Shown piece by piece: positions 1 through 55,788 of a stretch of DNA of 55,788 nt (positions within the stretch are counted from its first letter, which is position 1; each line of letters starts with the position of its first letter). The DNA comes from Alphaproteobacteria bacterium (GTDB lineage: Bacteria; Pseudomonadota; Alphaproteobacteria; Sphingomonadales; Emcibacteraceae): contig JAJRQU010000036.1 of NCBI GenBank assembly GCA_024280095.1, positions 1 to 55,788 on the forward strand, read 5' to 3'. The notes beneath the pieces were generated by a model. The model searched no databases, was not told the origin of the DNA, and saw only the letters and a list, made by a program, of their open reading frames with translations. A program made the position numbers and the translations under genes.

Positions 1-240
1 CGCCAAACCGCCGAACAGAAATTCTATGCCCACATTGGAATAATTAATGACCCTGTTCACGCCGTTGGACATGCCCTGCAGGATGCCCTTGCCAATGGGC
101 GTCACGAGCACAAAGGCCGCGATCGCCAATTGCAACAGAAAGGCACTGCCGACAACCCGCAGGTTGATATTTTTCTTATCCCCCGACAATAGAAATGCCA
201 GCCCCAATATTACGATAATCCCCACTATACTGATCAGCAT
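1..240 (-). CDS. nupC: NupC-family nucleoside permease, N-terminal part only
   Basis: The first 80 codons of a concentrative nucleoside transporter run off the left edge of the window. Reading leftward from the ATG at 240, the protein starts MLISIVGIIVILGLAFLLSG, a transmembrane helix, followed by a DKKNINLR linker, a second hydrophobic stretch and NYSNVGIEFLFGGL, which is the typical NupC/CNT N-terminus. These permeases import nucleosides with H+ or Na+ symport. A GGAGAGG ribosome-binding site lies 8-14 bases before the ATG. It is the last visible gene of the leftward deoB-deoC-dehydrogenase unit, so uptake is probably co-expressed with breakdown of the same nucleosides. Only the N-terminus can be judged. 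Confidence 0.8.
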   Translation of the reverse strand, partial: MLISIVGIIVILGLAFLLSGDKKNINLRVVGSAFLLQLAIAAFVLVTPIGKGILQGMSNGVNRVINYSNVGIEFLFGGLA

Positions 241-314
241 GATGCCAATTCCTCTCCCTGTTCTTTTATTTTCTGTCAGCGTTTCCTTCTGACCCTGTGT
301 TTTATCATTAGGCT

Positions 315-2708
315 TTAATCCCCGTAAGGCAACCAGATATTTTTCACCTGTGTTGCCTCGCGCAGGAAACGCCGGCCCTCGCCGTGCTGTGACATCCAAT
401 CCCGTGCGCGGCCATCATTTACCCATGTGCGTTTCAGATTTGCCGCGCTTTCCCGCTCGACCATTTTGCTGCCCGCCGCAGAGCCATGGTACCAGATCGC
501 GTCCATCTGATCATGTTTTGCCATGACCTCAGACAGAACATCCCGATCACCCGTGACGATATTAATAACCCCCGCCGGAAGATCCGATGTTTCCAGAATC
601 TGATAAAAGTCTGTCGCAATAAGAGGATAGCGCTCTGAAGGGATAACAACGGCCCGGTTGCCCATGGCGATAACCGGCGCAACCAAAGATATGAAAGACA
701 ATAAAGGCATCACATCAGGGCAGATAATACCCATGATGCCGATCGGCTCATTAACCGCAAGAGCCACATTCTGTACCGGCGGGGTATGAACCATACCATC
801 ATATTTATCGGCCCAGGCGGCATAGCTGAACAGGCGGCTGATCGCCATATCAAATTCCGCCTTTGCGGCCTTTTTACTGACCCCGGTAAGCTTTGTTAAC
901 TGCGTTATCATTTCACTTTCGCGGTAGCTCATATTTTCCGCCATATAATAAATGACCTGCGCACGGGCATGGGCCGTGGTCGATGACCAGCCGGGACTTT
1001 TAAAGGCCGCTTCCACCGCGTTGCGAATATCCTTGCGGTTGCCCTCGCCCACTCTGCCCGCCAGTTTTCCATTATGGGTCAGGATAATTCGCGTATTGCC
1101 GCCGTCGGGCCGCGCCTGCTTGCCGCCGACATAATTTTTTGCGGTACGATCTATTATATTATCGCGGCTAACTGAATTTTGCTCTGCCGGGCTTTCTATG
1201 GGGGGGCTTTCTATGAGATTGCCTTTTTCTGATTTCCACTCATCTTTGACTTTCAGATATTCATACATGCCTTCTTTGCCGCCCTCGCGGCCAAAGCCAC
1301 TCTCGCGGTAGCCGCCGAAACCACAGGCCGCATCCAGTTGATTTGTGGTATTGACCCAGACAACGCCGGCCTTGATCAGGCTTGATACTTCCAAGGCCCG
1401 GTTAATATTTTCAGACCAGACACTCGCCGCCAAACCAAACCGCGTATTATTGGCAAGATCCGCCGCCTCTTTTAAAGTGCGGAATGTCATCACGCAGAGG
1501 ACAGGGCCAAATATTTCTTCGCGCACCACAATATTACCCGGGCTGACATTGGTGATTAACGTGGGCGGATAAAAACACCCTTTTTCAGGATATTCAATAT
1601 CCGGCTGCCATATTTCGGCGCCTTCCTCTTTGCCTTTCTGAACCATTTCAGTGATACGTGCCAATTGCACCGGATCAACAATTGCGCCCATATCCACCGT
1701 TTTGTCCAAGGGATTCCCGAGCCTGAATTTATTCAAACGGACTTTGACCTTTTCAATCAATTTATCCGCAATGCCTTCTTCGACCAGCAGCCGTGATCCG
1801 GCGCAGCAAACCTCTCCCTGATTAAACCAGATGGCATCGACCAGCCCCTCAACGGCCCCGTCAATATCTGCATCCTCAAACACGATAAAGGGAGATTTTC
1901 CGCCAAGTTCCAGCGTGAGTTTTTTGCCTGACCCCGCCGTTGCTTCCCGAATATACCGGCCAACGCCGGTCGAGCCGGTGAAGGCAATCTTGGCAATATC
2001 CGGATGATTAACCATATGAGCCCCCGTATCCCCAGCCCCGGTGACAATATTAACGACCCCCGGCGGCAATCCGGCCTCTTCGCATAATTCGGCAAAATAC
2101 AAGGCGGTGAGGCTGGTATATTCAGCCGGTTTCAGCACCACACAATTGCCCGCCGCAATGGCCGGCGCGATCTTCCACGCCATCATCAACAGGGGGAAAT
2201 TCCAGGGAATTATTTGCCCCACGACCCCAAGCGGCACCTGACCGGGAAACTCCTGATCCATGATCTGCGCCCAGCCCGCATGATAATAAAAATGCCGCGC
2301 CGCCACAGGCACGTCAAAATCCCGGCTTTCACGGATCGGCTTGCCATTATCCAAAGTTTCCAGAACCGACATAAAACGCGACGTTTTTTGAATCAGCCGC
2401 GCCAATGTATACATGTATTTTGCCCGGGCATGGCCGGGTAATTTTGACCATTTGGGAAAGGCTTTTGCCGCAGCCTTTACCGCCGCGTCCACATCATCCT
2501 CGCCCGCTACGGAAACTTTTGCCAGAAAATCGCCGGTGGCCGGATTATGGCTATCAATATATTTGTCCGATGACAGCGGACGCGCCCATTTACCATTGAT
2601 GAATAATTTAAAGCCATCTTCATGTTTTTTCAGCCAATCCTGAACATAACCGGAGTCCTCCGACGCCGGGCCGTAAGACATTGTTTGAAATATTTCTGGA
2701 ATGTTCAT
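315..2708 (-). CDS. ALDH16-type aldehyde dehydrogenase (two ALDH modules)
   Basis: This 797-residue protein has one complete aldehyde dehydrogenase and a second, partial copy. Residues 1-500 carry the full set of catalytic features: PWNFP with N170, the LELGGKSP motif with E267 as general base, and GEVCCAGSR with C301 as the likely nucleophile. After a linker, residues about 525-797 repeat the cofactor-binding half of an ALDH (NYVGGKQARP, GIMGIICPDVMPLL, VINIVTG) but have no catalytic Cys segment. This layout is that of the ALDH16 family, whose bacterial members are active in the first module. It is co-directional with deoC and deoB and 23 bp downstream of deoC, so oxidation of the acetaldehyde released by DeoC is the likely role; that is inference. 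The start ATG at 2708 lies outside the deoC coding region. Confidence 0.9.
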   Translation of the reverse strand: MNIPEIFQTMSYGPASEDSGYVQDWLKKHEDGFKLFINGKWARPLSSDKYIDSHNPATGDFLAKVSVAGEDDVDAAVKAAAKAFPKWSKLPGHARAKYMYTLARLIQKTSRFMSVLETLDNGKPIRESRDFDVPVAARHFYYHAGWAQIMDQEFPGQVPLGVVGQIIPWNFPLLMMAWKIAPAIAAGNCVVLKPAEYTSLTALYFAELCEEAGLPPGVVNIVTGAGDTGAHMVNHPDIAKIAFTGSTGVGRYIREATAGSGKKLTLELGGKSPFIVFEDADIDGAVEGLVDAIWFNQGEVCCAGSRLLVEEGIADKLIEKVKVRLNKFRLGNPLDKTVDMGAIVDPVQLARITEMVQKGKEEGAEIWQPDIEYPEKGCFYPPTLITNVSPGNIVVREEIFGPVLCVMTFRTLKEAADLANNTRFGLAASVWSENINRALEVSSLIKAGVVWVNTTNQLDAACGFGGYRESGFGREGGKEGMYEYLKVKDEWKSEKGNLIESPPIESPAEQNSVSRDNIIDRTAKNYVGGKQARPDGGNTRIILTHNGKLAGRVGEGNRKDIRNAVEAAFKSPGWSSTTAHARAQVIYYMAENMSYRESEMITQLTKLTGVSKKAAKAEFDMAISRLFSYAAWADKYDGMVHTPPVQNVALAVNEPIGIMGIICPDVMPLLSFISLVAPVIAMGNRAVVIPSERYPLIATDFYQILETSDLPAGVINIVTGDRDVLSEVMAKHDQMDAIWYHGSAAGSKMVERESAANLKRTWVNDGRARDWMSQHGEGRRFLREATQVKNIWLPYGD

Positions 2709-2731
2709 GTATAAAAAACCTTGTCTTTTCG

Positions 2732-3712
2732 TTAGCCCATTGGATGTCTGTTTGCCGCAGAATAACGGCCTGTTACAAAATGTTCGAGCTGGCGTTCAAT
2801 ATCGCCCAGCAAACTGGATGCGCCGAAACGGAACAGATGCGGATTGAGCCATTCATCGCCCAATTCCTCTTTGATCAAAACCAGATATTGCAACGCAAGT
2901 TTCGCCGTGCCAATACCGCCCGCAGGCTTATAGCCAACTTTTTGGCCCGTTTTCTGATAAAATTCCCGTATCATGCGAATCATAACAAGGCTCACAGGGA
3001 GTGTCGCATTAACCCCCTCCATCCCAGTCGATGTTTTGATAAAATCAGCCCCGGCCATCATACAAACCATAGAGGCCTTGGCAACCTTGGTCAGGGAACC
3101 CAATTGCCCTGTGGCCAATATTGCCTTCATATGGGCCTCGCCGCAGGCCTCGCGGAAAGATTTTACTTCATCATAAAGCGCTTGCCAGTCCGCGGTCAGC
3201 ACGTACCGGCGGCTGATGACGATATCAATTTCTTCGGCCCCCGCCGCAACAGAGGCGCGGATTTCCGCCAGCCTCGTTTCCAAAGGGGCCAAGCCCGCCG
3301 GAAAGCCTGTCGAGACGGCGGCAACGGGAATACCGCTGCCTTTTAAAGCCCTGACCGCCGTTGCCACCATCTCATGATATACGCAAATGGCCCCCGTGGT
3401 TAAATTCTGATGCGCAAAGCCCAGGGCTTCTAATATATCAGGCCGCACAGGATTACGGGCTTTCGCGCAAAGGCGTTTTACCCGCTCCGGCGTATCATCC
3501 CCGGACAAGGTGGTCAGATCAATACAGCTAATCGCCTTGAGCAGCCAAGCGGCCTGCCATTTCTTTTTCACTGAGCGCCGACCCGCCAGCGATGAAATGC
3601 GCCGATCCACCGCAGATTTGTTGACTTTGATTTCATCAACCCAGCCCGGGTGAAAATCACAGCCCGTAACTCTTGGAAAGCTATTGATCAATATTTGTTT
3701 TTCTGGTGTCAC
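2732..3712 (-). CDS. deoC: Deoxyribose-phosphate aldolase
   Basis: DeoC cleaves 2-deoxyribose-5-phosphate to glyceraldehyde-3-phosphate and acetaldehyde. Seen: DLTTLSGDDT near the N-terminus, GADFIKTSTGMEGVNAT containing the Schiff-base lysine, and VGYKPAGGIGTAKLA with the second active-site lysine. The HMKAILATGQLGSL segment and the total length resemble the longer, eukaryote-like DERA form (about 320 residues) rather than the 250-residue E. coli type. The reading frame stays open upstream to 3910, but that part lies inside deoB in another frame and has no aldolase similarity. No ATG exists after the deoB stop, so I place the start at GTG 3712 (326 residues), with GAGAAG just upstream. An ATT at 3724 is a less likely alternative. 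Confidence 0.92.
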   Translation of the reverse strand: MTPEKQILINSFPRVTGCDFHPGWVDEIKVNKSAVDRRISSLAGRRSVKKKWQAAWLLKAISCIDLTTLSGDDTPERVKRLCAKARNPVRPDILEALGFAHQNLTTGAICVYHEMVATAVRALKGSGIPVAAVSTGFPAGLAPLETRLAEIRASVAAGAEEIDIVISRRYVLTADWQALYDEVKSFREACGEAHMKAILATGQLGSLTKVAKASMVCMMAGADFIKTSTGMEGVNATLPVSLVMIRMIREFYQKTGQKVGYKPAGGIGTAKLALQYLVLIKEELGDEWLNPHLFRFGASSLLGDIERQLEHFVTGRYSAANRHPMG

Positions 3713-3744
3713 ATTCTTCTCAATTCTTCTTACAAAAATACGTC

Positions 3745-4959
3745 TTACAAAAATGATGTCCCGGCGGCCATGGGGGCAAGCCCTAAATGTTGGGCCAAAC
3801 TGGTGCCAATATCTGCAAATGTTTCTCTTTTCCCGATGGGGCCGGGTGCAACCTTGGGCCCAAAGGCAATGACCGGAACATGTTCCCGCGTATGATCTGA
3901 TCCGGGCCATGTGGGGTCACAGCCATGGTCTGCCGTCAATATCACCACATCATCAGGCCGCAGCGCCGCCCATAATTCCGGCAAATTCCTGTCAAACGCC
4001 TCCAATGCCGCCGCATAACCCGCCACGTCACGCCGATGACCATAAAGCATATCAAAATCAACAAGATTGGCAAAAATAATCGCATTATCGACAGAATTTC
4101 TCACCTGTTCCATGAGAACCTGAAAAATCTGGGCATTGCCATGCGCTTTAAATTTCTGGGTGATGCCTTGATCGGCAAAAATATCCGCAATCTTACCGAT
4201 AGAAATCACCTCGCCGCCATTTTGGGCATGAAAATCCAATAACGTCGGGGCCGGCGGCAAAACAGATAAATCCTTGCGGTTGCCTGTTCTGATAAATTCG
4301 CCCGGCGCCTCCCCCACGAAAGGCCGGGCAATCACCCGCCCGATATTATAATCATCCACAAGCCTTCGGGCCACCGCGCAAACATCATACAGACGTTCAA
4401 GGCCAAAATGCGTTTCATGGGCGGCAACCTGAAAAACAGAATCAGCAGAGGTATATATGATGGGTTTTCCGCTTTTGATATGTTCAGCGCCAAGCGTATC
4501 AAGGATCGTTGTGCCTGAAGCGTGACAATTGCCTAAAACCCCCGGAAGATCGCATTCAGTAATCAGAGCAGAAGCCAGATCGTCCGGGAAACTTGGGTAA
4601 TTGTGAGGAAAATACCCCCAGTCAAATTCAACGGGAACGCCGGCCATTTCCCAATGACCGCTCGGCGTATCTTTCCCCCGGCTTTTTTCAGCGGCAAATC
4701 CGTATTTCCCAATGATCTTTGTCGCTTTATCCACGGGGATATCGTGACCTACCGACTGTTCAGCGGCAAGGCCAAGGCCAAGCTCCATAAGATTGGGAAT
4801 GGTCAAACGGCCCGCCCTAAGTCCCGGCACATCAGCCTGCCCAACGTCACATTGCGCCGCAATATGGCCAAAGGTATCCGCCCCCTGATCCCCGAATAAT
4901 GCGGCATCATCCGTCTCTCCGACACCGAAAGAATCCAGCACAACAATTATTGCCCGCAA
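3745..4959 (-). CDS. deoB: Phosphopentomutase
   Basis: DeoB interconverts (deoxy)ribose-1-phosphate and (deoxy)ribose-5-phosphate, linking the nucleoside phosphorylases to DeoC. The 404-residue protein has the alkaline-phosphatase-superfamily metal sites: [13 protein letters not shown] at the N-terminus and [21 protein letters not shown] near the C-terminus. [11 protein letters not shown] in the first third contains the phospho-accepting threonine region. The ATG at 4959 is preceded by GGAG with 8-base spacing. It is the first gene of the leftward unit and is divergent from the purine nucleoside phosphorylase gene. A perfect palindrome lies 34 bp upstream of its start. Confidence 0.97.
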
Positions 4960-4992
4960 TTTTCACACTCCAGAAAATCCCCGTTCAAACTT

Positions 4993-5019
4993 ATTTTGAC
5001 TGACGATTTCAGTCAAAAT
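4993..5019. promoter_or_regulatory. 27-bp perfect palindrome, putative operator
   Basis: Arms ATTTTGACTGA (4993-5003) and TCAGTCAAAAT (5009-5019) are exact reverse complements around CGATT. The site sits in the divergent deoB/deoD-like intergenic region, 34 bp before the deoB ATG, where an operator for a dimeric repressor would be expected. It could instead fold as a hairpin in the deoB leader. The TTGAC...GTCAA ends resemble RutR half-sites, but the spacing is 5 bp longer than the E. coli RutR consensus, so the regulator is not assigned. Confidence 0.5.
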
Positions 5020-5039
5020 CCGGGGATATATTGCCTTAC

Positions 5040-5136
5040 ATACTATAATTTTCTATAAAATTTGTCCAGACGGTAAAAAAATATTCCCGGCGACTGTAAT
5101 TTTTATACTATAGAACCATTATCTTCGTATACTATA
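5040..5136. repeat. Three ATACTATA direct repeats upstream of the phosphorylase gene
   Basis: The octamer ATACTATA occurs at 5040-5047, 5105-5112 and 5129-5136, in very AT-rich DNA ending 49 bp before the start at 5185. The last two are 24 bp apart. They may be regulator half-sites or overlapping -10-like elements for the rightward unit. No function is demonstrated. Confidence 0.35.
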
Positions 5137-5184
5137 TATAAAATATACCCTGCTTTCCAAAATTAATTTTCTCTGGAGTAAAAA

Positions 5185-6024
5185 ATGCCGCAACAAGAGT
5201 TTATCCCGCAACAGGTCGAGAATAGTGTCGCCGCCATTAAGGCCGCTCACAAAGGTGAATTCCCGAAAGTCGCCCTTATATTAGGCAGCGGGCTTGGCGC
5301 ATTCGGAGATAATATGACGCCCGGTACCATTATCTCATATGATGACATACCTGATTTCCCCCAACCGACGGTGAAAGGTCATGCCGGAAGGCTTCTCATC
5401 GGTAAAGTTGGCAAGACACCGCTGCTCTGTATGCAGGGCCGCATGCATCTATATGAAGGACATCCCGCTGAAAGGCTTGCCATTTCCATCCGAACATTCA
5501 AGAAGCTCGGCATAGAAAAACTGATCATCACCAATGCCGCTGGCAGCCTGCATCGGGATATGCCCGCAGGTTCCATCATGTGCATAGATGATCATGTGAA
5601 TATGTCCGGCCATAATCCTCTGATTGGCCAAAATGATGATACTGTCGGCCCGCGTTTCTTTGATATGACTGAGGCCTATGACCCTGAAATGCGCCGCAAA
5701 TTAGCCGAGTCCGCCAAGGCACTGGGTATCCCGCTTCATAACGGTGTTTACGTTCAGCTTGCAGGGCCAAATTTTGAAACACCCGCAGAAATCAGAATGC
5801 TGGGCAAGCTCGGCATTGATGCGGTCGGCATGTCAACGGTGCAGGAAACGCTCGTGGCGCGCCATGCGGGCATTGATGTGGTGGGCATATCCCTGATCAC
5901 AAATCTGGGCGCGGGTCTTTCGCCTACCCCCCTGTCCCACGAGGAAACCTTAAGCGAAGCTGAAAAAGCCTATGGCAATATCAGCCGTCTGCTTGTACAT
6001 TTCATTGATGGTTTATCCCTTTAA
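5185..6024 (+). CDS. Purine-nucleoside phosphorylase (trimeric, PNP family)
   Basis: This enzyme phosphorolyses purine (deoxy)nucleosides to free base and (deoxy)ribose-1-phosphate. The 279 residues show the trimeric PNP pattern: LILGSGLG (phosphate site) at 31-38, VKGHAG at 63-68, GRMHLYEGH at 85-93, NAAGS, VQLAGPNFETPAEIRML, and GMSTVQETLVARHAG followed by ITNLGAG with the base-binding Asn. Length and motifs fit the inosine/guanosine phosphorylase class rather than the hexameric DeoD class, so I leave the symbol empty; such genes are often labelled deoD or punA. A GGAG site precedes the ATG. It heads the rightward unit with the sugar kinase and phosphoribosyltransferase genes. Confidence 0.95.
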   Translation: MPQQEFIPQQVENSVAAIKAAHKGEFPKVALILGSGLGAFGDNMTPGTIISYDDIPDFPQPTVKGHAGRLLIGKVGKTPLLCMQGRMHLYEGHPAERLAISIRTFKKLGIEKLIITNAAGSLHRDMPAGSIMCIDDHVNMSGHNPLIGQNDDTVGPRFFDMTEAYDPEMRRKLAESAKALGIPLHNGVYVQLAGPNFETPAEIRMLGKLGIDAVGMSTVQETLVARHAGIDVVGISLITNLGAGLSPTPLSHEETLSEAEKAYGNISRLLVHFIDGLSL

Positions 6025-6058
6025 TTTCCAGAAGACAACCCCCTGCAAAGGCCCGTAA

Positions 6059-7177
6059 ATGACTATTCTGCAACAACCCAGCCGACCGGCCCTGTCCATC
6101 GGCACCGTTATGATCGACATCATTACGGTCATAGCCGACGATGACATTGAATTGATGACCCTGCATAATATGACCACATCCTTTCTGATGTTGGAACAAG
6201 GCCGCAAAGTTGAATCCCAGAGCATTGATACCTATGTTGGCGGCGGCGGGGCCAACACGGCAGTCTGCATGAGCCGGCTCGGCATGCCCATGGATATATT
6301 AGCCTTGGTGGGCGAAGACCTGGACGCCAAGAAAATTACCGCACGCCTTCTGGATGAAAATATCGCTCGGGATCAGATTCAGATGGTGGACGGTGTGGGT
6401 AGCGGGGTCGCCGTCCATATTTCTTCCCATGACCGCAATGCGGCGATTTTCACCCATCGGGGCGCCAATTGCCACCTGAAAGCCGATCACGTCCGTGACA
6501 TGGATTTTACCAAATATGATCTGGTTTATATTACAAATCTAAGCAATCAATCTGCCGATCATTTCCCGCTCATTGTGACCCGCGCCGCCGCCGCCGGTTG
6601 CTTTATCGCATCAAACCCTGGCATACGGCAATTAACGCGGCTTTGTGATGATTTTCTTAGTAATTTGGGGGCAATTACCCTGCTATCCCTCAATAAAGTT
6701 GAATGCGAATCTCTGGTTCCCAAACTTATCTCCGGTGACCAAAAGTATAAAAATACGCCTTTTCCAATAAACGACGATATGCCGCCTCTGCTCAAAAGCG
6801 GCTTTAAATTTGGCGGGTTTTCTCTTGGCCTCGTCGAATGCATGAAAATACTTGCCGCCCATGGGCCGGATTATGTGGTGATCACAGATGGCGGCAAGGG
6901 GGCCTATCTTTTATATGGGGAAACCCTATATTACTGCCCGCCGCAAGATATTGTCATGCGCGGGTCAGCCGGCGCGGGAGATAGTTTCTCATCAACGCTG
7001 GCCAGCCTCGTTTCTGCGGGCAATGCCCCTGATCTGTCCCTTTATGCCGCCTCTGTAAATGCCGCTTCTGTCATATCTTTTGTTGACACGCAGGAGGGAT
7101 TATTGACATATGAGGCCTTGGAAAAGAACGTGGGGCCAATTGACATGACAAATAGAATATCCAGTTGGGACATATAA
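6059..7177 (+). CDS. PfkB/ribokinase-family sugar or nucleoside kinase
   Basis: A 372-residue PfkB-family kinase. The N-terminal signature region reads YVGGGGANTAVCMSRLG (about 59-75), and the C-terminal ATP/anion-hole motif GSAGAGDSF is at 302-310 with the catalytic Asp at 308. Family members phosphorylate sugars or nucleosides at a primary hydroxyl. Its position between a purine nucleoside phosphorylase and a phosphoribosyltransferase gene suggests a nucleoside or (deoxy)ribose substrate, but the sequence does not fix which. The start at 6059 is 34 bp after the previous stop; the ribosome-binding site is weak (AAAGG about 8 bases upstream). Confidence 0.85.
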   Translation: MTILQQPSRPALSIGTVMIDIITVIADDDIELMTLHNMTTSFLMLEQGRKVESQSIDTYVGGGGANTAVCMSRLGMPMDILALVGEDLDAKKITARLLDENIARDQIQMVDGVGSGVAVHISSHDRNAAIFTHRGANCHLKADHVRDMDFTKYDLVYITNLSNQSADHFPLIVTRAAAAGCFIASNPGIRQLTRLCDDFLSNLGAITLLSLNKVECESLVPKLISGDQKYKNTPFPINDDMPPLLKSGFKFGGFSLGLVECMKILAAHGPDYVVITDGGKGAYLLYGETLYYCPPQDIVMRGSAGAGDSFSSTLASLVSAGNAPDLSLYAASVNAASVISFVDTQEGLLTYEALEKNVGPIDMTNRISSWDI

Positions 7178-7211
7178 TGAAAATATTATCAAACTTAAAA
7201 ATGGAAGAATA

Positions 7212-7772
7212 ATGGATAAAGTATTTATTTCCGCCGATGACTTGCTGATCGACAGTTTTAAAATGGCCCATAAAATTTTGGAAAGCGGATTTGAGCCGGA
7301 TTATATCGTTGGCGTTTGGCGCGGCGGCACCCCTATTGGCATTGCAGTTCAGGAATATCTGGATTACCGTGGTCTGAAATCGGATCATATTGCCATTCGA
7401 ACCTCATCCTATACCGGCATTGCGACGCGCACATCTACGGTTCGGGTTCATGGACTTGGCTATATTGTCGATAACATTAATGCCGAAGACAAGCTGTTAA
7501 TCGTTGACGATGTCTTTGATTCCGGCCTGAGCGTAGATGCCATCATCCGGGAGTTATCGGAACAATGCCGCCGCAATATGCCCGAAGATACCCGCGTTGC
7601 CACCGTTTATTACAAACCGGAAAAACGTAAAACTGAACGAGTGCCGGATTATTACATCCATGAAACGGATGATTGGCTGGTCTTTCCCCATGAATTGCAC
7701 GGCTTGACCATAGATGAAATTGCAAAGTTCAAATCGCCCGAGGTTTTAAAACTGCTCACAAAAGAAATTTGA
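7212..7772 (+). CDS. Phosphoribosyltransferase, probably purine salvage
   Basis: A 186-residue type I phosphoribosyltransferase. The PRPP loop is LLIVDDVFDSGLS (95-107), preceded by IVGVWRGGTPIG (32-43), the pyrophosphate-binding loop. The closing WLVFPHE segment is where purine-type enzymes place an aromatic base-stacking residue. It would convert a free base plus PRPP to a nucleotide, completing salvage of the base released by the phosphorylase two genes upstream. A GGAAG site precedes the ATG. Hypoxanthine/guanine or xanthine is the likely base, from context only. The transcript ends at the hairpin shared with convergent deoA. Confidence 0.8.
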   Translation: MDKVFISADDLLIDSFKMAHKILESGFEPDYIVGVWRGGTPIGIAVQEYLDYRGLKSDHIAIRTSSYTGIATRTSTVRVHGLGYIVDNINAEDKLLIVDDVFDSGLSVDAIIRELSEQCRRNMPEDTRVATVYYKPEKRKTERVPDYYIHETDDWLVFPHELHGLTIDEIAKFKSPEVLKLLTKEI

Positions 7773-7779
7773 CACTCAA

Positions 7780-7819
7780 AAAAAATCCTGCCTGAAATAT
7801 TTTTTATGCAGGATTTTTT
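7780..7819. terminator. Bidirectional terminator between the phosphoribosyltransferase gene and deoA
   Basis: Arms AAAAAATCCTGC (7780-7791) and GCAGGATTTTTT (7808-7819) are exactly complementary, with a 16-base AT-rich loop and T-runs in both orientations. It lies between convergent genes, and its right end coincides with the deoA stop codon. Confidence 0.85.
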
Positions 7820-9134
7820 ATGTCATGAGCTTTCTGATAACATCAGGCGCAGCGCTGGGCTGATCCGATAACCGGTAACAACCCATCATATCGGCAATAA
7901 TTCTATCGGCATCATCTGACGTTCTGGCATGAACCATGGCCAAAGGCGTATTTCCATCCATATATTCGCCAATTCTGGCAACATCAGACAAGCCAACGGC
8001 CATATCAAGCACCTGCCCCGGCACAGACCGCCCGCCGCCCAGCTTGACGATAAGATTGCCAACGCCCCGCACATCAATGGCGGAAACATACCCCGCCTCC
8101 TGCGCAAATACGGGTTTTATCACCGGGGCCTTGGCGAGATATTGCTCTGGCCTGTCAATAAAATCATTCGGCCCGCCAAGCTCCGCCACCATTTTTGCAA
8201 AAATTTCCATAGCCTTGCCATTTGCCAGAACAGCTTCCAGTTTTTGAACGGCCTCTTCCCGGCTTGCGGCAATTCTGGTCAGAACAAGCATTTCAGACGT
8301 CAGTGCCATGACCACTTCATGCAGGCGCGCATCGCGCTTATTGCCGCTGAGGTAATCCAATGTTTCCCTGACCTCAAGCGCATTCCCTGCCGTACGCCCC
8401 AGCACTTCATCCATAGAGGTCAGAATGGCATGGGTCGGCACATCATTTTCATGGGCCGTCCGCATGATAGAAGTTGCCAGTTCCACGGCCTTTTCCATCG
8501 TCTCCATAAAGGCACCCGGCCCGACTTTAATATCCATCACCAAGGCATCCAGACCAGCCGATATTTTTTTGGAGAGGATGGAGGCCGTGATCAGCGCCGT
8601 TGACTCGACCGTCGCCGTCACATCACGGACGCTATAGATCACTTTATCTACCGGCGCCAATTCCGCCGTCTGGCCAATGATGGCGCAGCCGACTTTTTTG
8701 ACCACCTCAGCCAGTTTTTCAAGATCCGGCGCGGTATTATAGCCCGCAATGGCTTCCATTTTATCCAAGGTGCCGCCGGTATGGCCAAGACCCCGCCCAG
8801 AAATCATCGGGACAAAACCCCCGCAGGCGGCAATCATCGGCGCGAGCATAAGGCTGACTTTATCCCCGACCCCGCCGGTGGAATGTTTGTCAACCACTGG
8901 CCCGCCAAGGTCTTGCTGCGACCAGTCAAGCTTATGGCCACTGTTAATCATCGCGCGGGTTAAGGCGCTGACCTCGGCAATACTCATGGACTTGAAATAG
9001 ACAGCCATGGTGAAAGCAGAAATTTGCTCCCGGCTCACATCATGGCTTGAAATTCCCTCGATAAAGGTCAAAATTTCTGATTCTGATAATTCGCCGCCGT
9101 CTCGTTTTTTGCGGATGATTTCTTTTATTAACAT
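7818..9134 (-). CDS. deoA: Thymidine phosphorylase
   Basis: DeoA phosphorolyses thymidine and deoxyuridine to base and deoxyribose-1-phosphate. The 438 residues carry the phosphate-binding KHSTGGVGDK at 83-92 and the family signature SGRGLGHTGGTLDK at 112-125. Then come YSVRDVTATVES and the C-terminal barrel-sandwich domain (GYVSAIDVRGVGNLIVKLGGGR). A GGAGC site stands before ATG 9134. It is transcribed leftward, divergent from the rutR-like gene. Thymine and uracil produced here are possible ligands of that regulator and possible substrates for Upp next door. Confidence 0.97.
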   Translation of the reverse strand: MLIKEIIRKKRDGGELSESEILTFIEGISSHDVSREQISAFTMAVYFKSMSIAEVSALTRAMINSGHKLDWSQQDLGGPVVDKHSTGGVGDKVSLMLAPMIAACGGFVPMISGRGLGHTGGTLDKMEAIAGYNTAPDLEKLAEVVKKVGCAIIGQTAELAPVDKVIYSVRDVTATVESTALITASILSKKISAGLDALVMDIKVGPGAFMETMEKAVELATSIMRTAHENDVPTHAILTSMDEVLGRTAGNALEVRETLDYLSGNKRDARLHEVVMALTSEMLVLTRIAASREEAVQKLEAVLANGKAMEIFAKMVAELGGPNDFIDRPEQYLAKAPVIKPVFAQEAGYVSAIDVRGVGNLIVKLGGGRSVPGQVLDMAVGLSDVARIGEYMDGNTPLAMVHARTSDDADRIIADMMGCYRLSDQPSAAPDVIRKLMT

Positions 9135-9173
9135 GTTAGCTCCAGCCTGATTTTAGAAACAGAATAGACTATT

Positions 9174-9191
9174 TTTTATCGTTTGATAAAA
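9174..9191. promoter_or_regulatory. 18-bp palindrome in the deoA/rutR-like divergent promoter region
   Basis: TTTTATC (9174-9180) and GATAAAA (9185-9191) are complementary around GTTT, 40 bp upstream of the deoA ATG. The surrounding 9135-9323 region is very AT-rich and must hold both promoters. An operator for the adjacent TetR-family protein is plausible, but the motif does not match the known RutR consensus. Confidence 0.35.
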
Positions 9192-9323
9192 TATTTTTTA
9201 ATTTAATATAATTGAATTTGACTTTAGGTTATTGTGGGGTAACTTCATAAAAAAACAATAAAGCTGTTTAATAACTTAAAATATATTATTTCTGGTATTT
9301 ACGCTTAACAATAAAGAATATTC

Positions 9324-9938
9324 ATGCAGAAGAAAAGATCCCGAATTCAGATCATTAATCAGCAGAAATTGTTGGATGCCGCAACAAAAGTCTTTGCCAG
9401 CTATGGTTTCCGGGGCGCGACAATTGATCAGATCGCGGATATGGCCGGTATGTCGAAGCCCAATCTGCTCTATTACTTCAAAACCAAAAAAGAAATTTAT
9501 CTGGCTGTACTCGAGCAAACATTGAATAAATGGCTGCAGTCTCTTCAGGATTGGATGGTCACCGGCACCCCGGAAGAAACCATCATCAATTATATCAACA
9601 AGAAATTTGAATTCTCCCGAGATCATCCCGCAGGATCGCGGGTTTTTGCCAATGAAATCATGGAAGGCGCGCCGATTCTAAAAAACCTGCTCGGCGAAGA
9701 CCTGAAAAGACTGGTCGGTGAAAATACGCGGGTCATTAAAGGGTGGGTCACCGCAGGACAAATCAGGCCCATTGAGCCAATCCACCTCATGTTCATGATT
9801 TGGGCCGTGACGCAGCATTATGCGGATTTTTCTGCGCAGATTGAAACCTTAACCGGCAAAACATTGGACGATGAAGACTTTTACAAACAAGCTAAGAAAA
9901 CGGCCATACAAATAATTCTCGGCGGGATTTTAAAATAA
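9324..9938 (+). CDS. rutR: TetR-family regulator, RutR-like (pyrimidine-responsive)
   Basis: A 204-residue TetR regulator. The N-terminal helix-turn-helix region reads [20 protein letters not shown] then [20 protein letters not shown]. The whole C-terminal ligand domain tracks E. coli RutR, notably [33 protein letters not shown] and [19 protein letters not shown]. RutR binds uracil and thymine and controls pyrimidine use. Here it sits between deoA and upp instead of beside rut catabolic genes, which suggests it controls salvage. It is divergent from deoA and 32 bp upstream of upp, probably in one transcript. The start at 9324 gives a usual-length N-terminus. Confidence 0.85.
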
Positions 9939-9970
9939 ATAATAGGCCAAGAATAATAAGAAAGAATAAT

Positions 9971-10612
9971 ATGCCTGAGACCATTGACGGGGTTACCCTT
10001 ATAGATCATCCTTTGATCAAACATAAATTGACCATCATGCGTAAAAAAGAGACCCCGTCGTCAATTTTTCGCAACCTCCTTAGGGAAATCAGCCTTTTAA
10101 TGGGCTATGAGGTCACCCGCGACCTGCCCCTTCAAAATATTGAGATTGAAACCCCTATGGCCACCATGTCTGCGCCAAAGCTTGTGGGCCGCAAAATGTG
10201 CATCTTCTCTATCTTGAGAGCCGGCGAGGGATTGGCGCAGGGGTTGTTAGACCTGATCCCATCAGCACGCGTTGGGCATGTAGGGCTATACCGTGATCCT
10301 AAAAATCTTCAGGCCGTTGAATATTATTTCAAGGCACCCCCGCATTTAAGCGAGCGTTTTTGTCTGGTGGTTGATCCCATGCTGGCCACGGGAAATTCTG
10401 CTATTGCGGCACTGGATAGAATAAAAAAAGCCGGGGCAACAAATATTACCTTCCTGTGTCTGCTTGCCGTACCGGAAGGGCTAAAGGCCATGAAAAAGGC
10501 CCATCCCGATGTACATATTTATACCACAGCCATTGATGAAAAGCTGAACGAGAAAAGCTATATCATTCCCGGTCTCGGGGATGCCGGCGACCGCATTTTC
10601 GGCACCATTTAA
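9971..10612 (+). CDS. upp: Uracil phosphoribosyltransferase
   Basis: Upp converts uracil and PRPP to UMP. Seen: [16 protein letters not shown] (82-97), the PRPP loop [13 protein letters not shown] (132-144), and the C-terminal uracil-recognition segment [16 protein letters not shown] (197-212). The length of 213 is normal for the family. It follows the rutR-like gene by 32 bp and converges on rarA with only 12 bp between stops. A short AAAGC/GCTTT inverted repeat (10611-10626) spans that gap and may be a weak terminator. Confidence 0.97.
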
Positions 10613-10624
10613 AGCCTGATAGCT

Positions 10625-11935
10625 TTACGTTTTACCTTTTAACTCTGTGCGCAGCTTTTGCCAATAATCCAGACGTTTTTTTATTTCGCGCTCATAGCCG
10701 CGCTCTTTCGGGCTATAAAATTCTTTGCGCGGCAGGTCATCAGGGAAATAATTTTGACCTGAAAACCCGTGCTGCGTGTCATGGTCATAGGCATAATTCT
10801 TGCCGTAGCCAAGATTCTTCATCATTTTGGTCGGCGCATTGAGGATATGCAGGGGCGGACTGAGCGAGCCGGTCTCCTTCGCGCTTTTGGTTGCCGCCTT
10901 GAAAGCCACATAGGCCGCATTGGATTTGGGGGCACTGCCGAGGTAAATCACCGCCTGCGCCACATGAAGGTCTCCCTCGGGCGAGCCCAGAAATTCGTAC
11001 GCCTCCTTCGCCGCCAGGACTTGCACCAAGGCATTAGGGTCGGCAAGGCCGATGTCTTCTGCGGCAAAACGCACGAGCCGCCGCAGCAGGTAAAGCGGAC
11101 TTTCCCCGCCCGCCAGCATGCGCGCCATCCAATAAAGGGCCGCGTCCGTGTCGGATCCACGCAAGGATTTATGCAAGGCGGAAATCAGGTTATAATGACC
11201 TTCCTTATCCTTGTCATAAACCGGCGCGCGTTTTTGCAGAACTTTTAGCAATCCTGCGGCATCTAATATTTCCTCAAACTCAAGGCCGAGCAAAATATCT
11301 GCAAGATTCAAGAGATAACGCCCATCCCCATCGGCCATACTATGGAGCATGACCCGGGCCTCTGCCGTCACAGGGAGTTTTTTATCCACCACCCGTTCCG
11401 CACGGCATAATAATTCCTCCAGCGAAATATCATCCAGACGATTAAGCGTCAGAACCTGCATCCGCGACAACAGAGCCGCATTCAGTTCGAAAGACGGATT
11501 TTCTGTGGTCGCCCCCACAAGGATGATGGTACCATCCTCCACATAGGGCAGGAAACCATCCTGCTGGGCGCGATTGAAACGATGAATTTCATCGACAAAC
11601 AACAATGTTCCCTTGCCGGCCTTGCGCCGGCCTGCTGCCGCCTCAAAACATTTGCGCAAATCCGCAACGCCTGAGAAAACCGCTGAAATCTGCTCAAAAT
11701 AAAGATCGGTTTTTTCGGCCAGAAGCCGCGCTATGGTGGTTTTACCCGTCCCCGGCGGCCCCCAAAAAACCAATGAGGTTAAGCGCCGCGCATCCAGCAT
11801 CCGGCCTAGCGGGCCGCCGGACGCGATCAAATGATCCTGCCCCACCACCTCTTCCATGGTTTGTGGGCGCAGCTTATCGGCCAAGGGGCGCGGGGCATCC
11901 TGTTCCAGTCCCGCCGATGTGAAAAGATCACTCAT
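10625..11935 (-). CDS. rarA: Replication-associated recombination protein RarA (MgsA/WHIP family)
   Basis: An AAA+ ATPase of the clamp-loader/RuvB group that acts at stalled replication forks. Walker A GPPGTGKT is at 59-66, Walker B LLFVDE at 111-116 followed by IHRFNRAQQD, sensor 1 GATTENPSFE at 141-150, and the C-terminal tetramerization part contains HILNAPTKMMKNLGYGKNYAYDHD. The 436-residue length is standard. It lies 36 bp downstream of the DegP-like gene in the same direction, a pairing common in alphaproteobacteria. Confidence 0.95.
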   Translation of the reverse strand: MSDLFTSAGLEQDAPRPLADKLRPQTMEEVVGQDHLIASGGPLGRMLDARRLTSLVFWGPPGTGKTTIARLLAEKTDLYFEQISAVFSGVADLRKCFEAAAGRRKAGKGTLLFVDEIHRFNRAQQDGFLPYVEDGTIILVGATTENPSFELNAALLSRMQVLTLNRLDDISLEELLCRAERVVDKKLPVTAEARVMLHSMADGDGRYLLNLADILLGLEFEEILDAAGLLKVLQKRAPVYDKDKEGHYNLISALHKSLRGSDTDAALYWMARMLAGGESPLYLLRRLVRFAAEDIGLADPNALVQVLAAKEAYEFLGSPEGDLHVAQAVIYLGSAPKSNAAYVAFKAATKSAKETGSLSPPLHILNAPTKMMKNLGYGKNYAYDHDTQHGFSGQNYFPDDLPRKEFYSPKERGYEREIKKRLDYWQKLRTELKGKT

Positions 11936-11971
11936 ATGAAACGATCCCCTTTACCGGAAATATGGTGCATT

Positions 11972-13408
11972 TTAAGTGCAATAAGATCTTCCTTCCGCGC
12001 GAATAACACAGTCTTTTATTTTTCCCGCGCGGCTGATCGTAAAATCTATATTCACGGGATCATCACGCAAGGAATCTCTTATATCTTCAAGTGTTTTAAC
12101 TTTCCTGCCGTTGACTGATTTAAAAATATCGCCCTTTTGAACGCCTGTCATGCGCGTGACACGGCGGGGGGCAGCCAGAACAATCACGCCTTTGTCATAA
12201 GCATCCACCCCTATTTCCTCGGCATAGGCCGGCGACAAATTCGCAAGTGTCGTACCGGCAAATAGATGATCACCTTTTAAGGTTGTTATATTTCGCGGCG
12301 GGTCTTCGGGGGCAGGGATAAGCGGCACATGCAAAATCCGGCGTTTTTCGCCGCGAATTATCTCCAGGGGAATTGTCCCGCCAACGGCCTCCAAACCGGT
12401 ATAATAACGCAGGGCCTCCGGGCTGGAAACTTCCTTGCCATCAATGGTCAAAATCACATCGCCTTGCACGAGCCCGGCCTTATCCGCCGGGCCGCCCGGA
12501 TAGATATCATTAACCAAAACACCGCCCGGACGATCAAAACCCAGGCTTTCGGCAATCTCAGAGGTCACCACCTGCCCGCCGCCGCCAAACCATGGACGCA
12601 CCAACCTGCCGCCAGACAGCGCCGAAGACACCACATATTTGACCATATTGGCCGGTATGGCAAAGCCGATGCCGTTAGAGCCACCAGAGCGCGAGAATAT
12701 GGCCGTATTGATGCCAATAAGACCTCCATCCATGCCAATCAAGGCCCCGCCGCTGTTGCCCGGATTAACCGCTGCATCTGTTTGGATGAAAAATTGATAA
12801 TCCTGACCGCTAACCTGCGTTCGGGCCAGGGCGGATACGATGCCGCTGGTCACCGTCTGGCCAACGCCAAAAGGATTGCCAATAGCCAACACAAGGTCGC
12901 CGACCTCAATAGAATCAGAATCGGAGAATGTCAGTGCCGACAGCTTTTCATCCCCCGTATCAATACGCAGAACCGCCAAATCAGTTTTCTCATCATTCAG
13001 GATAACTTCCGCATCAAATTCACGGCGATCTGACAAGGCGACCGTAATTTTATCGGCCCCCGCCACAACATGATGATTGGTGACGATAACCCCGTCCGCA
13101 CCGACAATAACGCCGGATCCCAAAGATCGTTCAATACGCGCGCGCGAGGTGCCGCCAAAACGATCCCCAAAGAACCGCTGAAAGAAGGGGTCATTGGCAA
13201 AGGGTGAAAAACTGCGGGTTTTCACCACCCGCTTGGTATAGATATTGACCACGGCGGGGGCGGCCTGCTTTACCACTGGCGCGTATGACAATTGCACCTC
13301 GACTTTGGATGAGGGTATTTTTCTATCTGCTGCCTGCAATGCTGTCATACGAAGGGGTAATAAGACCAGCATAATTGAGAGCAGTAGAAAAAAGCGGGGC
13401 AATGTCAT
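11972..13408 (-). CDS. Periplasmic serine protease, DegP/HtrA (Do) family
   Basis: A secreted quality-control protease of 478 residues. It starts with a signal peptide (hydrophobic 5-26). The trypsin-like domain has the triad H113 in TNHHVV, D143 in KTDLAV and S219 in NPGNSGG. Two PDZ domains follow (about 275-360 and 385-470; GGVLVNDIYPGGPADKAGL marks the first). It would degrade or hold misfolded envelope proteins. It is co-directional with rarA. DegP, DegQ and MucD-type enzymes cannot be told apart from this alone, so no symbol is given. Confidence 0.93.
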   Translation of the reverse strand: MTLPRFFLLLSIMLVLLPLRMTALQAADRKIPSSKVEVQLSYAPVVKQAAPAVVNIYTKRVVKTRSFSPFANDPFFQRFFGDRFGGTSRARIERSLGSGVIVGADGVIVTNHHVVAGADKITVALSDRREFDAEVILNDEKTDLAVLRIDTGDEKLSALTFSDSDSIEVGDLVLAIGNPFGVGQTVTSGIVSALARTQVSGQDYQFFIQTDAAVNPGNSGGALIGMDGGLIGINTAIFSRSGGSNGIGFAIPANMVKYVVSSALSGGRLVRPWFGGGGQVVTSEIAESLGFDRPGGVLVNDIYPGGPADKAGLVQGDVILTIDGKEVSSPEALRYYTGLEAVGGTIPLEIIRGEKRRILHVPLIPAPEDPPRNITTLKGDHLFAGTTLANLSPAYAEEIGVDAYDKGVIVLAAPRRVTRMTGVQKGDIFKSVNGRKVKTLEDIRDSLRDDPVNIDFTISRAGKIKDCVIRAEGRSYCT

Positions 13409-13498
13409 ATATTTATCCAGTCGGTTGTTTCTTTACCTAGGGTCAGAACTCCTTAATATAGGTTGCTTTATAGAATATTGAAGATAAATGGCACCATT

Positions 13499-13867
13499 AT
13501 GATAAAAAAGAATCTCACGCCCAGTCTAATGCTGGCTATAATACTGGTCTTACCCGGCTGCGATGCGCTATCTATAAAATCCGCCAACCTTCAAACCTGC
13601 GAAGAAATAGCCAAAGGTCGCCTGAAATATCCTTCAAGCTTTGATAAAACCTCTGCCGAAGAATATAATCACGAGGGGGGTCACAAGGGCGTCAATATTG
13701 CCTTTACAGCCTGGAATGGTTTTAAAGTCCCTATTCCTTATAAGATAACTTGTGTTTTCAAGTCTGTTGAGCAGGGGCATACCCCGCTTCTCATTTCTAT
13801 AACATGGAATGGCCGTCATATTCGCGCCCATGAACTGGATGATATTCGCGAAAAACTTAAAGAGTAA
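13499..13867 (+). CDS. Small putative lipoprotein of unknown function
   Basis: A 122-residue protein beginning MIKKNLTPSLMLAIILVLPG followed by Cys. This is a lipoprotein signal with the lipid-accepting Cys at 21; proline at -2 is unusual but tolerated. The mature part includes LQTCEEIAKGRLKYPSSFDK, then a predicted beta-rich region with two more Cys-containing segments (ITCVFKSVEQ). I do not recognise a family. The frame is open from TTG 13463, but the ATG at 13499 puts the signal peptide at the N-terminus. It is divergent from the protease gene and ends before a strong hairpin. Confidence 0.65.
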   Translation: MIKKNLTPSLMLAIILVLPGCDALSIKSANLQTCEEIAKGRLKYPSSFDKTSAEEYNHEGGHKGVNIAFTAWNGFKVPIPYKITCVFKSVEQGHTPLLISITWNGRHIRAHELDDIREKLKE

Positions 13868-13876
13868 ACCAAAGAA

Positions 13877-13908
13877 AAACCCAGATCCGAACAAACAAAT
13901 CTGGGTTT
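13877..13908. terminator. Hairpin between the lipoprotein gene and atpF
   Basis: AAACCCAGAT (13877-13886) pairs perfectly with ATCTGGGTTT (13899-13908) across a 12-base loop. It follows the lipoprotein stop by 9 bp and lies 38 bp beyond the atpF stop on the other strand, so it can serve both convergent genes. Confidence 0.75.
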
Positions 13909-13946
13909 CAAAATTTACTTCTAGCTGTATAAAGAAATGTAAAAAA

Positions 13947-14501
13947 TCAATGTAGCTTTTCAGTGCTTGATTTAATCAAGGCATCATGATCGGCCTTCTT
14001 CATGTTTTCAGAAATCAGCTCGCGCGCGGCGGCGGTCGCGGCCTGTACGGCCACTTGCCGAATTTCTTTAAGGGCGGTGGCTTCGGCCTGCTCAATTTTT
14101 TGCTCGGCGATTTTTGTGCGGCGCTCAATCATCTCTTTAACGTGAAGCTTGGCTTCTCCTGCCAGAAGTTTTGCCTCAGCCTCGGCATTCGCAATCATTT
14201 TCGCAGCATTTTTTTCTGCATCACGCTGATCACGCTGATATTTTGCCAAAAGCGCGGACGCCTCTTCCCGCAAAGTTTGCGCATTATCTAACTGTTCCGC
14301 AATCACTTTTACTTTTTCATCAAGCATTTTGCCAAGCATGGCTGGAATTTTCTTCCAGACCATCAAAAGGAAAAAAGTTATAATCGCCAAAGCAACCCAG
14401 ACAGCCGGATCCTGATACCAATGGACATTCAAATTCGCTGTTTCAACAACAGCGGCAACCACATCCGTATCAATGTTGAGATTTTGATCAACCATTGGCA
14501 T
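13947..14501 (-). CDS. atpF: F0F1 ATP synthase subunit b
   Basis: A peripheral-stalk subunit that joins the membrane F0 sector to F1. One transmembrane helix occupies about 33-50 (WVALAIITFFLLMVW). The rest is a long charged helix, Ala/Glu/Lys-rich, typical of the dimeric coiled coil. The length of 184 fits the alphaproteobacterial b subunit, which pairs with the b' subunit encoded just upstream. The two genes overlap by 14 bp, pointing to translational coupling. It is the last gene of the F0 operon and ends near the 13877-13908 hairpin. Confidence 0.93.
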   Translation of the reverse strand: MPMVDQNLNIDTDVVAAVVETANLNVHWYQDPAVWVALAIITFFLLMVWKKIPAMLGKMLDEKVKVIAEQLDNAQTLREEASALLAKYQRDQRDAEKNAAKMIANAEAEAKLLAGEAKLHVKEMIERRTKIAEQKIEQAEATALKEIRQVAVQAATAAARELISENMKKADHDALIKSSTEKLH

Positions 14502-14994
14502 TATCCTTCACCGCCTCAAATTTCGCGCTGACTCTCTCTGCAACAATCTTTTTATCAAGATCAAGGCCGGATACAGACTGGATGATTTCCTTGCAAATAT
14601 CAGCCGACATTACCCGAATTTCATCGAGTGCTTTATCTTTCGCCGCAGAAATTTTCACTTCCGCAGCCGCAAGCTCCGTGCCTAACTTTTCGGTTAATTG
14701 AGCATATTCTGCTTCAACGTCTGACTTAATGGCTTCACGTTTAGCCGTAATCGTTGAAGTTGCCTTGATACGGGCTTCTTCCAAAGCCTTCTCATGAGAA
14801 ACTCTTGCGGCTTCAGCCTCTGCTTGCAAACTCGAGGCTTCCTCCAGATCCGAGGAAATTCGGGCCTGACGTCGCTCCAGAACCTGCGTGATCTTCGGCG
14901 CAGCACTATGGGCTATGAACAGATAAATCAGTCCAAAGATCACAAACAACCAGAAAATCTGGGGCAGAAAAACTGCGGGATCCAATTGTGGCAT
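14488..14994 (-). CDS. F0F1 ATP synthase subunit b' (AtpF2/AtpG type)
   Basis: A second, diverged stalk subunit. It begins MPQLDPAVFLPQIFWLFVIF, with the transmembrane helix starting near residue 9, followed by the conserved hinge HSAAPKITQVLERRQARI and a long coiled coil. Having both b and b' is characteristic of alphaproteobacteria, cyanobacteria and plastids, where they form a heterodimeric stalk. It is encoded upstream of and overlapping subunit b, 66 bp after atpE. Symbols vary in use (atpG, atpF2, atpX), so none is given. Confidence 0.92.
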   Translation of the reverse strand: MPQLDPAVFLPQIFWLFVIFGLIYLFIAHSAAPKITQVLERRQARISSDLEEASSLQAEAEAARVSHEKALEEARIKATSTITAKREAIKSDVEAEYAQLTEKLGTELAAAEVKISAAKDKALDEIRVMSADICKEIIQSVSGLDLDKKIVAERVSAKFEAVKDNANG

Positions 14995-15007
14995 TATCTT
15001 CTCTCCT

Positions 15008-15028
15008 TGATCCTGAAATTGCGGATCA
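15008..15028. promoter_or_regulatory. Small hairpin between atpE and the b' gene
   Basis: TGATCC (15008-15013) and GGATCA (15023-15028) are complementary around a 9-base loop, immediately before the b' ribosome-binding region. It could stabilise the atpE end of the transcript or lower b' expression relative to the many-copy c subunit. The stem is short. Confidence 0.3.
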
Positions 15029-15060
15029 GGCCTATATAATCAAAAAGTTTACTTAGAAAC

Positions 15061-15285
15061 TTAAGTGAACAGGATGATGAAGGCAATAACCAGACCAAAC
15101 AGACCGGTTGCTTCGGCAAGGGCAAAACCAAGCATGGCATTTCCGAAGAACTGAGGGGCCGCCGCAGGATTACGGATCGCCGCTGAAACATAACTTCCAA
15201 AGATATTACCAATGCCAATACCCGCCCCGATTAGAGCCGTACAAGCGATACCCGCACCGATCATTTTTGCAGCTTCTACTTCCAT
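15061..15285 (-). CDS. atpE: F0F1 ATP synthase subunit c
   Basis: The proton-translocating ring subunit, 74 residues in two membrane helices. The first helix is glycine-rich (GAGIACTALIGAGIGIGNIFG), the polar loop is AIRNPAA, and the second helix contains ALAEATGLFGLVIAF with the ion-binding Glu. The size and Glu carboxylate match alphaproteobacterial and mitochondrial c subunits. It lies between atpB and the b' gene; intergenic gaps are 62 bp upstream and 66 bp downstream. Confidence 0.97.
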   Translation of the reverse strand: MEVEAAKMIGAGIACTALIGAGIGIGNIFGSYVSAAIRNPAAAPQFFGNAMLGFALAEATGLFGLVIAFIILFT

Positions 15286-15347
15286 TTTATATTCCTTCTT
15301 ATTTTAAAAAATTAAACACTAAAAAACTACTATTGCCCACAAATACT

Positions 15348-16073
15348 TTAATGTAAATGTAAGGCATCATTCAAATACATACAGGTCAGAATGGCAAACA
15401 CATAGGCCTGCAAACAGGCCACAAGCAATTCCAATCCGGTCAGCGCCACGATAAAGGCAAAGGGCACAACCCCAAGCGCACCAAGCGCCACCACAAAACC
15501 ACCAAATACTTTCAACATGGTATGCCCAGCCACCATATTGGCAAACAACCGCACAGACAAACTAATCGGGCGGGACAAATAAGACACCAATTCAATGACA
15601 ACCAAAAGCGGCATCAACGCGAGCGGCGCCCCTGTCGGCACAAAGAGTTTAAAAAATTTAAAGCCATGCTTGGCCAATCCTATCATCGTGACCCCGATGA
15701 ATACAAAAGATGCCATGGCAAATGTCACCGCAATATGACTGGTAAAGGTAAACCCAAAATAAGGCGTCATACCGATCAAATTGGCAAATAGGATGAACAT
15801 GAACAGGGTGAAGATAAACGGAAAATATTTCCGGGCATCCCGGCCAGCTGTATCATGAAGCATATTGGCGATAAATTCATAGCACATTTCCACGCTGAGC
15901 TGCCAACGCCCCGGCACCAAGGCCCCTTTGCGCATACCTACAATCATAAAGAACATGATGGCGGCGACAGTTATGGCCATGAAGAGGGCTGAATTTGTGA
16001 ACGAAATATCATACCCGGCCACTTGCAGCGGGATGAGCGTTTTTATTTCAAATTGCGCGAGCGGACTAGCCAC
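15348..16073 (-). CDS. atpB: F0F1 ATP synthase subunit a
   Basis: The stator half-channel subunit, 241 residues with five or six membrane helices. The essential Arg is in LSVRLFANMVAGH, and the C-terminal helix contains LQAYVFAILTCMYLNDA with the partner Gln. The GMTPYFGFTFTSH segment is also typical. Its start overlaps the end of atpI by 8 bp. The gene order atpI-atpB-atpE-b'-b without F1 genes is the usual alphaproteobacterial F0 operon. Confidence 0.97.
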   Translation of the reverse strand: MASPLAQFEIKTLIPLQVAGYDISFTNSALFMAITVAAIMFFMIVGMRKGALVPGRWQLSVEMCYEFIANMLHDTAGRDARKYFPFIFTLFMFILFANLIGMTPYFGFTFTSHIAVTFAMASFVFIGVTMIGLAKHGFKFFKLFVPTGAPLALMPLLVVIELVSYLSRPISLSVRLFANMVAGHTMLKVFGGFVVALGALGVVPFAFIVALTGLELLVACLQAYVFAILTCMYLNDALHLH

Positions 16074-16440
16074 TATGTTTTCCTTCGTTACTGTTAGCCT
16101 TTATATCGGCTTCTTCCCGTTGACGTGCTGCGGCAGCTTCCATCTGTTTCGCCGCACGCATCACATTAAAAATCCCGGCCCCAAGGCCAAGAAAAATAAA
16201 CACTATAAGCATCAATGGTTTCGTTCCCAGAGCCTTATCCAGAAACCAGCCGATTATCATCCCGACAATCAACCCCGACACCAATTCCGCCACAAGTCGC
16301 ATCGCCATACCATAAGCGTGCGATTCGTTAATCGCACTCTCAGCCTTTGGCGCATTTTCCTTTTGAGCGGCCTTAACCCGCGCCCCTAATTCCTCAAGGG
16401 CAGTCTCTTTCTTCGAAGATGGTTTGTTATCTTCCTTCAA
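16066..16440 (-). CDS. atpI: AtpI-like ATP synthase accessory membrane protein
   Basis: A small protein with a charged N-terminus and two membrane helices (SGLIVGMIIGWFLDKALG and LMLIVFIFLGLGAGIFNVM), then a basic/acidic tail, as in AtpI/AtpZ-type proteins that help assemble the c-ring or handle Mg2+. The frame is open to 16521 with an ATG at 16503. However, TTG at 16440 has AAGGGA five bases upstream and gives a family-like N-terminus (KEDNKPSS), so I choose it (124 residues). It is the first gene of the F0 operon. Confidence 0.82.
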   Translation of the reverse strand: MKEDNKPSSKKETALEELGARVKAAQKENAPKAESAINESHAYGMAMRLVAELVSGLIVGMIIGWFLDKALGTKPLMLIVFIFLGLGAGIFNVMRAAKQMEAAAARQREEADIKANSNEGKHSG

Positions 16441-16550
16441 AGCGATCCCTTGATGTGATACCCGAATAACTTGATACCCGAAAATTTGCCTATAAAATTT
16501 CATGCAACATAGTTTCTGCACAATTGCCTGTCAAGAGCCAAAAACACTAT

Positions 16551-16562
16551 CGTAACGTTACG
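16551..16562. promoter_or_regulatory. Perfect 12-bp palindrome upstream of the F0 operon
   Basis: CGTAACGTTACG lies 110 bp upstream of the chosen atpI start and 70 bp beyond the smc stop. It could be an operator for the ATP synthase operon; short palindromes also occur by chance. Confidence 0.25.
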
Positions 16563-16632
16563 TCCCCTGCCCCCGCATTCAAAGGGTTTTGCGGCAAAAA
16601 AAAGGCCGGATGATTGTTGAGGTTTCTTGCGA

Positions 16633-19600
16633 TTACGCGGAAATAGAATCGCTGACGATATTATGGTCCCGATTATGATCTCGGGCCCGCATTCTTTCGG
16701 CACTGTCCAAGTCTACGGAAACCAGCTGAGAGACGCCCCGTTCTGCCATTGTTACCCCAAATAATCGGTTCATACGCGACATGGTAACCGCGTTATGGGT
16801 CACGATCAGAAAACGGGTTGATGTATTTTCACACATTTTATCCAAAAGATCACAAAACCGTGTCACATTGGCATCATCAAGCGGCGCATCCACCTCATCC
16901 AGAACGCAAATGGGCGACGGGTTCGTCATAAATACCGCAAAAATCAGGGACAGTGCCGTCAAAGCTTGCTCACCGCCAGAAAGAAGGCCCAGATTCTGCA
17001 TTTTTTTGCCGGGCGGGCTTGCCATAAGCTCTAAGCCCGCATCCAATGGATCATCGGATTCAGTCAGTTCTAAATAGGCCTCCCCGCCGCCAAATAAAGT
17101 TGTGAACAAATTTTTGAAATGCTCATTCACTTCATCAAAGGCTTTTAAAATTCGCGCGCGCCCTTCCCGATTAAGATCAGATATCGCCCGGCGCAAGGCT
17201 GCTATGGCCTGCTCCAGCTCTTGGCGTTCAGATATGGAGCCATCAAGCTGGGCTTGAATCTCTGTCAATTCCGCATCGGCCCGCAAATTTACCGCGCCCA
17301 GGCGTTCCCGTTCCGCTTTCAACCGTTCAAGCCTGTGATGGGTAATCTCCTGATCGGGCAAGGCCTCTTCTTGTTCTATTTGAGCCAATTTCTGGAGAAA
17401 GATTGGCGGGCAATCAAATTCTTCAAAAATCCGGCGCTTTAAATGAACCTCTTGTTCCTCATATTGTTCCAGATTGGTCTCCAAACGCACTTTTTGTTCT
17501 CGGGCTTCGGCCAATTGGCTCTGTACGCTTCGGGTTTCTTTGTCTTTTCCGGCCAGTATATCTTCGCATTCCAAAAGTTTTCGGGCCGCCTGTTTTCGGT
17601 TATCTTCTGCCTGATCAATCAAAGAGTTTAATTTTCGCCGCTCTGCCACAATTTCGCCGGGCCTGTTTTCCAATGATTCCAGTTCCGTCAAATTATGCGT
17701 CCGGCGATGAGACAGGTCACGAATATGAATTTCTACATTATCAATACGTAATTTCCAGGCGGATAATTCAGTCTCGATCTGCTCAAGGCGATCACGCCGC
17801 GCGGACGTTTGTGACATAAAACTATCGTGATTAAAACGGGCCTCGGACAAGGTTTTGCGATTATCTTCAACATGCTGACGCGCCAATTGAATTTCCAGAC
17901 CCAAATCTTTGCCCACCGGTAAGGTCTCAAGATTTTGGCGAATTTCTTGCGCCCGCGCTTTTATCTGATCAATCTCCTCAATCAAATGCCCCAAGCGATC
18001 TTTCAGCGCGCTTTCCTCGGATTGATGGCGGGTGGCCTGCTTCTCTGCCTCCGTCAGGCTTCGGCGGGCTGCGGCGGCTTTTTCTTCTGCCTCCTGCCAT
18101 AAAAGGCGCGCAGCGCGGGCATCTTGTTTAATCTGCGCCAATTCTTCCTGAGCGCGGTGCAATGTTTCGCGGCCCTCCCCCACCAGTTCCTTGCTTTTTG
18201 AAAAGGCACTGTCCAATTCCACCAGACGATTTTTTTGAGCCAATTTAACCGCCGTTGTGCTTGGGGCATCCGGCGATATACAATAACCATCCCAGCGCCA
18301 GGCCCCGCCATCCCTGCAAACCAGTCTTTGTCCCGGTTTTAACTGGTTGAGCAGAGATAAGGCATCAGCTTCGGTCTCGACGACACCAATTTGGGACAGA
18401 CGGCGGGTGAGCATGCCTGATCCGCTGACAAAATCCGCCATGTTTTTCACACCAACGGGAAGGCTTTGCGGGTGATCATAATTGCTCAGATGACGCCAAT
18501 GAATTGGGGCTGTCACATCGTCCGGCGCTTCTAAATCCTCATCCAGCGCGGCCCCAAGAGCCGCTTCATAGCCCGGCGTTACCGACAATTTTTCCAAAAT
18601 CTGCCTGTTATCGCGGTCATCATCTTTAGCTGCGCCGCCGGACAGCAATTCTTCCAGCCCCTCTTTTTCCGCCTGAATTCGAGATTTCTTCCCCTGAAGA
18701 GACTGTAAAATATCGCGCGCGTCCTGCTCTTTCTGCTGGAACAATTGACGCCTCTCTTCCGCCTCTCGTGCCTTGTGAGACATCACGTTGACGGTATTTT
18801 CCGCTGCGGACAAGGTATTTTCAGTATTGGATAAGGCCTGCGTGAACAAATTGTTACTTTCCAGCCGGCTTAAACGTTCCTCAATAGTGCCCCGTTGTTC
18901 GACCAGAGTCCTCTGCCGATTTTCAACCTCGATCTGATTAAGCGACAGGTTATTCTTTTCGGCAGCTTGTTGAGCCTGTTTTTGGGTCAGCTCCTCAAGT
19001 TTCCATTCAGCCTCCAAAGTGGCTGTCTGCTTAAGCTTTAATTTTTCAGATAAATCATCCACATTTCCGGTCTGATTATCCACCTGATTCAGTAATTTCT
19101 GTTTTTCCACTTGAAGCCGCTCAAGAATCGATGTGGTATCTGCAATCACATCTTTTTCGCGGATTTCGTCCTGATCAATCTGTTCCAACAGGGCCTTTAG
19201 CTTGGCTTGCGTCTCCGTCAGCCGGGCCTCTTCACCGTCAAGGCCATCGCGGGTAACCGTGATACGGTGCAGCCCTGCGGCATATTCGGCTTCTTCCTGA
19301 CGAAGGGTGGGTAATTTCGCGGCCTCTATGGCCTGTTCCTTGTTCAAGCGGCCAAGATCCGTGGTGATGGCGGCGACCAAAAGCGCCACACGGTGCAATT
19401 CTTGCCCGGATAATGCTTTATGATCCTGAATAGCCAGCCATTCCATATAGTTAATCAAGGCTTGAAGCTTGCGGATTTCGCCGCTGATCTTCTTATACCG
19501 GCTGGCTTGACGGGCCTGCTTCTGGAGCCCCTTAATCTGATCATTCAATTGGGTTTCAATATCGCCGAGACGTTCCAGATTATGCTCTGCAGATCGAAGT

Positions 19601-20148
19601 TTGCTTTCGGCCTCCCGGCGGCGGGAATGCAGCCCGCTGATACCGGCGGCCTCTTCCAGCACTTTGCGCCGATCTTTTGGTTTGGCATTAATCAGGCTGC
19701 CGATCCGCCCCTGACTCACCAATGAGGGGGAATGCGCCCCTGTCGAGGCATCGGCAAAGAGCAATTGCACATCTTTCGCGCGGACATCCTTAGTATTGAG
19801 CCGATAAGCCGAACCGCTTTCCCGCTCAATACGCCGCGAAATTTCCAGCTGTCGCTCATCATTAAAAATGGCCGGCGCGCTACGGTCATCATTAGAAATG
19901 CTTAAGGAGACTTCGGCGAGATTACGGGCGGGGCGGCTTGCTGTTCCGGCGAAAATAACATCATCCATGCCCGATCCGCGCATGCTTTTTGCGGAATTTT
20001 CCCCCATGACCCACCGCAGGGCCTCAAGAAGATTGGATTTTCCGCAACCATTCGGCCCGACCACACCGGTAAGGCCCTTTTCGATAATCAGTTCGGTTGG
20101 GTCCACAAAGGACTTAAAACCGGATAATCGAAGTCGCGTAAAGTCCAA
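16633..20148 (-). CDS. smc: Chromosome segregation protein SMC
   Basis: SMC forms a dimeric ring ATPase that compacts and segregates chromosomes. The 1171 residues show the complete architecture. The Walker A head GPNGCGKS is at 31-38. Two long coiled coils run about 170-500 and 660-1000, flanking a hinge about 515-650 (VTPGYEAALGAALDEDL, then RLVCRDGGAWRWDGY). The C-terminal head has signature LSGGEQALTAL near 1056 and Walker B ICVLDEVDAPLDD near 1080. Downstream of mutY-type genes and DsbA-like genes, this is a recurrent alphaproteobacterial neighbourhood. It ends 192 bp before the atpI start; a T8 tract lies downstream but no clear stem. Confidence 0.98.
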   Translation of the reverse strand: MDFTRLRLSGFKSFVDPTELIIEKGLTGVVGPNGCGKSNLLEALRWVMGENSAKSMRGSGMDDVIFAGTASRPARNLAEVSLSISNDDRSAPAIFNDERQLEISRRIERESGSAYRLNTKDVRAKDVQLLFADASTGAHSPSLVSQGRIGSLINAKPKDRRKVLEEAAGISGLHSRRREAESKLRSAEHNLERLGDIETQLNDQIKGLQKQARQASRYKKISGEIRKLQALINYMEWLAIQDHKALSGQELHRVALLVAAITTDLGRLNKEQAIEAAKLPTLRQEEAEYAAGLHRITVTRDGLDGEEARLTETQAKLKALLEQIDQDEIREKDVIADTTSILERLQVEKQKLLNQVDNQTGNVDDLSEKLKLKQTATLEAEWKLEELTQKQAQQAAEKNNLSLNQIEVENRQRTLVEQRGTIEERLSRLESNNLFTQALSNTENTLSAAENTVNVMSHKAREAEERRQLFQQKEQDARDILQSLQGKKSRIQAEKEGLEELLSGGAAKDDDRDNRQILEKLSVTPGYEAALGAALDEDLEAPDDVTAPIHWRHLSNYDHPQSLPVGVKNMADFVSGSGMLTRRLSQIGVVETEADALSLLNQLKPGQRLVCRDGGAWRWDGYCISPDAPSTTAVKLAQKNRLVELDSAFSKSKELVGEGRETLHRAQEELAQIKQDARAARLLWQEAEEKAAAARRSLTEAEKQATRHQSEESALKDRLGHLIEEIDQIKARAQEIRQNLETLPVGKDLGLEIQLARQHVEDNRKTLSEARFNHDSFMSQTSARRDRLEQIETELSAWKLRIDNVEIHIRDLSHRRTHNLTELESLENRPGEIVAERRKLNSLIDQAEDNRKQAARKLLECEDILAGKDKETRSVQSQLAEAREQKVRLETNLEQYEEQEVHLKRRIFEEFDCPPIFLQKLAQIEQEEALPDQEITHHRLERLKAERERLGAVNLRADAELTEIQAQLDGSISERQELEQAIAALRRAISDLNREGRARILKAFDEVNEHFKNLFTTLFGGGEAYLELTESDDPLDAGLELMASPPGKKMQNLGLLSGGEQALTALSLIFAVFMTNPSPICVLDEVDAPLDDANVTRFCDLLDKMCENTSTRFLIVTHNAVTMSRMNRLFGVTMAERGVSQLVSVDLDSAERMRARDHNRDHNIVSDSISA

Positions 20149-20169
20149 TTTTCCCTCTTTCCCTGTTTA

Positions 20170-20922
20170 TTAATTTTCACCTGCAATATTGGCTTCTGCA
20201 ATTGCTCTTTCAAGATCTTCGAGGTGATGACCCTCAATTTTTCTACCGTTGACAATCAAAGTCGGCGTACTATTCACCTGATATTTTTCGACGGCTTCCT
20301 GCCGGATTTTCAGCAAATAATCAATCACCCCGCCATTATCAAAACATTTCTGCGCATCAGCCAAATTCATGCCGGACATTTTGCCGATTTTCGCCACTTC
20401 GCCCTGAGCATATTTTATGGCGGCTTCGTGGCCTTCAGCCTCATATATGCGTTTCAGTTCCTGATTGTTGACCCAGACTTTCTGGAATTCAAAATAGGTC
20501 TTAACCGCCGGGAAGAAATTTTCCTCTGTCGTGCATCTTGTCAAGCTGGAGGCAAAAACATCGAAAGGATTGTCAAAAATGAAATTACGATACACAAGCT
20601 TTACCTTGCCGGTATCAATATATTTTTCCTTCAATGCCGGCAGGACATCGGCATGGAAATGCGCGCAGTGAGAACAGGATATCGCCGCATATTCAATGAT
20701 TTCGATCGGCGCATTCTTATCGCCCAGAACCATGTCATAATTAAGAAAAGAAACCGGCGTCATGTCGGGATTTGATGATTCGGGATTTGATGGTTTTTCA
20801 GAATCCGCATTGGCACTGGTTTGATTTTGTGGCTGTAGAATCATACTCACGGTAAGTGCGCCGCCCCCGATCACGAGGACGGCTAACAACAAGGCTATTT
20901 TTTTAGTAATTTTTACGGCCAT
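20170..20922 (-). CDS. DsbA-family thioredoxin-fold protein, copy 1
   Basis: A 250-residue envelope protein: a membrane-anchor or signal helix at about 9-30, a low-complexity Ser/Asn/Pro linker (35-56), then a DsbA-like domain with redox motif C83-S-H-C86 and the cis-Pro segment VNSTPTLIVNGRKIEGHH. It likely works as a periplasmic thiol oxidoreductase, comparable to BdbD/DsbA2-type proteins. It lies 21 bp upstream of smc and 15 bp downstream of a paralogue, so the three are probably co-transcribed. Its NYDMVLGDKNAPIEIIEYA stretch is identical to the paralogue. Confidence 0.88.
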   Translation of the reverse strand: MAVKITKKIALLLAVLVIGGGALTVSMILQPQNQTSANADSEKPSNPESSNPDMTPVSFLNYDMVLGDKNAPIEIIEYAAISCSHCAHFHADVLPALKEKYIDTGKVKLVYRNFIFDNPFDVFASSLTRCTTEENFFPAVKTYFEFQKVWVNNQELKRIYEAEGHEAAIKYAQGEVAKIGKMSGMNLADAQKCFDNGGVIDYLLKIRQEAVEKYQVNSTPTLIVNGRKIEGHHLEDLERAIAEANIAGEN

Positions 20923-20937
20923 CCTATTTTACCCGTC

Positions 20938-21621
20938 CTATTCACTCACCGCCAGAATAGCTTTTTCAATAGTCTCGAAATCATAGGTGTCCAGTTTCTT
21001 GCCATTGACAATAATCGCAGGCGTGCTTTGAACGTCATATTTTTCCTGCGCGGTCTTATTGCCGTCCATGAGGTATTTCAATATATCTTCGCGGGCCAGA
21101 CATTTGTAGGCATCAACCTCTTTCATGCCGGAAATTTTGGCAATTTTAATAGCCTCACCTTTGGCAAAGCCAAGAGCCGCATATTTACCGTAAGGCTTTA
21201 ATTCGTTAAATTCCTTATATTTTACCCATTTTTCTTGACGTTTGAAATAAAGCCCAAGCAGCGGAAAAAATTTCTTTTCTGATACGCAGCGGTTTAAAGA
21301 GGCGGCAAAAGTATCAAACGGATTACTGAAAACATAATTGCGGAATATGATTTTGACTTTTCCAGTATCGATATATTTCTTTTTCAGTTCCGGCAAAATA
21401 TCTTTATGAAAAACGGCGCAATGCGGACAAGTGGTCGAGGCATATTCAATAATCTCGATCGGCGCATTCTTATCGCCCAGAACCATGTCATAATTTAAAA
21501 AATCACTTTGTGAGCCCTTAAGCTGTTCTGCAGAATTTGCCCAACCCATCGCCGAAATTGTAACGGCCATTAATAAAATAAAAATTTGCGATATTCGTTT
21601 ATATAGTTGCTTGGTCATCAT
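20938..21621 (-). CDS. DsbA-family thioredoxin-fold protein, copy 2
   Basis: A 227-residue paralogue of the next gene, with a cleavable-looking signal peptide (hydrophobic 11-28, then WANSAEQ). The redox site is C65-P-H-C68, the canonical DsbA CPHC, and the cis-Pro segment is VQSTPAIIVNGKKLDTYD. The two copies differ over most of their length but share a 41-bp identical patch upstream of the active site. The CPHC site suggests a stronger oxidant than the CSHC of copy 1; a division of labour is inference. A dsbB-like gene is at 49.3 kb, not nearby. Confidence 0.88.
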   Translation of the reverse strand: MMTKQLYKRISQIFILLMAVTISAMGWANSAEQLKGSQSDFLNYDMVLGDKNAPIEIIEYASTTCPHCAVFHKDILPELKKKYIDTGKVKIIFRNYVFSNPFDTFAASLNRCVSEKKFFPLLGLYFKRQEKWVKYKEFNELKPYGKYAALGFAKGEAIKIAKISGMKEVDAYKCLAREDILKYLMDGNKTAQEKYDVQSTPAIIVNGKKLDTYDFETIEKAILAVSE

Positions 21622-21685
21622 TGCTCCACAATATGTTGTATGTAAGTATAAAAATTAAACGGGGAAGAAATCAAGAGAAGAATCT

Positions 21686-22228
21686 TTATTCCGGCATATG
21701 GCTTCCCTTTCCCCTTCGGGTAAAACGACGTTTGCTCTTTATTTTCTCCGGTTTTTTGAGCGAAACCACTTCGCGGCCTAATCCATAAAGAGCCTTATAT
21801 AAATCAGGATTTGTCACCCCTTCCAATTGGGATTTTAAATCTTTCTCCTGAGAATCAGTTAGACAGGGCGGCAGTTTTTTAATTTTCCGCGTGCGGATGG
21901 GCACGGGGCCGTGACGATAAATCATCCGCGCCACGGCCTGATAGCCATAATAAGAATTGATCCGTTCGATGATCATCGGTTCAAAATGCTGTAATTCCGG
22001 CGCCATGCTGCCTTGAACCCTGATATAAAGGCTGCCGCCGCGCGTCTCGTCCCGCGAAAAGGTCAATCGTTCCGGCAGGCTGCAATCTGCCAGTGCCGGG
22101 CCAACAATTTCCGGCCAGCGGGAGACAATCTCTCGCTGGGAAAAGCCATAACGGCGGAAGGCCCTGCTACTGACGCGGCGCGCCGCATCGGCAACGGGTT
22201 TCATTTTATATGTGCCTTTGTTTGACAT
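21686..22228 (-). CDS. DUF721 (DciA-like) protein
   Basis: A 180-residue basic protein. Its core FRRYGFSQREIVSRWPEIVG followed by ALADCSLPERLTF and GSLYIRVQGSMAPELQHFEPMIIERINSYYG is the DUF721 domain, related to DciA, which helps load the replicative helicase in many bacteria. The C-terminal third is rich in Lys/Arg. It is divergent from mutY and 64 bp upstream of the DsbA-like genes, the usual alphaproteobacterial arrangement. Helicase loading is not established for this branch. Confidence 0.85.
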   Translation of the reverse strand: MSNKGTYKMKPVADAARRVSSRAFRRYGFSQREIVSRWPEIVGPALADCSLPERLTFSRDETRGGSLYIRVQGSMAPELQHFEPMIIERINSYYGYQAVARMIYRHGPVPIRTRKIKKLPPCLTDSQEKDLKSQLEGVTNPDLYKALYGLGREVVSLKKPEKIKSKRRFTRRGKGSHMPE

Positions 22229-22312
22229 ACGCTCAATATACCTATTTCAAACAGGATATACAGTAAGTATGACAAAAATATGGAGTGACGCCCAGAAAGC
22301 ACATCCGAAAAT

Positions 22313-22342
22313 CACGCCCTTGGATTCCACGCCCTTGGACTC
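22313..22342. repeat. 15-bp tandem duplication before mutY
   Basis: CACGCCCTTGGATTC (22313-22327) is followed directly by CACGCCCTTGGACTC (22328-22342), differing at one base. It lies in the divergent DUF721/mutY spacer, 48 bp before the mutY start. It may be a paired binding site or replication slippage. Confidence 0.55.
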
Positions 22343-22390
22343 AAAGGGCAAGTCATGTATAGTCGCGTCTTTTTATAACATCACAGGCTT

Positions 22391-23494
22391 ATGGATACGC
22401 GACCCCCTTCACATATTCAGCACCCACAAGACACGAGCGAACTAAGCGATAGATTGCTGGGTTGGTATGACGTCAATGCACGGAAATTGCCTTGGCGGAT
22501 AGCGCCCGGAAGTGATCAGACCCCCGATCCCTATCACATCTGGCTCAGTGAGATTATGTTGCAGCAGACGACGGTTGTAACTGTTATCCCCTATTTTGAA
22601 AAATTTCTTGCCAAATGGCCCACACTTGATGATCTGGCCCATGAAGAACTGGACCAGATTTTGGCCGCATGGGCGGGGCTTGGCTATTATGCCCGTGCGC
22701 GCAATCTGCATAAATGCGCCCGATATATTATCGATGAAATGCAGGGCATCTTTCCAAATAATGAACAAGATTTACGGCAATTGCCCGGCATTGGCCCCTA
22801 TACGGCGGCGGCGATTGCGGCCATTGCCTTTGGCCGGCAGGCCACCGTGATGGACGGCAATATTGAACGGGTCATGGCGCGCATGTTTAATGTGACCACC
22901 CCCCTGCCCGAAGCCAAGCCTGAATTAAAACAATGGGCCGAACGCCTGACCCCGCCGCATCGGGCGGGGGATTATGCGCAGGCGGTCATGGATCTGGGCG
23001 CGGATATTTGCGGCCCCAGAATTTTAAAATGCACGGGCCGATGCCCTTGGGAAAAAAACTGCGCCGCCAACGCGCTTAGCATTGCCGACCAATTGCCCGC
23101 CCGCAAACCCAGAAAAGCAAAGCCGACACGGCGGGGCTATGCTTTCTGGGCAGAATATAATGGGCATCTTTGGCTCTGTAAGCGGCCTGAGAACGGTTTA
23201 CTCGGCGGTATGATGGAGGTGCCCTCTTCGGACTGGCTGGAGACGCCGGATTGGGGTGCGGTACCCATGCCGCAAATCCCGATCATTGCCAATTGGACAG
23301 AAACGCCCGGAATGGTGCGCCACAGCTTCACCCATTTTCATCTGGAAATAAAAGTCATCCGGCTTGAGCTATTGGACATGATTGACCTTCAGGAAGGCAA
23401 CTGGTTCCCCTTCGGCCAAATAGACGACCTCGCCCTGCCAACCATTATGTTAAAAATCATCAACCATCTCAAAGAACCGGTGCTTGATTTATGA
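22391..23494 (+). CDS. mutY: A/G-specific adenine DNA glycosylase MutY
   Basis: MutY removes adenine mispaired with 8-oxoguanine or G. The catalytic Glu is E54 in SEIMLQQT, the helix-hairpin-helix is LPGIGPYTAAAIAAIAFG (131-148), and the catalytic Asp is D155 in VMDGNIERVMAR. The Fe-S cluster cysteines are C207, C214, C218 and C224. The spacing C-X6-C-X3-C-X5-C differs from the usual C-X6-C-X2-C-X5-C by one residue. The C-terminal Nudix-like 8-oxoG reader starts near 245 (GYAFWAEYNGHLWLCKRPENG, then GMMEVPSS). The 367-residue length is normal. It is divergent from DUF721. Confidence 0.96.
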   Translation: MDTRPPSHIQHPQDTSELSDRLLGWYDVNARKLPWRIAPGSDQTPDPYHIWLSEIMLQQTTVVTVIPYFEKFLAKWPTLDDLAHEELDQILAAWAGLGYYARARNLHKCARYIIDEMQGIFPNNEQDLRQLPGIGPYTAAAIAAIAFGRQATVMDGNIERVMARMFNVTTPLPEAKPELKQWAERLTPPHRAGDYAQAVMDLGADICGPRILKCTGRCPWEKNCAANALSIADQLPARKPRKAKPTRRGYAFWAEYNGHLWLCKRPENGLLGGMMEVPSSDWLETPDWGAVPMPQIPIIANWTETPGMVRHSFTHFHLEIKVIRLELLDMIDLQEGNWFPFGQIDDLALPTIMLKIINHLKEPVLDL

Positions 23495-23524
23495 CGCGCT
23501 TTACCAAATGGCTACATGTTTAAT

Positions 23525-23848
23525 TTAACAATCATCCGTCTCAATATAGGTCAATTTGCCAAAAGATGACTTGCCCACAAGCCTGCGGCCAACCATGCCC
23601 CCCAGCATTAGAATGACAGATCCAATTATTGTAAAAATCAAACAAAATAATAAAGCCCCCAATACAGCCTTAAAGCCATGTATATTTTCGTCATTCCAAG
23701 ACAGAACATCAAAGCCCATAGCACCGAATATTCCCATAATACTGAATATAATGCCCCAAAATGATATATTACTAATCAATCCTATTTTGAAAATTGTTCC
23801 TGACGGCAATTGTTGAATTGTTAATTCATTTAATGTTTTTATGCTCAT
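23525..23848 (-). CDS. Small two-helix membrane protein, unknown function
   Basis: A 107-residue protein with two strong hydrophobic segments, about 22-46 (IGLISNISFWGIIFSIMGIF) and 62-86 (AVLGALLFCLIFTIIGSVIL). A short cytoplasmic-type N-terminus and a Gly/Arg/Lys-containing tail (MVGRRLVGKSSFGKL) complete it. The middle loop WNDENIHGF is polar. A GGGGAA site precedes the ATG, supporting translation. The protein resembles DUF3566-type membrane proteins in layout, but I do not claim a family. It converges on mutY, 30 bp from its stop. Confidence 0.6.
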   Translation of the reverse strand: MSIKTLNELTIQQLPSGTIFKIGLISNISFWGIIFSIMGIFGAMGFDVLSWNDENIHGFKAVLGALLFCLIFTIIGSVILMLGGMVGRRLVGKSSFGKLTYIETDDC

Positions 23849-23914
23849 ATAAATATTCCCCTATCTGCCCGTAAGTGTATCTAAAGATTTTCATATATTC
23901 AAGCCATACTTGTT

Positions 23915-23991
23915 ACCCTGAATTTAGTTCAGGGTCCATGCTTGAAACATTTTTAGTAGCGGACAAATGGATTCCGGATCAAGTCCGGAAT
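23915..23991. repeat. Paired palindromic intergenic repeat
   Basis: Two hairpins lie head to tail: ACCCTGAA-TTTAG-TTCAGGGT (23915-23935) and ATTCCGGA-TCAAG-TCCGGAAT (23971-23991). The second, with its flanking TGG and GACA, resembles a short palindromic repeat I have seen dispersed in many alphaproteobacterial genomes; the first looks like a diverged sister. Both have 8-bp perfect stems and 5-base loops. The element fills the gap between the membrane-protein gene and the M16 peptidase stop. Confidence 0.6.
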
Positions 23992-24009
23992 GACACAGTT
24001 TGGCATCCC

Positions 24010-25266
24010 TTAAAAGCGGGCGGCAATCTTGTCGTAGTCTTCTAAAGACCCAAGGGGGCCAACGGCGGCCAGTGACAATTTATTTTGGTTAAGCATCCGG
24101 TCCATATAGCGCATGACGGCGACATCATCGACCTGATTGATCTGCTCCATAATCTCGGAATGGGGGACAGGCCGTCCGAAAATCATCATCTGCCGGCCCA
24201 ATTGTTCCATGCGGCTGGTGGTGCTTTCCAGTGACATCATCATACCGGCCCGCATTTGGGCGCGGGCGCGCAGGATTTCATCCATGGAAACGGACTGGGA
24301 TAATTTATGCATTTCTTCAGCCACCACAGGGATTAATTCTTTGACCTGATCCGGGCCGGTGCCGGCATGAATGGCAAAACTGCCGCCATCCACATAGGAT
24401 TGCATGAAATTATAGATGGAATAAACCAGACCCCGCTTCTCGCGCACCTCTTGAAAAAGCCGCGATGACATCCCGCCGCCCAAAATCATTGACATGATCT
24501 GCGCCGCATAAAAATCAGGGTCTTTAAAAGGCACACCTTCAAATCCAATAAGCAGATTAACCTGTTCCAAATCGCGCTCGTCCAGACCAACCCCACCATG
24601 ATAAGTGGCTTTTTCACTTTCCATATGCCGCGCCGGGCCAAGGTTGGTGAATGCCGCGCCCACCTGAGCAATAAAATCATCCTTGTTAAAGTTTCCGGAT
24701 GCGACCACAACCATTTGCTGCGCCTTATAATGGTCAGACATATATCCGGCCAGCTCATCCCGGCTAAAGCCATTGACCAGATCTATGGTGCCTAAAATTG
24801 GCCGGCCAACAGATTGATCGGGAAAGGCGGCTTCCTGAAAATAATCGAAAACAATATCATCGGGCGTATCATTGGCTTGGCCGATTTCCTGAATGATCAC
24901 GCCGCGCTCACGTTCAAGCTCTTGGCGATCAAAGACAGAATTCTGCAATATATCCGCCAGAACATTTACCCCAAGCGGCAAATCTTCTTTCAACAACCGG
25001 GCATAATAGGTGGTATGCTCGCGGGAGGTATAGGCATTAAGGTAGCCGCCCACATCCTCGATCACTTCGGCTATATCACGCGCCGATCTGGTTTTTGTCC
25101 CTTTAAAGGCCATATGTTCCAGCATATGTGACAAGCCATTCTGATGAGGCTGCTCGTGGCGGCTGCCCACATCGGTCCAGACGCCGACCGTCGCGGTTTC
25201 CACATGAGGCATAATATCGGTCACAATCCGCAGACCATTATCAAGAGTGGTGACATCCACCGTCAT
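24010..25266 (-). CDS. M16-family zinc peptidase (mitochondrial processing peptidase-like)
   Basis: A 418-residue pitrilysin-family protein. The inverted zinc motif H47-M-L-E-H51 and the downstream Glu-containing segment (RGVIIQEIGQANDTPDD) are intact, so it should be catalytically competent. The glycine-rich GGGMSSRLFQEVREKRGLVYSIY in the C-terminal half matches the substrate-binding flap of MPP-beta-like enzymes. It has no obvious signal peptide. It overlaps thrC by 4 bp (ATGA), a widespread alphaproteobacterial gene pair, and lies at the distal end of the cytochrome oxidase neighbourhood. Confidence 0.93.
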   Translation of the reverse strand: MTVDVTTLDNGLRIVTDIMPHVETATVGVWTDVGSRHEQPHQNGLSHMLEHMAFKGTKTRSARDIAEVIEDVGGYLNAYTSREHTTYYARLLKEDLPLGVNVLADILQNSVFDRQELERERGVIIQEIGQANDTPDDIVFDYFQEAAFPDQSVGRPILGTIDLVNGFSRDELAGYMSDHYKAQQMVVVASGNFNKDDFIAQVGAAFTNLGPARHMESEKATYHGGVGLDERDLEQVNLLIGFEGVPFKDPDFYAAQIMSMILGGGMSSRLFQEVREKRGLVYSIYNFMQSYVDGGSFAIHAGTGPDQVKELIPVVAEEMHKLSQSVSMDEILRARAQMRAGMMMSLESTTSRMEQLGRQMMIFGRPVPHSEIMEQINQVDDVAVMRYMDRMLNQNKLSLAAVGPLGSLEDYDKIAARF

Positions 25267-26654
25267 AAATTTTTCCGAATATAGGATTTCAAGGCATCAA
25301 GGTCATGATCAAGATGGTCATATTTTTCTGGTCGTTCGAATAAATCAGCCATATGGGCGGGCAATTGCGGATGTTCTCCGGTCAGTTTTTCCACAGATTC
25401 GGGGAATTTCGCCGGATGGGCCGTGCTTAACATCACCATAGGGGTTGCCTGATCGGCATTTTTCATTGATGCCGCCTTGACGCCAACGGCCGTATGGGGG
25501 TCTATTGTCATGGCAGACTGGTTAAAGACAGCCTTGATGGTGGCCTTGGTTTCTTTTTCGCTAACCTGCTGGGAATCAAAAATATTCTGCGCTTTGCGTA
25601 ATGCGGCCGGGCCCATTGTAAAGCTGCCAGACTGGCTAAGATCATCCATCAAACGGCGGACGTCATCGCCGTTGCCGTCATAGAGATTATAGAGCAGACG
25701 TTCGAAATTACTGGATACCTGAATATCCATGCTCGGGCTGATGGTTGGGCTTACGGTGCCAACGGTATAATCGCCCGTCGTCAAAGCGCGGGTCAATATA
25801 TCATTACGATTCGTGGCCACGATCAATTGCTTGATGGGCAGCCCCATCTGCTGCGCCACATAGCCCGCATAAATATCCCCGAAATTGCCCGTTGGTACCG
25901 AATAAGATATCTCGCGATCCGGCGCACCAAGGGCCACGGCAGAGGTGAAGTAATAGACAGTCTGCGCCATAACCCGGGCCCAGTTAATGCTATTAACCGC
26001 CGATAACGTAATCTCGTCCCGAAAGGGAAGATCATTAAACAAGGCCTTGACCATGGCCTGACAATCATCAAAATTTCCGTCAACTGCCAGATTATAGACA
26101 TTGGGCGATAAGACCGTGGTCATCTGCTTGCGCTGTACGTCCGATACCCGGCCCTTGGGGTGAAGCATAAAAATCTCGGCGCAGGCGCGGTCCCGAATGC
26201 ACTCAATCGCCGCAGAGCCGGTATCGCCGGAGGTGGCACCCACAATGGTGACCTTACGGCCTTGCTTGGTTAAGACGTGATCAAATAAATGACCAAGAAG
26301 CTGCAAAGCCACATCTTTAAAAGCCAACGTCGGGCCATGGAATAATTCCAATATCCACTCATTATGGTCCAATTGCGCCAAGGGCACCACGGCCTTATGA
26401 CGGAATGTGCTATAGGCTTTTGAAATTATTTCTGCGAAATCATCTTCGCTGATACTGCCCCCGCAGACAAATGGCCTCATCACCCGAAAAGCCACATCCT
26501 GATAGGACATGCCGCGAAATGACCGGATGTCGTCATGGCTCAGCTGAGGCATTGTGGCCGGCAAATACAGGCCGCCGTCACGGGCAAGTCCGGTAAGCAG
26601 AACATCTTCAAATCCAAGTTCCGGGGCTTGGCCGCGGCTACTGACGTATTTCAC
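25263..26654 (-). CDS. thrC: Threonine synthase
   Basis: ThrC converts O-phosphohomoserine to threonine with PLP. The PLP lysine is K113 in PTLAFKDVALQ, and the phosphate-binding loop is GATSGDTGSAAIE. The N-terminus KYVSSRGQAPELGFEDVLLT and length of 463 match the longer, fungal/proteobacterial (class II) threonine synthases. It ends in an ATGA overlap with the M16 peptidase gene and starts 95 bp after surf1 in the same direction. Confidence 0.97.
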   Translation of the reverse strand: MKYVSSRGQAPELGFEDVLLTGLARDGGLYLPATMPQLSHDDIRSFRGMSYQDVAFRVMRPFVCGGSISEDDFAEIISKAYSTFRHKAVVPLAQLDHNEWILELFHGPTLAFKDVALQLLGHLFDHVLTKQGRKVTIVGATSGDTGSAAIECIRDRACAEIFMLHPKGRVSDVQRKQMTTVLSPNVYNLAVDGNFDDCQAMVKALFNDLPFRDEITLSAVNSINWARVMAQTVYYFTSAVALGAPDREISYSVPTGNFGDIYAGYVAQQMGLPIKQLIVATNRNDILTRALTTGDYTVGTVSPTISPSMDIQVSSNFERLLYNLYDGNGDDVRRLMDDLSQSGSFTMGPAALRKAQNIFDSQQVSEKETKATIKAVFNQSAMTIDPHTAVGVKAASMKNADQATPMVMLSTAHPAKFPESVEKLTGEHPQLPAHMADLFERPEKYDHLDHDLDALKSYIRKNL

Positions 26655-26749
26655 TCTAAAACCTCTTATGTGTGGCGCATAATGGAAATCTGTTGCGAAT
26701 CATTTTTAATTCGGTGGCAAATCCTATCAGTTTGTCTTGATGATGCAAG

Positions 26750-27445
26750 TCAGAACTGACTTTGATTCTCTTCACGCCGGCGGACATTGAACATGACGTA
26801 AATAACCAGCAATACAATCGCCAAGCCATACCATGTCATGGCATAATCCAGATGATTATTGACAATATTCAACTGACTGCGTTCCCCGATGGGATATTGC
26901 CCCTCATTAGAGGCTTTATCAGCATAGAGAAACATCGGGAATAGCTCCGTCAAATGCTGCGCTTCTTTCATGCCATCCAAGTCTGCATAAAACCACAGGT
27001 TATGTTCAACGTCATTTTCCGGCGCGAAACGTTCCTTTTGCCAGCTCTTGCGCAGCAGTCCGGTAATCTGAACCTCTTCGGAATTAATCGTTTCGGGACG
27101 CGACATCTGTTCTTTCAGATTTTCCGGCACCCAGCCCCGATTAATAATGACAATTTTACGGCCCCCGATGTTATCTTTAAGCATCAATGGCGTGAAGAGA
27201 TCATAACCAGGCCTGCCCGTCGGGCCAGCATTATAAAGCGGCATTTCCCGCATATGCAAAAAACGCCCTGTTACCATCACATGCCGATAAACCCAGTCAT
27301 CCGGGTCTTCCACTGCGGCGGGCAGCGCGGCGGGCGGCAGGCCATAACGCATTTCCAGTTTTTCGATAAGATCCAATTTCCAATTAAGCCTTTCCACCTG
27401 CCAATTACCAAGCAGGCATAGAATGATCAATATGGGAATGGTCAT
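26750..27445 (-). CDS. SURF1-family cytochrome oxidase assembly protein
   Basis: A 231-residue membrane protein needed for heme a insertion in aa3-type oxidases. An N-terminal helix (IPILIILCLLGNWQVERLNWK) is followed by a periplasmic domain with family landmarks GRFLHMREMPLYNAGPTGRPGYDLFTPL and VIINRGWVPENLK, then the C-terminal helix YAMTWYGLAIVLLVIYVMF and a short tail. The start could lie a few residues upstream, because the hydrophobic segment begins immediately. It is part of the cta operon, 34 bp after DUF983. Confidence 0.92.
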   Translation of the reverse strand: MTIPILIILCLLGNWQVERLNWKLDLIEKLEMRYGLPPAALPAAVEDPDDWVYRHVMVTGRFLHMREMPLYNAGPTGRPGYDLFTPLMLKDNIGGRKIVIINRGWVPENLKEQMSRPETINSEEVQITGLLRKSWQKERFAPENDVEHNLWFYADLDGMKEAQHLTELFPMFLYADKASNEGQYPIGERSQLNIVNNHLDYAMTWYGLAIVLLVIYVMFNVRRREENQSQF

Positions 27446-27479
27446 GATGGTTGGCCAAAAACGCGGCTTGAATTGATAC

Positions 27480-27860
27480 TTAGTGATCGAGCTTACCTTC
27501 CTCTGCCTTGAAATGATATTGCAGCGCCACCATAAGCGCTTTGGCCGGACGCATCAACAATAATGAACCCCCGACAATAGAAGGGAACCAAAGCAGAAAA
27601 TGGAGCCATAACGGGGGGTGGAATTTCACCTCTACGATAAGCGCAAGACCAACAATAAGAAGCCCGAGAAACATAACGATAAACGGCGCGGGGCCATCAC
27701 CAGCATCAAAAATGCCATAATCCAATTCACAGTTCGAACATTTATCTTTAAAGGTCAGAAAACCAGTATATAATTTTCCAACCCCGCACTTTGGACAAAC
27801 GCACAACAGCCCCGCCCGAAGGGGCGAGACTGTTTTATTTTCAGATGCGTTTTTCACCAA
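27480..27860 (-). CDS. DUF983 membrane protein with zinc-ribbon-like N-terminus
   Basis: A 126-residue protein: two CxxC pairs (CVCPKCGVGKLY and KCSNCELDYG) form a probable metal knuckle, followed by two membrane helices (PFIVMFLGLLIVGLALIV and LWLHFLLWFPSIVGG). This is the DUF983 pattern, almost always encoded between coxIII and surf1 in alphaproteobacteria, hence a likely oxidase-assembly role; its biochemistry is not established. Only 8 bp separate it from ctaE. Confidence 0.9.
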   Translation of the reverse strand: MVKNASENKTVSPLRAGLLCVCPKCGVGKLYTGFLTFKDKCSNCELDYGIFDAGDGPAPFIVMFLGLLIVGLALIVEVKFHPPLWLHFLLWFPSIVGGSLLLMRPAKALMVALQYHFKAEEGKLDH

Positions 27861-27868
27861 ACATCCAG

Positions 27869-28708
27869 TTAATGTGCGCCGACTATCCCCGCGCCGCCCA
27901 CATAGATGCTGACGAATAATACCAGCCAGACAACATCAACAAAATGCCAATACCAAGCGGCAGCTTCAAAACCAAAATGATGCTTAGGTGTAAAATGCCC
28001 TTTCATTGCCCGGAATAAACATACCATAAGGAAAATGGTTCCGATCAGAACATGCGCCCCGTGAAAACCGGTTGCCATATAGAATGTGGAACTATAGATA
28101 TTCGCATCAAAGGCAAAGGTTGCAATAGAATATTCATAAATCTGAATGCCCGTAAAGGCGGCCCCAAGCAGGATCGTAAAGATCAACATATTGATGAATG
28201 TTTTACGGTCGCCTTCTTGCAAAGCATGATGCGCCCATGTCGCTGTCGTACCGGAGGTGAGCAAAATAAGCGTATTCACCAGCGGCAAATGCCAGGGATC
28301 AAGCGTTTGAATATCCTGAGGCGGCCAAACGGCACCGATGGCTTCTGTTGGAAAGATACTGGCATTAAAATAGGCCCAGAACCATGCCACAAAGAACATT
28401 ACCTCCGATATAATAAACAGGAACATACCGTACCTCAGTCCAAGCTGCACGATCGGGGTATGATGCCCCTCATGTTCGCCCTCTTTGATCACATCTGCCC
28501 ACCAGCTATAAGCGCCAAACAGAACGATGAAGGTGCCAACATAGAATACCACGCTGTATGATCCGGGCATGCTCGCCAATAACGGCAGCTCGTGCATATA
28601 TTTAACCGCACCAACGGCCATAAGAAAAGCGCCAACGGCACAGACTATGGGCCATGGGCTTGGGTCTACGAGATGATAATCATGTTCTGGTGCATGCGAA
28701 TCTGACAT
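27869..28708 (-). CDS. ctaE: Cytochrome c oxidase subunit III
   Basis: A 279-residue membrane subunit of the aa3-type terminal oxidase with seven predicted helices. Seen: HDYHLVDPSPWPIVCAVGAF, the EGEHEGHHTPIVQLGLRYGM loop, MFFVAWFWAYFNAS, and the C-terminal FHGAHVLIGTIFLMVC and WYWHFVDVVWLVLF. Subunit III stabilises the catalytic core. It is 90 bp after ctaG and followed by DUF983 and surf1. Confidence 0.97.
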   Translation of the reverse strand: MSDSHAPEHDYHLVDPSPWPIVCAVGAFLMAVGAVKYMHELPLLASMPGSYSVVFYVGTFIVLFGAYSWWADVIKEGEHEGHHTPIVQLGLRYGMFLFIISEVMFFVAWFWAYFNASIFPTEAIGAVWPPQDIQTLDPWHLPLVNTLILLTSGTTATWAHHALQEGDRKTFINMLIFTILLGAAFTGIQIYEYSIATFAFDANIYSSTFYMATGFHGAHVLIGTIFLMVCLFRAMKGHFTPKHHFGFEAAAWYWHFVDVVWLVLFVSIYVGGAGIVGAH

Positions 28709-28798
28709 TTTGATTCCTTACTTAACCGTTGTTATTAAAGTTACTTGAGCCATATGTTGTTTTCAGGCATTACCCTATGGGCAACATAGTCTCTCCCA

Positions 28799-29347
28799 TT
28801 AGTTTTCCGGTGCCTTGAAAAAAGTATAGGAAAGGGTAATTTCCTTCACTTCTTTCAAATGTTTGTCATTGGCTATTTCCGGATCAATGAAGAAAGTGAT
28901 TGGCATATCCACTTCTTCGCCCGGAGCCAATGTTTGCTCTGTGAAACAGAAACATTCAATTTTGCTAAAATAAATACCGGCCTTAAATGGTGTCACGTTA
29001 AAGGTCGCCGTACCGGTAATTGTTTCCGTACTGTTATTGATGGCCTTATAAAAAACAAGGGCCTCTTCCCCGATTTTTACTTTGACTGACCGCTGAACAG
29101 GTTTGAAATACCACGGCAATTTGTTATTAACATCCGAATTAAATCTTACGGTCATATCGCGCATCAGGATATTGCCACTAGAAGCTTCTGCCTGCTGCGT
29201 CGTGCCGCCAAAACCTGTGACCTGACAAAATAACTTATAGAGCGGCACAGATGCCGCCACTAATGCAAACATAGCCGCAAGTACGCCCAGTAAAATAATC
29301 GCGGTCTTTTTATTGCTCGCCGTATGAGGGGGCACATATGCCGTCAT
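28799..29347 (-). CDS. ctaG: Cytochrome c oxidase assembly protein CtaG (Cox11)
   Basis: Cox11/CtaG delivers copper to the CuB site of subunit I. The 182-residue protein has one N-terminal membrane helix (about 15-38), C41 just after it, and the copper motif C132-F-C134 in KIECFCFTEQ, followed by the PITFFIDPE segment. All fit the Cox11 family. It lies 6 bp after the 39-residue gene in the operon. Confidence 0.96.
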   Translation of the reverse strand: MTAYVPPHTASNKKTAIILLGVLAAMFALVAASVPLYKLFCQVTGFGGTTQQAEASSGNILMRDMTVRFNSDVNNKLPWYFKPVQRSVKVKIGEEALVFYKAINNSTETITGTATFNVTPFKAGIYFSKIECFCFTEQTLAPGEEVDMPITFFIDPEIANDKHLKEVKEITLSYTFFKAPEN

Positions 29348-29353
29348 AATGGG

Positions 29354-29473
29354 TTAAATCACATTCATTTTTGCAAGAGTAACGAAGAAAAACAAGGCTA
29401 CTAAAGCCAATAAAATTCCGCCCAAAGCGTAATTCCGGCCGGCACGTTTTTTATGTTCTTCATGTAATGGCAT
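29354..29473 (-). CDS. 39-residue cytochrome oxidase operon membrane protein (CoxF-like)
   Basis: A tiny protein, MPLHEEHKKRAGRNYALGG followed by one membrane helix (ILLALVALFFFVTLAKMNVI). Small basic single-helix proteins of this kind sit between ctaB and ctaG in many alphaproteobacteria and are taken as oxidase assembly factors. The frame is open further upstream, but that part overlaps ctaB. The ATG at 29473 overlaps the ctaB stop in TAATG, so it is probably translated by coupling. Function is from position only. Confidence 0.8.
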   Translation of the reverse strand: MPLHEEHKKRAGRNYALGGILLALVALFFFVTLAKMNVI

Positions 29474-30387
29474 TAGATCATCCTTCCGATCAATACTTCC
29501 CCGCCCATCACCGCGAATAAAGAAAACAGATAGAAAATCGAATAGAAGAATGTTTTCTTCGCTGTTTTTACGTCTTTTTTCAAGGTTAACGATAGAGAAA
29601 GATAAATAAATATAGCCCCAAGACCAATCGCCGTCATCGCATAGACAGGGCCGGCAAAACCCATGAACCACGGCAAAACCGAAACAGGCACCATAAGCAG
29701 CGTATAAATTAAAATCTGTTTTCTGGTTTCTGCTTCACCGGCAACCACCGGCAACATCGGGATACCCGCAGCCTTGTAGTCTTTACAGGAAAACAAGGCT
29801 AACGCCCAGAAATGGGGCGGGGTCCACATGAAAATCAAGCCAAACAGAACAATGGCTTCAATAGTAACATCCCCCGTGACGGCCGCCCAGGCAATCATCG
29901 GCGGAAAGGCCCCCGCAGCCCCGCCAATAACAATATTCATGGGGGTGCGGCGTTTGAGCCAAACGGTATAAACCACCACGTAAAACAAAATTGTCATCAA
30001 AAGCAATGCACCGGCAACATAATTTACCGAAAGCCCCATCATCAAAACAGAGGCCGTGGATAACGCAACCCCGAAATGAAGGGCCGTCTGGCGATCCATA
30101 CGCCCCGATGGAATCGGACGATCCGCTGTCCGTTTCATGAGGGCATCAAGGTCGGCTTCATACCACATATTCAAACAGCCCGCAGCCCCCGCACCAACCG
30201 CAATACAAAGAATAGCCGTAAAGGCAATCACCGGGTGAATATCCCCCGGGGCCATTATCATACCGACCACGGCGGTAAAAATAACCAGAGACATCACGCG
30301 TGGCTTCAAAAGCGCAAAAAAATCACCCGCGCCGGGAAGATAGTCTTCTCGGGTATTTTGACCTAATGTCGGGGCACCTGTCTGCAT
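29473..30387 (-). CDS. ctaB: Protoheme IX farnesyltransferase (heme O synthase)
   Basis: CtaB converts heme B to heme O, a precursor of the heme A used by the oxidase. This UbiA-superfamily protein of 304 residues has the first Asp-rich motif NMWYEADLDALMKRTADRPI and the second region KDYKAAGIPMLPVVAGE, with about nine membrane helices. It begins with LLKPRVMSLVIFTAVVGM, typical of the family. It follows ctaD by 77 bp. The stop codon overlaps the next gene start (TAATG). I see no heme A synthase in the window. Confidence 0.97.
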   Translation of the reverse strand: MQTGAPTLGQNTREDYLPGAGDFFALLKPRVMSLVIFTAVVGMIMAPGDIHPVIAFTAILCIAVGAGAAGCLNMWYEADLDALMKRTADRPIPSGRMDRQTALHFGVALSTASVLMMGLSVNYVAGALLLMTILFYVVVYTVWLKRRTPMNIVIGGAAGAFPPMIAWAAVTGDVTIEAIVLFGLIFMWTPPHFWALALFSCKDYKAAGIPMLPVVAGEAETRKQILIYTLLMVPVSVLPWFMGFAGPVYAMTAIGLGAIFIYLSLSLTLKKDVKTAKKTFFYSIFYLFSLFAVMGGEVLIGRMI

Positions 30388-30464
30388 ATTCAGCCTTAAA
30401 ACTCAATAGAATGAAAATCTTTGCGAACCGGGCCCTTTCATAAAGCCCGGTTCACGTTAAAAAT

Positions 30465-32072
30465 TTATTTAATACGCGGCAGTTCGTTGAACTGATGGAA
30501 GGGCGGCGGTGAGGACAATGTCCATTCAAGCGTCGTCGCGCCTTCGCCCCATTGATTATCACCCACCCGTTCTTTTGAACGCAGCGTCATATAAACACCA
30601 ACCAGAAAGACCAATGTACCAAAGCCTGTGATCATATAGCCCACTGTCGATACATAGTTCCAAAGATGATACGCATCAGGATAATCCGGAATACGGCGCG
30701 GCATGCCGGCCAGACCCAAGAAATGCTGAGGGAAGAAAATCACATTCACCCCAACAAATGTCACCCAGAAATGTAATTTACTTATGAATTGCGGATAAGG
30801 CTTGCCGCTCATTTTTCCAATCCAGTAATACCAGCCCGCGAATATGGAGAATAAAGCCCCCATAGACATGGTATAATGGAAATGGGCCACCACATAATAT
30901 GTATCATGCATGGCCGTATCAACCCCCGCATTCGCCAGCACCACACCGGTCACGCCGCCAATGGTAAACAGGAATATCATGCCAAGCGCAAACAGCATGG
31001 GGGTTTCAAATTTGATAGAGCCGCCCCACATGGTCGCAAGCCACGAAAATATTTTAATGCCGGTTGGCACAGCGATCACCAAGGTCGCTGCGGTGAAGTA
31101 AGCCTTGGTATCCACATCCATACCCACGGTATACATATGATGCGCCCAGACAACAAAACCAACGACCCCGATGGCAACCATGGCATAAGCCATCCCCAGA
31201 TAACCAAAAATCGGCTTGCGTGAGAAAGTGGAAATAATATGACTGACCAATCCAAAGCCCGGAAGGATCAGAACATAAACTTCCGGATGGCCAAAGAACC
31301 AGAATAAATGCTGATAGAGCAGCGGATCGCCGCCGCCCGCCGCATCAAAGAAATAAGTATCAAAGTTACGATCCGTTAACAACATCGTAATGGCCCCGGC
31401 GAAAACAGGCAAGGACAACAATAATAGAAAAACCGTAACCAGAATTGACCAAACGAACAAAGGCATCTTATGCAATGTCATCCCCGGCGCACGCATGTTG
31501 AAAATTGTGCAAATAAAGTTGATCGCGCCCAAAATGGACGACGCCCCGGCCAAATGCAGGGAGAAAATGGCCAGATCAACCGCAGGGCCGCCATGACCGG
31601 ACGTGGAAAGCGGTGCATAGACCGTCCATCCGGTACCAACGCCCGGATATGTAGCCCCTTCAACAAAAATAGAGATTACCAACAGGGAGATCGCCGCAGG
31701 CAACAGCCAAAAGCTGATGTTATTCATACGCGGAAAGGCCATGTCCGGCGCGCCAATCATAATGGGTACGAACCAATTGCCAAAACCGCCAATCAAGGCG
31801 GGCATAACCATAAAGAAAACCATGATCAAGCCATGACCTGTGGTCAATACATTAAAGAAATGCTTGGCCGCTTCCACATCGCCGCCGGTGAAGTTGGTTA
31901 AAAAATCAATACCAGGCTCCATCAATTCGCCGCGCATAAGGCCTGACATGGCCCCACCGATAATACCGGCCAATATTGCAAAGATAAGATACATCGTACC
32001 AATATCTTTATGATTTGTTGAAAGTACCCAACGGCGCCAGCCTGTTGGAATGCCGTGTGCTTCGCTGCCCAT
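30465..32072 (-). CDS. ctaD: Cytochrome c oxidase subunit I (aa3-type, A1 subfamily)
   Basis: The catalytic subunit, 535 residues and 12 helices. Heme a ligand H80 is in [11 protein letters not shown]. The CuB and cross-linked Tyr site is [15 protein letters not shown] (H262, Y266) with E264, the D-channel Glu of A1-type oxidases. K-channel segment [18 protein letters not shown] and the heme ligands in [17 protein letters not shown] are present. It lies between ctaC and ctaB; 12 bp separate it from ctaC. Confidence 0.98.
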
Positions 32073-32084
32073 TATACAGGTTCC

Positions 32085-32942
32085 TTACTGCTGAGCCGGT
32101 AGCGTTGAGGCTACCCGCGTCAGATTATCTGTTTCATTCGTTGCATATTCTTCTCGTGCCATTGCGATCCAGGCGTTATATTTCTCTTCAGAAACCACCT
32201 CGACCATTATCGGCATGAAACCATGGTCTTTGCCGCAAAGTTCAGAACATTGGCCATAATACATGCCTTCACGCTCTGCCTTGAACCAGGTTTCATTCAA
32301 CTTGCCCGGCACCGCATCAATTTTCACCCCAAAAGCCGGAATGGCCCAGGCATGAATAACATCGCCCGCCGTAATGATCATCCGCACCGTTTTGTTCACC
32401 GGCACCACCATATGGGTATCCGTGCCAAGCAACCGAGGATGCCCGGCTGCGGCGGCCTCTTCATCGCTTAACATGGTCGCATCAAAAGAAAAATCATCAT
32501 GATCCGGATATTCATAGGACCAATACCATTGATGACCAATGGCCTTTACCGTCAGATCTGCCTCTGGAATAACGTCCGTGAGGTACAACAACCTGAAAGA
32601 AGGCACCGCAATGATCAGCAATATGACGATTGGCAATATGGTCCAGACGACTTCCAATCCCGTATGATGGGTTGTCTTTGATGGTATCGGATTTGCCTTG
32701 GCATTAAATTTTATAAAGATGTAAATCATCACAAACATCACAAATAAGGTTATCGCGATACACATGATTAACAAGCCATTATGGAATGAAACAATGTCGC
32801 GCATGACCTCTGTTGCAGGTTCCATGAAACCCAGCTGATCGGGTTTGGCTTTATAGATACCATCGGCCAGAGCAGCTGCGCCGCCGAATAGAAGAGTGAC
32901 CAGAAATACAGCCACGGTACTTAATATTTTATTGAGAGACAT
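32085..32942 (-). CDS. ctaC: Cytochrome c oxidase subunit II
   Basis: The CuA-bearing subunit that takes electrons from cytochrome c. It has a signal or first hydrophobic segment (1-26), two membrane helices (about 55-80 and 97-118), and a periplasmic cupredoxin domain with all CuA ligands: H197, C232, E234, C236, H240 and M243 (CSELCGKDHGFM). There is no fused cytochrome c domain at 285 residues. It is the first gene of the oxidase operon, and its upstream region contains two FNR/FixK-like boxes. Confidence 0.98.
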   Translation of the reverse strand: MSLNKILSTVAVFLVTLLFGGAAALADGIYKAKPDQLGFMEPATEVMRDIVSFHNGLLIMCIAITLFVMFVMIYIFIKFNAKANPIPSKTTHHTGLEVVWTILPIVILLIIAVPSFRLLYLTDVIPEADLTVKAIGHQWYWSYEYPDHDDFSFDATMLSDEEAAAAGHPRLLGTDTHMVVPVNKTVRMIITAGDVIHAWAIPAFGVKIDAVPGKLNETWFKAEREGMYYGQCSELCGKDHGFMPIMVEVVSEEKYNAWIAMAREEYATNETDNLTRVASTLPAQQ

Positions 32943-33073
32943 AATTCGTCCTACCCCTTAAATCCACAAATGAATTAAGAAACAATCGCATATCCGAATG
33001 ATATAAAATTTCTGGCCCCACCCCGAAAAATACCCTAGAAAAAACGACGATTTCGAATCTTATAACTATAAAA

Positions 33074-33087
33074 TTGATCTAGCTCAA
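33074..33087. promoter_or_regulatory. FNR/FixK-type box 1
   Basis: TTGAT-CTAG-CTCAA matches the FNR/FixK consensus TTGAT-N4-ATCAA at 9 of 10 defined positions. It lies 132 bp upstream of ctaC and 185 bp upstream of tldD. The 329-bp divergent spacer (32943-33271) otherwise holds a short GTTCTT/AAGAAC inverted repeat (33195-33212) and no gene. Confidence 0.55.
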
Positions 33088-33121
33088 GAAACTATTATCA
33101 ATTTCATTTATATGATTAGCA

Positions 33122-33135
33122 TTGACATAAATCAA
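33122..33135. promoter_or_regulatory. FNR/FixK-type box 2
   Basis: TTGAC-ATAA-ATCAA also matches TTGAT-N4-ATCAA at 9 of 10 positions. It starts 48 bp after the start of box 1. Two such sites in one spacer support oxygen-dependent control of the aa3 oxidase operon, tldD or both; the direction of regulation cannot be told. Confidence 0.5.
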
Positions 33136-33271
33136 TGCGTTTATTTGCAATGGCTTACAGCCTTGTTTTTTTTACGGTTCCTCGAAGAAAACCTGTTCTT
33201 GCAAATAAGAACCTGCCTCGTTTATAGTTAAGATCACAGGAAATTATAAAAATTACGGGTATGTTGATAGT

Positions 33272-34723
33272 ATGACAAACGATAACACATCAGATTCACT
33301 TTTTTTTTCAGATACAGGTTTTGCTTCAGATTCGGGCCTTGATAGCGTTCGCACCCAACGCCTCGTTGACGAGGCTCTTCATGGCATGGATGACGGGGAA
33401 CTTTATCTTCAATATGCCCAATCCGAGAGTTTTTCCTTTGATGATGGCCGTTTGAAATCTGCGGCCTATGATACCACTAAGGGATTTGGTCTGCGGTCTG
33501 TTCAGGGCGAGGTCAGCGGCTATGCCCATTCATCTGAATTGAGCGAAGATGCGCTGCGGCGCGCCAAGGATACGGTTCAGTCCATAAAATCGGGCAAGGG
33601 TGCTACCCTCGCCATTCACCCCAAAGGCACCAATGAAAAGCTTTATTCCGAAGAAAACCCCCTGCTCGGCATGGCATTCAAGGATAAAATCAGCCTGCTG
33701 GAAGAGATTGACGCCTATGCCCGCGCCCGCGATCCAAAAGTCTGTCAGGTCAGTGGCTCCATCAGCGGCGAATGGCAAACCATTGAAATCATCCGCCCCG
33801 GCGGTCACCGCGTGCGTGACATCCGCCCCTTGGTTCGCCTTAATGTGAGCGTTGTGGTCAAGGACGGCGACCGTATGGAAAGCGGTTATCAGGGGGCCGG
33901 CGGCAGATATGAATATTCCGAGCTTCTCACGGAAGAAAACTGGAAGGGGCAAGTGGATGAAGCCCTCAGGCAAGCCATGGTTAATCTGGAGAGCATCGCC
34001 GCCCCGGCGGGGGAAATGGACGTGGTGCTTGGCCCCGGCTGGCCCGGCGTTTTGCTTCATGAAGCCATTGGTCATGGATTGGAAGGCGATTTCAACCGCA
34101 AGGGCACCTCGGCCTTTGCCGGATTATTGGGGCAGAAGATCGCGGCCAAGGGCGTCACTATTGTGGATAATGGCACCCTTGAAAATCGGCGCGGCAGCCT
34201 GACCTTCGATGATGAAGGCACCCCGACCAATTGCACCACCCTGATCGAGGATGGTATTCTGGTGGGCTATATGCAGGATCGGATGAATGCCCGCCTGATG
34301 GGGGTGGAAGCCACGGGCAATGGCCGGCGTCAAAGCTATGCCCATCAACCCATGCCGCGCATGACCAATACCTATATGCTCGCCGGCAAGCAAGACCCCG
34401 CTGAAATCCTCGAAGGGGTCAAAGACGGGCTTTATGCCGTTAATTTCGGCGGCGGTCAGGTGGATATCACCAATGGAAAATTCGTCTTTAGCTGCACCGA
34501 AGCCTATCTGGTCAAGGATGGTAAAATCGGCGCGCCGGTCAAGGGCGCGACCCTGATCGGCAACGGCGCGGATGTTTTAACCAAGGTATCCGCCATCGGC
34601 AATGATCTGGAACTGGACAGCGGCGTTGGTATTTGCGGCAAGGCCGGACAAAGCGTCCCCGTTGGTGTCGGTCAACCCACTTTAAGAATAGACGGACTGA
34701 CCGTAGGAGGCACCGATGGCTGA
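33272..34723 (+). CDS. tldD: Metalloprotease TldD
   Basis: TldD works with TldE (PmbA) as a zinc protease that degrades unfolded or modified peptides, such as antitoxins and RiPP precursors. The active motif HEAIGHGLEGD is at 263-273, and the C-terminal metal-site segment VDITNGKFVFSCTEAYLVKDGK is intact. The 483-residue length is usual. No pmbA is in the window. It overlaps the PPOX-fold gene by 8 bp. Divergent from ctaC, the pairing of tldD with cox genes is common in alphaproteobacteria. Confidence 0.97.
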   Translation: MTNDNTSDSLFFSDTGFASDSGLDSVRTQRLVDEALHGMDDGELYLQYAQSESFSFDDGRLKSAAYDTTKGFGLRSVQGEVSGYAHSSELSEDALRRAKDTVQSIKSGKGATLAIHPKGTNEKLYSEENPLLGMAFKDKISLLEEIDAYARARDPKVCQVSGSISGEWQTIEIIRPGGHRVRDIRPLVRLNVSVVVKDGDRMESGYQGAGGRYEYSELLTEENWKGQVDEALRQAMVNLESIAAPAGEMDVVLGPGWPGVLLHEAIGHGLEGDFNRKGTSAFAGLLGQKIAAKGVTIVDNGTLENRRGSLTFDDEGTPTNCTTLIEDGILVGYMQDRMNARLMGVEATGNGRRQSYAHQPMPRMTNTYMLAGKQDPAEILEGVKDGLYAVNFGGGQVDITNGKFVFSCTEAYLVKDGKIGAPVKGATLIGNGADVLTKVSAIGNDLELDSGVGICGKAGQSVPVGVGQPTLRIDGLTVGGTDG

Positions 34724-35252
34724 TTTTTTTGACGCCTTGACACAAAAACATATTGATTTCATCAACCAGCAACAGATGTTTTTCGTCGCCACCGCCCCCA
34801 AAAAAGGCCGGATCAATCTATCGCCAAAGGGACTGGATTGTTTCCGCATTATCTCCCCGACAGAGGTCTGTTACCTTGACTATATGGGCAGCGGCAACGA
34901 AACCGCCGCACATATGCTGGACGATGGCCGCATTACGATCATGTTCAACAGCTATAGCCGCGCCGCCCTGATCATGCGGCTGTATGGCCACGGAAAATCC
35001 CATGCCCCGGGCAGCACGCGTTTTAATGCATTGATGAAACTATATAAAGAAGCCCCCGGCATCCGCCAGATTTTCACCATCAAAATCGACAACCTGCAAA
35101 CCTCCTGCGGCTATGGCGTTCCCATCTATGAAAAGGCAGAAGAACGCCAAACCCTGAATAAATGGATCGACAGCAAAGACGAGCAAAGCCTGCAAGACTA
35201 TTTCGACGAAAAAAACCGCATCAGCATCGACGGATTGCCTGCGGTGGAGTGA
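34716..35252 (+). CDS. Pyridoxamine 5'-phosphate oxidase-fold (PPOX) protein
   Basis: A 178-residue split-barrel flavoprotein-like protein. MFFVATAPKKGRINLSPKGLD at about 20-41 and the CYLDYMGSGNETAAHMLDDGRITIMF segment are typical of small PPOX proteins of the general FMN-binding type. The substrate is unknown. Its ATG lies inside the tldD end, sharing the TGA in ATGGCTGA, so translation is probably coupled. It is the last gene before the accessory region. Confidence 0.85.
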   Translation: MADFFDALTQKHIDFINQQQMFFVATAPKKGRINLSPKGLDCFRIISPTEVCYLDYMGSGNETAAHMLDDGRITIMFNSYSRAALIMRLYGHGKSHAPGSTRFNALMKLYKEAPGIRQIFTIKIDNLQTSCGYGVPIYEKAEERQTLNKWIDSKDEQSLQDYFDEKNRISIDGLPAVE

Positions 35253-35387
35253 AGAGGAAAATAGCAAAACGGTCATTTTTATGCAGACAAAAACTATTTA
35301 ACCATTTGATTCTAATTAATAAAAAATCAATCGTCACTGACACGAATGATTATGCTGACCCCATTGACCCTCACTGATCCCGAAAGA

Positions 35388-35687
35388 TTAAATAATCGAC
35401 CCCGCAAATGGCCGGACATGAATGTCTTCTTCACGTTGACGCATGTAATATGAATCATAACGGGTTTGCATACGCAGCAAGGTATCCATCCTGACACCAA
35501 AAGCTTTTTCAATACGCAGGGCCATTTCCGGCGATAATGAAGCCTTCTCATTCAAGAGATTAGACAGCGCTGGACGGCCAATACCAAGGGCCTTGGCTGC
35601 ATCCGTCACAGATAAATCATCCGGCAAGACAGAGCGTTTGATAAACCCGCCCGGATGCGGTGGTTTTATGCCTATTTTAATTGCCAT
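35388..35687 (-). CDS. higA: HigA-type antitoxin (XRE helix-turn-helix)
   Basis: A 99-residue antitoxin. KPPHPGGFIKRSVLPDDLSV is the family N-terminus, and the HTH spans TDAAKALGIGRPALSNLLNE with the following helix LSPEMALRIEKAFG. HigA binds HigB and represses its own operon. It is downstream of the toxin gene with a 19-bp gap, the toxin-first order characteristic of higBA. Confidence 0.93.
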   Translation of the reverse strand: MAIKIGIKPPHPGGFIKRSVLPDDLSVTDAAKALGIGRPALSNLLNEKASLSPEMALRIEKAFGVRMDTLLRMQTRYDSYYMRQREEDIHVRPFAGSII

Positions 35688-35706
35688 TGGTCATATTCCT
35701 TGGTCG

Positions 35707-35997
35707 TCAGTGGTAATCTTCATAATCCACATCATAAAGTTCGTTTTCGCCAGCATCGTGACTGAAAGTAATGCGCCAGTTTGCTGTCACATGCAGACTA
35801 TAAGCTCCGGCGCGGTTACCTGTTAAACAATGTGGTTTATATTTCTTGAGGTCCATAACCTCATCAATATCTTCAATCTCGATGAGAAACGCCATAATAT
35901 CGATGATCTTCTCAATGTAATCCTGCGGCATTCCCTTGGGATTGTTTTTCTCAACAAGATTGCGTAGACCTTTATGGCGTATGTTTCTGATCTCCAT
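35707..35997 (-). CDS. higB: HigB-type toxin (RelE superfamily)
   Basis: A 96-residue mRNA interferase-like toxin of the killer-protein group. It has IRHKGLRNLVEKNNPKGM near the N-terminus, then YKPHCLTGNRAGAYSLHVTANWRITF and the closing DVDYEDYH, which are family landmarks including the basic/His residues used for ribosome-dependent RNA cleavage. It precedes higA. The ATG at 35997 lacks a strong ribosome-binding site, in keeping with low toxin translation. A palindrome 15 bp upstream is a probable HigA operator. Confidence 0.92.
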   Translation of the reverse strand: MEIRNIRHKGLRNLVEKNNPKGMPQDYIEKIIDIMAFLIEIEDIDEVMDLKKYKPHCLTGNRAGAYSLHVTANWRITFSHDAGENELYDVDYEDYH

Positions 35998-36011
35998 GCT
36001 TGAGCATAACG

Positions 36012-36033
36012 TGTTGTATCGCGTAACGCAACA
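36012..36033. promoter_or_regulatory. Imperfect palindrome upstream of higBA, putative HigA operator
   Basis: TGTTG (36012-36016) and CAACA (36029-36033) flank a GC-rich core containing GCGTAACGC. It lies 15 bp before the higB ATG, where autorepression sites of this family occur. Confidence 0.45.
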
Positions 36034-36039
36034 GGCATC

Positions 36040-36200
36040 ATTTATACGCAGATTCCGAGCTGTTAGCGACGCAGTGCTACCGCTGCCCGAGCCTATATGG
36101 GGAGAGAGCCAAGCGCAAACGCCGATGATGAGGCACCTGCGTATACGTCTCCCTTGTCACCCCACGAAGTTGAGAGGGCCGCTTTACATGGTGCCTAAAC
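36040..36200. other. GC-rich non-coding block of unknown nature
   Basis: Between the higBA promoter and the decayed gene is about 160 bp clearly richer in G+C than the AT-rich DNA to its right. It contains stretches such as GCTACCGCTGCCCGAGCC and GGGGAGAGAGCCAAGCGC. A plus-strand frame is open from 35936 to 36211, but it crosses the higB start region and resembles no protein. It may be part of a dispersed repeat or a remnant of another gene. No function can be assigned. Confidence 0.3.
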
Positions 36201-36251
36201 AAAAGTGGTAATTTCAACTTATAGTCTAAATGGGAAACATATTACAAAGGT

Positions 36252-36450
36252 ATGCGTTTTCAAAGTTTGGGTGGCACAGGCTATTTGGGTGGCACAGGCT
36301 ATAAAGTCAACTATTTTGATACTGCAAGCGGTGATCATTATTGGATTTCAGGCCCTAGAAAAGACCAAAATGATGGACCTTTATGGTTGAAGCAATGGAG
36401 CTATCGTTGATGACGACGTAGCAGAAAAATATGTAATTTTGGTAGGATGA
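36252..36450 (+). pseudogene. Decayed small conserved-type gene with tandem duplication, frameshift and nonsense codon
   Basis: Starting at ATG 36252 the frame reads MRFQSLGGTGY, repeats LGGTGY, then KVNYFDTASGDHYWISGPRK and DQNDG before losing its sense and stopping at 36410. One base further, the +1 frame continues LYG, then TGA, then SNGAIVDDDVAEKY, ending at 36450. Joined by removing one base near 36378 and reading that TGA as GGA, the parts form one coherent polypeptide. This resembles small alphaproteobacterial proteins of the GTGYxVxYFDT...YWISGPKK...LYGG type, whose function I do not know. An exact 18-bp duplication (36267-36284 / 36285-36302) adds six residues. Three lesions indicate a dead gene. 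Confidence 0.6.
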
Positions 36451-36490
36451 GCATGGGTAATGTCGGACGAAGAAGTAAGTGAAGGGATTA

Positions 36491-36506
36491 AATAGTATAC
36501 TGTCCC
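36491..36506. repeat. Left copy of the 16-bp inverted repeat bounding the AT-rich islet
   Basis: AATAGTATACTGTCCC is the exact reverse complement of 38484-38499. Just inside, TAATTTTCC is loosely similar to the inward side of the other copy. Two tandem CCTAATTTT units (36505-36522) follow. Confidence 0.7.
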
Positions 36507-36671
36507 TAATTTTCCTAATTTTCGTCGGAATGGGCCTTCTCTGACTTTATTAATTTTATTCAACCCTTAGGTAGGGTATATATTGATATGCCTATTATAT
36601 GCTATCTATTATATTAGAGAGAATGATAGACAACATAAGAAAGTGACTTAATTACTAATAGGATTAAATAA

Positions 36672-37127
36672 ATGGAACTGGTAGAATGGGTTAAATTATT
36701 GTTGCCATCGTTTCTAGCAGTTTTTGCTATTTTTGTATCAGTAAATCTATCTCTTAAAAAAGATCAAAAACAAATTGTATGGGAGAAAAAATTTAATTCA
36801 TACATATCAATTATTGAGGCGTTGACTGTTCTTAAAAATGACATTGATAGGTCACGTCAAATTGAAAAAAAATATAGCCCCCTTCAAGAAGAAACTCAAG
36901 AAGCGAGAACTAAATATACAGAGGCACTATGGGAAGTAAGTAAGCATGAATATTTAGGATATTTAATTATGTCGGATGAAGCACTGAAAGTTTTTAAAAA
37001 ATTTAATGAGCAGGTACATTTTAGTTCGAAAGAAGACACCTATTTTGAAAGTTTGGAAACTATGTCTTCAGCGATAACAAGTTGTTTAGATGACATAAAG
37101 AATATAGCACGTAATGAATTAATTTAA
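36672..37127 (+). CDS. Unknown protein with N-terminal membrane helix and coiled coil
   Basis: A 151-residue protein I do not recognise. Residues 5-27 form a membrane helix (WVKLLLPSFLAVFAIFVSVN). A basic stretch (LSLKKDQKQIVWEKK) then suggests that the rest faces the cytoplasm. From about 35 onward it is predicted mostly helical and highly charged (DIDRSRQIEKKYSPLQEETQ). Codons are strongly A/T-ending, unlike the housekeeping genes around. AGGA lies 9 bases before the ATG. With the Sel1-repeat gene it is the only cargo of the inverted-repeat-bounded islet, which points to horizontal origin. Confidence 0.65.
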   Translation: MELVEWVKLLLPSFLAVFAIFVSVNLSLKKDQKQIVWEKKFNSYISIIEALTVLKNDIDRSRQIEKKYSPLQEETQEARTKYTEALWEVSKHEYLGYLIMSDEALKVFKKFNEQVHFSSKEDTYFESLETMSSAITSCLDDIKNIARNELI

Positions 37128-37228
37128 AAATATTGAAGTGAAGTGTTGGAGAAAACTATTTTGAAGGATCAATAAGGTTAAAATAAATTTATTTATGGCT
37201 TATATATAGGAATCTTAAGGGGAATAAA

Positions 37229-38176
37229 ATGAGAGATTTAAATAATAAGGATAGTGAAGGATATAGAGAAAATTACTTTACTTTAATCTTATTGGTTCTA
37301 CTATCAATTGTTGTGTCAACGTTAATATTTTCCACTGTCACCAAGGTGGATGCTTCGGAAAAAGTTCATGAGATAAATATGCTTGAAGAACTTCTTAATT
37401 TAGCGAAACAGGGAAATGTTGAAGCTCAAGTAAGTATTGCTCAAAAGTATTATTTGGGTTCAGGTGTGCCACAGAGTTATATAAATGCAGAAAAATGGTT
37501 TCGTGTGGCGGCTGAACGAGGGGTAGCTGTTTCACAGTCGTATCTTGGCCGAATGTATGTGGAGGGTCATGGTGTTCCACAAGATTATAATGAAGCAATT
37601 AAGTGGTACAGCCTTGCATCTGATCAAGGGGACGCAGAAGCTCAGTCAGATTTAGGTGCCATATACCAAAGGGGATTAGGAGTAACTCAAAATTATACGA
37701 AAGCATTTGAATTATACATGAGAGCAGCAGAGCAAAATAATTCAAAAGCACAATCGAACCTTGGTTTAACATATAAGAAAGGGCTAGGAGTTCCACGAAA
37801 TTATCAAGAAGCTTTGAAATGGTATCATCTTGCTGCGGAAAATAATGAGGCATCAGCACAATTTAATATAGGTGATATGTATAGATCAGGGCAAGGTGTT
37901 GCTAAAGACCTAAAAAAAGCAGAGAGATGGTATTTTAAGGCTGCTAAAAATGGTTATGGTCTTGCCCAGTTCAATCTTGGTATAATGTTCGGTAATGGTC
38001 TAGATATGGAACAAGACCTTAGTTTAGCACTAATGTGGTTTAATATTGCCAGCGCCAATGGAATAAAGGAAGCTAGAGAAATTAGGGATGATCTAATTAA
38101 ACATCTTTCACCGAATCAACTTTCTAAAGCTCAAGAAATGACTAGTGAATGGATGAAGAAAACAGGGTCAGAGTAA
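37229..38176 (+). CDS. Membrane-anchored Sel1-like repeat protein
   Basis: A 315-residue protein with a membrane or signal-anchor helix at about 17-36 (YFTLILLVLLSIVVSTLIFS), followed by at least six Sel1-like 36-residue repeats. The repeats are marked by AQxxLGxxYxxGxGVxQxYxxAxxWYxxAAexG, for example SQSYLGRMYVEGHGVPQDYN and AQSDLGAIYQRGLGVTQNYT. Such alpha-solenoids mediate protein-protein contacts, often in secretion, envelope stress or host interaction. A strong AAGGGG site precedes the ATG. Base composition is AT-rich like the gene upstream (101-bp gap). The binding partner is unknown; the upstream membrane protein is a candidate. Confidence 0.88.
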   Translation: MRDLNNKDSEGYRENYFTLILLVLLSIVVSTLIFSTVTKVDASEKVHEINMLEELLNLAKQGNVEAQVSIAQKYYLGSGVPQSYINAEKWFRVAAERGVAVSQSYLGRMYVEGHGVPQDYNEAIKWYSLASDQGDAEAQSDLGAIYQRGLGVTQNYTKAFELYMRAAEQNNSKAQSNLGLTYKKGLGVPRNYQEALKWYHLAAENNEASAQFNIGDMYRSGQGVAKDLKKAERWYFKAAKNGYGLAQFNLGIMFGNGLDMEQDLSLALMWFNIASANGIKEAREIRDDLIKHLSPNQLSKAQEMTSEWMKKTGSE

Positions 38177-38194
38177 CGGAATTCCAAGTAAAGG

Positions 38195-38277
38195 TAATCA
38201 GGGTAATCAGGGGAGTAATCAGGGGACGCAATACCTATTTGATCAAAATAAGTAATCGGTGGACACAATACCTATTT
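38195..38277. repeat. Short direct repeats at the right side of the islet
   Basis: After three close copies of TAATCAGGG (38195-38224), a 26-bp unit beginning GTAATC and ending ATACCTATTT occurs at 38215-38240 and again at 38252-38277, with GGGGACGC versus GTGGACAC in the middle. The region contains no gene. Confidence 0.6.
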
Positions 38278-38411
38278 ATTCAATCTATCCATAAAATCGG
38301 GGGACATAGCGTAATTGAAGTAGGATCATTCTGCGTATGATATAACGGGGTCGGATTTGATGAACAAATCTGCCCCAATGATAGGAGAATGACCCATGGA
38401 TTTATGATAAG

Positions 38412-38486
38412 GAGAAATCTGGGGAGAAATCTGGGGAGAGAAATCTGGGGACAGGGGAGAGAAATCTGGGACAGAGAAATCTGGGG
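38412..38486. repeat. Five copies of GAGAAATCTGGG
   Basis: Copies start at 38412, 38424, 38438, 38459 and 38474, with uneven spacing of 12-21 bp. The last runs into the right 16-bp inverted repeat. Together with 38195-38277 this fills most of the 346-bp gene-free stretch 38177-38522; no open frame or promoter is evident there. Confidence 0.7.
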
Positions 38487-38499
38487 ACAGTATACTATT
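38484..38499. repeat. Right copy of the 16-bp inverted repeat bounding the AT-rich islet
   Basis: GGGACAGTATACTATT is the exact reverse complement of 36491-36506, giving an element of about 2.0 kb if these are its ends. It lies 24 bp beyond the stop codon of the leftward Lrp gene. Confidence 0.7.
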
Positions 38500-38522
38500 A
38501 GCCCTGAGGACAGCATTGGGTC

Positions 38523-39002
38523 CTAGCCCTCCTCCAACAATTTTAGCGGCAAGCGTGTCGTGTGTTTCATTTGTTTGAGGACAAAGCTGGTGCTGACGGA
38601 GCGCACCATGGGCAGATGCATGAGGAAGCCGGTCTGGAATTCTTCGTATTCCTTGATGTTGCGGGCGATTACTTTCATGAGGAAATCGCAGTCGCCGCTC
38701 ATGGAATAATATTCCAATACCTCGGGCCGTTCGCAGATGGCCGCATCAAACTGCTCGAGCATTTCCATCTGATGTTTTTCCAGCATCACATGGGCGAAGG
38801 CAATCAGGTGAAAACCGGCCTTTTCACCGTCAAGGATGGCCGCATAATGATCGATGATGCCCTCATCTTCGAGCCGCCGCACCCGCCGCCAGCAAGGCGA
38901 CGGCGACAAGCCCACCTGTTTGGCCAGATCATGATTGGACAGGCGGCCATTTTCCTGCATGAGTCTTAAAATATTAAAATCTATCTGATCCAGCTTTACC
39001 AA
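38523..39002 (-). CDS. Lrp/AsnC-family transcriptional regulator, copy 1
   Basis: A 159-residue regulator that typically responds to an amino acid. The N-terminal winged HTH reads LDQIDFNILRLMQENGRLSN, then LAKQVGLSPSPCWRRVRRLE. The C-terminal RAM/AsnC ligand domain runs about 65-150 (VLEYYSMSGDCDFLMKVIA). It is divergent from the indolepyruvate oxidoreductase gene across 148 bp, so it is a good candidate regulator of that gene, with an aromatic or branched amino acid as ligand; this is inference. Confidence 0.93.
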   Translation of the reverse strand: MVKLDQIDFNILRLMQENGRLSNHDLAKQVGLSPSPCWRRVRRLEDEGIIDHYAAILDGEKAGFHLIAFAHVMLEKHQMEMLEQFDAAICERPEVLEYYSMSGDCDFLMKVIARNIKEYEEFQTGFLMHLPMVRSVSTSFVLKQMKHTTRLPLKLLEEG

Positions 39003-39150
39003 AGAACAATCCTTCTACAAAATACTATTTTCTTGAAATTCTCTTGCTTCTTATTGGCATATATTGGCCGAAATCGCAAGGACATACCCTGTAAATTGGT
39101 CGTATTATCCATTTAACATATTAAAGAAAGCACGATAATAGGGCGCCGCA

Positions 39151-42100
39151 ATGAAAACAACCGCATCGAAAACATATCCCGCCATATCAACAACAGAACC
39201 CGAAGGGCCATTGGACGATTATCAACTGGATAACCGGTATGACCGCACTTCGGGCCAGATATTCCTGACGGGGACGCAGGCTTTGGTGCGTATTCCCCTG
39301 CTGCAGGCGGTTGCGGATAAAAAACTTGGCCTCAACACCGCCGGCTTTATTTCAGGCTACCGGGGCTCGCCGCTGGGCAATTATGACCGCGAACTTTGGC
39401 AGGCCGCCCCCCTTCTGGAACGCCATAACATCAAATTCAAACCCGGCATTAACGAAGAACTGGCCGCCACCGCCGTGGTTGGCAGTCAACAGGTGGAAAC
39501 ATCGGATTTTGCCGACTATGACGGCGTATTTGGCATCTGGTACGGCAAGGGGCCGGGCGTTGACCGGGCCAGCGATGCGTTAAAGCATGGTAACAGCTTT
39601 GGGGCCTCCCCCAACGGCGGCGTATTGGTCATTGCCGGTGATGACCACGGGGCGGTTTCCAGCAGCATGAACCATCAGAGCGAACAAATCATGCAGTCAT
39701 GGATGATGCCGGTTCTGGCCCCGTCAAACCTGCTTGATTACCTGAATTTCGGCCTTTATGGCATAGCCTTAAGCCGTTACAGCGGCTGCTGGTCGGGCTT
39801 TATTGCCACAAGCGAAATTCTGGAAAGTGCGGCCACGGTCACTATGGATCTTGTGCAGGATAAATTCATCACGCCGCCCCATGAAGGTTATGACAGCAGC
39901 GCGCTCCATTACCGCTGGCCCGATCCCTTCCCTCTGGTCGAAGGCCGCCTTGTTGACCATAAATTAAAAGCCGTCCATGCCTTCGTCCGCGCCAACCCCA
40001 TTGACAAGCTGATCTGGGATTGCACAAATGCCTTTTCTCATAAACACCCCCCCCATCAAACAAAAAATCCCCTTGGCATCGTGACTTGCGGCAAGGGTTA
40101 TTTAGACCTGATGCAGGCCTTTGCCAATGCGGGCATCACTCAGGAAATGGCAGAGAAGTCCGGAATTTCCATCTATAAAATTGGCCTGACATGGCCTATT
40201 GAACCCGTGGGCATCACGGGTTTTGCGCGCCAGTTTGAGAAAATCATCGTCATCGAGGAAAAACGCAGTTTCGTTGAAAATCAAATACGGGATATTTTCT
40301 ATAATATGCCGCAGGATCAACGTCCGGTGATCCTTGGCAAAACGGATGAAACCGGCGCACAGATATTAAATACCGTGGGCGAGATATCGCCGGAAGATGT
40401 GCTCAGGGCCTTAACGCCGCTGCTTTCTGAAATTGGCTTGGCTGAAATTGGCCTGAAGGGGAATCTTGATCAGATAAACCAGCAAGTGAACGCAAAACTC
40501 GATGATATAAAATCTCTGGAAAATAAAGATTTCCGCACGCCTTACTTCTGTTCTGGCTGCCCCCATAGCAGCTCCACCAAACTGCCGGAAGGCAGCCGCG
40601 CCATGTTGGGCATTGGCTGTCATTTCATGGCCGGCGGCATGGATCGCAATACGGCCAACCTCACCCAGATGGGCGGCGAAGGGGTCAATTGGATTGGCCA
40701 GAGTAATTTCACCAGCGAAAAGCATATCTTTCAAAATCTGGGCGACGGCACCTATTATCATTCCGGCCTGCTCGCCATCCGTCAATCCATCGCCTCCAAA
40801 AGCAATATCACCTATAAAATCCTCTATAATGACGCCATTGCCATGACCGGCGGCCAGCCTCTGGAAGGCATCCTGACCGTTGAACAAATCAGTCACCAAA
40901 TTCATGCCGAAGGGGTCAAAGCGATCTATGTGGTGACGGACGAGCCTGATAAATATGCCAGCCCTGCCAAATTTGCCGCCGGCGTCACCATCCATCACCG
41001 GGATCAACTTGATAAAATTCAGCGCGAATTGCGGGAAATATCCGGCGTGACAGCCTTGATTTATGATCAGACCTGCGCCTCCGAAAAACGCCGCCGCCGC
41101 AAAAAGAATGAATTTCCCGACCCGCCGAAACGGGCCTTTATCAATGATCTGGTCTGCGAGGCCTGCGGCGATTGCTCGGTTGCCTCCAACTGCGTATCTA
41201 TCGTGCCAAAGGAAACAGAACTTGGCCGCAAACGGGCCATCGACCAGTCAAGCTGCAACAAGGATTATTCCTGCGTCAATGGCTTCTGCCCCTCCTTTGT
41301 CACCATTCACGGCGGCAGCGTCAAAAAAGGCAGCCGCGTCAATCCGGCAGAATTAATCCGCCAGATTGCCCTGCCCGAACAGCCCCAAATCAATGGCGGT
41401 TATGACATCATGGTCACCGGCATTGGCGGCACCGGTATCGTCACCATCGGTCAGATTATGGTTATGGCGGCCCATTTGGAGGGCAAAGGAGCCAGCGTTC
41501 TGGATTTCACAGGATTTGCCCAAAAGGGCGGCTCCGTCATCAGCTACCTGCGGCTATCGCAAAGCGCCGAGGATTTAAAAGCGGTGCGTATTGGCACGGG
41601 GGCCGCCGATCTTTTGCTGGGCTGCGATATGGTGGTTGCCGGCTCCAGAGAATCATTGCGCACGCTGGCCGAGGGGAAAACATCAGTCATCCTTAACACC
41701 CAAAAGAACCAGACTGCCCAATTCGTGCTGAACCGGGATGCAGACATTCATGATGACCTGATCAGCCAGAATATCCGCAGCATCGTCGGGGGAAATGCTC
41801 TGGATAAAGTCAATGCCGCCAAGATGGCCACAGCCCTTATGGGCGACAGCATCGCCACCAATATGTTCCTGTTCGGCTATGCCTGGCAAAAGGGTAAAAT
41901 TCCCCTGTCACTGGCCGCGATCTTTCGCGCCATTGAACTGAATGCTGCCGCCGTGGATAGCAACAAGCAAAGCTTTAACTGGGGCCGGATTGCCGCCGCT
42001 GACATGACCTTGATTGAACAATCCCTGCCCCATCCACTTAAAAATGATGCGCCTTTGACCGCACGGGCCGATATCATGAAGTATCGCACGGATTACCTGA

Positions 42101-42717
42101 AAGACTATCAGGATCAGGCCCTAGCCGACCGTTATCTTGCGGCGGTCAATAAAATCCATGATCTGGAGAAGGAACTAGGAATTTCCAGCGATGATTTATC
42201 AAAGGCTGTGGCCCGGAATTATTTCAAACTTTTGGCAATCAAGGATGAATATGAAGTGGCGCGGCTCTATACCAACGGCGCCTTTGAGCGGAAAATAAAT
42301 CAACAGTTTGACGGCGATTTCAAAATCCATTTCCATATGGCACCGCCGCTTCTGGCGCGCAAGGATAATAAGGGACATTTAAGAAAAATGGAATTTGGCG
42401 GCTGGATGTTTAACATGCTTAAAATAATCGCAAAGATGCGCGGCCTTCGCGGCAGCATTTTTGATATTTTTGGCAAAAGCGCAGAACGCAAGATGGAACG
42501 GAAATTAATTGGTGATTATGAAATACTGCTTGATAATTTTGCTAAAACCCTGTCCAAAGAAAATTTTCTGGCCGCTGTTGCACTTGCCGAAATCCCTTCT
42601 GAGATAAGAGGTTTCGGCCATGTCAAAGAGAAATCCGTTGAAATTTCAATAAAAAATACCGGGCGCCTATTGCAAGAATATCATTCAGGCGATAAGCCTA
42701 TAACAGTACCGAAATAA
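39151..42717 (+). CDS. Indolepyruvate:ferredoxin oxidoreductase, fused subunits
   Basis: An 1188-residue 2-ketoacid oxidoreductase that decarboxylates aryl-pyruvates from transaminated aromatic amino acids to aryl-acetyl-CoA, passing electrons to ferredoxin. The pyrimidine-binding domain begins with GFISGYRGSPLGNYDRELW (near 65). A cluster-type segment FCSGCPHSSSTKLPEG is near 468, and the ThDP domain has GGEGVNWIGQ and ILYNDAIAMTGGQPLEG (about 510-580). A Cys-rich region is near 669 (CEACGDCSVASNC), and the gamma-type domain starts near 753 (VTGIGGTGIVTIGQIM). The single-chain form is common in proteobacteria. Branched-chain 2-ketoacids are an alternative substrate class. It lies 25 bp upstream of the aminotransferase gene. 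Confidence 0.93.
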   Translation: MKTTASKTYPAISTTEPEGPLDDYQLDNRYDRTSGQIFLTGTQALVRIPLLQAVADKKLGLNTAGFISGYRGSPLGNYDRELWQAAPLLERHNIKFKPGINEELAATAVVGSQQVETSDFADYDGVFGIWYGKGPGVDRASDALKHGNSFGASPNGGVLVIAGDDHGAVSSSMNHQSEQIMQSWMMPVLAPSNLLDYLNFGLYGIALSRYSGCWSGFIATSEILESAATVTMDLVQDKFITPPHEGYDSSALHYRWPDPFPLVEGRLVDHKLKAVHAFVRANPIDKLIWDCTNAFSHKHPPHQTKNPLGIVTCGKGYLDLMQAFANAGITQEMAEKSGISIYKIGLTWPIEPVGITGFARQFEKIIVIEEKRSFVENQIRDIFYNMPQDQRPVILGKTDETGAQILNTVGEISPEDVLRALTPLLSEIGLAEIGLKGNLDQINQQVNAKLDDIKSLENKDFRTPYFCSGCPHSSSTKLPEGSRAMLGIGCHFMAGGMDRNTANLTQMGGEGVNWIGQSNFTSEKHIFQNLGDGTYYHSGLLAIRQSIASKSNITYKILYNDAIAMTGGQPLEGILTVEQISHQIHAEGVKAIYVVTDEPDKYASPAKFAAGVTIHHRDQLDKIQRELREISGVTALIYDQTCASEKRRRRKKNEFPDPPKRAFINDLVCEACGDCSVASNCVSIVPKETELGRKRAIDQSSCNKDYSCVNGFCPSFVTIHGGSVKKGSRVNPAELIRQIALPEQPQINGGYDIMVTGIGGTGIVTIGQIMVMAAHLEGKGASVLDFTGFAQKGGSVISYLRLSQSAEDLKAVRIGTGAADLLLGCDMVVAGSRESLRTLAEGKTSVILNTQKNQTAQFVLNRDADIHDDLISQNIRSIVGGNALDKVNAAKMATALMGDSIATNMFLFGYAWQKGKIPLSLAAIFRAIELNAAAVDSNKQSFNWGRIAAADMTLIEQSLPHPLKNDAPLTARADIMKYRTDYLKDYQDQALADRYLAAVNKIHDLEKELGISSDDLSKAVARNYFKLLAIKDEYEVARLYTNGAFERKINQQFDGDFKIHFHMAPPLLARKDNKGHLRKMEFGGWMFNMLKIIAKMRGLRGSIFDIFGKSAERKMERKLIGDYEILLDNFAKTLSKENFLAAVALAEIPSEIRGFGHVKEKSVEISIKNTGRLLQEYHSGDKPITVPK

Positions 42718-42742
42718 TTAATAATAGTCAAAAGGACGAGAA

Positions 42743-43834
42743 ATGCCCCCCATAAAACCGCGTAATGGCATATTGAATATCATCCCCTATAAGGCCGGGG
42801 ATGCCAAGATCGAAGGTTTCGACAGGGTGATTAAGCTGGCGTCCAATGAAAGCCCCATGGGGCCAAGCCCCAAGGCCGTAACAGCCGCGAAAGAAGCTAT
42901 TGATTCGGGACTACAACTTTATCCAGACCCTTCTTGTTCTGCGCTTCGCGCCGCCATTGGACAGGTTCATGGACTGAATTCGGAACAGATCATTTGTTCA
43001 AATGGCTCTGAGGAATTGCTTCATCTTTTGGCAAAAGCCTATGCTACGGACGGTGATGAAATTATCTATTGCCAATATGGCTTCATCGCCTACCCCATCA
43101 CCATCCATGCGGTCGGCGCAACCCCCGTCATGGTTCAGGAAAAAGATTACACCGCCAATGTGGAGGCTATTTTAGCCGCCGTCACAGCGAAGACAAAAAT
43201 TGTTAATCTGGCCAACCCCAATAACCCGACCGGCACTTATCTTGCCAAATCCGAAGTTCTGCGGCTTCGCAATGGTTTGCGCGATGATATTATACTGGTG
43301 CTTGATGCGGCCTATGCGGAATATGTTGATCAACCCGATTATGACGCCGGTTTGGATCTGGTGGATAATGGCCTTGAAAATACCATCGTTACCCGTACTT
43401 TCTCCAAAATTTATGGTCTGGCAGGGGCGCGTGTTGGCTGGGCTTATGGCCCGGCGTCCATTCTGGATATTTTGAACCGGATCAGAGGCACCTTTAATGT
43501 GACCTCTGCCGCGCAAGCCGCCGCCACAGCGGCTGTTCTGGATCGTGATCACATGGTCAGGGCAAAAGCCCATAATCTGGCATGGCTGCCAAAGATGTCC
43601 CGCGCCTTGGAAAATCTCGGACTGAGTGTTACGCCAAGTCAGGGAAATTTTATTTTGGTTCATTTCCCGGGCGGGGCAGAGCAATCTGTTGCTGCCGATA
43701 TATTTTTGCGTTCCAAAGGCATCATTGTCCGGCCTGTGGGCAATTATGATCTGGCAGGGGCATTGCGCATTACCATTGGCACCGCAGAAGAAAACGAAGC
43801 CTTGCTCACCGCGATGGCAGACTTCTTCGTTTAA
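42743..43834 (+). CDS. HisC-like class I/II aminotransferase, probably aromatic
   Basis: A PLP aminotransferase of 363 residues with the histidinol-phosphate aminotransferase fold: KLASNESPMGPSPKA, NPNNPTG, D188 in VLDAAYAEY, PLP lysine K222 in TRTFSKIYGLAGARVGW, and GTFNVTSAAQAAA. The AGGACGAG site precedes the ATG. HisC-type enzymes often also transaminate aromatic amino acids. Placed directly behind the indolepyruvate oxidoreductase and near HPPD, with no his genes around, an aromatic substrate is more likely than histidinol phosphate. Confidence 0.85.
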   Translation: MPPIKPRNGILNIIPYKAGDAKIEGFDRVIKLASNESPMGPSPKAVTAAKEAIDSGLQLYPDPSCSALRAAIGQVHGLNSEQIICSNGSEELLHLLAKAYATDGDEIIYCQYGFIAYPITIHAVGATPVMVQEKDYTANVEAILAAVTAKTKIVNLANPNNPTGTYLAKSEVLRLRNGLRDDIILVLDAAYAEYVDQPDYDAGLDLVDNGLENTIVTRTFSKIYGLAGARVGWAYGPASILDILNRIRGTFNVTSAAQAAATAAVLDRDHMVRAKAHNLAWLPKMSRALENLGLSVTPSQGNFILVHFPGGAEQSVAADIFLRSKGIIVRPVGNYDLAGALRITIGTAEENEALLTAMADFFV

Positions 43835-44500
43835 GCGCGATATCTGTCCAGCCAAAATGCGCCCGCCGTGAGAATAGAAAAAACCGCAATTGAGGTCACA
43901 GACATCATGATCGCCGTGGCATTGGGATCAAACGGCGCGGTCACCACCATCATATAAAGACAGATCATTAATGACGACGAATATGATCATGGCGTATTTT
44001 CCCAGAGCCCCTACCCCCTTCGTCGACCGCAAATAAAGCAACAGGCCGCCGATCAGCAAGGCGACCTCCAACAGAATGGTTCCCATGAAATTATGCCATA
44101 GGCCAAGGCCAACCTTGGGACTATTATCCCCAAGCAAAGGCAAATCCGGCGTATGAACGATTAAATCCACAAACCAGTGGGATAAAACCGCAAGCCCCAT
44201 AACAAGTGCCACCCGGCCATTACCCATAGCCTTGAAAGACGGCATATAACGCCATAAACCATAAATCAGAACGGCCCAGATCACGCTGGCCAGCAACCCG
44301 TGGGTGTAGGGATAAAAATAAAGATCAAAGTGATTTATAGCTGTGTAATTCTCCACCAATCTGAATTTCTCTACGCCCAGAGGCACCAGAATGAAGAACA
44401 GGTAATCGACGAATTGTACCGCAATGAACAGCATGCCGAGAGAGGCTTTCTTCTCGACAGACTTCAAGGAAAACGCTGCCGCATAATGACCAATAAACAT
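43831..44500 (-). pseudogene. Membrane-bound metal-dependent-hydrolase-like gene with a frameshift
   Basis: From ATG 44500 the frame encodes MFIGHYAAAFSLK, several membrane helices and conserved His/Asp segments (THGLLASV, LSHWFVDLIVHTPDLPLLG). These are reminiscent of YdjM/LexA-regulated membrane hydrolase-like proteins. It runs out of frame near 43970-43985 and stops at 43928. The neighbouring frame continues smoothly, LMICLYMMVVTAPFDPNATA, then a further membrane helix (VTSIAVFSILTAGAFWL), and ends at 43831 overlapping the hisC-like stop. The joined product would be about 220 residues. Either a genuine frameshift mutation or a sequencing error explains this. If the short frame is used as is, the protein is 190 residues with an abnormal tail. 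Confidence 0.65.
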
Positions 44501-44532
44501 ATATATCCCTACGCTGTTTTAACAGAAATCTA

Positions 44533-45003
44533 TCACATATTCAGAGAATGTGCAGTGGTATATTTTACCCGCCGCAGAGTGAAACTGGAATTGCTGGAGG
44601 CCACCAGCGCGTGACTGAGCAAATGGCGGGACAGGAAAACCTCGTAATCTTCAATCGTTGGCACCATAACCACCAGCATATAATCATAATTACCCACCAC
44701 CGCGTAACATTCCATAACTTCTGGTCGCGAGGCAATAAAATCCTCAAACTCCACCCGCGTATCCTCCCCGTGCCGCACCAGTCGCAGGCTGATCAGGGCG
44801 CAAACCTGCATGCCAATTTTTTTAGGGTCGAGCAAAGCGACCTGCCCCTTGATGACCCCAACCTCTTCAAGATTTTTGATGCGCCGCCAAACGGATGTTG
44901 TGGATACACCGGTTTGCGCCGCAATATCCTGATGGGGTAGCGCGGCATCCTTTTGAATAAGATTTAGAATTTTCTTATCCGCGACATCAAGAGAAGTAAT
45001 CAT
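44533..45003 (-). CDS. Lrp/AsnC-family transcriptional regulator, copy 2
   Basis: A 156-residue Lrp-type regulator: HTH LDVADKKILNLIQKDAALPH, then IAAQTGVSTTSVWRRIKNLE, and a RAM domain (about 70-145; VMECYAVVGNYDYMLVVMVP). It is divergent from hppD across a 144-bp spacer, a standard arrangement for regulators of tyrosine/phenylalanine catabolism. It is a distinct paralogue of the Lrp protein at 38.5 kb. Confidence 0.93.
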   Translation of the reverse strand: MITSLDVADKKILNLIQKDAALPHQDIAAQTGVSTTSVWRRIKNLEEVGVIKGQVALLDPKKIGMQVCALISLRLVRHGEDTRVEFEDFIASRPEVMECYAVVGNYDYMLVVMVPTIEDYEVFLSRHLLSHALVASSNSSFTLRRVKYTTAHSLNM

Positions 45004-45147
45004 TTCATTTTTTCCTTATTTATGGTTTTAAAATCCATTATTAGCCCAAATAAGCTAAAAATAAAAACAATATTCCCGGAATTTAGGTGTAAAATGCGCT
45101 CTTTCATATCTTAAACGACTTATGCCGGAGCAACGAGGAGAAACGAA

Positions 45148-46221
45148 ATGGTTAAATATACGCCTGAGGAGAACCCTCCCCTAGATAACCCAATGGGTCT
45201 GGATGGTTTCGAATTTATCGAATATGCCTCGCCCAATCCAGAAGAATTGCGCAGCCTGTTCCGCAAGCTTGGTTTCAAGGCTGTGGCCCGTCATCGGTCC
45301 AAGGATGTCACCCTGTACCGGCAGGGAGATGTGAATTTCCTGATCAATGCAGAACCGGGCAGCTTTGCCCAGCGCTATGCCTTTGCCCATGGCCCCAGTA
45401 TTTGTTCCATGGCCTTTCGCGTGAAGGATGCAAAAGTGGCTTACAAACATGCCATCGCCAATGGCGGTCAGGCCGTACCAAGTGATGCCGGCCCCATGGA
45501 GCTTAACATTCCGGCCATCGAAGGCATTGGCGGCAGCCGTTTATATTTGGTTGACCGTTACGGCAGCCAGACGATTTATGACGTTGACTTTGTGCCCTTT
45601 ACCGACCCCGCAGACGCAGAGGTTCAGGATTGTGGTTTGCTGATGATTGATCACCTAACCCATAATGTTTATCAGGGCCGCATGTCTTACTGGGCGGAAT
45701 TTTACGAAAATATCTTCAACTTCCGTGAACTGAAATATTTCGATATTGACGGCGTTAAAACGGGCCTGACCAGCAAAGCCATGACCAGCCCTTGCGGCAA
45801 AATTCATATTCCGCTTAATGAATCCAAAGACGGCAAGTCACAAATCGTGGAATATCTGGTGGAATATCGCGGCGAAGGCATTCAGCATGTGGCCTTTGGC
45901 ACCAAGAACATCTATAAAACCGTCGATCAGCTTCGGGCCAATGACGTTGTGCTTCAAGACACCATTGACACTTATTTTGACTTGATTGACAGCCGTATTG
46001 ATCATCATGATGAAAATGTCGAGGAACTGCGCAAGCGGCGCATCCTGATTGATGGCTCTAAAAAAGAGGGGATCTTGTTACAGATCTTCACCAATACCGT
46101 TATTGGGCCGATCTTCTATGAAATTATCCAGCGCAAAGGCAATAATGGTTTTGGCGAGGGTAACTTCAAAGCCCTATTTGAATCCATAGAGCTGGATCAA
46201 ATGCGCAGGGGTGTGATCTAG
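45148..46221 (+). CDS. hppD: 4-Hydroxyphenylpyruvate dioxygenase
   Basis: HPPD converts 4-hydroxyphenylpyruvate to homogentisate in tyrosine breakdown. The 357 residues align by eye with the Pseudomonas enzyme. Fe(II) ligands are H169 (MIDHLTHNVYQGRM), H247 (GEGIQHVAFG) and E325 (GPIFYEIIQRKG), and the C-terminal gate helix GFGEGNFKALFESIELDQ is present. GAGGAG precedes the ATG. Homogentisate dioxygenase and later steps are not in the window. Confidence 0.97.
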   Translation: MVKYTPEENPPLDNPMGLDGFEFIEYASPNPEELRSLFRKLGFKAVARHRSKDVTLYRQGDVNFLINAEPGSFAQRYAFAHGPSICSMAFRVKDAKVAYKHAIANGGQAVPSDAGPMELNIPAIEGIGGSRLYLVDRYGSQTIYDVDFVPFTDPADAEVQDCGLLMIDHLTHNVYQGRMSYWAEFYENIFNFRELKYFDIDGVKTGLTSKAMTSPCGKIHIPLNESKDGKSQIVEYLVEYRGEGIQHVAFGTKNIYKTVDQLRANDVVLQDTIDTYFDLIDSRIDHHDENVEELRKRRILIDGSKKEGILLQIFTNTVIGPIFYEIIQRKGNNGFGEGNFKALFESIELDQMRRGVI

Positions 46222-46252
46222 AAACAGGACCTATTGACATAAAAATAAGGAT

Positions 46253-46516
46253 TTAAACGTCAACCTTCTGCGTAAGGGCCGCATATTGGGAAAGTTCCAT
46301 TTTATTTTGAGATACTGACCCCATAGTCAATCCCATGACAATGATGACAGTAACAAGGGCCATATTCATCAGAACTTCTTTGCTTTCAACTTTTACAAAA
46401 GCTTTGCGTCCGAAAACTTTGCGGGCAGCGGGCTTGTTGCTGTTGTTTTTCTGACTGTTGATGACAAGACCCAAAAAGCTGTTGGTGCTGATATCGTTTG
46501 TTAAAATGCTGTTCAT
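46253..46516 (-). CDS. Small single-helix protein of unknown function
   Basis: An 87-residue protein, polar and basic in the first half (NSQKNNSNKPAARKVFGRKA), with one membrane helix at about 50-68 (MNMALVTVIIVMGLTMGSV) and a short polar tail ending KVDV. I recognise no family. A good AGGAGA site 7 bases before the ATG and its own upstream palindrome (46600-46621) support expression. It is transcribed against hppD (31-bp gap) and divergent from the ThDP enzyme gene. Confidence 0.6.
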   Translation of the reverse strand: MNSILTNDISTNSFLGLVINSQKNNSNKPAARKVFGRKAFVKVESKEVLMNMALVTVIIVMGLTMGSVSQNKMELSQYAALTQKVDV

Positions 46517-46599
46517 AACTATTCTCCTAAAATCGGGTTTAAATTCTTTCGCTGTGTTTCTGCGTTATCTTTGCGCTGTCATTCTGTTCTAGCGACTTG

Positions 46600-46621
46600 G
46601 TGTACTAGGTTAATAGTACAC
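46600..46621. promoter_or_regulatory. Palindrome GTGTACTA-N6-TAGTACAC
   Basis: Perfect 8-bp arms at 46600-46607 and 46614-46621 around GGTTAA, 83 bp upstream of the small-protein gene. The TGTACTA...TAGTACA form is reminiscent of GntR-type operators; no such regulator is in the window. This and the next two sites are the recognisable contents of the 434-bp gene-free stretch 46517-46950. Confidence 0.45.
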
Positions 46622-46719
46622 TAGCCCGATGTTCGTCAACAATAAAAAATTAAAATTTAAAATCAAATAAAAACAATGGGTTATGGACATACCACTCAAT
46701 AGGAAAAACCATGAGATAT

Positions 46720-46736
46720 GTTTTACACCGTAAAAC
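46720..46736. promoter_or_regulatory. Palindrome GTTTTAC-ACC-GTAAAAC
   Basis: Perfect 7-bp arms with a 3-base centre, midway between the two divergent genes. It could be an operator for either. Confidence 0.35.
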
Positions 46737-46826
46737 TGCTGTTTTAGGGCGAATCTGAATTGATGAATCGTCACATTACGCGCGACCTGATACCATAATA
46801 TCAAGGCGGGAATATCAAAGCGGGCA

Positions 46827-46855
46827 ATAAATACTTTCAATTTGAAAGTATTTAT
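46827..46855. promoter_or_regulatory. 29-bp near-perfect palindrome upstream of the ThDP enzyme gene
   Basis: ATAAATACTTTCAA (46827-46840) and TTGAAAGTATTTAT (46842-46855) are exact reverse complements around one T. It ends 95 bp before the start at 46951. The core TACTTTCAA-T-TTGAAAGTA has the size and symmetry of a MarR- or HxlR-type operator. A TATACT sequence at its right edge may be part of a promoter. Confidence 0.55.
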
Positions 46856-46950
46856 ACTAGATTACCCTAAGTGCCGCATACGCCTGTTGACTATATGCTC
46901 AATATATTTAAGTAGCGCATTTCTTTCCGAACAGATCAAGAGGAGAAACC

Positions 46951-48588
46951 ATGAGACAAATGAATGCCAGTATCGCCATAGTAGAAGGCCTGATAAATAA
47001 TGATGTCGATACGGTCTTCGGCCTTCCCGGCGCGCAGATGTATGATCTTTTTGATGCGCTCTATGAAAAAAGCGATGATATTCGCGTCATTGGCGCGCGC
47101 CATGAACAGGGATTGGCCTATATGGCTTATGGCTATGCAAAATCCACGGGCAGGCTTGGGGTATTTTCACCGGTGCCGGGGCCGGGCGTACTGAATACAA
47201 CAGCGGCTTTATGTACAGCATATGGCACCTGCACACCCGTTTTATGCCTGACAGGAGAGGTTCCCACCAGTTTCAAGGGATCCGGGCGCGGCCACCTCCA
47301 TGAATTGCCGGATCAGCTTGCAATTCTTAAAGGCTTAACAAAATGGGCCGCCCATGTGGATGACCCGGCTCATACGCCAGCTTTATTGAACGAAGCGATC
47401 AGTCAGGCCACATCAGGCCGCCAGGGCCCTGTTTCCTTGCAGCTCTGTTGGGATGACTTTGGACGACCAACCGAGATGGCGGCCTTGCCTGCTGCTCCTG
47501 TTATCCTGCCGCCTGTCGTGAATGCAGATGAGATAGACCGGGCCGTAAAGCTTTTAAAAGACGCCAAGGCCCCAATGATTTTTGTGGGCGGCGGCGCACA
47601 ACATGCCAGCGATGAAGTCCAGGCATTGGCCGATCGCCTTGAGGCCCCTGTTGTTGCCTTTCGCAGCGGGCGCGGCATTGTCGGTGATGATCAGGAGATG
47701 GGCCTCAATATTGCCGCCGCCTATAAATTATGGCCCGAAACAGATGTGGTCATCGGCATCGGAAGCCGCCTTGAAATTCCCTACATGCGCTGGGGAAGTT
47801 TCATGGAATATAAGCGCCGCCTGCCGGGCAAGAAATTAGTGCGGCTGGATATTGATGCTCTCGAAATGGATCGGCTGGATAATGACGTTGCCCTTCTTGC
47901 CGATGCCAAAGACGGCGCATCTGCTTTGGTTCTTGCCCTGACCCGCGCCTCTGTTTCCGGGTCAGGACGGCGCGAGAAAATTGCCGCTGCAAAAGCCGCC
48001 TCCCATCATGAGGTTCAGGAAATACAACCGCAACTGGATTACTTAAAAGTCATTCGGGATATTCTGCCGCGCGACGGATTTCTTGTGGATGAAGTCTGCC
48101 AGGCAGGGTTTGCCGCAGCCTATGGCTTTCCTGTTTATGCGCCGCGAACTTTTGTCAGCTGCGGCTATCAAGGAAATCTTGGCTTTGGTTTCCCAACAGC
48201 ATTAGGGGTAAAGATCGCCAACCCGAATAAGGCTGTTATCTCCATCAATGGCGACGGCGGCTTTATGTTTTGTGCTTCGGAATTGGCCACGGCGGCGCAA
48301 TATAATATCCCCGTGGTGATCATCATTTTTAACAATTCATCTTATGGTAATGTCCGGCGCGATCAGAAAATGCAATATAATGGCCATCTTATCGGATCGG
48401 ACCTTAATAATCCGGATTTTGTCAAGCTGGCGGAAAGTTTTGGTATCGCCGGATATCGCGCAGATAGCCCGCAGCAGATGAAACCTGTTCTGGAAAAGGC
48501 TATCGCCCTTAATGAACCTGTGCTTATCGAAGTCATGCAGGACAGAGGCGCAGGATCATCGCCCTGGAAATTTTTAATCAAGCAATGA
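46951..48588 (+). CDS. ThDP-dependent enzyme of the acetolactate synthase/decarboxylase family
   Basis: A 545-residue three-domain ThDP enzyme. The N-terminal domain has FGLPGAQMYDLFDAL and catalytic E52 in ARHEQGLAYMAYGYA; the central domain starts near 190. The C-terminal ThDP/Mg motif is SINGDGGFMFCASELATAAQ to IIFNNSSYGNVRRDQ (about 428-470). GAGGAG precedes the ATG. Acetolactate synthase is possible, but there is no ilvN and no branched-chain context. A 2-ketoacid decarboxylase or carboligase tied to the neighbouring amino acid catabolism fits better. The substrate cannot be read from the sequence. Confidence 0.85.
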   Translation: MRQMNASIAIVEGLINNDVDTVFGLPGAQMYDLFDALYEKSDDIRVIGARHEQGLAYMAYGYAKSTGRLGVFSPVPGPGVLNTTAALCTAYGTCTPVLCLTGEVPTSFKGSGRGHLHELPDQLAILKGLTKWAAHVDDPAHTPALLNEAISQATSGRQGPVSLQLCWDDFGRPTEMAALPAAPVILPPVVNADEIDRAVKLLKDAKAPMIFVGGGAQHASDEVQALADRLEAPVVAFRSGRGIVGDDQEMGLNIAAAYKLWPETDVVIGIGSRLEIPYMRWGSFMEYKRRLPGKKLVRLDIDALEMDRLDNDVALLADAKDGASALVLALTRASVSGSGRREKIAAAKAASHHEVQEIQPQLDYLKVIRDILPRDGFLVDEVCQAGFAAAYGFPVYAPRTFVSCGYQGNLGFGFPTALGVKIANPNKAVISINGDGGFMFCASELATAAQYNIPVVIIIFNNSSYGNVRRDQKMQYNGHLIGSDLNNPDFVKLAESFGIAGYRADSPQQMKPVLEKAIALNEPVLIEVMQDRGAGSSPWKFLIKQ

Positions 48589-48705
48589 TCCCTGCTTACA
48601 AATAAAATGCCTCATAAATAACTTTTTCTTAAATAAAAATGCTGTAAAGATACTCACGAGCATAGAACAGACGGAAAAATTTATAAAAAATCACATGAGG
48701 GACCC

Positions 48706-49284
48706 ATGATAAGAAGCCTGTATGATTGGACATTGGCCAAAGCAGAACATCCAAAAGCATTATGGATTCTGGCGATTCTATCCTTCACCGAAAGCTCCTT
48801 TTTTCCCATACCGCCGGATATTTTGCTGATTCCCATGGTTCTCGCGGCCCCGACGCGGGCATGGCGCATCGCCTTTGTTTGTTCCATCGCATCGGTTTTG
48901 GGCGGTATATTCGGCTATTTCATTGGCTATGCCCTGTTTGATATTATTGGGCAGCCGATCATTGATTTTTACCATATGCAGGATAAATTTTTATGGTTTC
49001 AGGCAAAATATAATGAATGGGGCGCGTGGATCGTCAGCATAGCGGGATTTTCGCCAGTCCCTTACAAAGTTGTGACCATCGCCAGCGGCATGACGGAGAT
49101 GTCGCTCACCACCTTCATCATCGCCAGCGCCCTGTCCCGTTCCGCGCGTTTTTTCCTTGTGGCGTTTCTGCTCTGGAAGTTTGGTGTCCCGATCCGCAAT
49201 TTCATCGAAAAAAGGCTGGGATTATTGGCGGCAATTTTCTGCATATTATTACTTGGCAGCTTCATTGCGTTAAAGTATATTTAG
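48706..49284 (+). CDS. YqaA/DedA-family membrane protein
   Basis: A 192-residue DedA-superfamily (SNARE-associated/VTT domain) protein. LSFTESSFFPIPPDILLIPM contains the re-entrant Glu/Pro motif, and GFSPVPYKVVTIASGM contains the second signature (family G-x-x-P). About five membrane segments are predicted. DedA proteins take part in lipid scrambling, undecaprenyl phosphate recycling and envelope homeostasis. It lies 24 bp upstream of dsbB, another envelope gene. Confidence 0.88.
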   Translation: MIRSLYDWTLAKAEHPKALWILAILSFTESSFFPIPPDILLIPMVLAAPTRAWRIAFVCSIASVLGGIFGYFIGYALFDIIGQPIIDFYHMQDKFLWFQAKYNEWGAWIVSIAGFSPVPYKVVTIASGMTEMSLTTFIIASALSRSARFFLVAFLLWKFGVPIRNFIEKRLGLLAAIFCILLLGSFIALKYI

Positions 49285-49308
49285 GGTCAGAAAGCAGGAA
49301 TGGAAACA

Positions 49309-49854
49309 ATGCCCAATAATAGAAACCCGTTAGCACAGCTGATATGCTATTTCTGGTACAATCCATTGATGTTGGCTTTTGTCATGTCTGCCTCACTTTT
49401 GGCCGGGGCATATGGCTTTCAATATATTGGGGGGCTGGCCCCTTGTGATCTTTGCTGGACACAGCGTTATGCCCATATGGTCATCCTTGGTTTATCCGGA
49501 GCTGGTTTGCTGCTGAAAAAATATGACCGCCCACTGCAAAATCTTTATGCCTGGGCGGTGATCATCGCGCTTGATGTCAGCATTGCCGTCAGCGGCTATC
49601 ATGCGGGGATCGAACAAAAATGGTGGGCGGGCCCGACGACCTGCACCGCCGGCGGCATTAACGCCAGCGCAGATATGGAATCCCTGTTCGACAGCATGAT
49701 GGAAAGCAACCTCGTGTTATGCGACGAAATTCCCTGGGAAATGTTTGGCATATCCATGGCGGGATATAATTTTCTGATTTCTTTCATCGTGGCCCAGTTT
49801 GTCACTTTCGCCGTGATCTTCAGCCTAAGGAAAAAACATGTCCGCACGAGCTGA
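49309..49854 (+). CDS. dsbB: Disulfide bond formation protein B
   Basis: A quinone-dependent membrane oxidase that reoxidises DsbA. It has four membrane helices, the first periplasmic pair C-D-L-C in GLAPCDLCWTQRYAH, and a second loop with Cys residues in TTCTAGG and VLCDEIPWEMFGISMAGYN. An in-frame ATG at 49300 directly abuts the AGGA site with no spacer, whereas ATG 49309 has the same site 9 bases upstream. I therefore choose 49309 (181 residues). It overlaps coq7 by 17 bp. Its partners are probably the DsbA-like proteins at 20.2-21.6 kb. Confidence 0.9.
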   Translation: MPNNRNPLAQLICYFWYNPLMLAFVMSASLLAGAYGFQYIGGLAPCDLCWTQRYAHMVILGLSGAGLLLKKYDRPLQNLYAWAVIIALDVSIAVSGYHAGIEQKWWAGPTTCTAGGINASADMESLFDSMMESNLVLCDEIPWEMFGISMAGYNFLISFIVAQFVTFAVIFSLRKKHVRTS

Positions 49855-50434
49855 TCAAAAACCGGTAAAGCCAACGGCTTTAAACAAAAAAAGGCCAACG
49901 GCCTTGAACAAGAAACAGATGATAGACCGCTTGCTTCGGGTTGATCATGCCGGGGAATATGGCGCCGTGCGGATTTATCAGGGCCAATTGGCGGTCTTTG
50001 GGGATAAACATCCCCTGAGCGACACCATCAAACATATGAAAAGTCAGGAAGATGTCCATCTGGAACGTTTTAATGAATTAATCCGTCAGCGCGGCGCACG
50101 TCCCACATTATTGACGCCTTTATGGCATGCGGCGGGGTTTGCCCTTGGCGCAGGCACGGCTCTGCTGGGGGAAAAAGCCGCCATGGTTTGTACGGAGGCC
50201 GTTGAAACCGTCATTGACGAACATTATGCGGCCCAGATTGAAGCCTTGAGTGAAGAATGGGGCGAAGACGAACAGGACTTGGCAGAGGAGCTGGAAAAAT
50301 TTCGCCTAGAAGAGATTGAACATCGGGATATTGCTGTTGAAAACGGGGCGCATCAGGCACCGGGCTACAGCCTGTTATCCGGGTTCATCAAGTTTGGCTG
50401 CAAAACTGTCATCAAAATCGCCGAACGTGTCTGA
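49838..50434 (+). CDS. coq7: Coq7: 3-demethoxyubiquinol 3-hydroxylase
   Basis: A di-iron hydroxylase of ubiquinone synthesis, acting at the inner membrane. The four-helix ligand set is visible: E40 (DHAGEYGA), E71-x-x-H74 (SQEDVHLERF), a Glu in EAVETVIDEHY, and E-x-x-H in RLEEIEHRDIA. The hydrophobic ALGAGTALLGEKAAM segment may dip into the membrane. The N-terminal 27 residues precede the domain and consist largely of a duplicated octapeptide, PTALNKKR/PTALNKKQ. The start overlaps dsbB, suggesting coupling. Confidence 0.96.
   Translation: MSARADQKPVKPTALNKKRPTALNKKQMIDRLLRVDHAGEYGAVRIYQGQLAVFGDKHPLSDTIKHMKSQEDVHLERFNELIRQRGARPTLLTPLWHAAGFALGAGTALLGEKAAMVCTEAVETVIDEHYAAQIEALSEEWGEDEQDLAEELEKFRLEEIEHRDIAVENGAHQAPGYSLLSGFIKFGCKTVIKIAERV
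49871..49918 (+). repeat. 24-bp in-frame tandem duplication in the coq7 N-terminus
   Basis: Two 24-bp units (49871-49894, 49895-49918) both encode PTALNKK plus one basic or polar residue. They differ at synonymous sites (GCT/GCC, TTA/TTG, AAA/AAG), so the duplication is old and the peptide seems conserved. Confidence 0.7.
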
Positions 50435-51025
50435 TCACATATCAAGTTCACTATCCCAATAGAGAAAATCGCGCCAGCTCTCATGCAGATAATTTGGTGG
50501 ATAGGATCGCCCAATATTCTGCAAATCATATATAGTAGGCCGATAAGGTTTCATGCGCATGGTCATATGGGCCTCTTGCGGCGTGCGCCCGCCTTTTTTA
50601 AGGTTACAGGCCGGACAGGCCGCCGTGATATTCTGCCAGCTGGTTCTGCCGCCAAGCCGCCTTGGAATGACATGATCAAAGGTCAACTCCCGGCCATTCC
50701 CCGCCATGAAACCACAATATTGACAGGTAAAGCGATCACGCAAAAACAAGTTAAACCGGGTAAAGCTGGGATGAGACCCGGGGGAGACATATTCTTTCAA
50801 TGATATGACGCTTGGCAGCCTGATTTGTGATGTCGTGGAATGAACCACTCTGTCATATTCCTCAACCACGATCACCCGATCAAGATAGACCGCCTTGATC
50901 ACATCCTGCCATGACCAGAGCGACAAGGGGTAATAACTAAGCGGTTTAAAGTCCGCATTCAACACCAAAGCCGGACAGGCATCCAGTGATCTGTTTTTAA
51001 CATCTTGGCCATGAGACAAGGGCAA
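50435..51025 (-). CDS. HNH endonuclease family protein
   Basis: A 196-residue protein. The N-terminal part (ALVLNADFKPLSYYPLSLWS, YLDRVIVVEEYD) is the region typical of a widely conserved bacterial HNH group. The nuclease core is CQYCGFMAGNGRELTFDHVIPRRLGGRTSWQN (His-Asn-His with the first CxxC) and CPACNLKKGGRTPQEA (second CxxC). These zinc-bound HNH proteins are common single genes with unclear roles. It ends exactly next to the convergent coq7 stop. Confidence 0.9.
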   Translation of the reverse strand: MPLSHGQDVKNRSLDACPALVLNADFKPLSYYPLSLWSWQDVIKAVYLDRVIVVEEYDRVVHSTTSQIRLPSVISLKEYVSPGSHPSFTRFNLFLRDRFTCQYCGFMAGNGRELTFDHVIPRRLGGRTSWQNITAACPACNLKKGGRTPQEAHMTMRMKPYRPTIYDLQNIGRSYPPNYLHESWRDFLYWDSELDM

Positions 51026-51155
51026 TTCATTCTCCTATAACGTCTCTCCTTCGCGCAGTGTAACATCTTTAAAGTGAATTCTGTACCCTTTATATTTTCC
51101 GTAATATGACGTTCTTTTCAACTTCACCTTGACCAACCTCTCCTCAAATTTAACA

Positions 51156-52016
51156 ATGGGCTTTATGGAATATCAAACGCCCATCATTACCCGTTTTGCG
51201 CCCAGCCCGACCGGTTACCTTCACCTTGGCCATGCCTATTCTGCGAAACTGGCCTCTGATTTCGCCCATGAGCGCGGCGGGAAATTCTTGCTTCGGATCG
51301 AAGATATTGATCACGGGCGCTGCAAAATGGAATATGAAACGGCCATATATGAGGATATGCACTGGGTCGGCCTGACATGGGAAAGGCCCGTTCGGCGGCA
51401 GTCCGACCATATGCAGGACTATCTGGATGCCCGGGATATATTGGATCAGAAACAACTGTTATATCCCTGCTTCTGCACCCGCAAAGACATCCGCCAGAAG
51501 ATTAAAGAAAGTGGCCGCGCGCCCCATGACTTACATTCAGAAGGGCCGCTTTACCCCGGAATTTGCCGGAATTTGACGGCAGCGGAGCGGCAAGATCATA
51601 TAGAGGCTGGCCGGCCATATGCCCTGCGCCTTGATATGGCAAAAGCTCTGGAATTGGCAAAAGATACCGCTCTTGCGTGGACTGATCTGGAGGCCGGAGA
51701 GCAAATCACCGGCCCTGAGGCATTACGGGACATAATCGGCGATGTGATCCTTGCCCGTAAAGATATTCCCACCAGTTATCATCTGTCGGTGGTGGTTGAC
51801 GATCATTTGCAAGAAATTAGCCATATCATTCGCGGCAAAGATCTTTTTCAGGCCACCCATCTGCATCGCTTGCTGCAATTTATATTGGGCTATAAAACCC
51901 CCCTATATCTGCATCATGACCTTCTGACCGATGAAAATGGCCGGCGCTATGCCAAAAGAGACAATGCCAAGACCCTGAAATTTATGCGGGAAAATGGGGA
52001 AAATATCTGCCTTTAG
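51156..52016 (+). CDS. gluQ: Glutamyl-Q tRNA(Asp) synthetase
   Basis: GluQ attaches glutamate to queuosine in tRNA-Asp. It is a shortened class I glutamyl-tRNA synthetase without the anticodon domain. The HIGH-like motif is APSPTGYLHLGHAYSA, the zinc site is the CFC pair in YPCFCTRKDIRQ plus Y/C in GPLYPGICR, and the KMSKS-like loop is RRYAKRDNAKTL. The frame is open from a TTG at 51129; ATG 51156 or ATG 51165 gives the usual short leader before the catalytic core, and neither has a strong ribosome-binding site. Length is about 287 residues. Confidence 0.92.
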   Translation: MGFMEYQTPIITRFAPSPTGYLHLGHAYSAKLASDFAHERGGKFLLRIEDIDHGRCKMEYETAIYEDMHWVGLTWERPVRRQSDHMQDYLDARDILDQKQLLYPCFCTRKDIRQKIKESGRAPHDLHSEGPLYPGICRNLTAAERQDHIEAGRPYALRLDMAKALELAKDTALAWTDLEAGEQITGPEALRDIIGDVILARKDIPTSYHLSVVVDDHLQEISHIIRGKDLFQATHLHRLLQFILGYKTPLYLHHDLLTDENGRRYAKRDNAKTLKFMRENGENICL

Positions 52017-52039
52017 GATCGGCTAGCCGTTGAATTTTT

Positions 52040-52783
52040 CTATAATCGGTCAATGAGCATCTTGATGAAAAGGCCAAAGGAGATTGTAATAGAAAAACTG
52101 GCCATCGTACCAATAAGAATATATTCGTTTATTTTCCTGTGGTTATTCTCTTTGCTGTCCCCAAAACGGAGTATGGACTTGGCGGCGAGTAAAAAACCGA
52201 TTGCGGTGAATTGCCCCGCGATAATGAAGGTCAAAATCAGAAAACGTTCTATCTGACCAATCATCCTGCCCGCATTGGGAAGCGACCCCATTCCCGTAAT
52301 TTCAGCCGCCCATCTCTTGCAAATCAAACCTATGATCATTGAAAATGGCCAAATCACGATGAAATAAGCGACGATGGCCAGGAGTATTTTTTCATTCAAG
52401 GCCAATTCTGCCATGTGGCCCAATAGAACCCATTGATCTGTCACCGCAATCCAAACGTAGAAAATCACCAGCAGATGAGCCAGTTGATCAATGACAAACC
52501 ATATTATGTCTGTTCTGTTTAAATAAGATTTTATAAGGTCAATCAGGAAATGTGTTGTCCCGATAATCAAAGCAAAACCAAGTAATTGCCATGATGACGG
52601 CATTATAAACCCTAAAACGGCAAGGCTTAAAAAGCTATGTATGATAAAATGGATATAAAGTCGTTTGGATTTCCAATGTTTCGCATAACGTTCATCTATC
52701 CAATCGGACTTTTGCAACACAAAGTCTCCCATCAGGTGAGCCAATACCAGCAGCAATAAAAGCGGGGTTTCAGTTATGGTCAT
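52040..52783 (-). CDS. DUF3307 membrane protein
   Basis: A 247-residue membrane protein. The N-terminal signature LLVLAHLMGDFVLQKSDWID, with conserved His/Asp, followed by HFIIHSFLSL and GTTHFLIDLIKSYL is the DUF3307 pattern. About six membrane helices follow. The recurring His and Asp residues inside helices could bind a metal or a lipid headgroup, but the function is unknown. Its start overlaps the SatD-like gene end by 14 bp, so the two are almost certainly translated together. Confidence 0.85.
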   Translation of the reverse strand: MTITETPLLLLLVLAHLMGDFVLQKSDWIDERYAKHWKSKRLYIHFIIHSFLSLAVLGFIMPSSWQLLGFALIIGTTHFLIDLIKSYLNRTDIIWFVIDQLAHLLVIFYVWIAVTDQWVLLGHMAELALNEKILLAIVAYFIVIWPFSMIIGLICKRWAAEITGMGSLPNAGRMIGQIERFLILTFIIAGQFTAIGFLLAAKSILRFGDSKENNHRKINEYILIGTMASFSITISFGLFIKMLIDRL

Positions 52784-53423
52784 TATCTATTTCCCATTTG
52801 ATATATTCTGTTACATGGCGAATATATGCCGCGATTAAATCCAGTTTTGCCGTCGCAATACGGCTGTTGATCGTGGGCTGACTTTTGTTTAACCGCTTGG
52901 CCAGAAGACTTTGGGATTCATTATAAACAAGGTTATAATAGGCCGTTTCTGCAGAATATCGGGACCAGCGGCTAATAATATCATCGGCAAAACGGGTATT
53001 AAGAGACAGCATTTTTTCTGTTTGTGGCCATGGCGACTTTATCAGCAACCGGTTTTTATTATGGTTCAGATCATCACTGGCTTTGCCGGACAAATGAAAG
53101 GCCGGGCCGTCTGAATCTGTAATACCAGCACCCCAGTAACTAATACTGCCAAGGCCAATAGCAATACGCGCATCCCATCGTTCCTTCTTCTGTGGTGAAC
53201 ATGATATAAGCTTTGAACGAATAATGATAGCCGCAATCGCCGCGTCAGAAGCGGCAGGGATAACGACCTGAAAGCTGTCCCCTCTGTATAAAATATAGTC
53301 AGCCTGATACTTTTCTTTCACCGTATCAAGGGCTTCGGTAAGCGTTTCTATGAGCTTTTTCTTTAAAGCAACCTGACGTGATTTTACAATATCGCCGGTC
53401 AACACCGCATATATGGCCATCAT
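52770..53423 (-). CDS. SatD-family-like protein with C-terminal helix-turn-helix
   Basis: A 217-residue protein. The N-terminal domain has VLTGDIVKSR (D11), YRGDSFQVVI (D49) and ARIAIGLGSI (86-94). The C-terminal segment NESQSLLAKRLNKSQPTINS (168-187) is a helix-turn-helix. The layout fits SatD-type proteins often paired with DUF3307, first noted in streptococcal acid tolerance. The two Asp motifs plus RxxIGxG match the order seen in class III nucleotidyl cyclase palms, so a nucleotide-related activity is possible, but no such activity is shown. AGGAG lies too close to the first ATG (53423), so the next ATG (53420) may be the real start. It is the first gene of the pair, behind a half-site array. 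Confidence 0.75.
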   Translation of the reverse strand: MMAIYAVLTGDIVKSRQVALKKKLIETLTEALDTVKEKYQADYILYRGDSFQVVIPAASDAAIAAIIIRSKLISCSPQKKERWDARIAIGLGSISYWGAGITDSDGPAFHLSGKASDDLNHNKNRLLIKSPWPQTEKMLSLNTRFADDIISRWSRYSAETAYYNLVYNESQSLLAKRLNKSQPTINSRIATAKLDLIAAYIRHVTEYIKWEIDNDHN

Positions 53424-53459
53424 TTCTCCTGTAAATCAGAAATATATAGCCCAAAACGC

Positions 53460-53524
53460 CTATAATGTCAAATTATAGTTAAAAACATCTATAATTAAGA
53501 AATATAGATTAATTCATCTATAAT
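53460..53524. promoter_or_regulatory. Array of CTATAAT half-sites upstream of the SatD-like gene
   Basis: CTATAAT (53460-53466) and ATTATAG (53472-53478) form a perfect palindrome around GTCAA. CATCTATAAT recurs at 53486-53495 and 53515-53524, 29 bp apart, with an inverted partial copy ATATAGAT at 53502-53509 between them. The array starts 36 bp upstream of the gene. It may be an autoregulatory operator for the HTH-bearing protein; TATAAT cores also look like -10 elements. Confidence 0.5.
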
Positions 53525-53549
53525 AACCCCAAAACCCTAAGGTCAGGAC

Positions 53550-55574
53550 CTAATAAGGATAGCTGTTATGGCGGCGGGAAATGATGCCCGCGATGTCTTC
53601 CATGATATCGGTCATTTGATAATCTTTCGGGGTATAGATGCGCGCCACGCCCATATCCAGCAGGGTCTGTTCGTCTTCTTTTGGAATGATGCCGCCGACA
53701 ACCACAGGAACCGCGCCGAGGCCGGCCTTTTCCATAAGGGCCATCACTTCTTTCACCAGCGGAATATGCGACCCGGACAGAATCGACAGGCCAACGCCAT
53801 GCACTTTATGCTCAAGGGCAGAGGATACAATCTCATTCGGAGTTAGTCGTATCCCGTCATAAAAAACCTCCATTCCGGCTTCCGCCGCACGAACGGCGAT
53901 CTGCTCTGCGCCGTTGGAATGGCCGTCAAGGCCGGGCTTGCCCACCAGAAAGCGTATATCAGCGCCCAATATTTTTGAAACCTGTTTCACTTTTTGGCGA
54001 ATCTCTGCAAATTTTTCCTCATCCCCTGATTGGCTTCCCACCCCTGTCGGCGCGCGATATTCCCCGAAGATATCCCGCAAAGCCTGCCCCCATTCGCCCG
54101 TGGTGACCCCCGCTTTGGCGGCGGCAATGCTGGGTTCCATAATATTCTGTCCTGATACAGCCGCCGCTTTTAAACCCGCGATGGCCCGGCGTACCGCCTC
54201 ATCATCCCGTTCTGCGCGCCAACATTCCAGCCGCGCGATCTGCTCCGCTTCGGCCTTGGGGTCAACGGTCATGATGCCGCCGTCACCATCAGCCATAAGC
54301 GGAGACGGCGCGGTTTCGGTAAATTTATTGACCCCGATCACCGTCTGTGCGCCGCTTTCGATAGCTTGAATGCGCTGACTATTGGATGTTACCAGCATAT
54401 TCTTCATATAAGCACTTTCCACCGCGGCGATGGCCCCGCCCATTTCCTCGATACGGGCAAGTTCCAAGCGCGTTTCAGCTTTTAAAGAGCTGACCTTTTC
54501 ATCCATCACGACAGAGCCGTCAAACAGGTCTTCATATTCCAGCAAGTCGGTTTCCATGGCCATAATCTGTTGCAGCCGCAAAGACCATTGCTGATCCCAT
54601 GGACGCGGCAGGCCTAATGCTTCGTTCCATGCGGGCAATTGTACGGCGCGGGCGCGTGCTTTTTTACTGAGCACCACCGCCAGCATTTCAATCATAATGC
54701 GGTAGACATTATTTTCCGGCTGCTGTTCCGTAAGGCCCAGTGAATTGACCTGTACGCCATACCGAAAACGGCGATATTTTGGGTCTTCAACGCCGTATCT
54801 CTCTCGCGTGATTTCATCCCACAAATCAACAAAGGCGCGCATTTTGGCAATTTCCGTGACAAAGCGCAGCCCCGCGTTAACAAAAAAGCTGATTCGGCCC
54901 ACAACAGCCGGGAAATCTTCCGCGCTCACCTGTCCACCCGCTTTAAGAGCATCCAGCACCGCAATTGACGTTGCCAGCGCAAACGCCAGTTCCTGCGTTG
55001 GTGTCGCCCCCGCTTCCTGCAGATGATAACTGCAAACATTGGTCGGATTCCAGCGCGGTATCTCTTTATAGGTAAAGCTGATCACATCGGTAATCAGCCG
55101 CATACTCGGCGCCGGCGGAAAAATATAGGTGCCCCGGCTTAAATATTCCTTGATAATATCATTCTGTACCGTACCCGACAAAGCCGCGCGGTCCACGCCC
55201 TGTGCCTCTGCCGCCGCGACATAAAGTGCCAGCAGCCACGGCGCCGGCGCATTGATGGTCATAGAGGTATTCATTTGTTCCAGCGGAATATTCTCAAACA
55301 AAGTCTGCATGTCGCCCAGATGACATATAGGTACGCCAACCTTTCCCACTTCCCCTCTTGCTAATATATGATCGCTGTCATATCCTGTCTGGGTGGGAAG
55401 GTCGAATGCGACCGAAAGGCCCGTTTGGCCTTTTTTAAGGTTAGTGCGGTAAAGTGCATTGGACGCGGCCGCCGAAGAATGGCCGGAATAGGTGCGAAAA
55501 AGCCATGGCCTGTCCTTTTTAGGCTGGTTTTTTTCTGGTGGTGCCGTACCTTTTTCTGGTTCTTTTTGAGACAT
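53550..55574 (-). CDS. ecm: Ethylmalonyl-CoA mutase (coenzyme B12-dependent)
   Basis: Ecm converts (2R)-ethylmalonyl-CoA to methylsuccinyl-CoA in the ethylmalonyl-CoA pathway for acetyl-CoA assimilation. The 674-residue protein has the mutase barrel (FRTYSGHSSAAASNALYRTN, GLSVAFDLPTQTGYDSDHI). Its C-terminal B12 domain has the base-off motif D550-G-H552-S-N-G555 and VVVGGIIPKED. Length and the FDLPTQTGYDSDH version of the CoA-site segment favour Ecm over methylmalonyl-CoA mutase, which is somewhat longer with a different barrel N-terminus; confidence between the two is high but not absolute. The first 25 residues are Lys/Pro-rich and may be a leader. No crotonyl-CoA carboxylase/reductase is in view. 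Confidence 0.9.
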   Translation of the reverse strand: MSQKEPEKGTAPPEKNQPKKDRPWLFRTYSGHSSAAASNALYRTNLKKGQTGLSVAFDLPTQTGYDSDHILARGEVGKVGVPICHLGDMQTLFENIPLEQMNTSMTINAPAPWLLALYVAAAEAQGVDRAALSGTVQNDIIKEYLSRGTYIFPPAPSMRLITDVISFTYKEIPRWNPTNVCSYHLQEAGATPTQELAFALATSIAVLDALKAGGQVSAEDFPAVVGRISFFVNAGLRFVTEIAKMRAFVDLWDEITRERYGVEDPKYRRFRYGVQVNSLGLTEQQPENNVYRIMIEMLAVVLSKKARARAVQLPAWNEALGLPRPWDQQWSLRLQQIMAMETDLLEYEDLFDGSVVMDEKVSSLKAETRLELARIEEMGGAIAAVESAYMKNMLVTSNSQRIQAIESGAQTVIGVNKFTETAPSPLMADGDGGIMTVDPKAEAEQIARLECWRAERDDEAVRRAIAGLKAAAVSGQNIMEPSIAAAKAGVTTGEWGQALRDIFGEYRAPTGVGSQSGDEEKFAEIRQKVKQVSKILGADIRFLVGKPGLDGHSNGAEQIAVRAAEAGMEVFYDGIRLTPNEIVSSALEHKVHGVGLSILSGSHIPLVKEVMALMEKAGLGAVPVVVGGIIPKEDEQTLLDMGVARIYTPKDYQMTDIMEDIAGIISRRHNSYPY

Positions 55575-55700
55575 ACTATTCGCTCCTGCAACATAATACT
55601 TTAAACCCCGATAGCTTTAACATCTTGTATGCGTTAATTATAGCCAAAAAAATAAAATATAATTACCCTCTAGACCTTTTATAAGAAATAATATAATTAT

Positions 55701-55715
55701 TGTTGCGGCGCAACA
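55701..55715. promoter_or_regulatory. Palindrome TGTTGCG-G-CGCAACA upstream of ecm
   Basis: Perfect 7-bp arms around one base, 126 bp upstream of the ecm start, in an otherwise AT-rich 214-bp spacer (55575-55788) with no visible gene. The TTGC...GCAA form resembles sites of regulators of acyl-CoA and polyhydroxyalkanoate metabolism; the identity of the regulator is a guess. Confidence 0.45.
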
Positions 55716-55788
55716 TAATATTAACGCGACCTGATAGAAAATAGTTTAAGAATATATTTCTAGTTCATTTAACGGTACGGCTTAAATC

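Follow-up and report, generated by a model that had tools for sequence, protein, structure and literature searches.

The described proteins closest to SatD are the class III nucleotidyl cyclases, including Ma1120, Rv1625c, the bacterial photoactivated cyclases and PycC of Pycsar. These share with SatD the palm fold, both metal-binding Asp residues, the D-I/L-x-x-S loop and the R-x-x-I-G strand, and they provided its best profile and Foldseek matches. SatD differs from them in lacking the adenine-specifying Lys and the transition-state Asn, and in having a fused helix-turn-helix (HTH), an obligate membrane partner and its own operator array. The palms of GGDEF and Cas10 proteins also resemble SatD in fold (VIA-align Z 10−11.3) and some SatD sequences have xGDEFQ at the second Asp; however, GGDEF or GGDD proper is absent from SatD and the gene context is different.

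The second related system is Panoptes, OptS/OptE (mCpol + 2TM-beta). The Panoptes reports (PMC12657218, PMC12657230) describe two genes that pair a palm-type protein with a transmembrane (TM) protein, for which, as for SatD, loss of the palm gene would be expected to be harmful. OptS is presented there as an mCpol domain, whereas SatD is a predicted palm-HTH fusion, and OptE has a beta-barrel sensor, whereas the SatD partner is predicted to be all-helical and looks unrelated. An operator array was found at satD, whereas none is mentioned in these descriptions of Panoptes.

SatD of the streptococcal sat operon (SatD/SatE) belongs to the same Pfam family. In S. mutans, SatCDE, Ffh and YlxM were reported together at SMU.1057-1063 (PMC12077213). 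In S. pyogenes, satD is present in 71% of genomes and is the single ‘essential accessory’ gene, no other accessory gene having an essentiality score in the top quarter (PMC11323703). While the SatD and DUF3307 families are known, no description of a SatD/DUF3307 palm, pairing or array was found in the open literature, where neither the module and its architecture nor the fold assignment appears to have been described; a report in a subscription journal or preprint is possible.

Predicted fold of SatD

The window, which is the whole stretch of DNA analysed (55,788 nt), was annotated from sequence in a first pass that called a SatD-like protein. The ORF call, on the minus strand, and a match to Pfam SatD (PF16264; 30.3 bits, E 4e-7, just exceeding the cut-off of 29) supported this. 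The features of the gene are as follows.

52770..53423, minus strand: satD ORF, 217 aa, class III cyclase-like palm plus HTH
53034..53411, minus strand: palm domain, residues 5-130 (AlphaFold2 secondary structure, Foldseek/VIA matches, Ma1120 profile match)
53391..53393, minus strand: codon of D11, first metal Asp, invariant (131/131; in register with Ma1120)
53277..53279, minus strand: codon of D49, second metal Asp, invariant (131/131; in register with Ma1120)
52845..52961, minus strand: HTH, residues 155-193 (AlphaFold2 helices, family Pfam matches, operator covariation)

A profile of 59 SatD homologues was compared with all PDB sequences, and the best match was the class III adenylyl cyclase Ma1120 (E 3e-4). 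Both Asp residues were in register in the alignment, together with the R-I-x-I strand: D-I-V-x-S of SatD fell on D-I-E-E-S of Ma1120, G-D-x-F on G-D-G-F and R-I-x-I on R-I-x-I. The AlphaFold2 (AF2) model of SatD had a pLDDT of 96.8 and a pTM of 0.93. In Foldseek searches with this model the highest-ranked structures were class III cyclases, among them the cUMP synthase 7r65 (PycC) and Rv1625c, and the GGDEF domain of DosC was within the top ten; VIA-align gave Z values of 10−11.7 for the palms of cyclases, GGDEF proteins, GTP cyclohydrolase III and Cas10. A BFVD search returned generic cyclase/GGDEF palms only. When the SatD profile was aligned by hhalign to one PycC and one GGDEF protein, no match was obtained, these templates being single sequences without depth.

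Sigma70-region-4 (sigma70_r4) or HTH Pfam matches were present in many SatD members, and the AF2 model placed the HTH helices at residues 155-167, 171-177 and 182-191. The first-pass annotation had recognized the motif order of a class III cyclase palm by eye, fused to an HTH, and had proposed that profile searches and structure prediction be compared with cyclase and GGDEF palms. That comparison yielded a ferredoxin-like palm and not some other fold, the motif order was recovered in the Ma1120 alignment, and the HTH was recovered in both the family matches and the model. SatD is thus confidently predicted to consist of a palm of the class III cyclase/GGDEF/Cas10 type and an HTH.

PHROGs and PADLOC contained no family for SatD, and the PADLOC models for PycC and PycTM matched neither SatD nor its partner in the window. 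The Pfam SatD model missed a clear SatD in another genome (L055, G650), so family counts based on it are too low.

Conservation of the metal site

D11 and D49 are, as first noted, 38 residues apart in the ORF. Their conservation across SatD homologues had been put forward as a check on the cyclase assignment. D11, S15 and D49 were found to be identical in all 131 homologues that covered the site (89/89 in the first set), an invariance which held down to 16−20% overall identity and included archaea, and which points to strong selection on the metal/triphosphate site.

The residues associated with cyclization were less well kept. The adenine-specifying Lys position, four residues before the second Asp, was mostly Ile, Leu, Met or Phe. 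Positions 110 and 114 were taken, by eye and from secondary structure, as the counterparts of the transition-state Asn and Arg. Position 110 was V/R/Q/E/H/K, and position 114 was Arg in 82/132 sequences and Lys in the window protein. The GG(D/E)EF signature of diguanylate cyclases was likewise absent, the SatD sequence being RGDSF (majority) or LGDEF. Residues conserved specifically in SatD were R47 (or L), R86, G106, A108, S112 and G113.

By sequence, SatD is not a canonical class III cyclase, as the adenine Lys and the transition-state Asn are missing. The conserved metal site makes it likely that SatD binds a Mg-nucleotide, which it may or may not also synthesize, with Lys and Asn absent and Arg only partly kept. 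Of the earlier proposal of a nucleotide-sensing or nucleotide-making regulator, the binding part is therefore likely, and the making part found no support in the cyclization residues.

One degenerate SatD was met, in Aerococcus tenax (L102, 4917-7709). It lacked both metal Asp residues and had no membrane partner, the next gene encoding a DUF975 protein instead, and it adjoined a ribonuclease/barstar pair.

The membrane partner

The gene following satD had been described as encoding an overlapping DUF3307 membrane protein, and both points were confirmed (DUF3307, E 3e-25; overlap 14 bp).

52040..52783, minus strand: membrane partner, 247 aa, 14-bp overlap with satD (ORF call, Pfam, locus counts, predicted structure)
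52439..52762, minus strand: DUF3307 domain with invariant His/Asp in predicted helices; missing from short partners
52046..52285, minus strand: C-terminal TM/short helix/TM block, common to long and short partners

Partners were of two sorts, comprising either DUF3307 followed by the C-terminal block or the block alone (about 105−165 aa), and the block is accordingly the conserved core of the partner. Its motif is GxxIGxxERxxI...AAKSxxRF...EYxLIGTxxS, with a predicted TM/short helix/TM arrangement. In the DUF3307 domain the invariant residues H16, D20, Q24, H45, H78, D82, K85, D99 and H103 lie in predicted helices and look like a metal site. One short partner (127 aa; L006, 2113-2496) carried an EF-hand/dockerin-like loop, DVNRDGDIDQKD, between the first TM helix and the conserved block. 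The first-pass annotation had missed two features, namely the operator array and the role of the C-terminal block, rather than DUF3307, as the conserved part of the partner.

The partner was predicted to be all-helical, with no soluble nucleotide-binding domain such as the beta-barrel of OptE. Fold searches with it gave no significant match (Foldseek best E 0.38), and VIA Z values of 7.3 or less were in the range of common helical arrangements. TRP/Kv pore-like matches to its C-terminal half were set aside.

Pairing of satD with the partner

A collection scan seeded with the partner identified 80 genome loci, 79 of which had a SatD ORF immediately upstream in the same orientation, in most cases with an overlap; the lone exception begins at a contig end. 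In loci seeded with SatD, the partner was present in 29/30 from Bacteroidota (the exception being a short contig) and in 7/7 from Pseudomonadota. The pair was found in Bacteroidota, Pseudomonadota, Fusobacteriota and archaea, and no third gene recurred in the neighbourhoods compared. A first pattern scan of genome contigs with SatD alone gave no match, and A1 was too divergent to serve as a search query. The coupling of SatD to a membrane partner suggested from the window alone is thus a lasting genetic pairing in the 79/80 and 29/30 loci, and satD and its partner form a conserved, near-obligate two-gene module.

Distribution and mobility

SatD was present in only a few per cent of Pseudomonadota genomes, in 0/15 same-genus relatives and, by the insensitive Pfam model, in 37/198 Bacteroidota. 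The best-matching SatD proteins came from distant taxa. In the nearest relative (L158), an SDR dehydrogenase gene takes the place of the pair between the same two genes, methylmalonyl-CoA mutase and gluQRS. The SatD-DUF3307 pair was the main cargo of 3,770 bp ColE1-like plasmids (E. coli pEC34A and five from Klebsiella) and of a 4,424 bp ColE1-like plasmid, and haloarchaeal plasmids also bore the pair. The operator CAACC..GGTTG was seen by eye on plasmids of both sizes (L094, L095). There was no pEC34A-like copy in E. coli complete genomes and no SatD relative in a known-phage collection. A viral contig (L092, about 5028-5534) held a decayed copy in which SatD was lost and the partner lacked its N-terminal part, retaining the remainder with the C-terminal block.

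On a Sphingomonas insulae plasmid (L100, 1162-8652) the pair adjoined a Pycsar operon (PycC, E2-type protein and PycTM-type effector) and a ThsB-like TIR gene (Thoeris-type), and on another plasmid (L097) it lay beside GajB (Gabija). A defence neighbourhood was not the rule on chromosomes, where the commonest PADLOC family matched 2/135 neighbour proteins at 1e-15 and the neighbours had mostly housekeeping functions (Pfam).

These surroundings bear on two alternative explanations of the module. In the first, the palm would constantly make a nucleotide product that binds to the membrane partner and keeps it inactive, and depletion of the product, for example by a phage sponge, would free a membrane-damaging effector. 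Such inhibitory signalling would share the two-gene logic of OptS/OptE, in which an mCpol palm restrains a TM toxin (PMC12657218, PMC12657230), and it is consistent with satD being essential yet accessory in S. pyogenes (PMC11323703), with carriage as cargo of 3.8−4.4 kb plasmids and with the Pycsar/Thoeris-type and Gabija genes beside two plasmid copies. The location of chromosomal copies outside defence neighbourhoods argues against it, and since the predicted partner lacks a beta-barrel sensor and SatD a complete set of cyclization residues, we regard it as the second choice, and as unlikely.

In the second, SatD would be a physiological stress regulator that senses a nucleotide and controls a membrane protein, either an enzyme or a transporter, serving in acid or envelope stress, with no toxicity and no role in conflict. 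The sat operon of S. mutans has been linked to acid tolerance (PMC11323703, PMC12077213), the invariant His/Asp residues in the predicted helices of DUF3307 resemble a metal enzyme, and housekeeping genes predominate around the chromosomal copies. This explanation is quite improbable given the wide horizontal spread, the tiny-plasmid cargo, the accessory yet essential behaviour and the short partners that lack DUF3307 altogether.

The operator array

The region upstream of satD contained an array of palindromes that recur every 28 or 29 bp exactly. In the window, three copies were present.

53445..53466, minus strand: operator copy 3, nearest satD, ATTATAGGCGTTTTGGGCTATA
53474..53495, minus strand: operator copy 2, ATTATAGATGTTTTTAACTATA
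53503..53524, minus strand: operator copy 1, ATTATAGATGAATTAATCTATA
53443..53471, minus strand: TTGACA-N17-TATATA promoter-like site (consensus match only), overlain by operator copy 3

The promoter-like site at 53443..53471 was not listed by a stricter promoter scan. When the intergenic region of the window array was shuffled 1,000 times, no shuffle scored as high as the array itself. At lag 28 or 29 and a score of at least 12, the array was detected in 61/100 satD upstream regions, but in none of 1,020 random windows drawn from these loci and none of 528 regions upstream of other ORFs (0/1,548 in total). An independently gathered set gave 14/30 against 1/300 control windows. About a third of satD loci showed no clear array by this simple lag test.

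The operator sequence varied by lineage while the 28/29-bp spacing was constant.

CAACC/GGTTG: many Bacteroidales
TATCG/CGATA: Alphaproteobacteria and Flavobacteria
TTAGCC/GGCTAA: Vibrio and Colwellia
TTCGCC/GGCGAA: haloarchaea

Genome-wide searches by pattern were performed in three lineages. In the window genome the three perfect operator matches all lay at 53445-53524, and weaker matches were at the level of the reversed-pattern control. The exact operator occurred only at satD in the other two genomes (5/5 in L055 and 6/6 in L047). Operator similarity tracked HTH similarity once the similarity of the palms was corrected for (partial r 0.23, permutation p 0.001), and followed palm relatedness more strongly (partial r 0.47). 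On the basis of the enrichment of the array, the restriction of the operator to satD in the three lineages and the covariation of HTH and operator, SatD very probably binds its own upstream array.

An autoregulatory array, together with overlapping genes, tiny-plasmid cargo and a sporadic distribution, would also be compatible with an addiction module of the toxin-antitoxin kind, in which repression or direct contact is all that SatD uses to restrain the membrane protein, the palm being a structural relic. The identity of D11, S15 and D49 in 131/131 bacterial and archaeal sequences is unexpected of a relic and leaves this explanation very doubtful.

Proposed mechanism

We favour a model in which SatD, responding to a nucleotide, represses its own gene by assembling on the array and keeps the membrane partner in check, the two genes forming a self-contained, horizontally moving control module; we consider the case for and against it to be about evenly balanced. 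The HTH would bind the palindromes upstream of its own gene. Since the spacing is fixed and the sequence is not, the 28/29-bp period would bring neighbouring DNA-bound SatD dimers into contact, probably via their palms. The palms of cyclases are dimeric. Cooperative assembly of this kind over the promoter would make SatD an autorepressor. As the Mg/triphosphate site is kept and the full cyclization set is not, the palm is most likely a nucleotide sensor, or else produces an unusual nucleotide. A change in the nucleotide would alter SatD assembly and hence how much of the membrane partner is present or how active it is; this partner may be harmful if unrestrained. A nucleotide-binding repressor that autoregulates a two-gene unit would account for the array, the HTH, the invariant metal site and the obligate partner.

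The autorepressor model also suggests a reason for the essentiality of satD in S. pyogenes: satD may be essential yet accessory because it restrains something encoded beside it. Such essentiality would not be universal, since non-polar mutants of every S. mutans sat gene were reportedly viable (Kremer, 2001).

More tentatively, and with somewhat less than even confidence, the module may represent a categorically new arrangement, in which a cyclase-type palm polymerizes on a phased DNA array and links the state of the nucleotide both to transcription and to a membrane effector of the TM/short-helix/TM type, as a mobile stand-alone switch of bacteria and archaea.

The findings join SatD and DUF3307, two families of unknown function, in one near-obligate module, and so turn them into testable biology. 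The module may also account for the ‘essential accessory’ gene of S. pyogenes. Should the palm indeed assemble on DNA, it would connect nucleotide signalling with transcription in a manner undescribed in the literature found.
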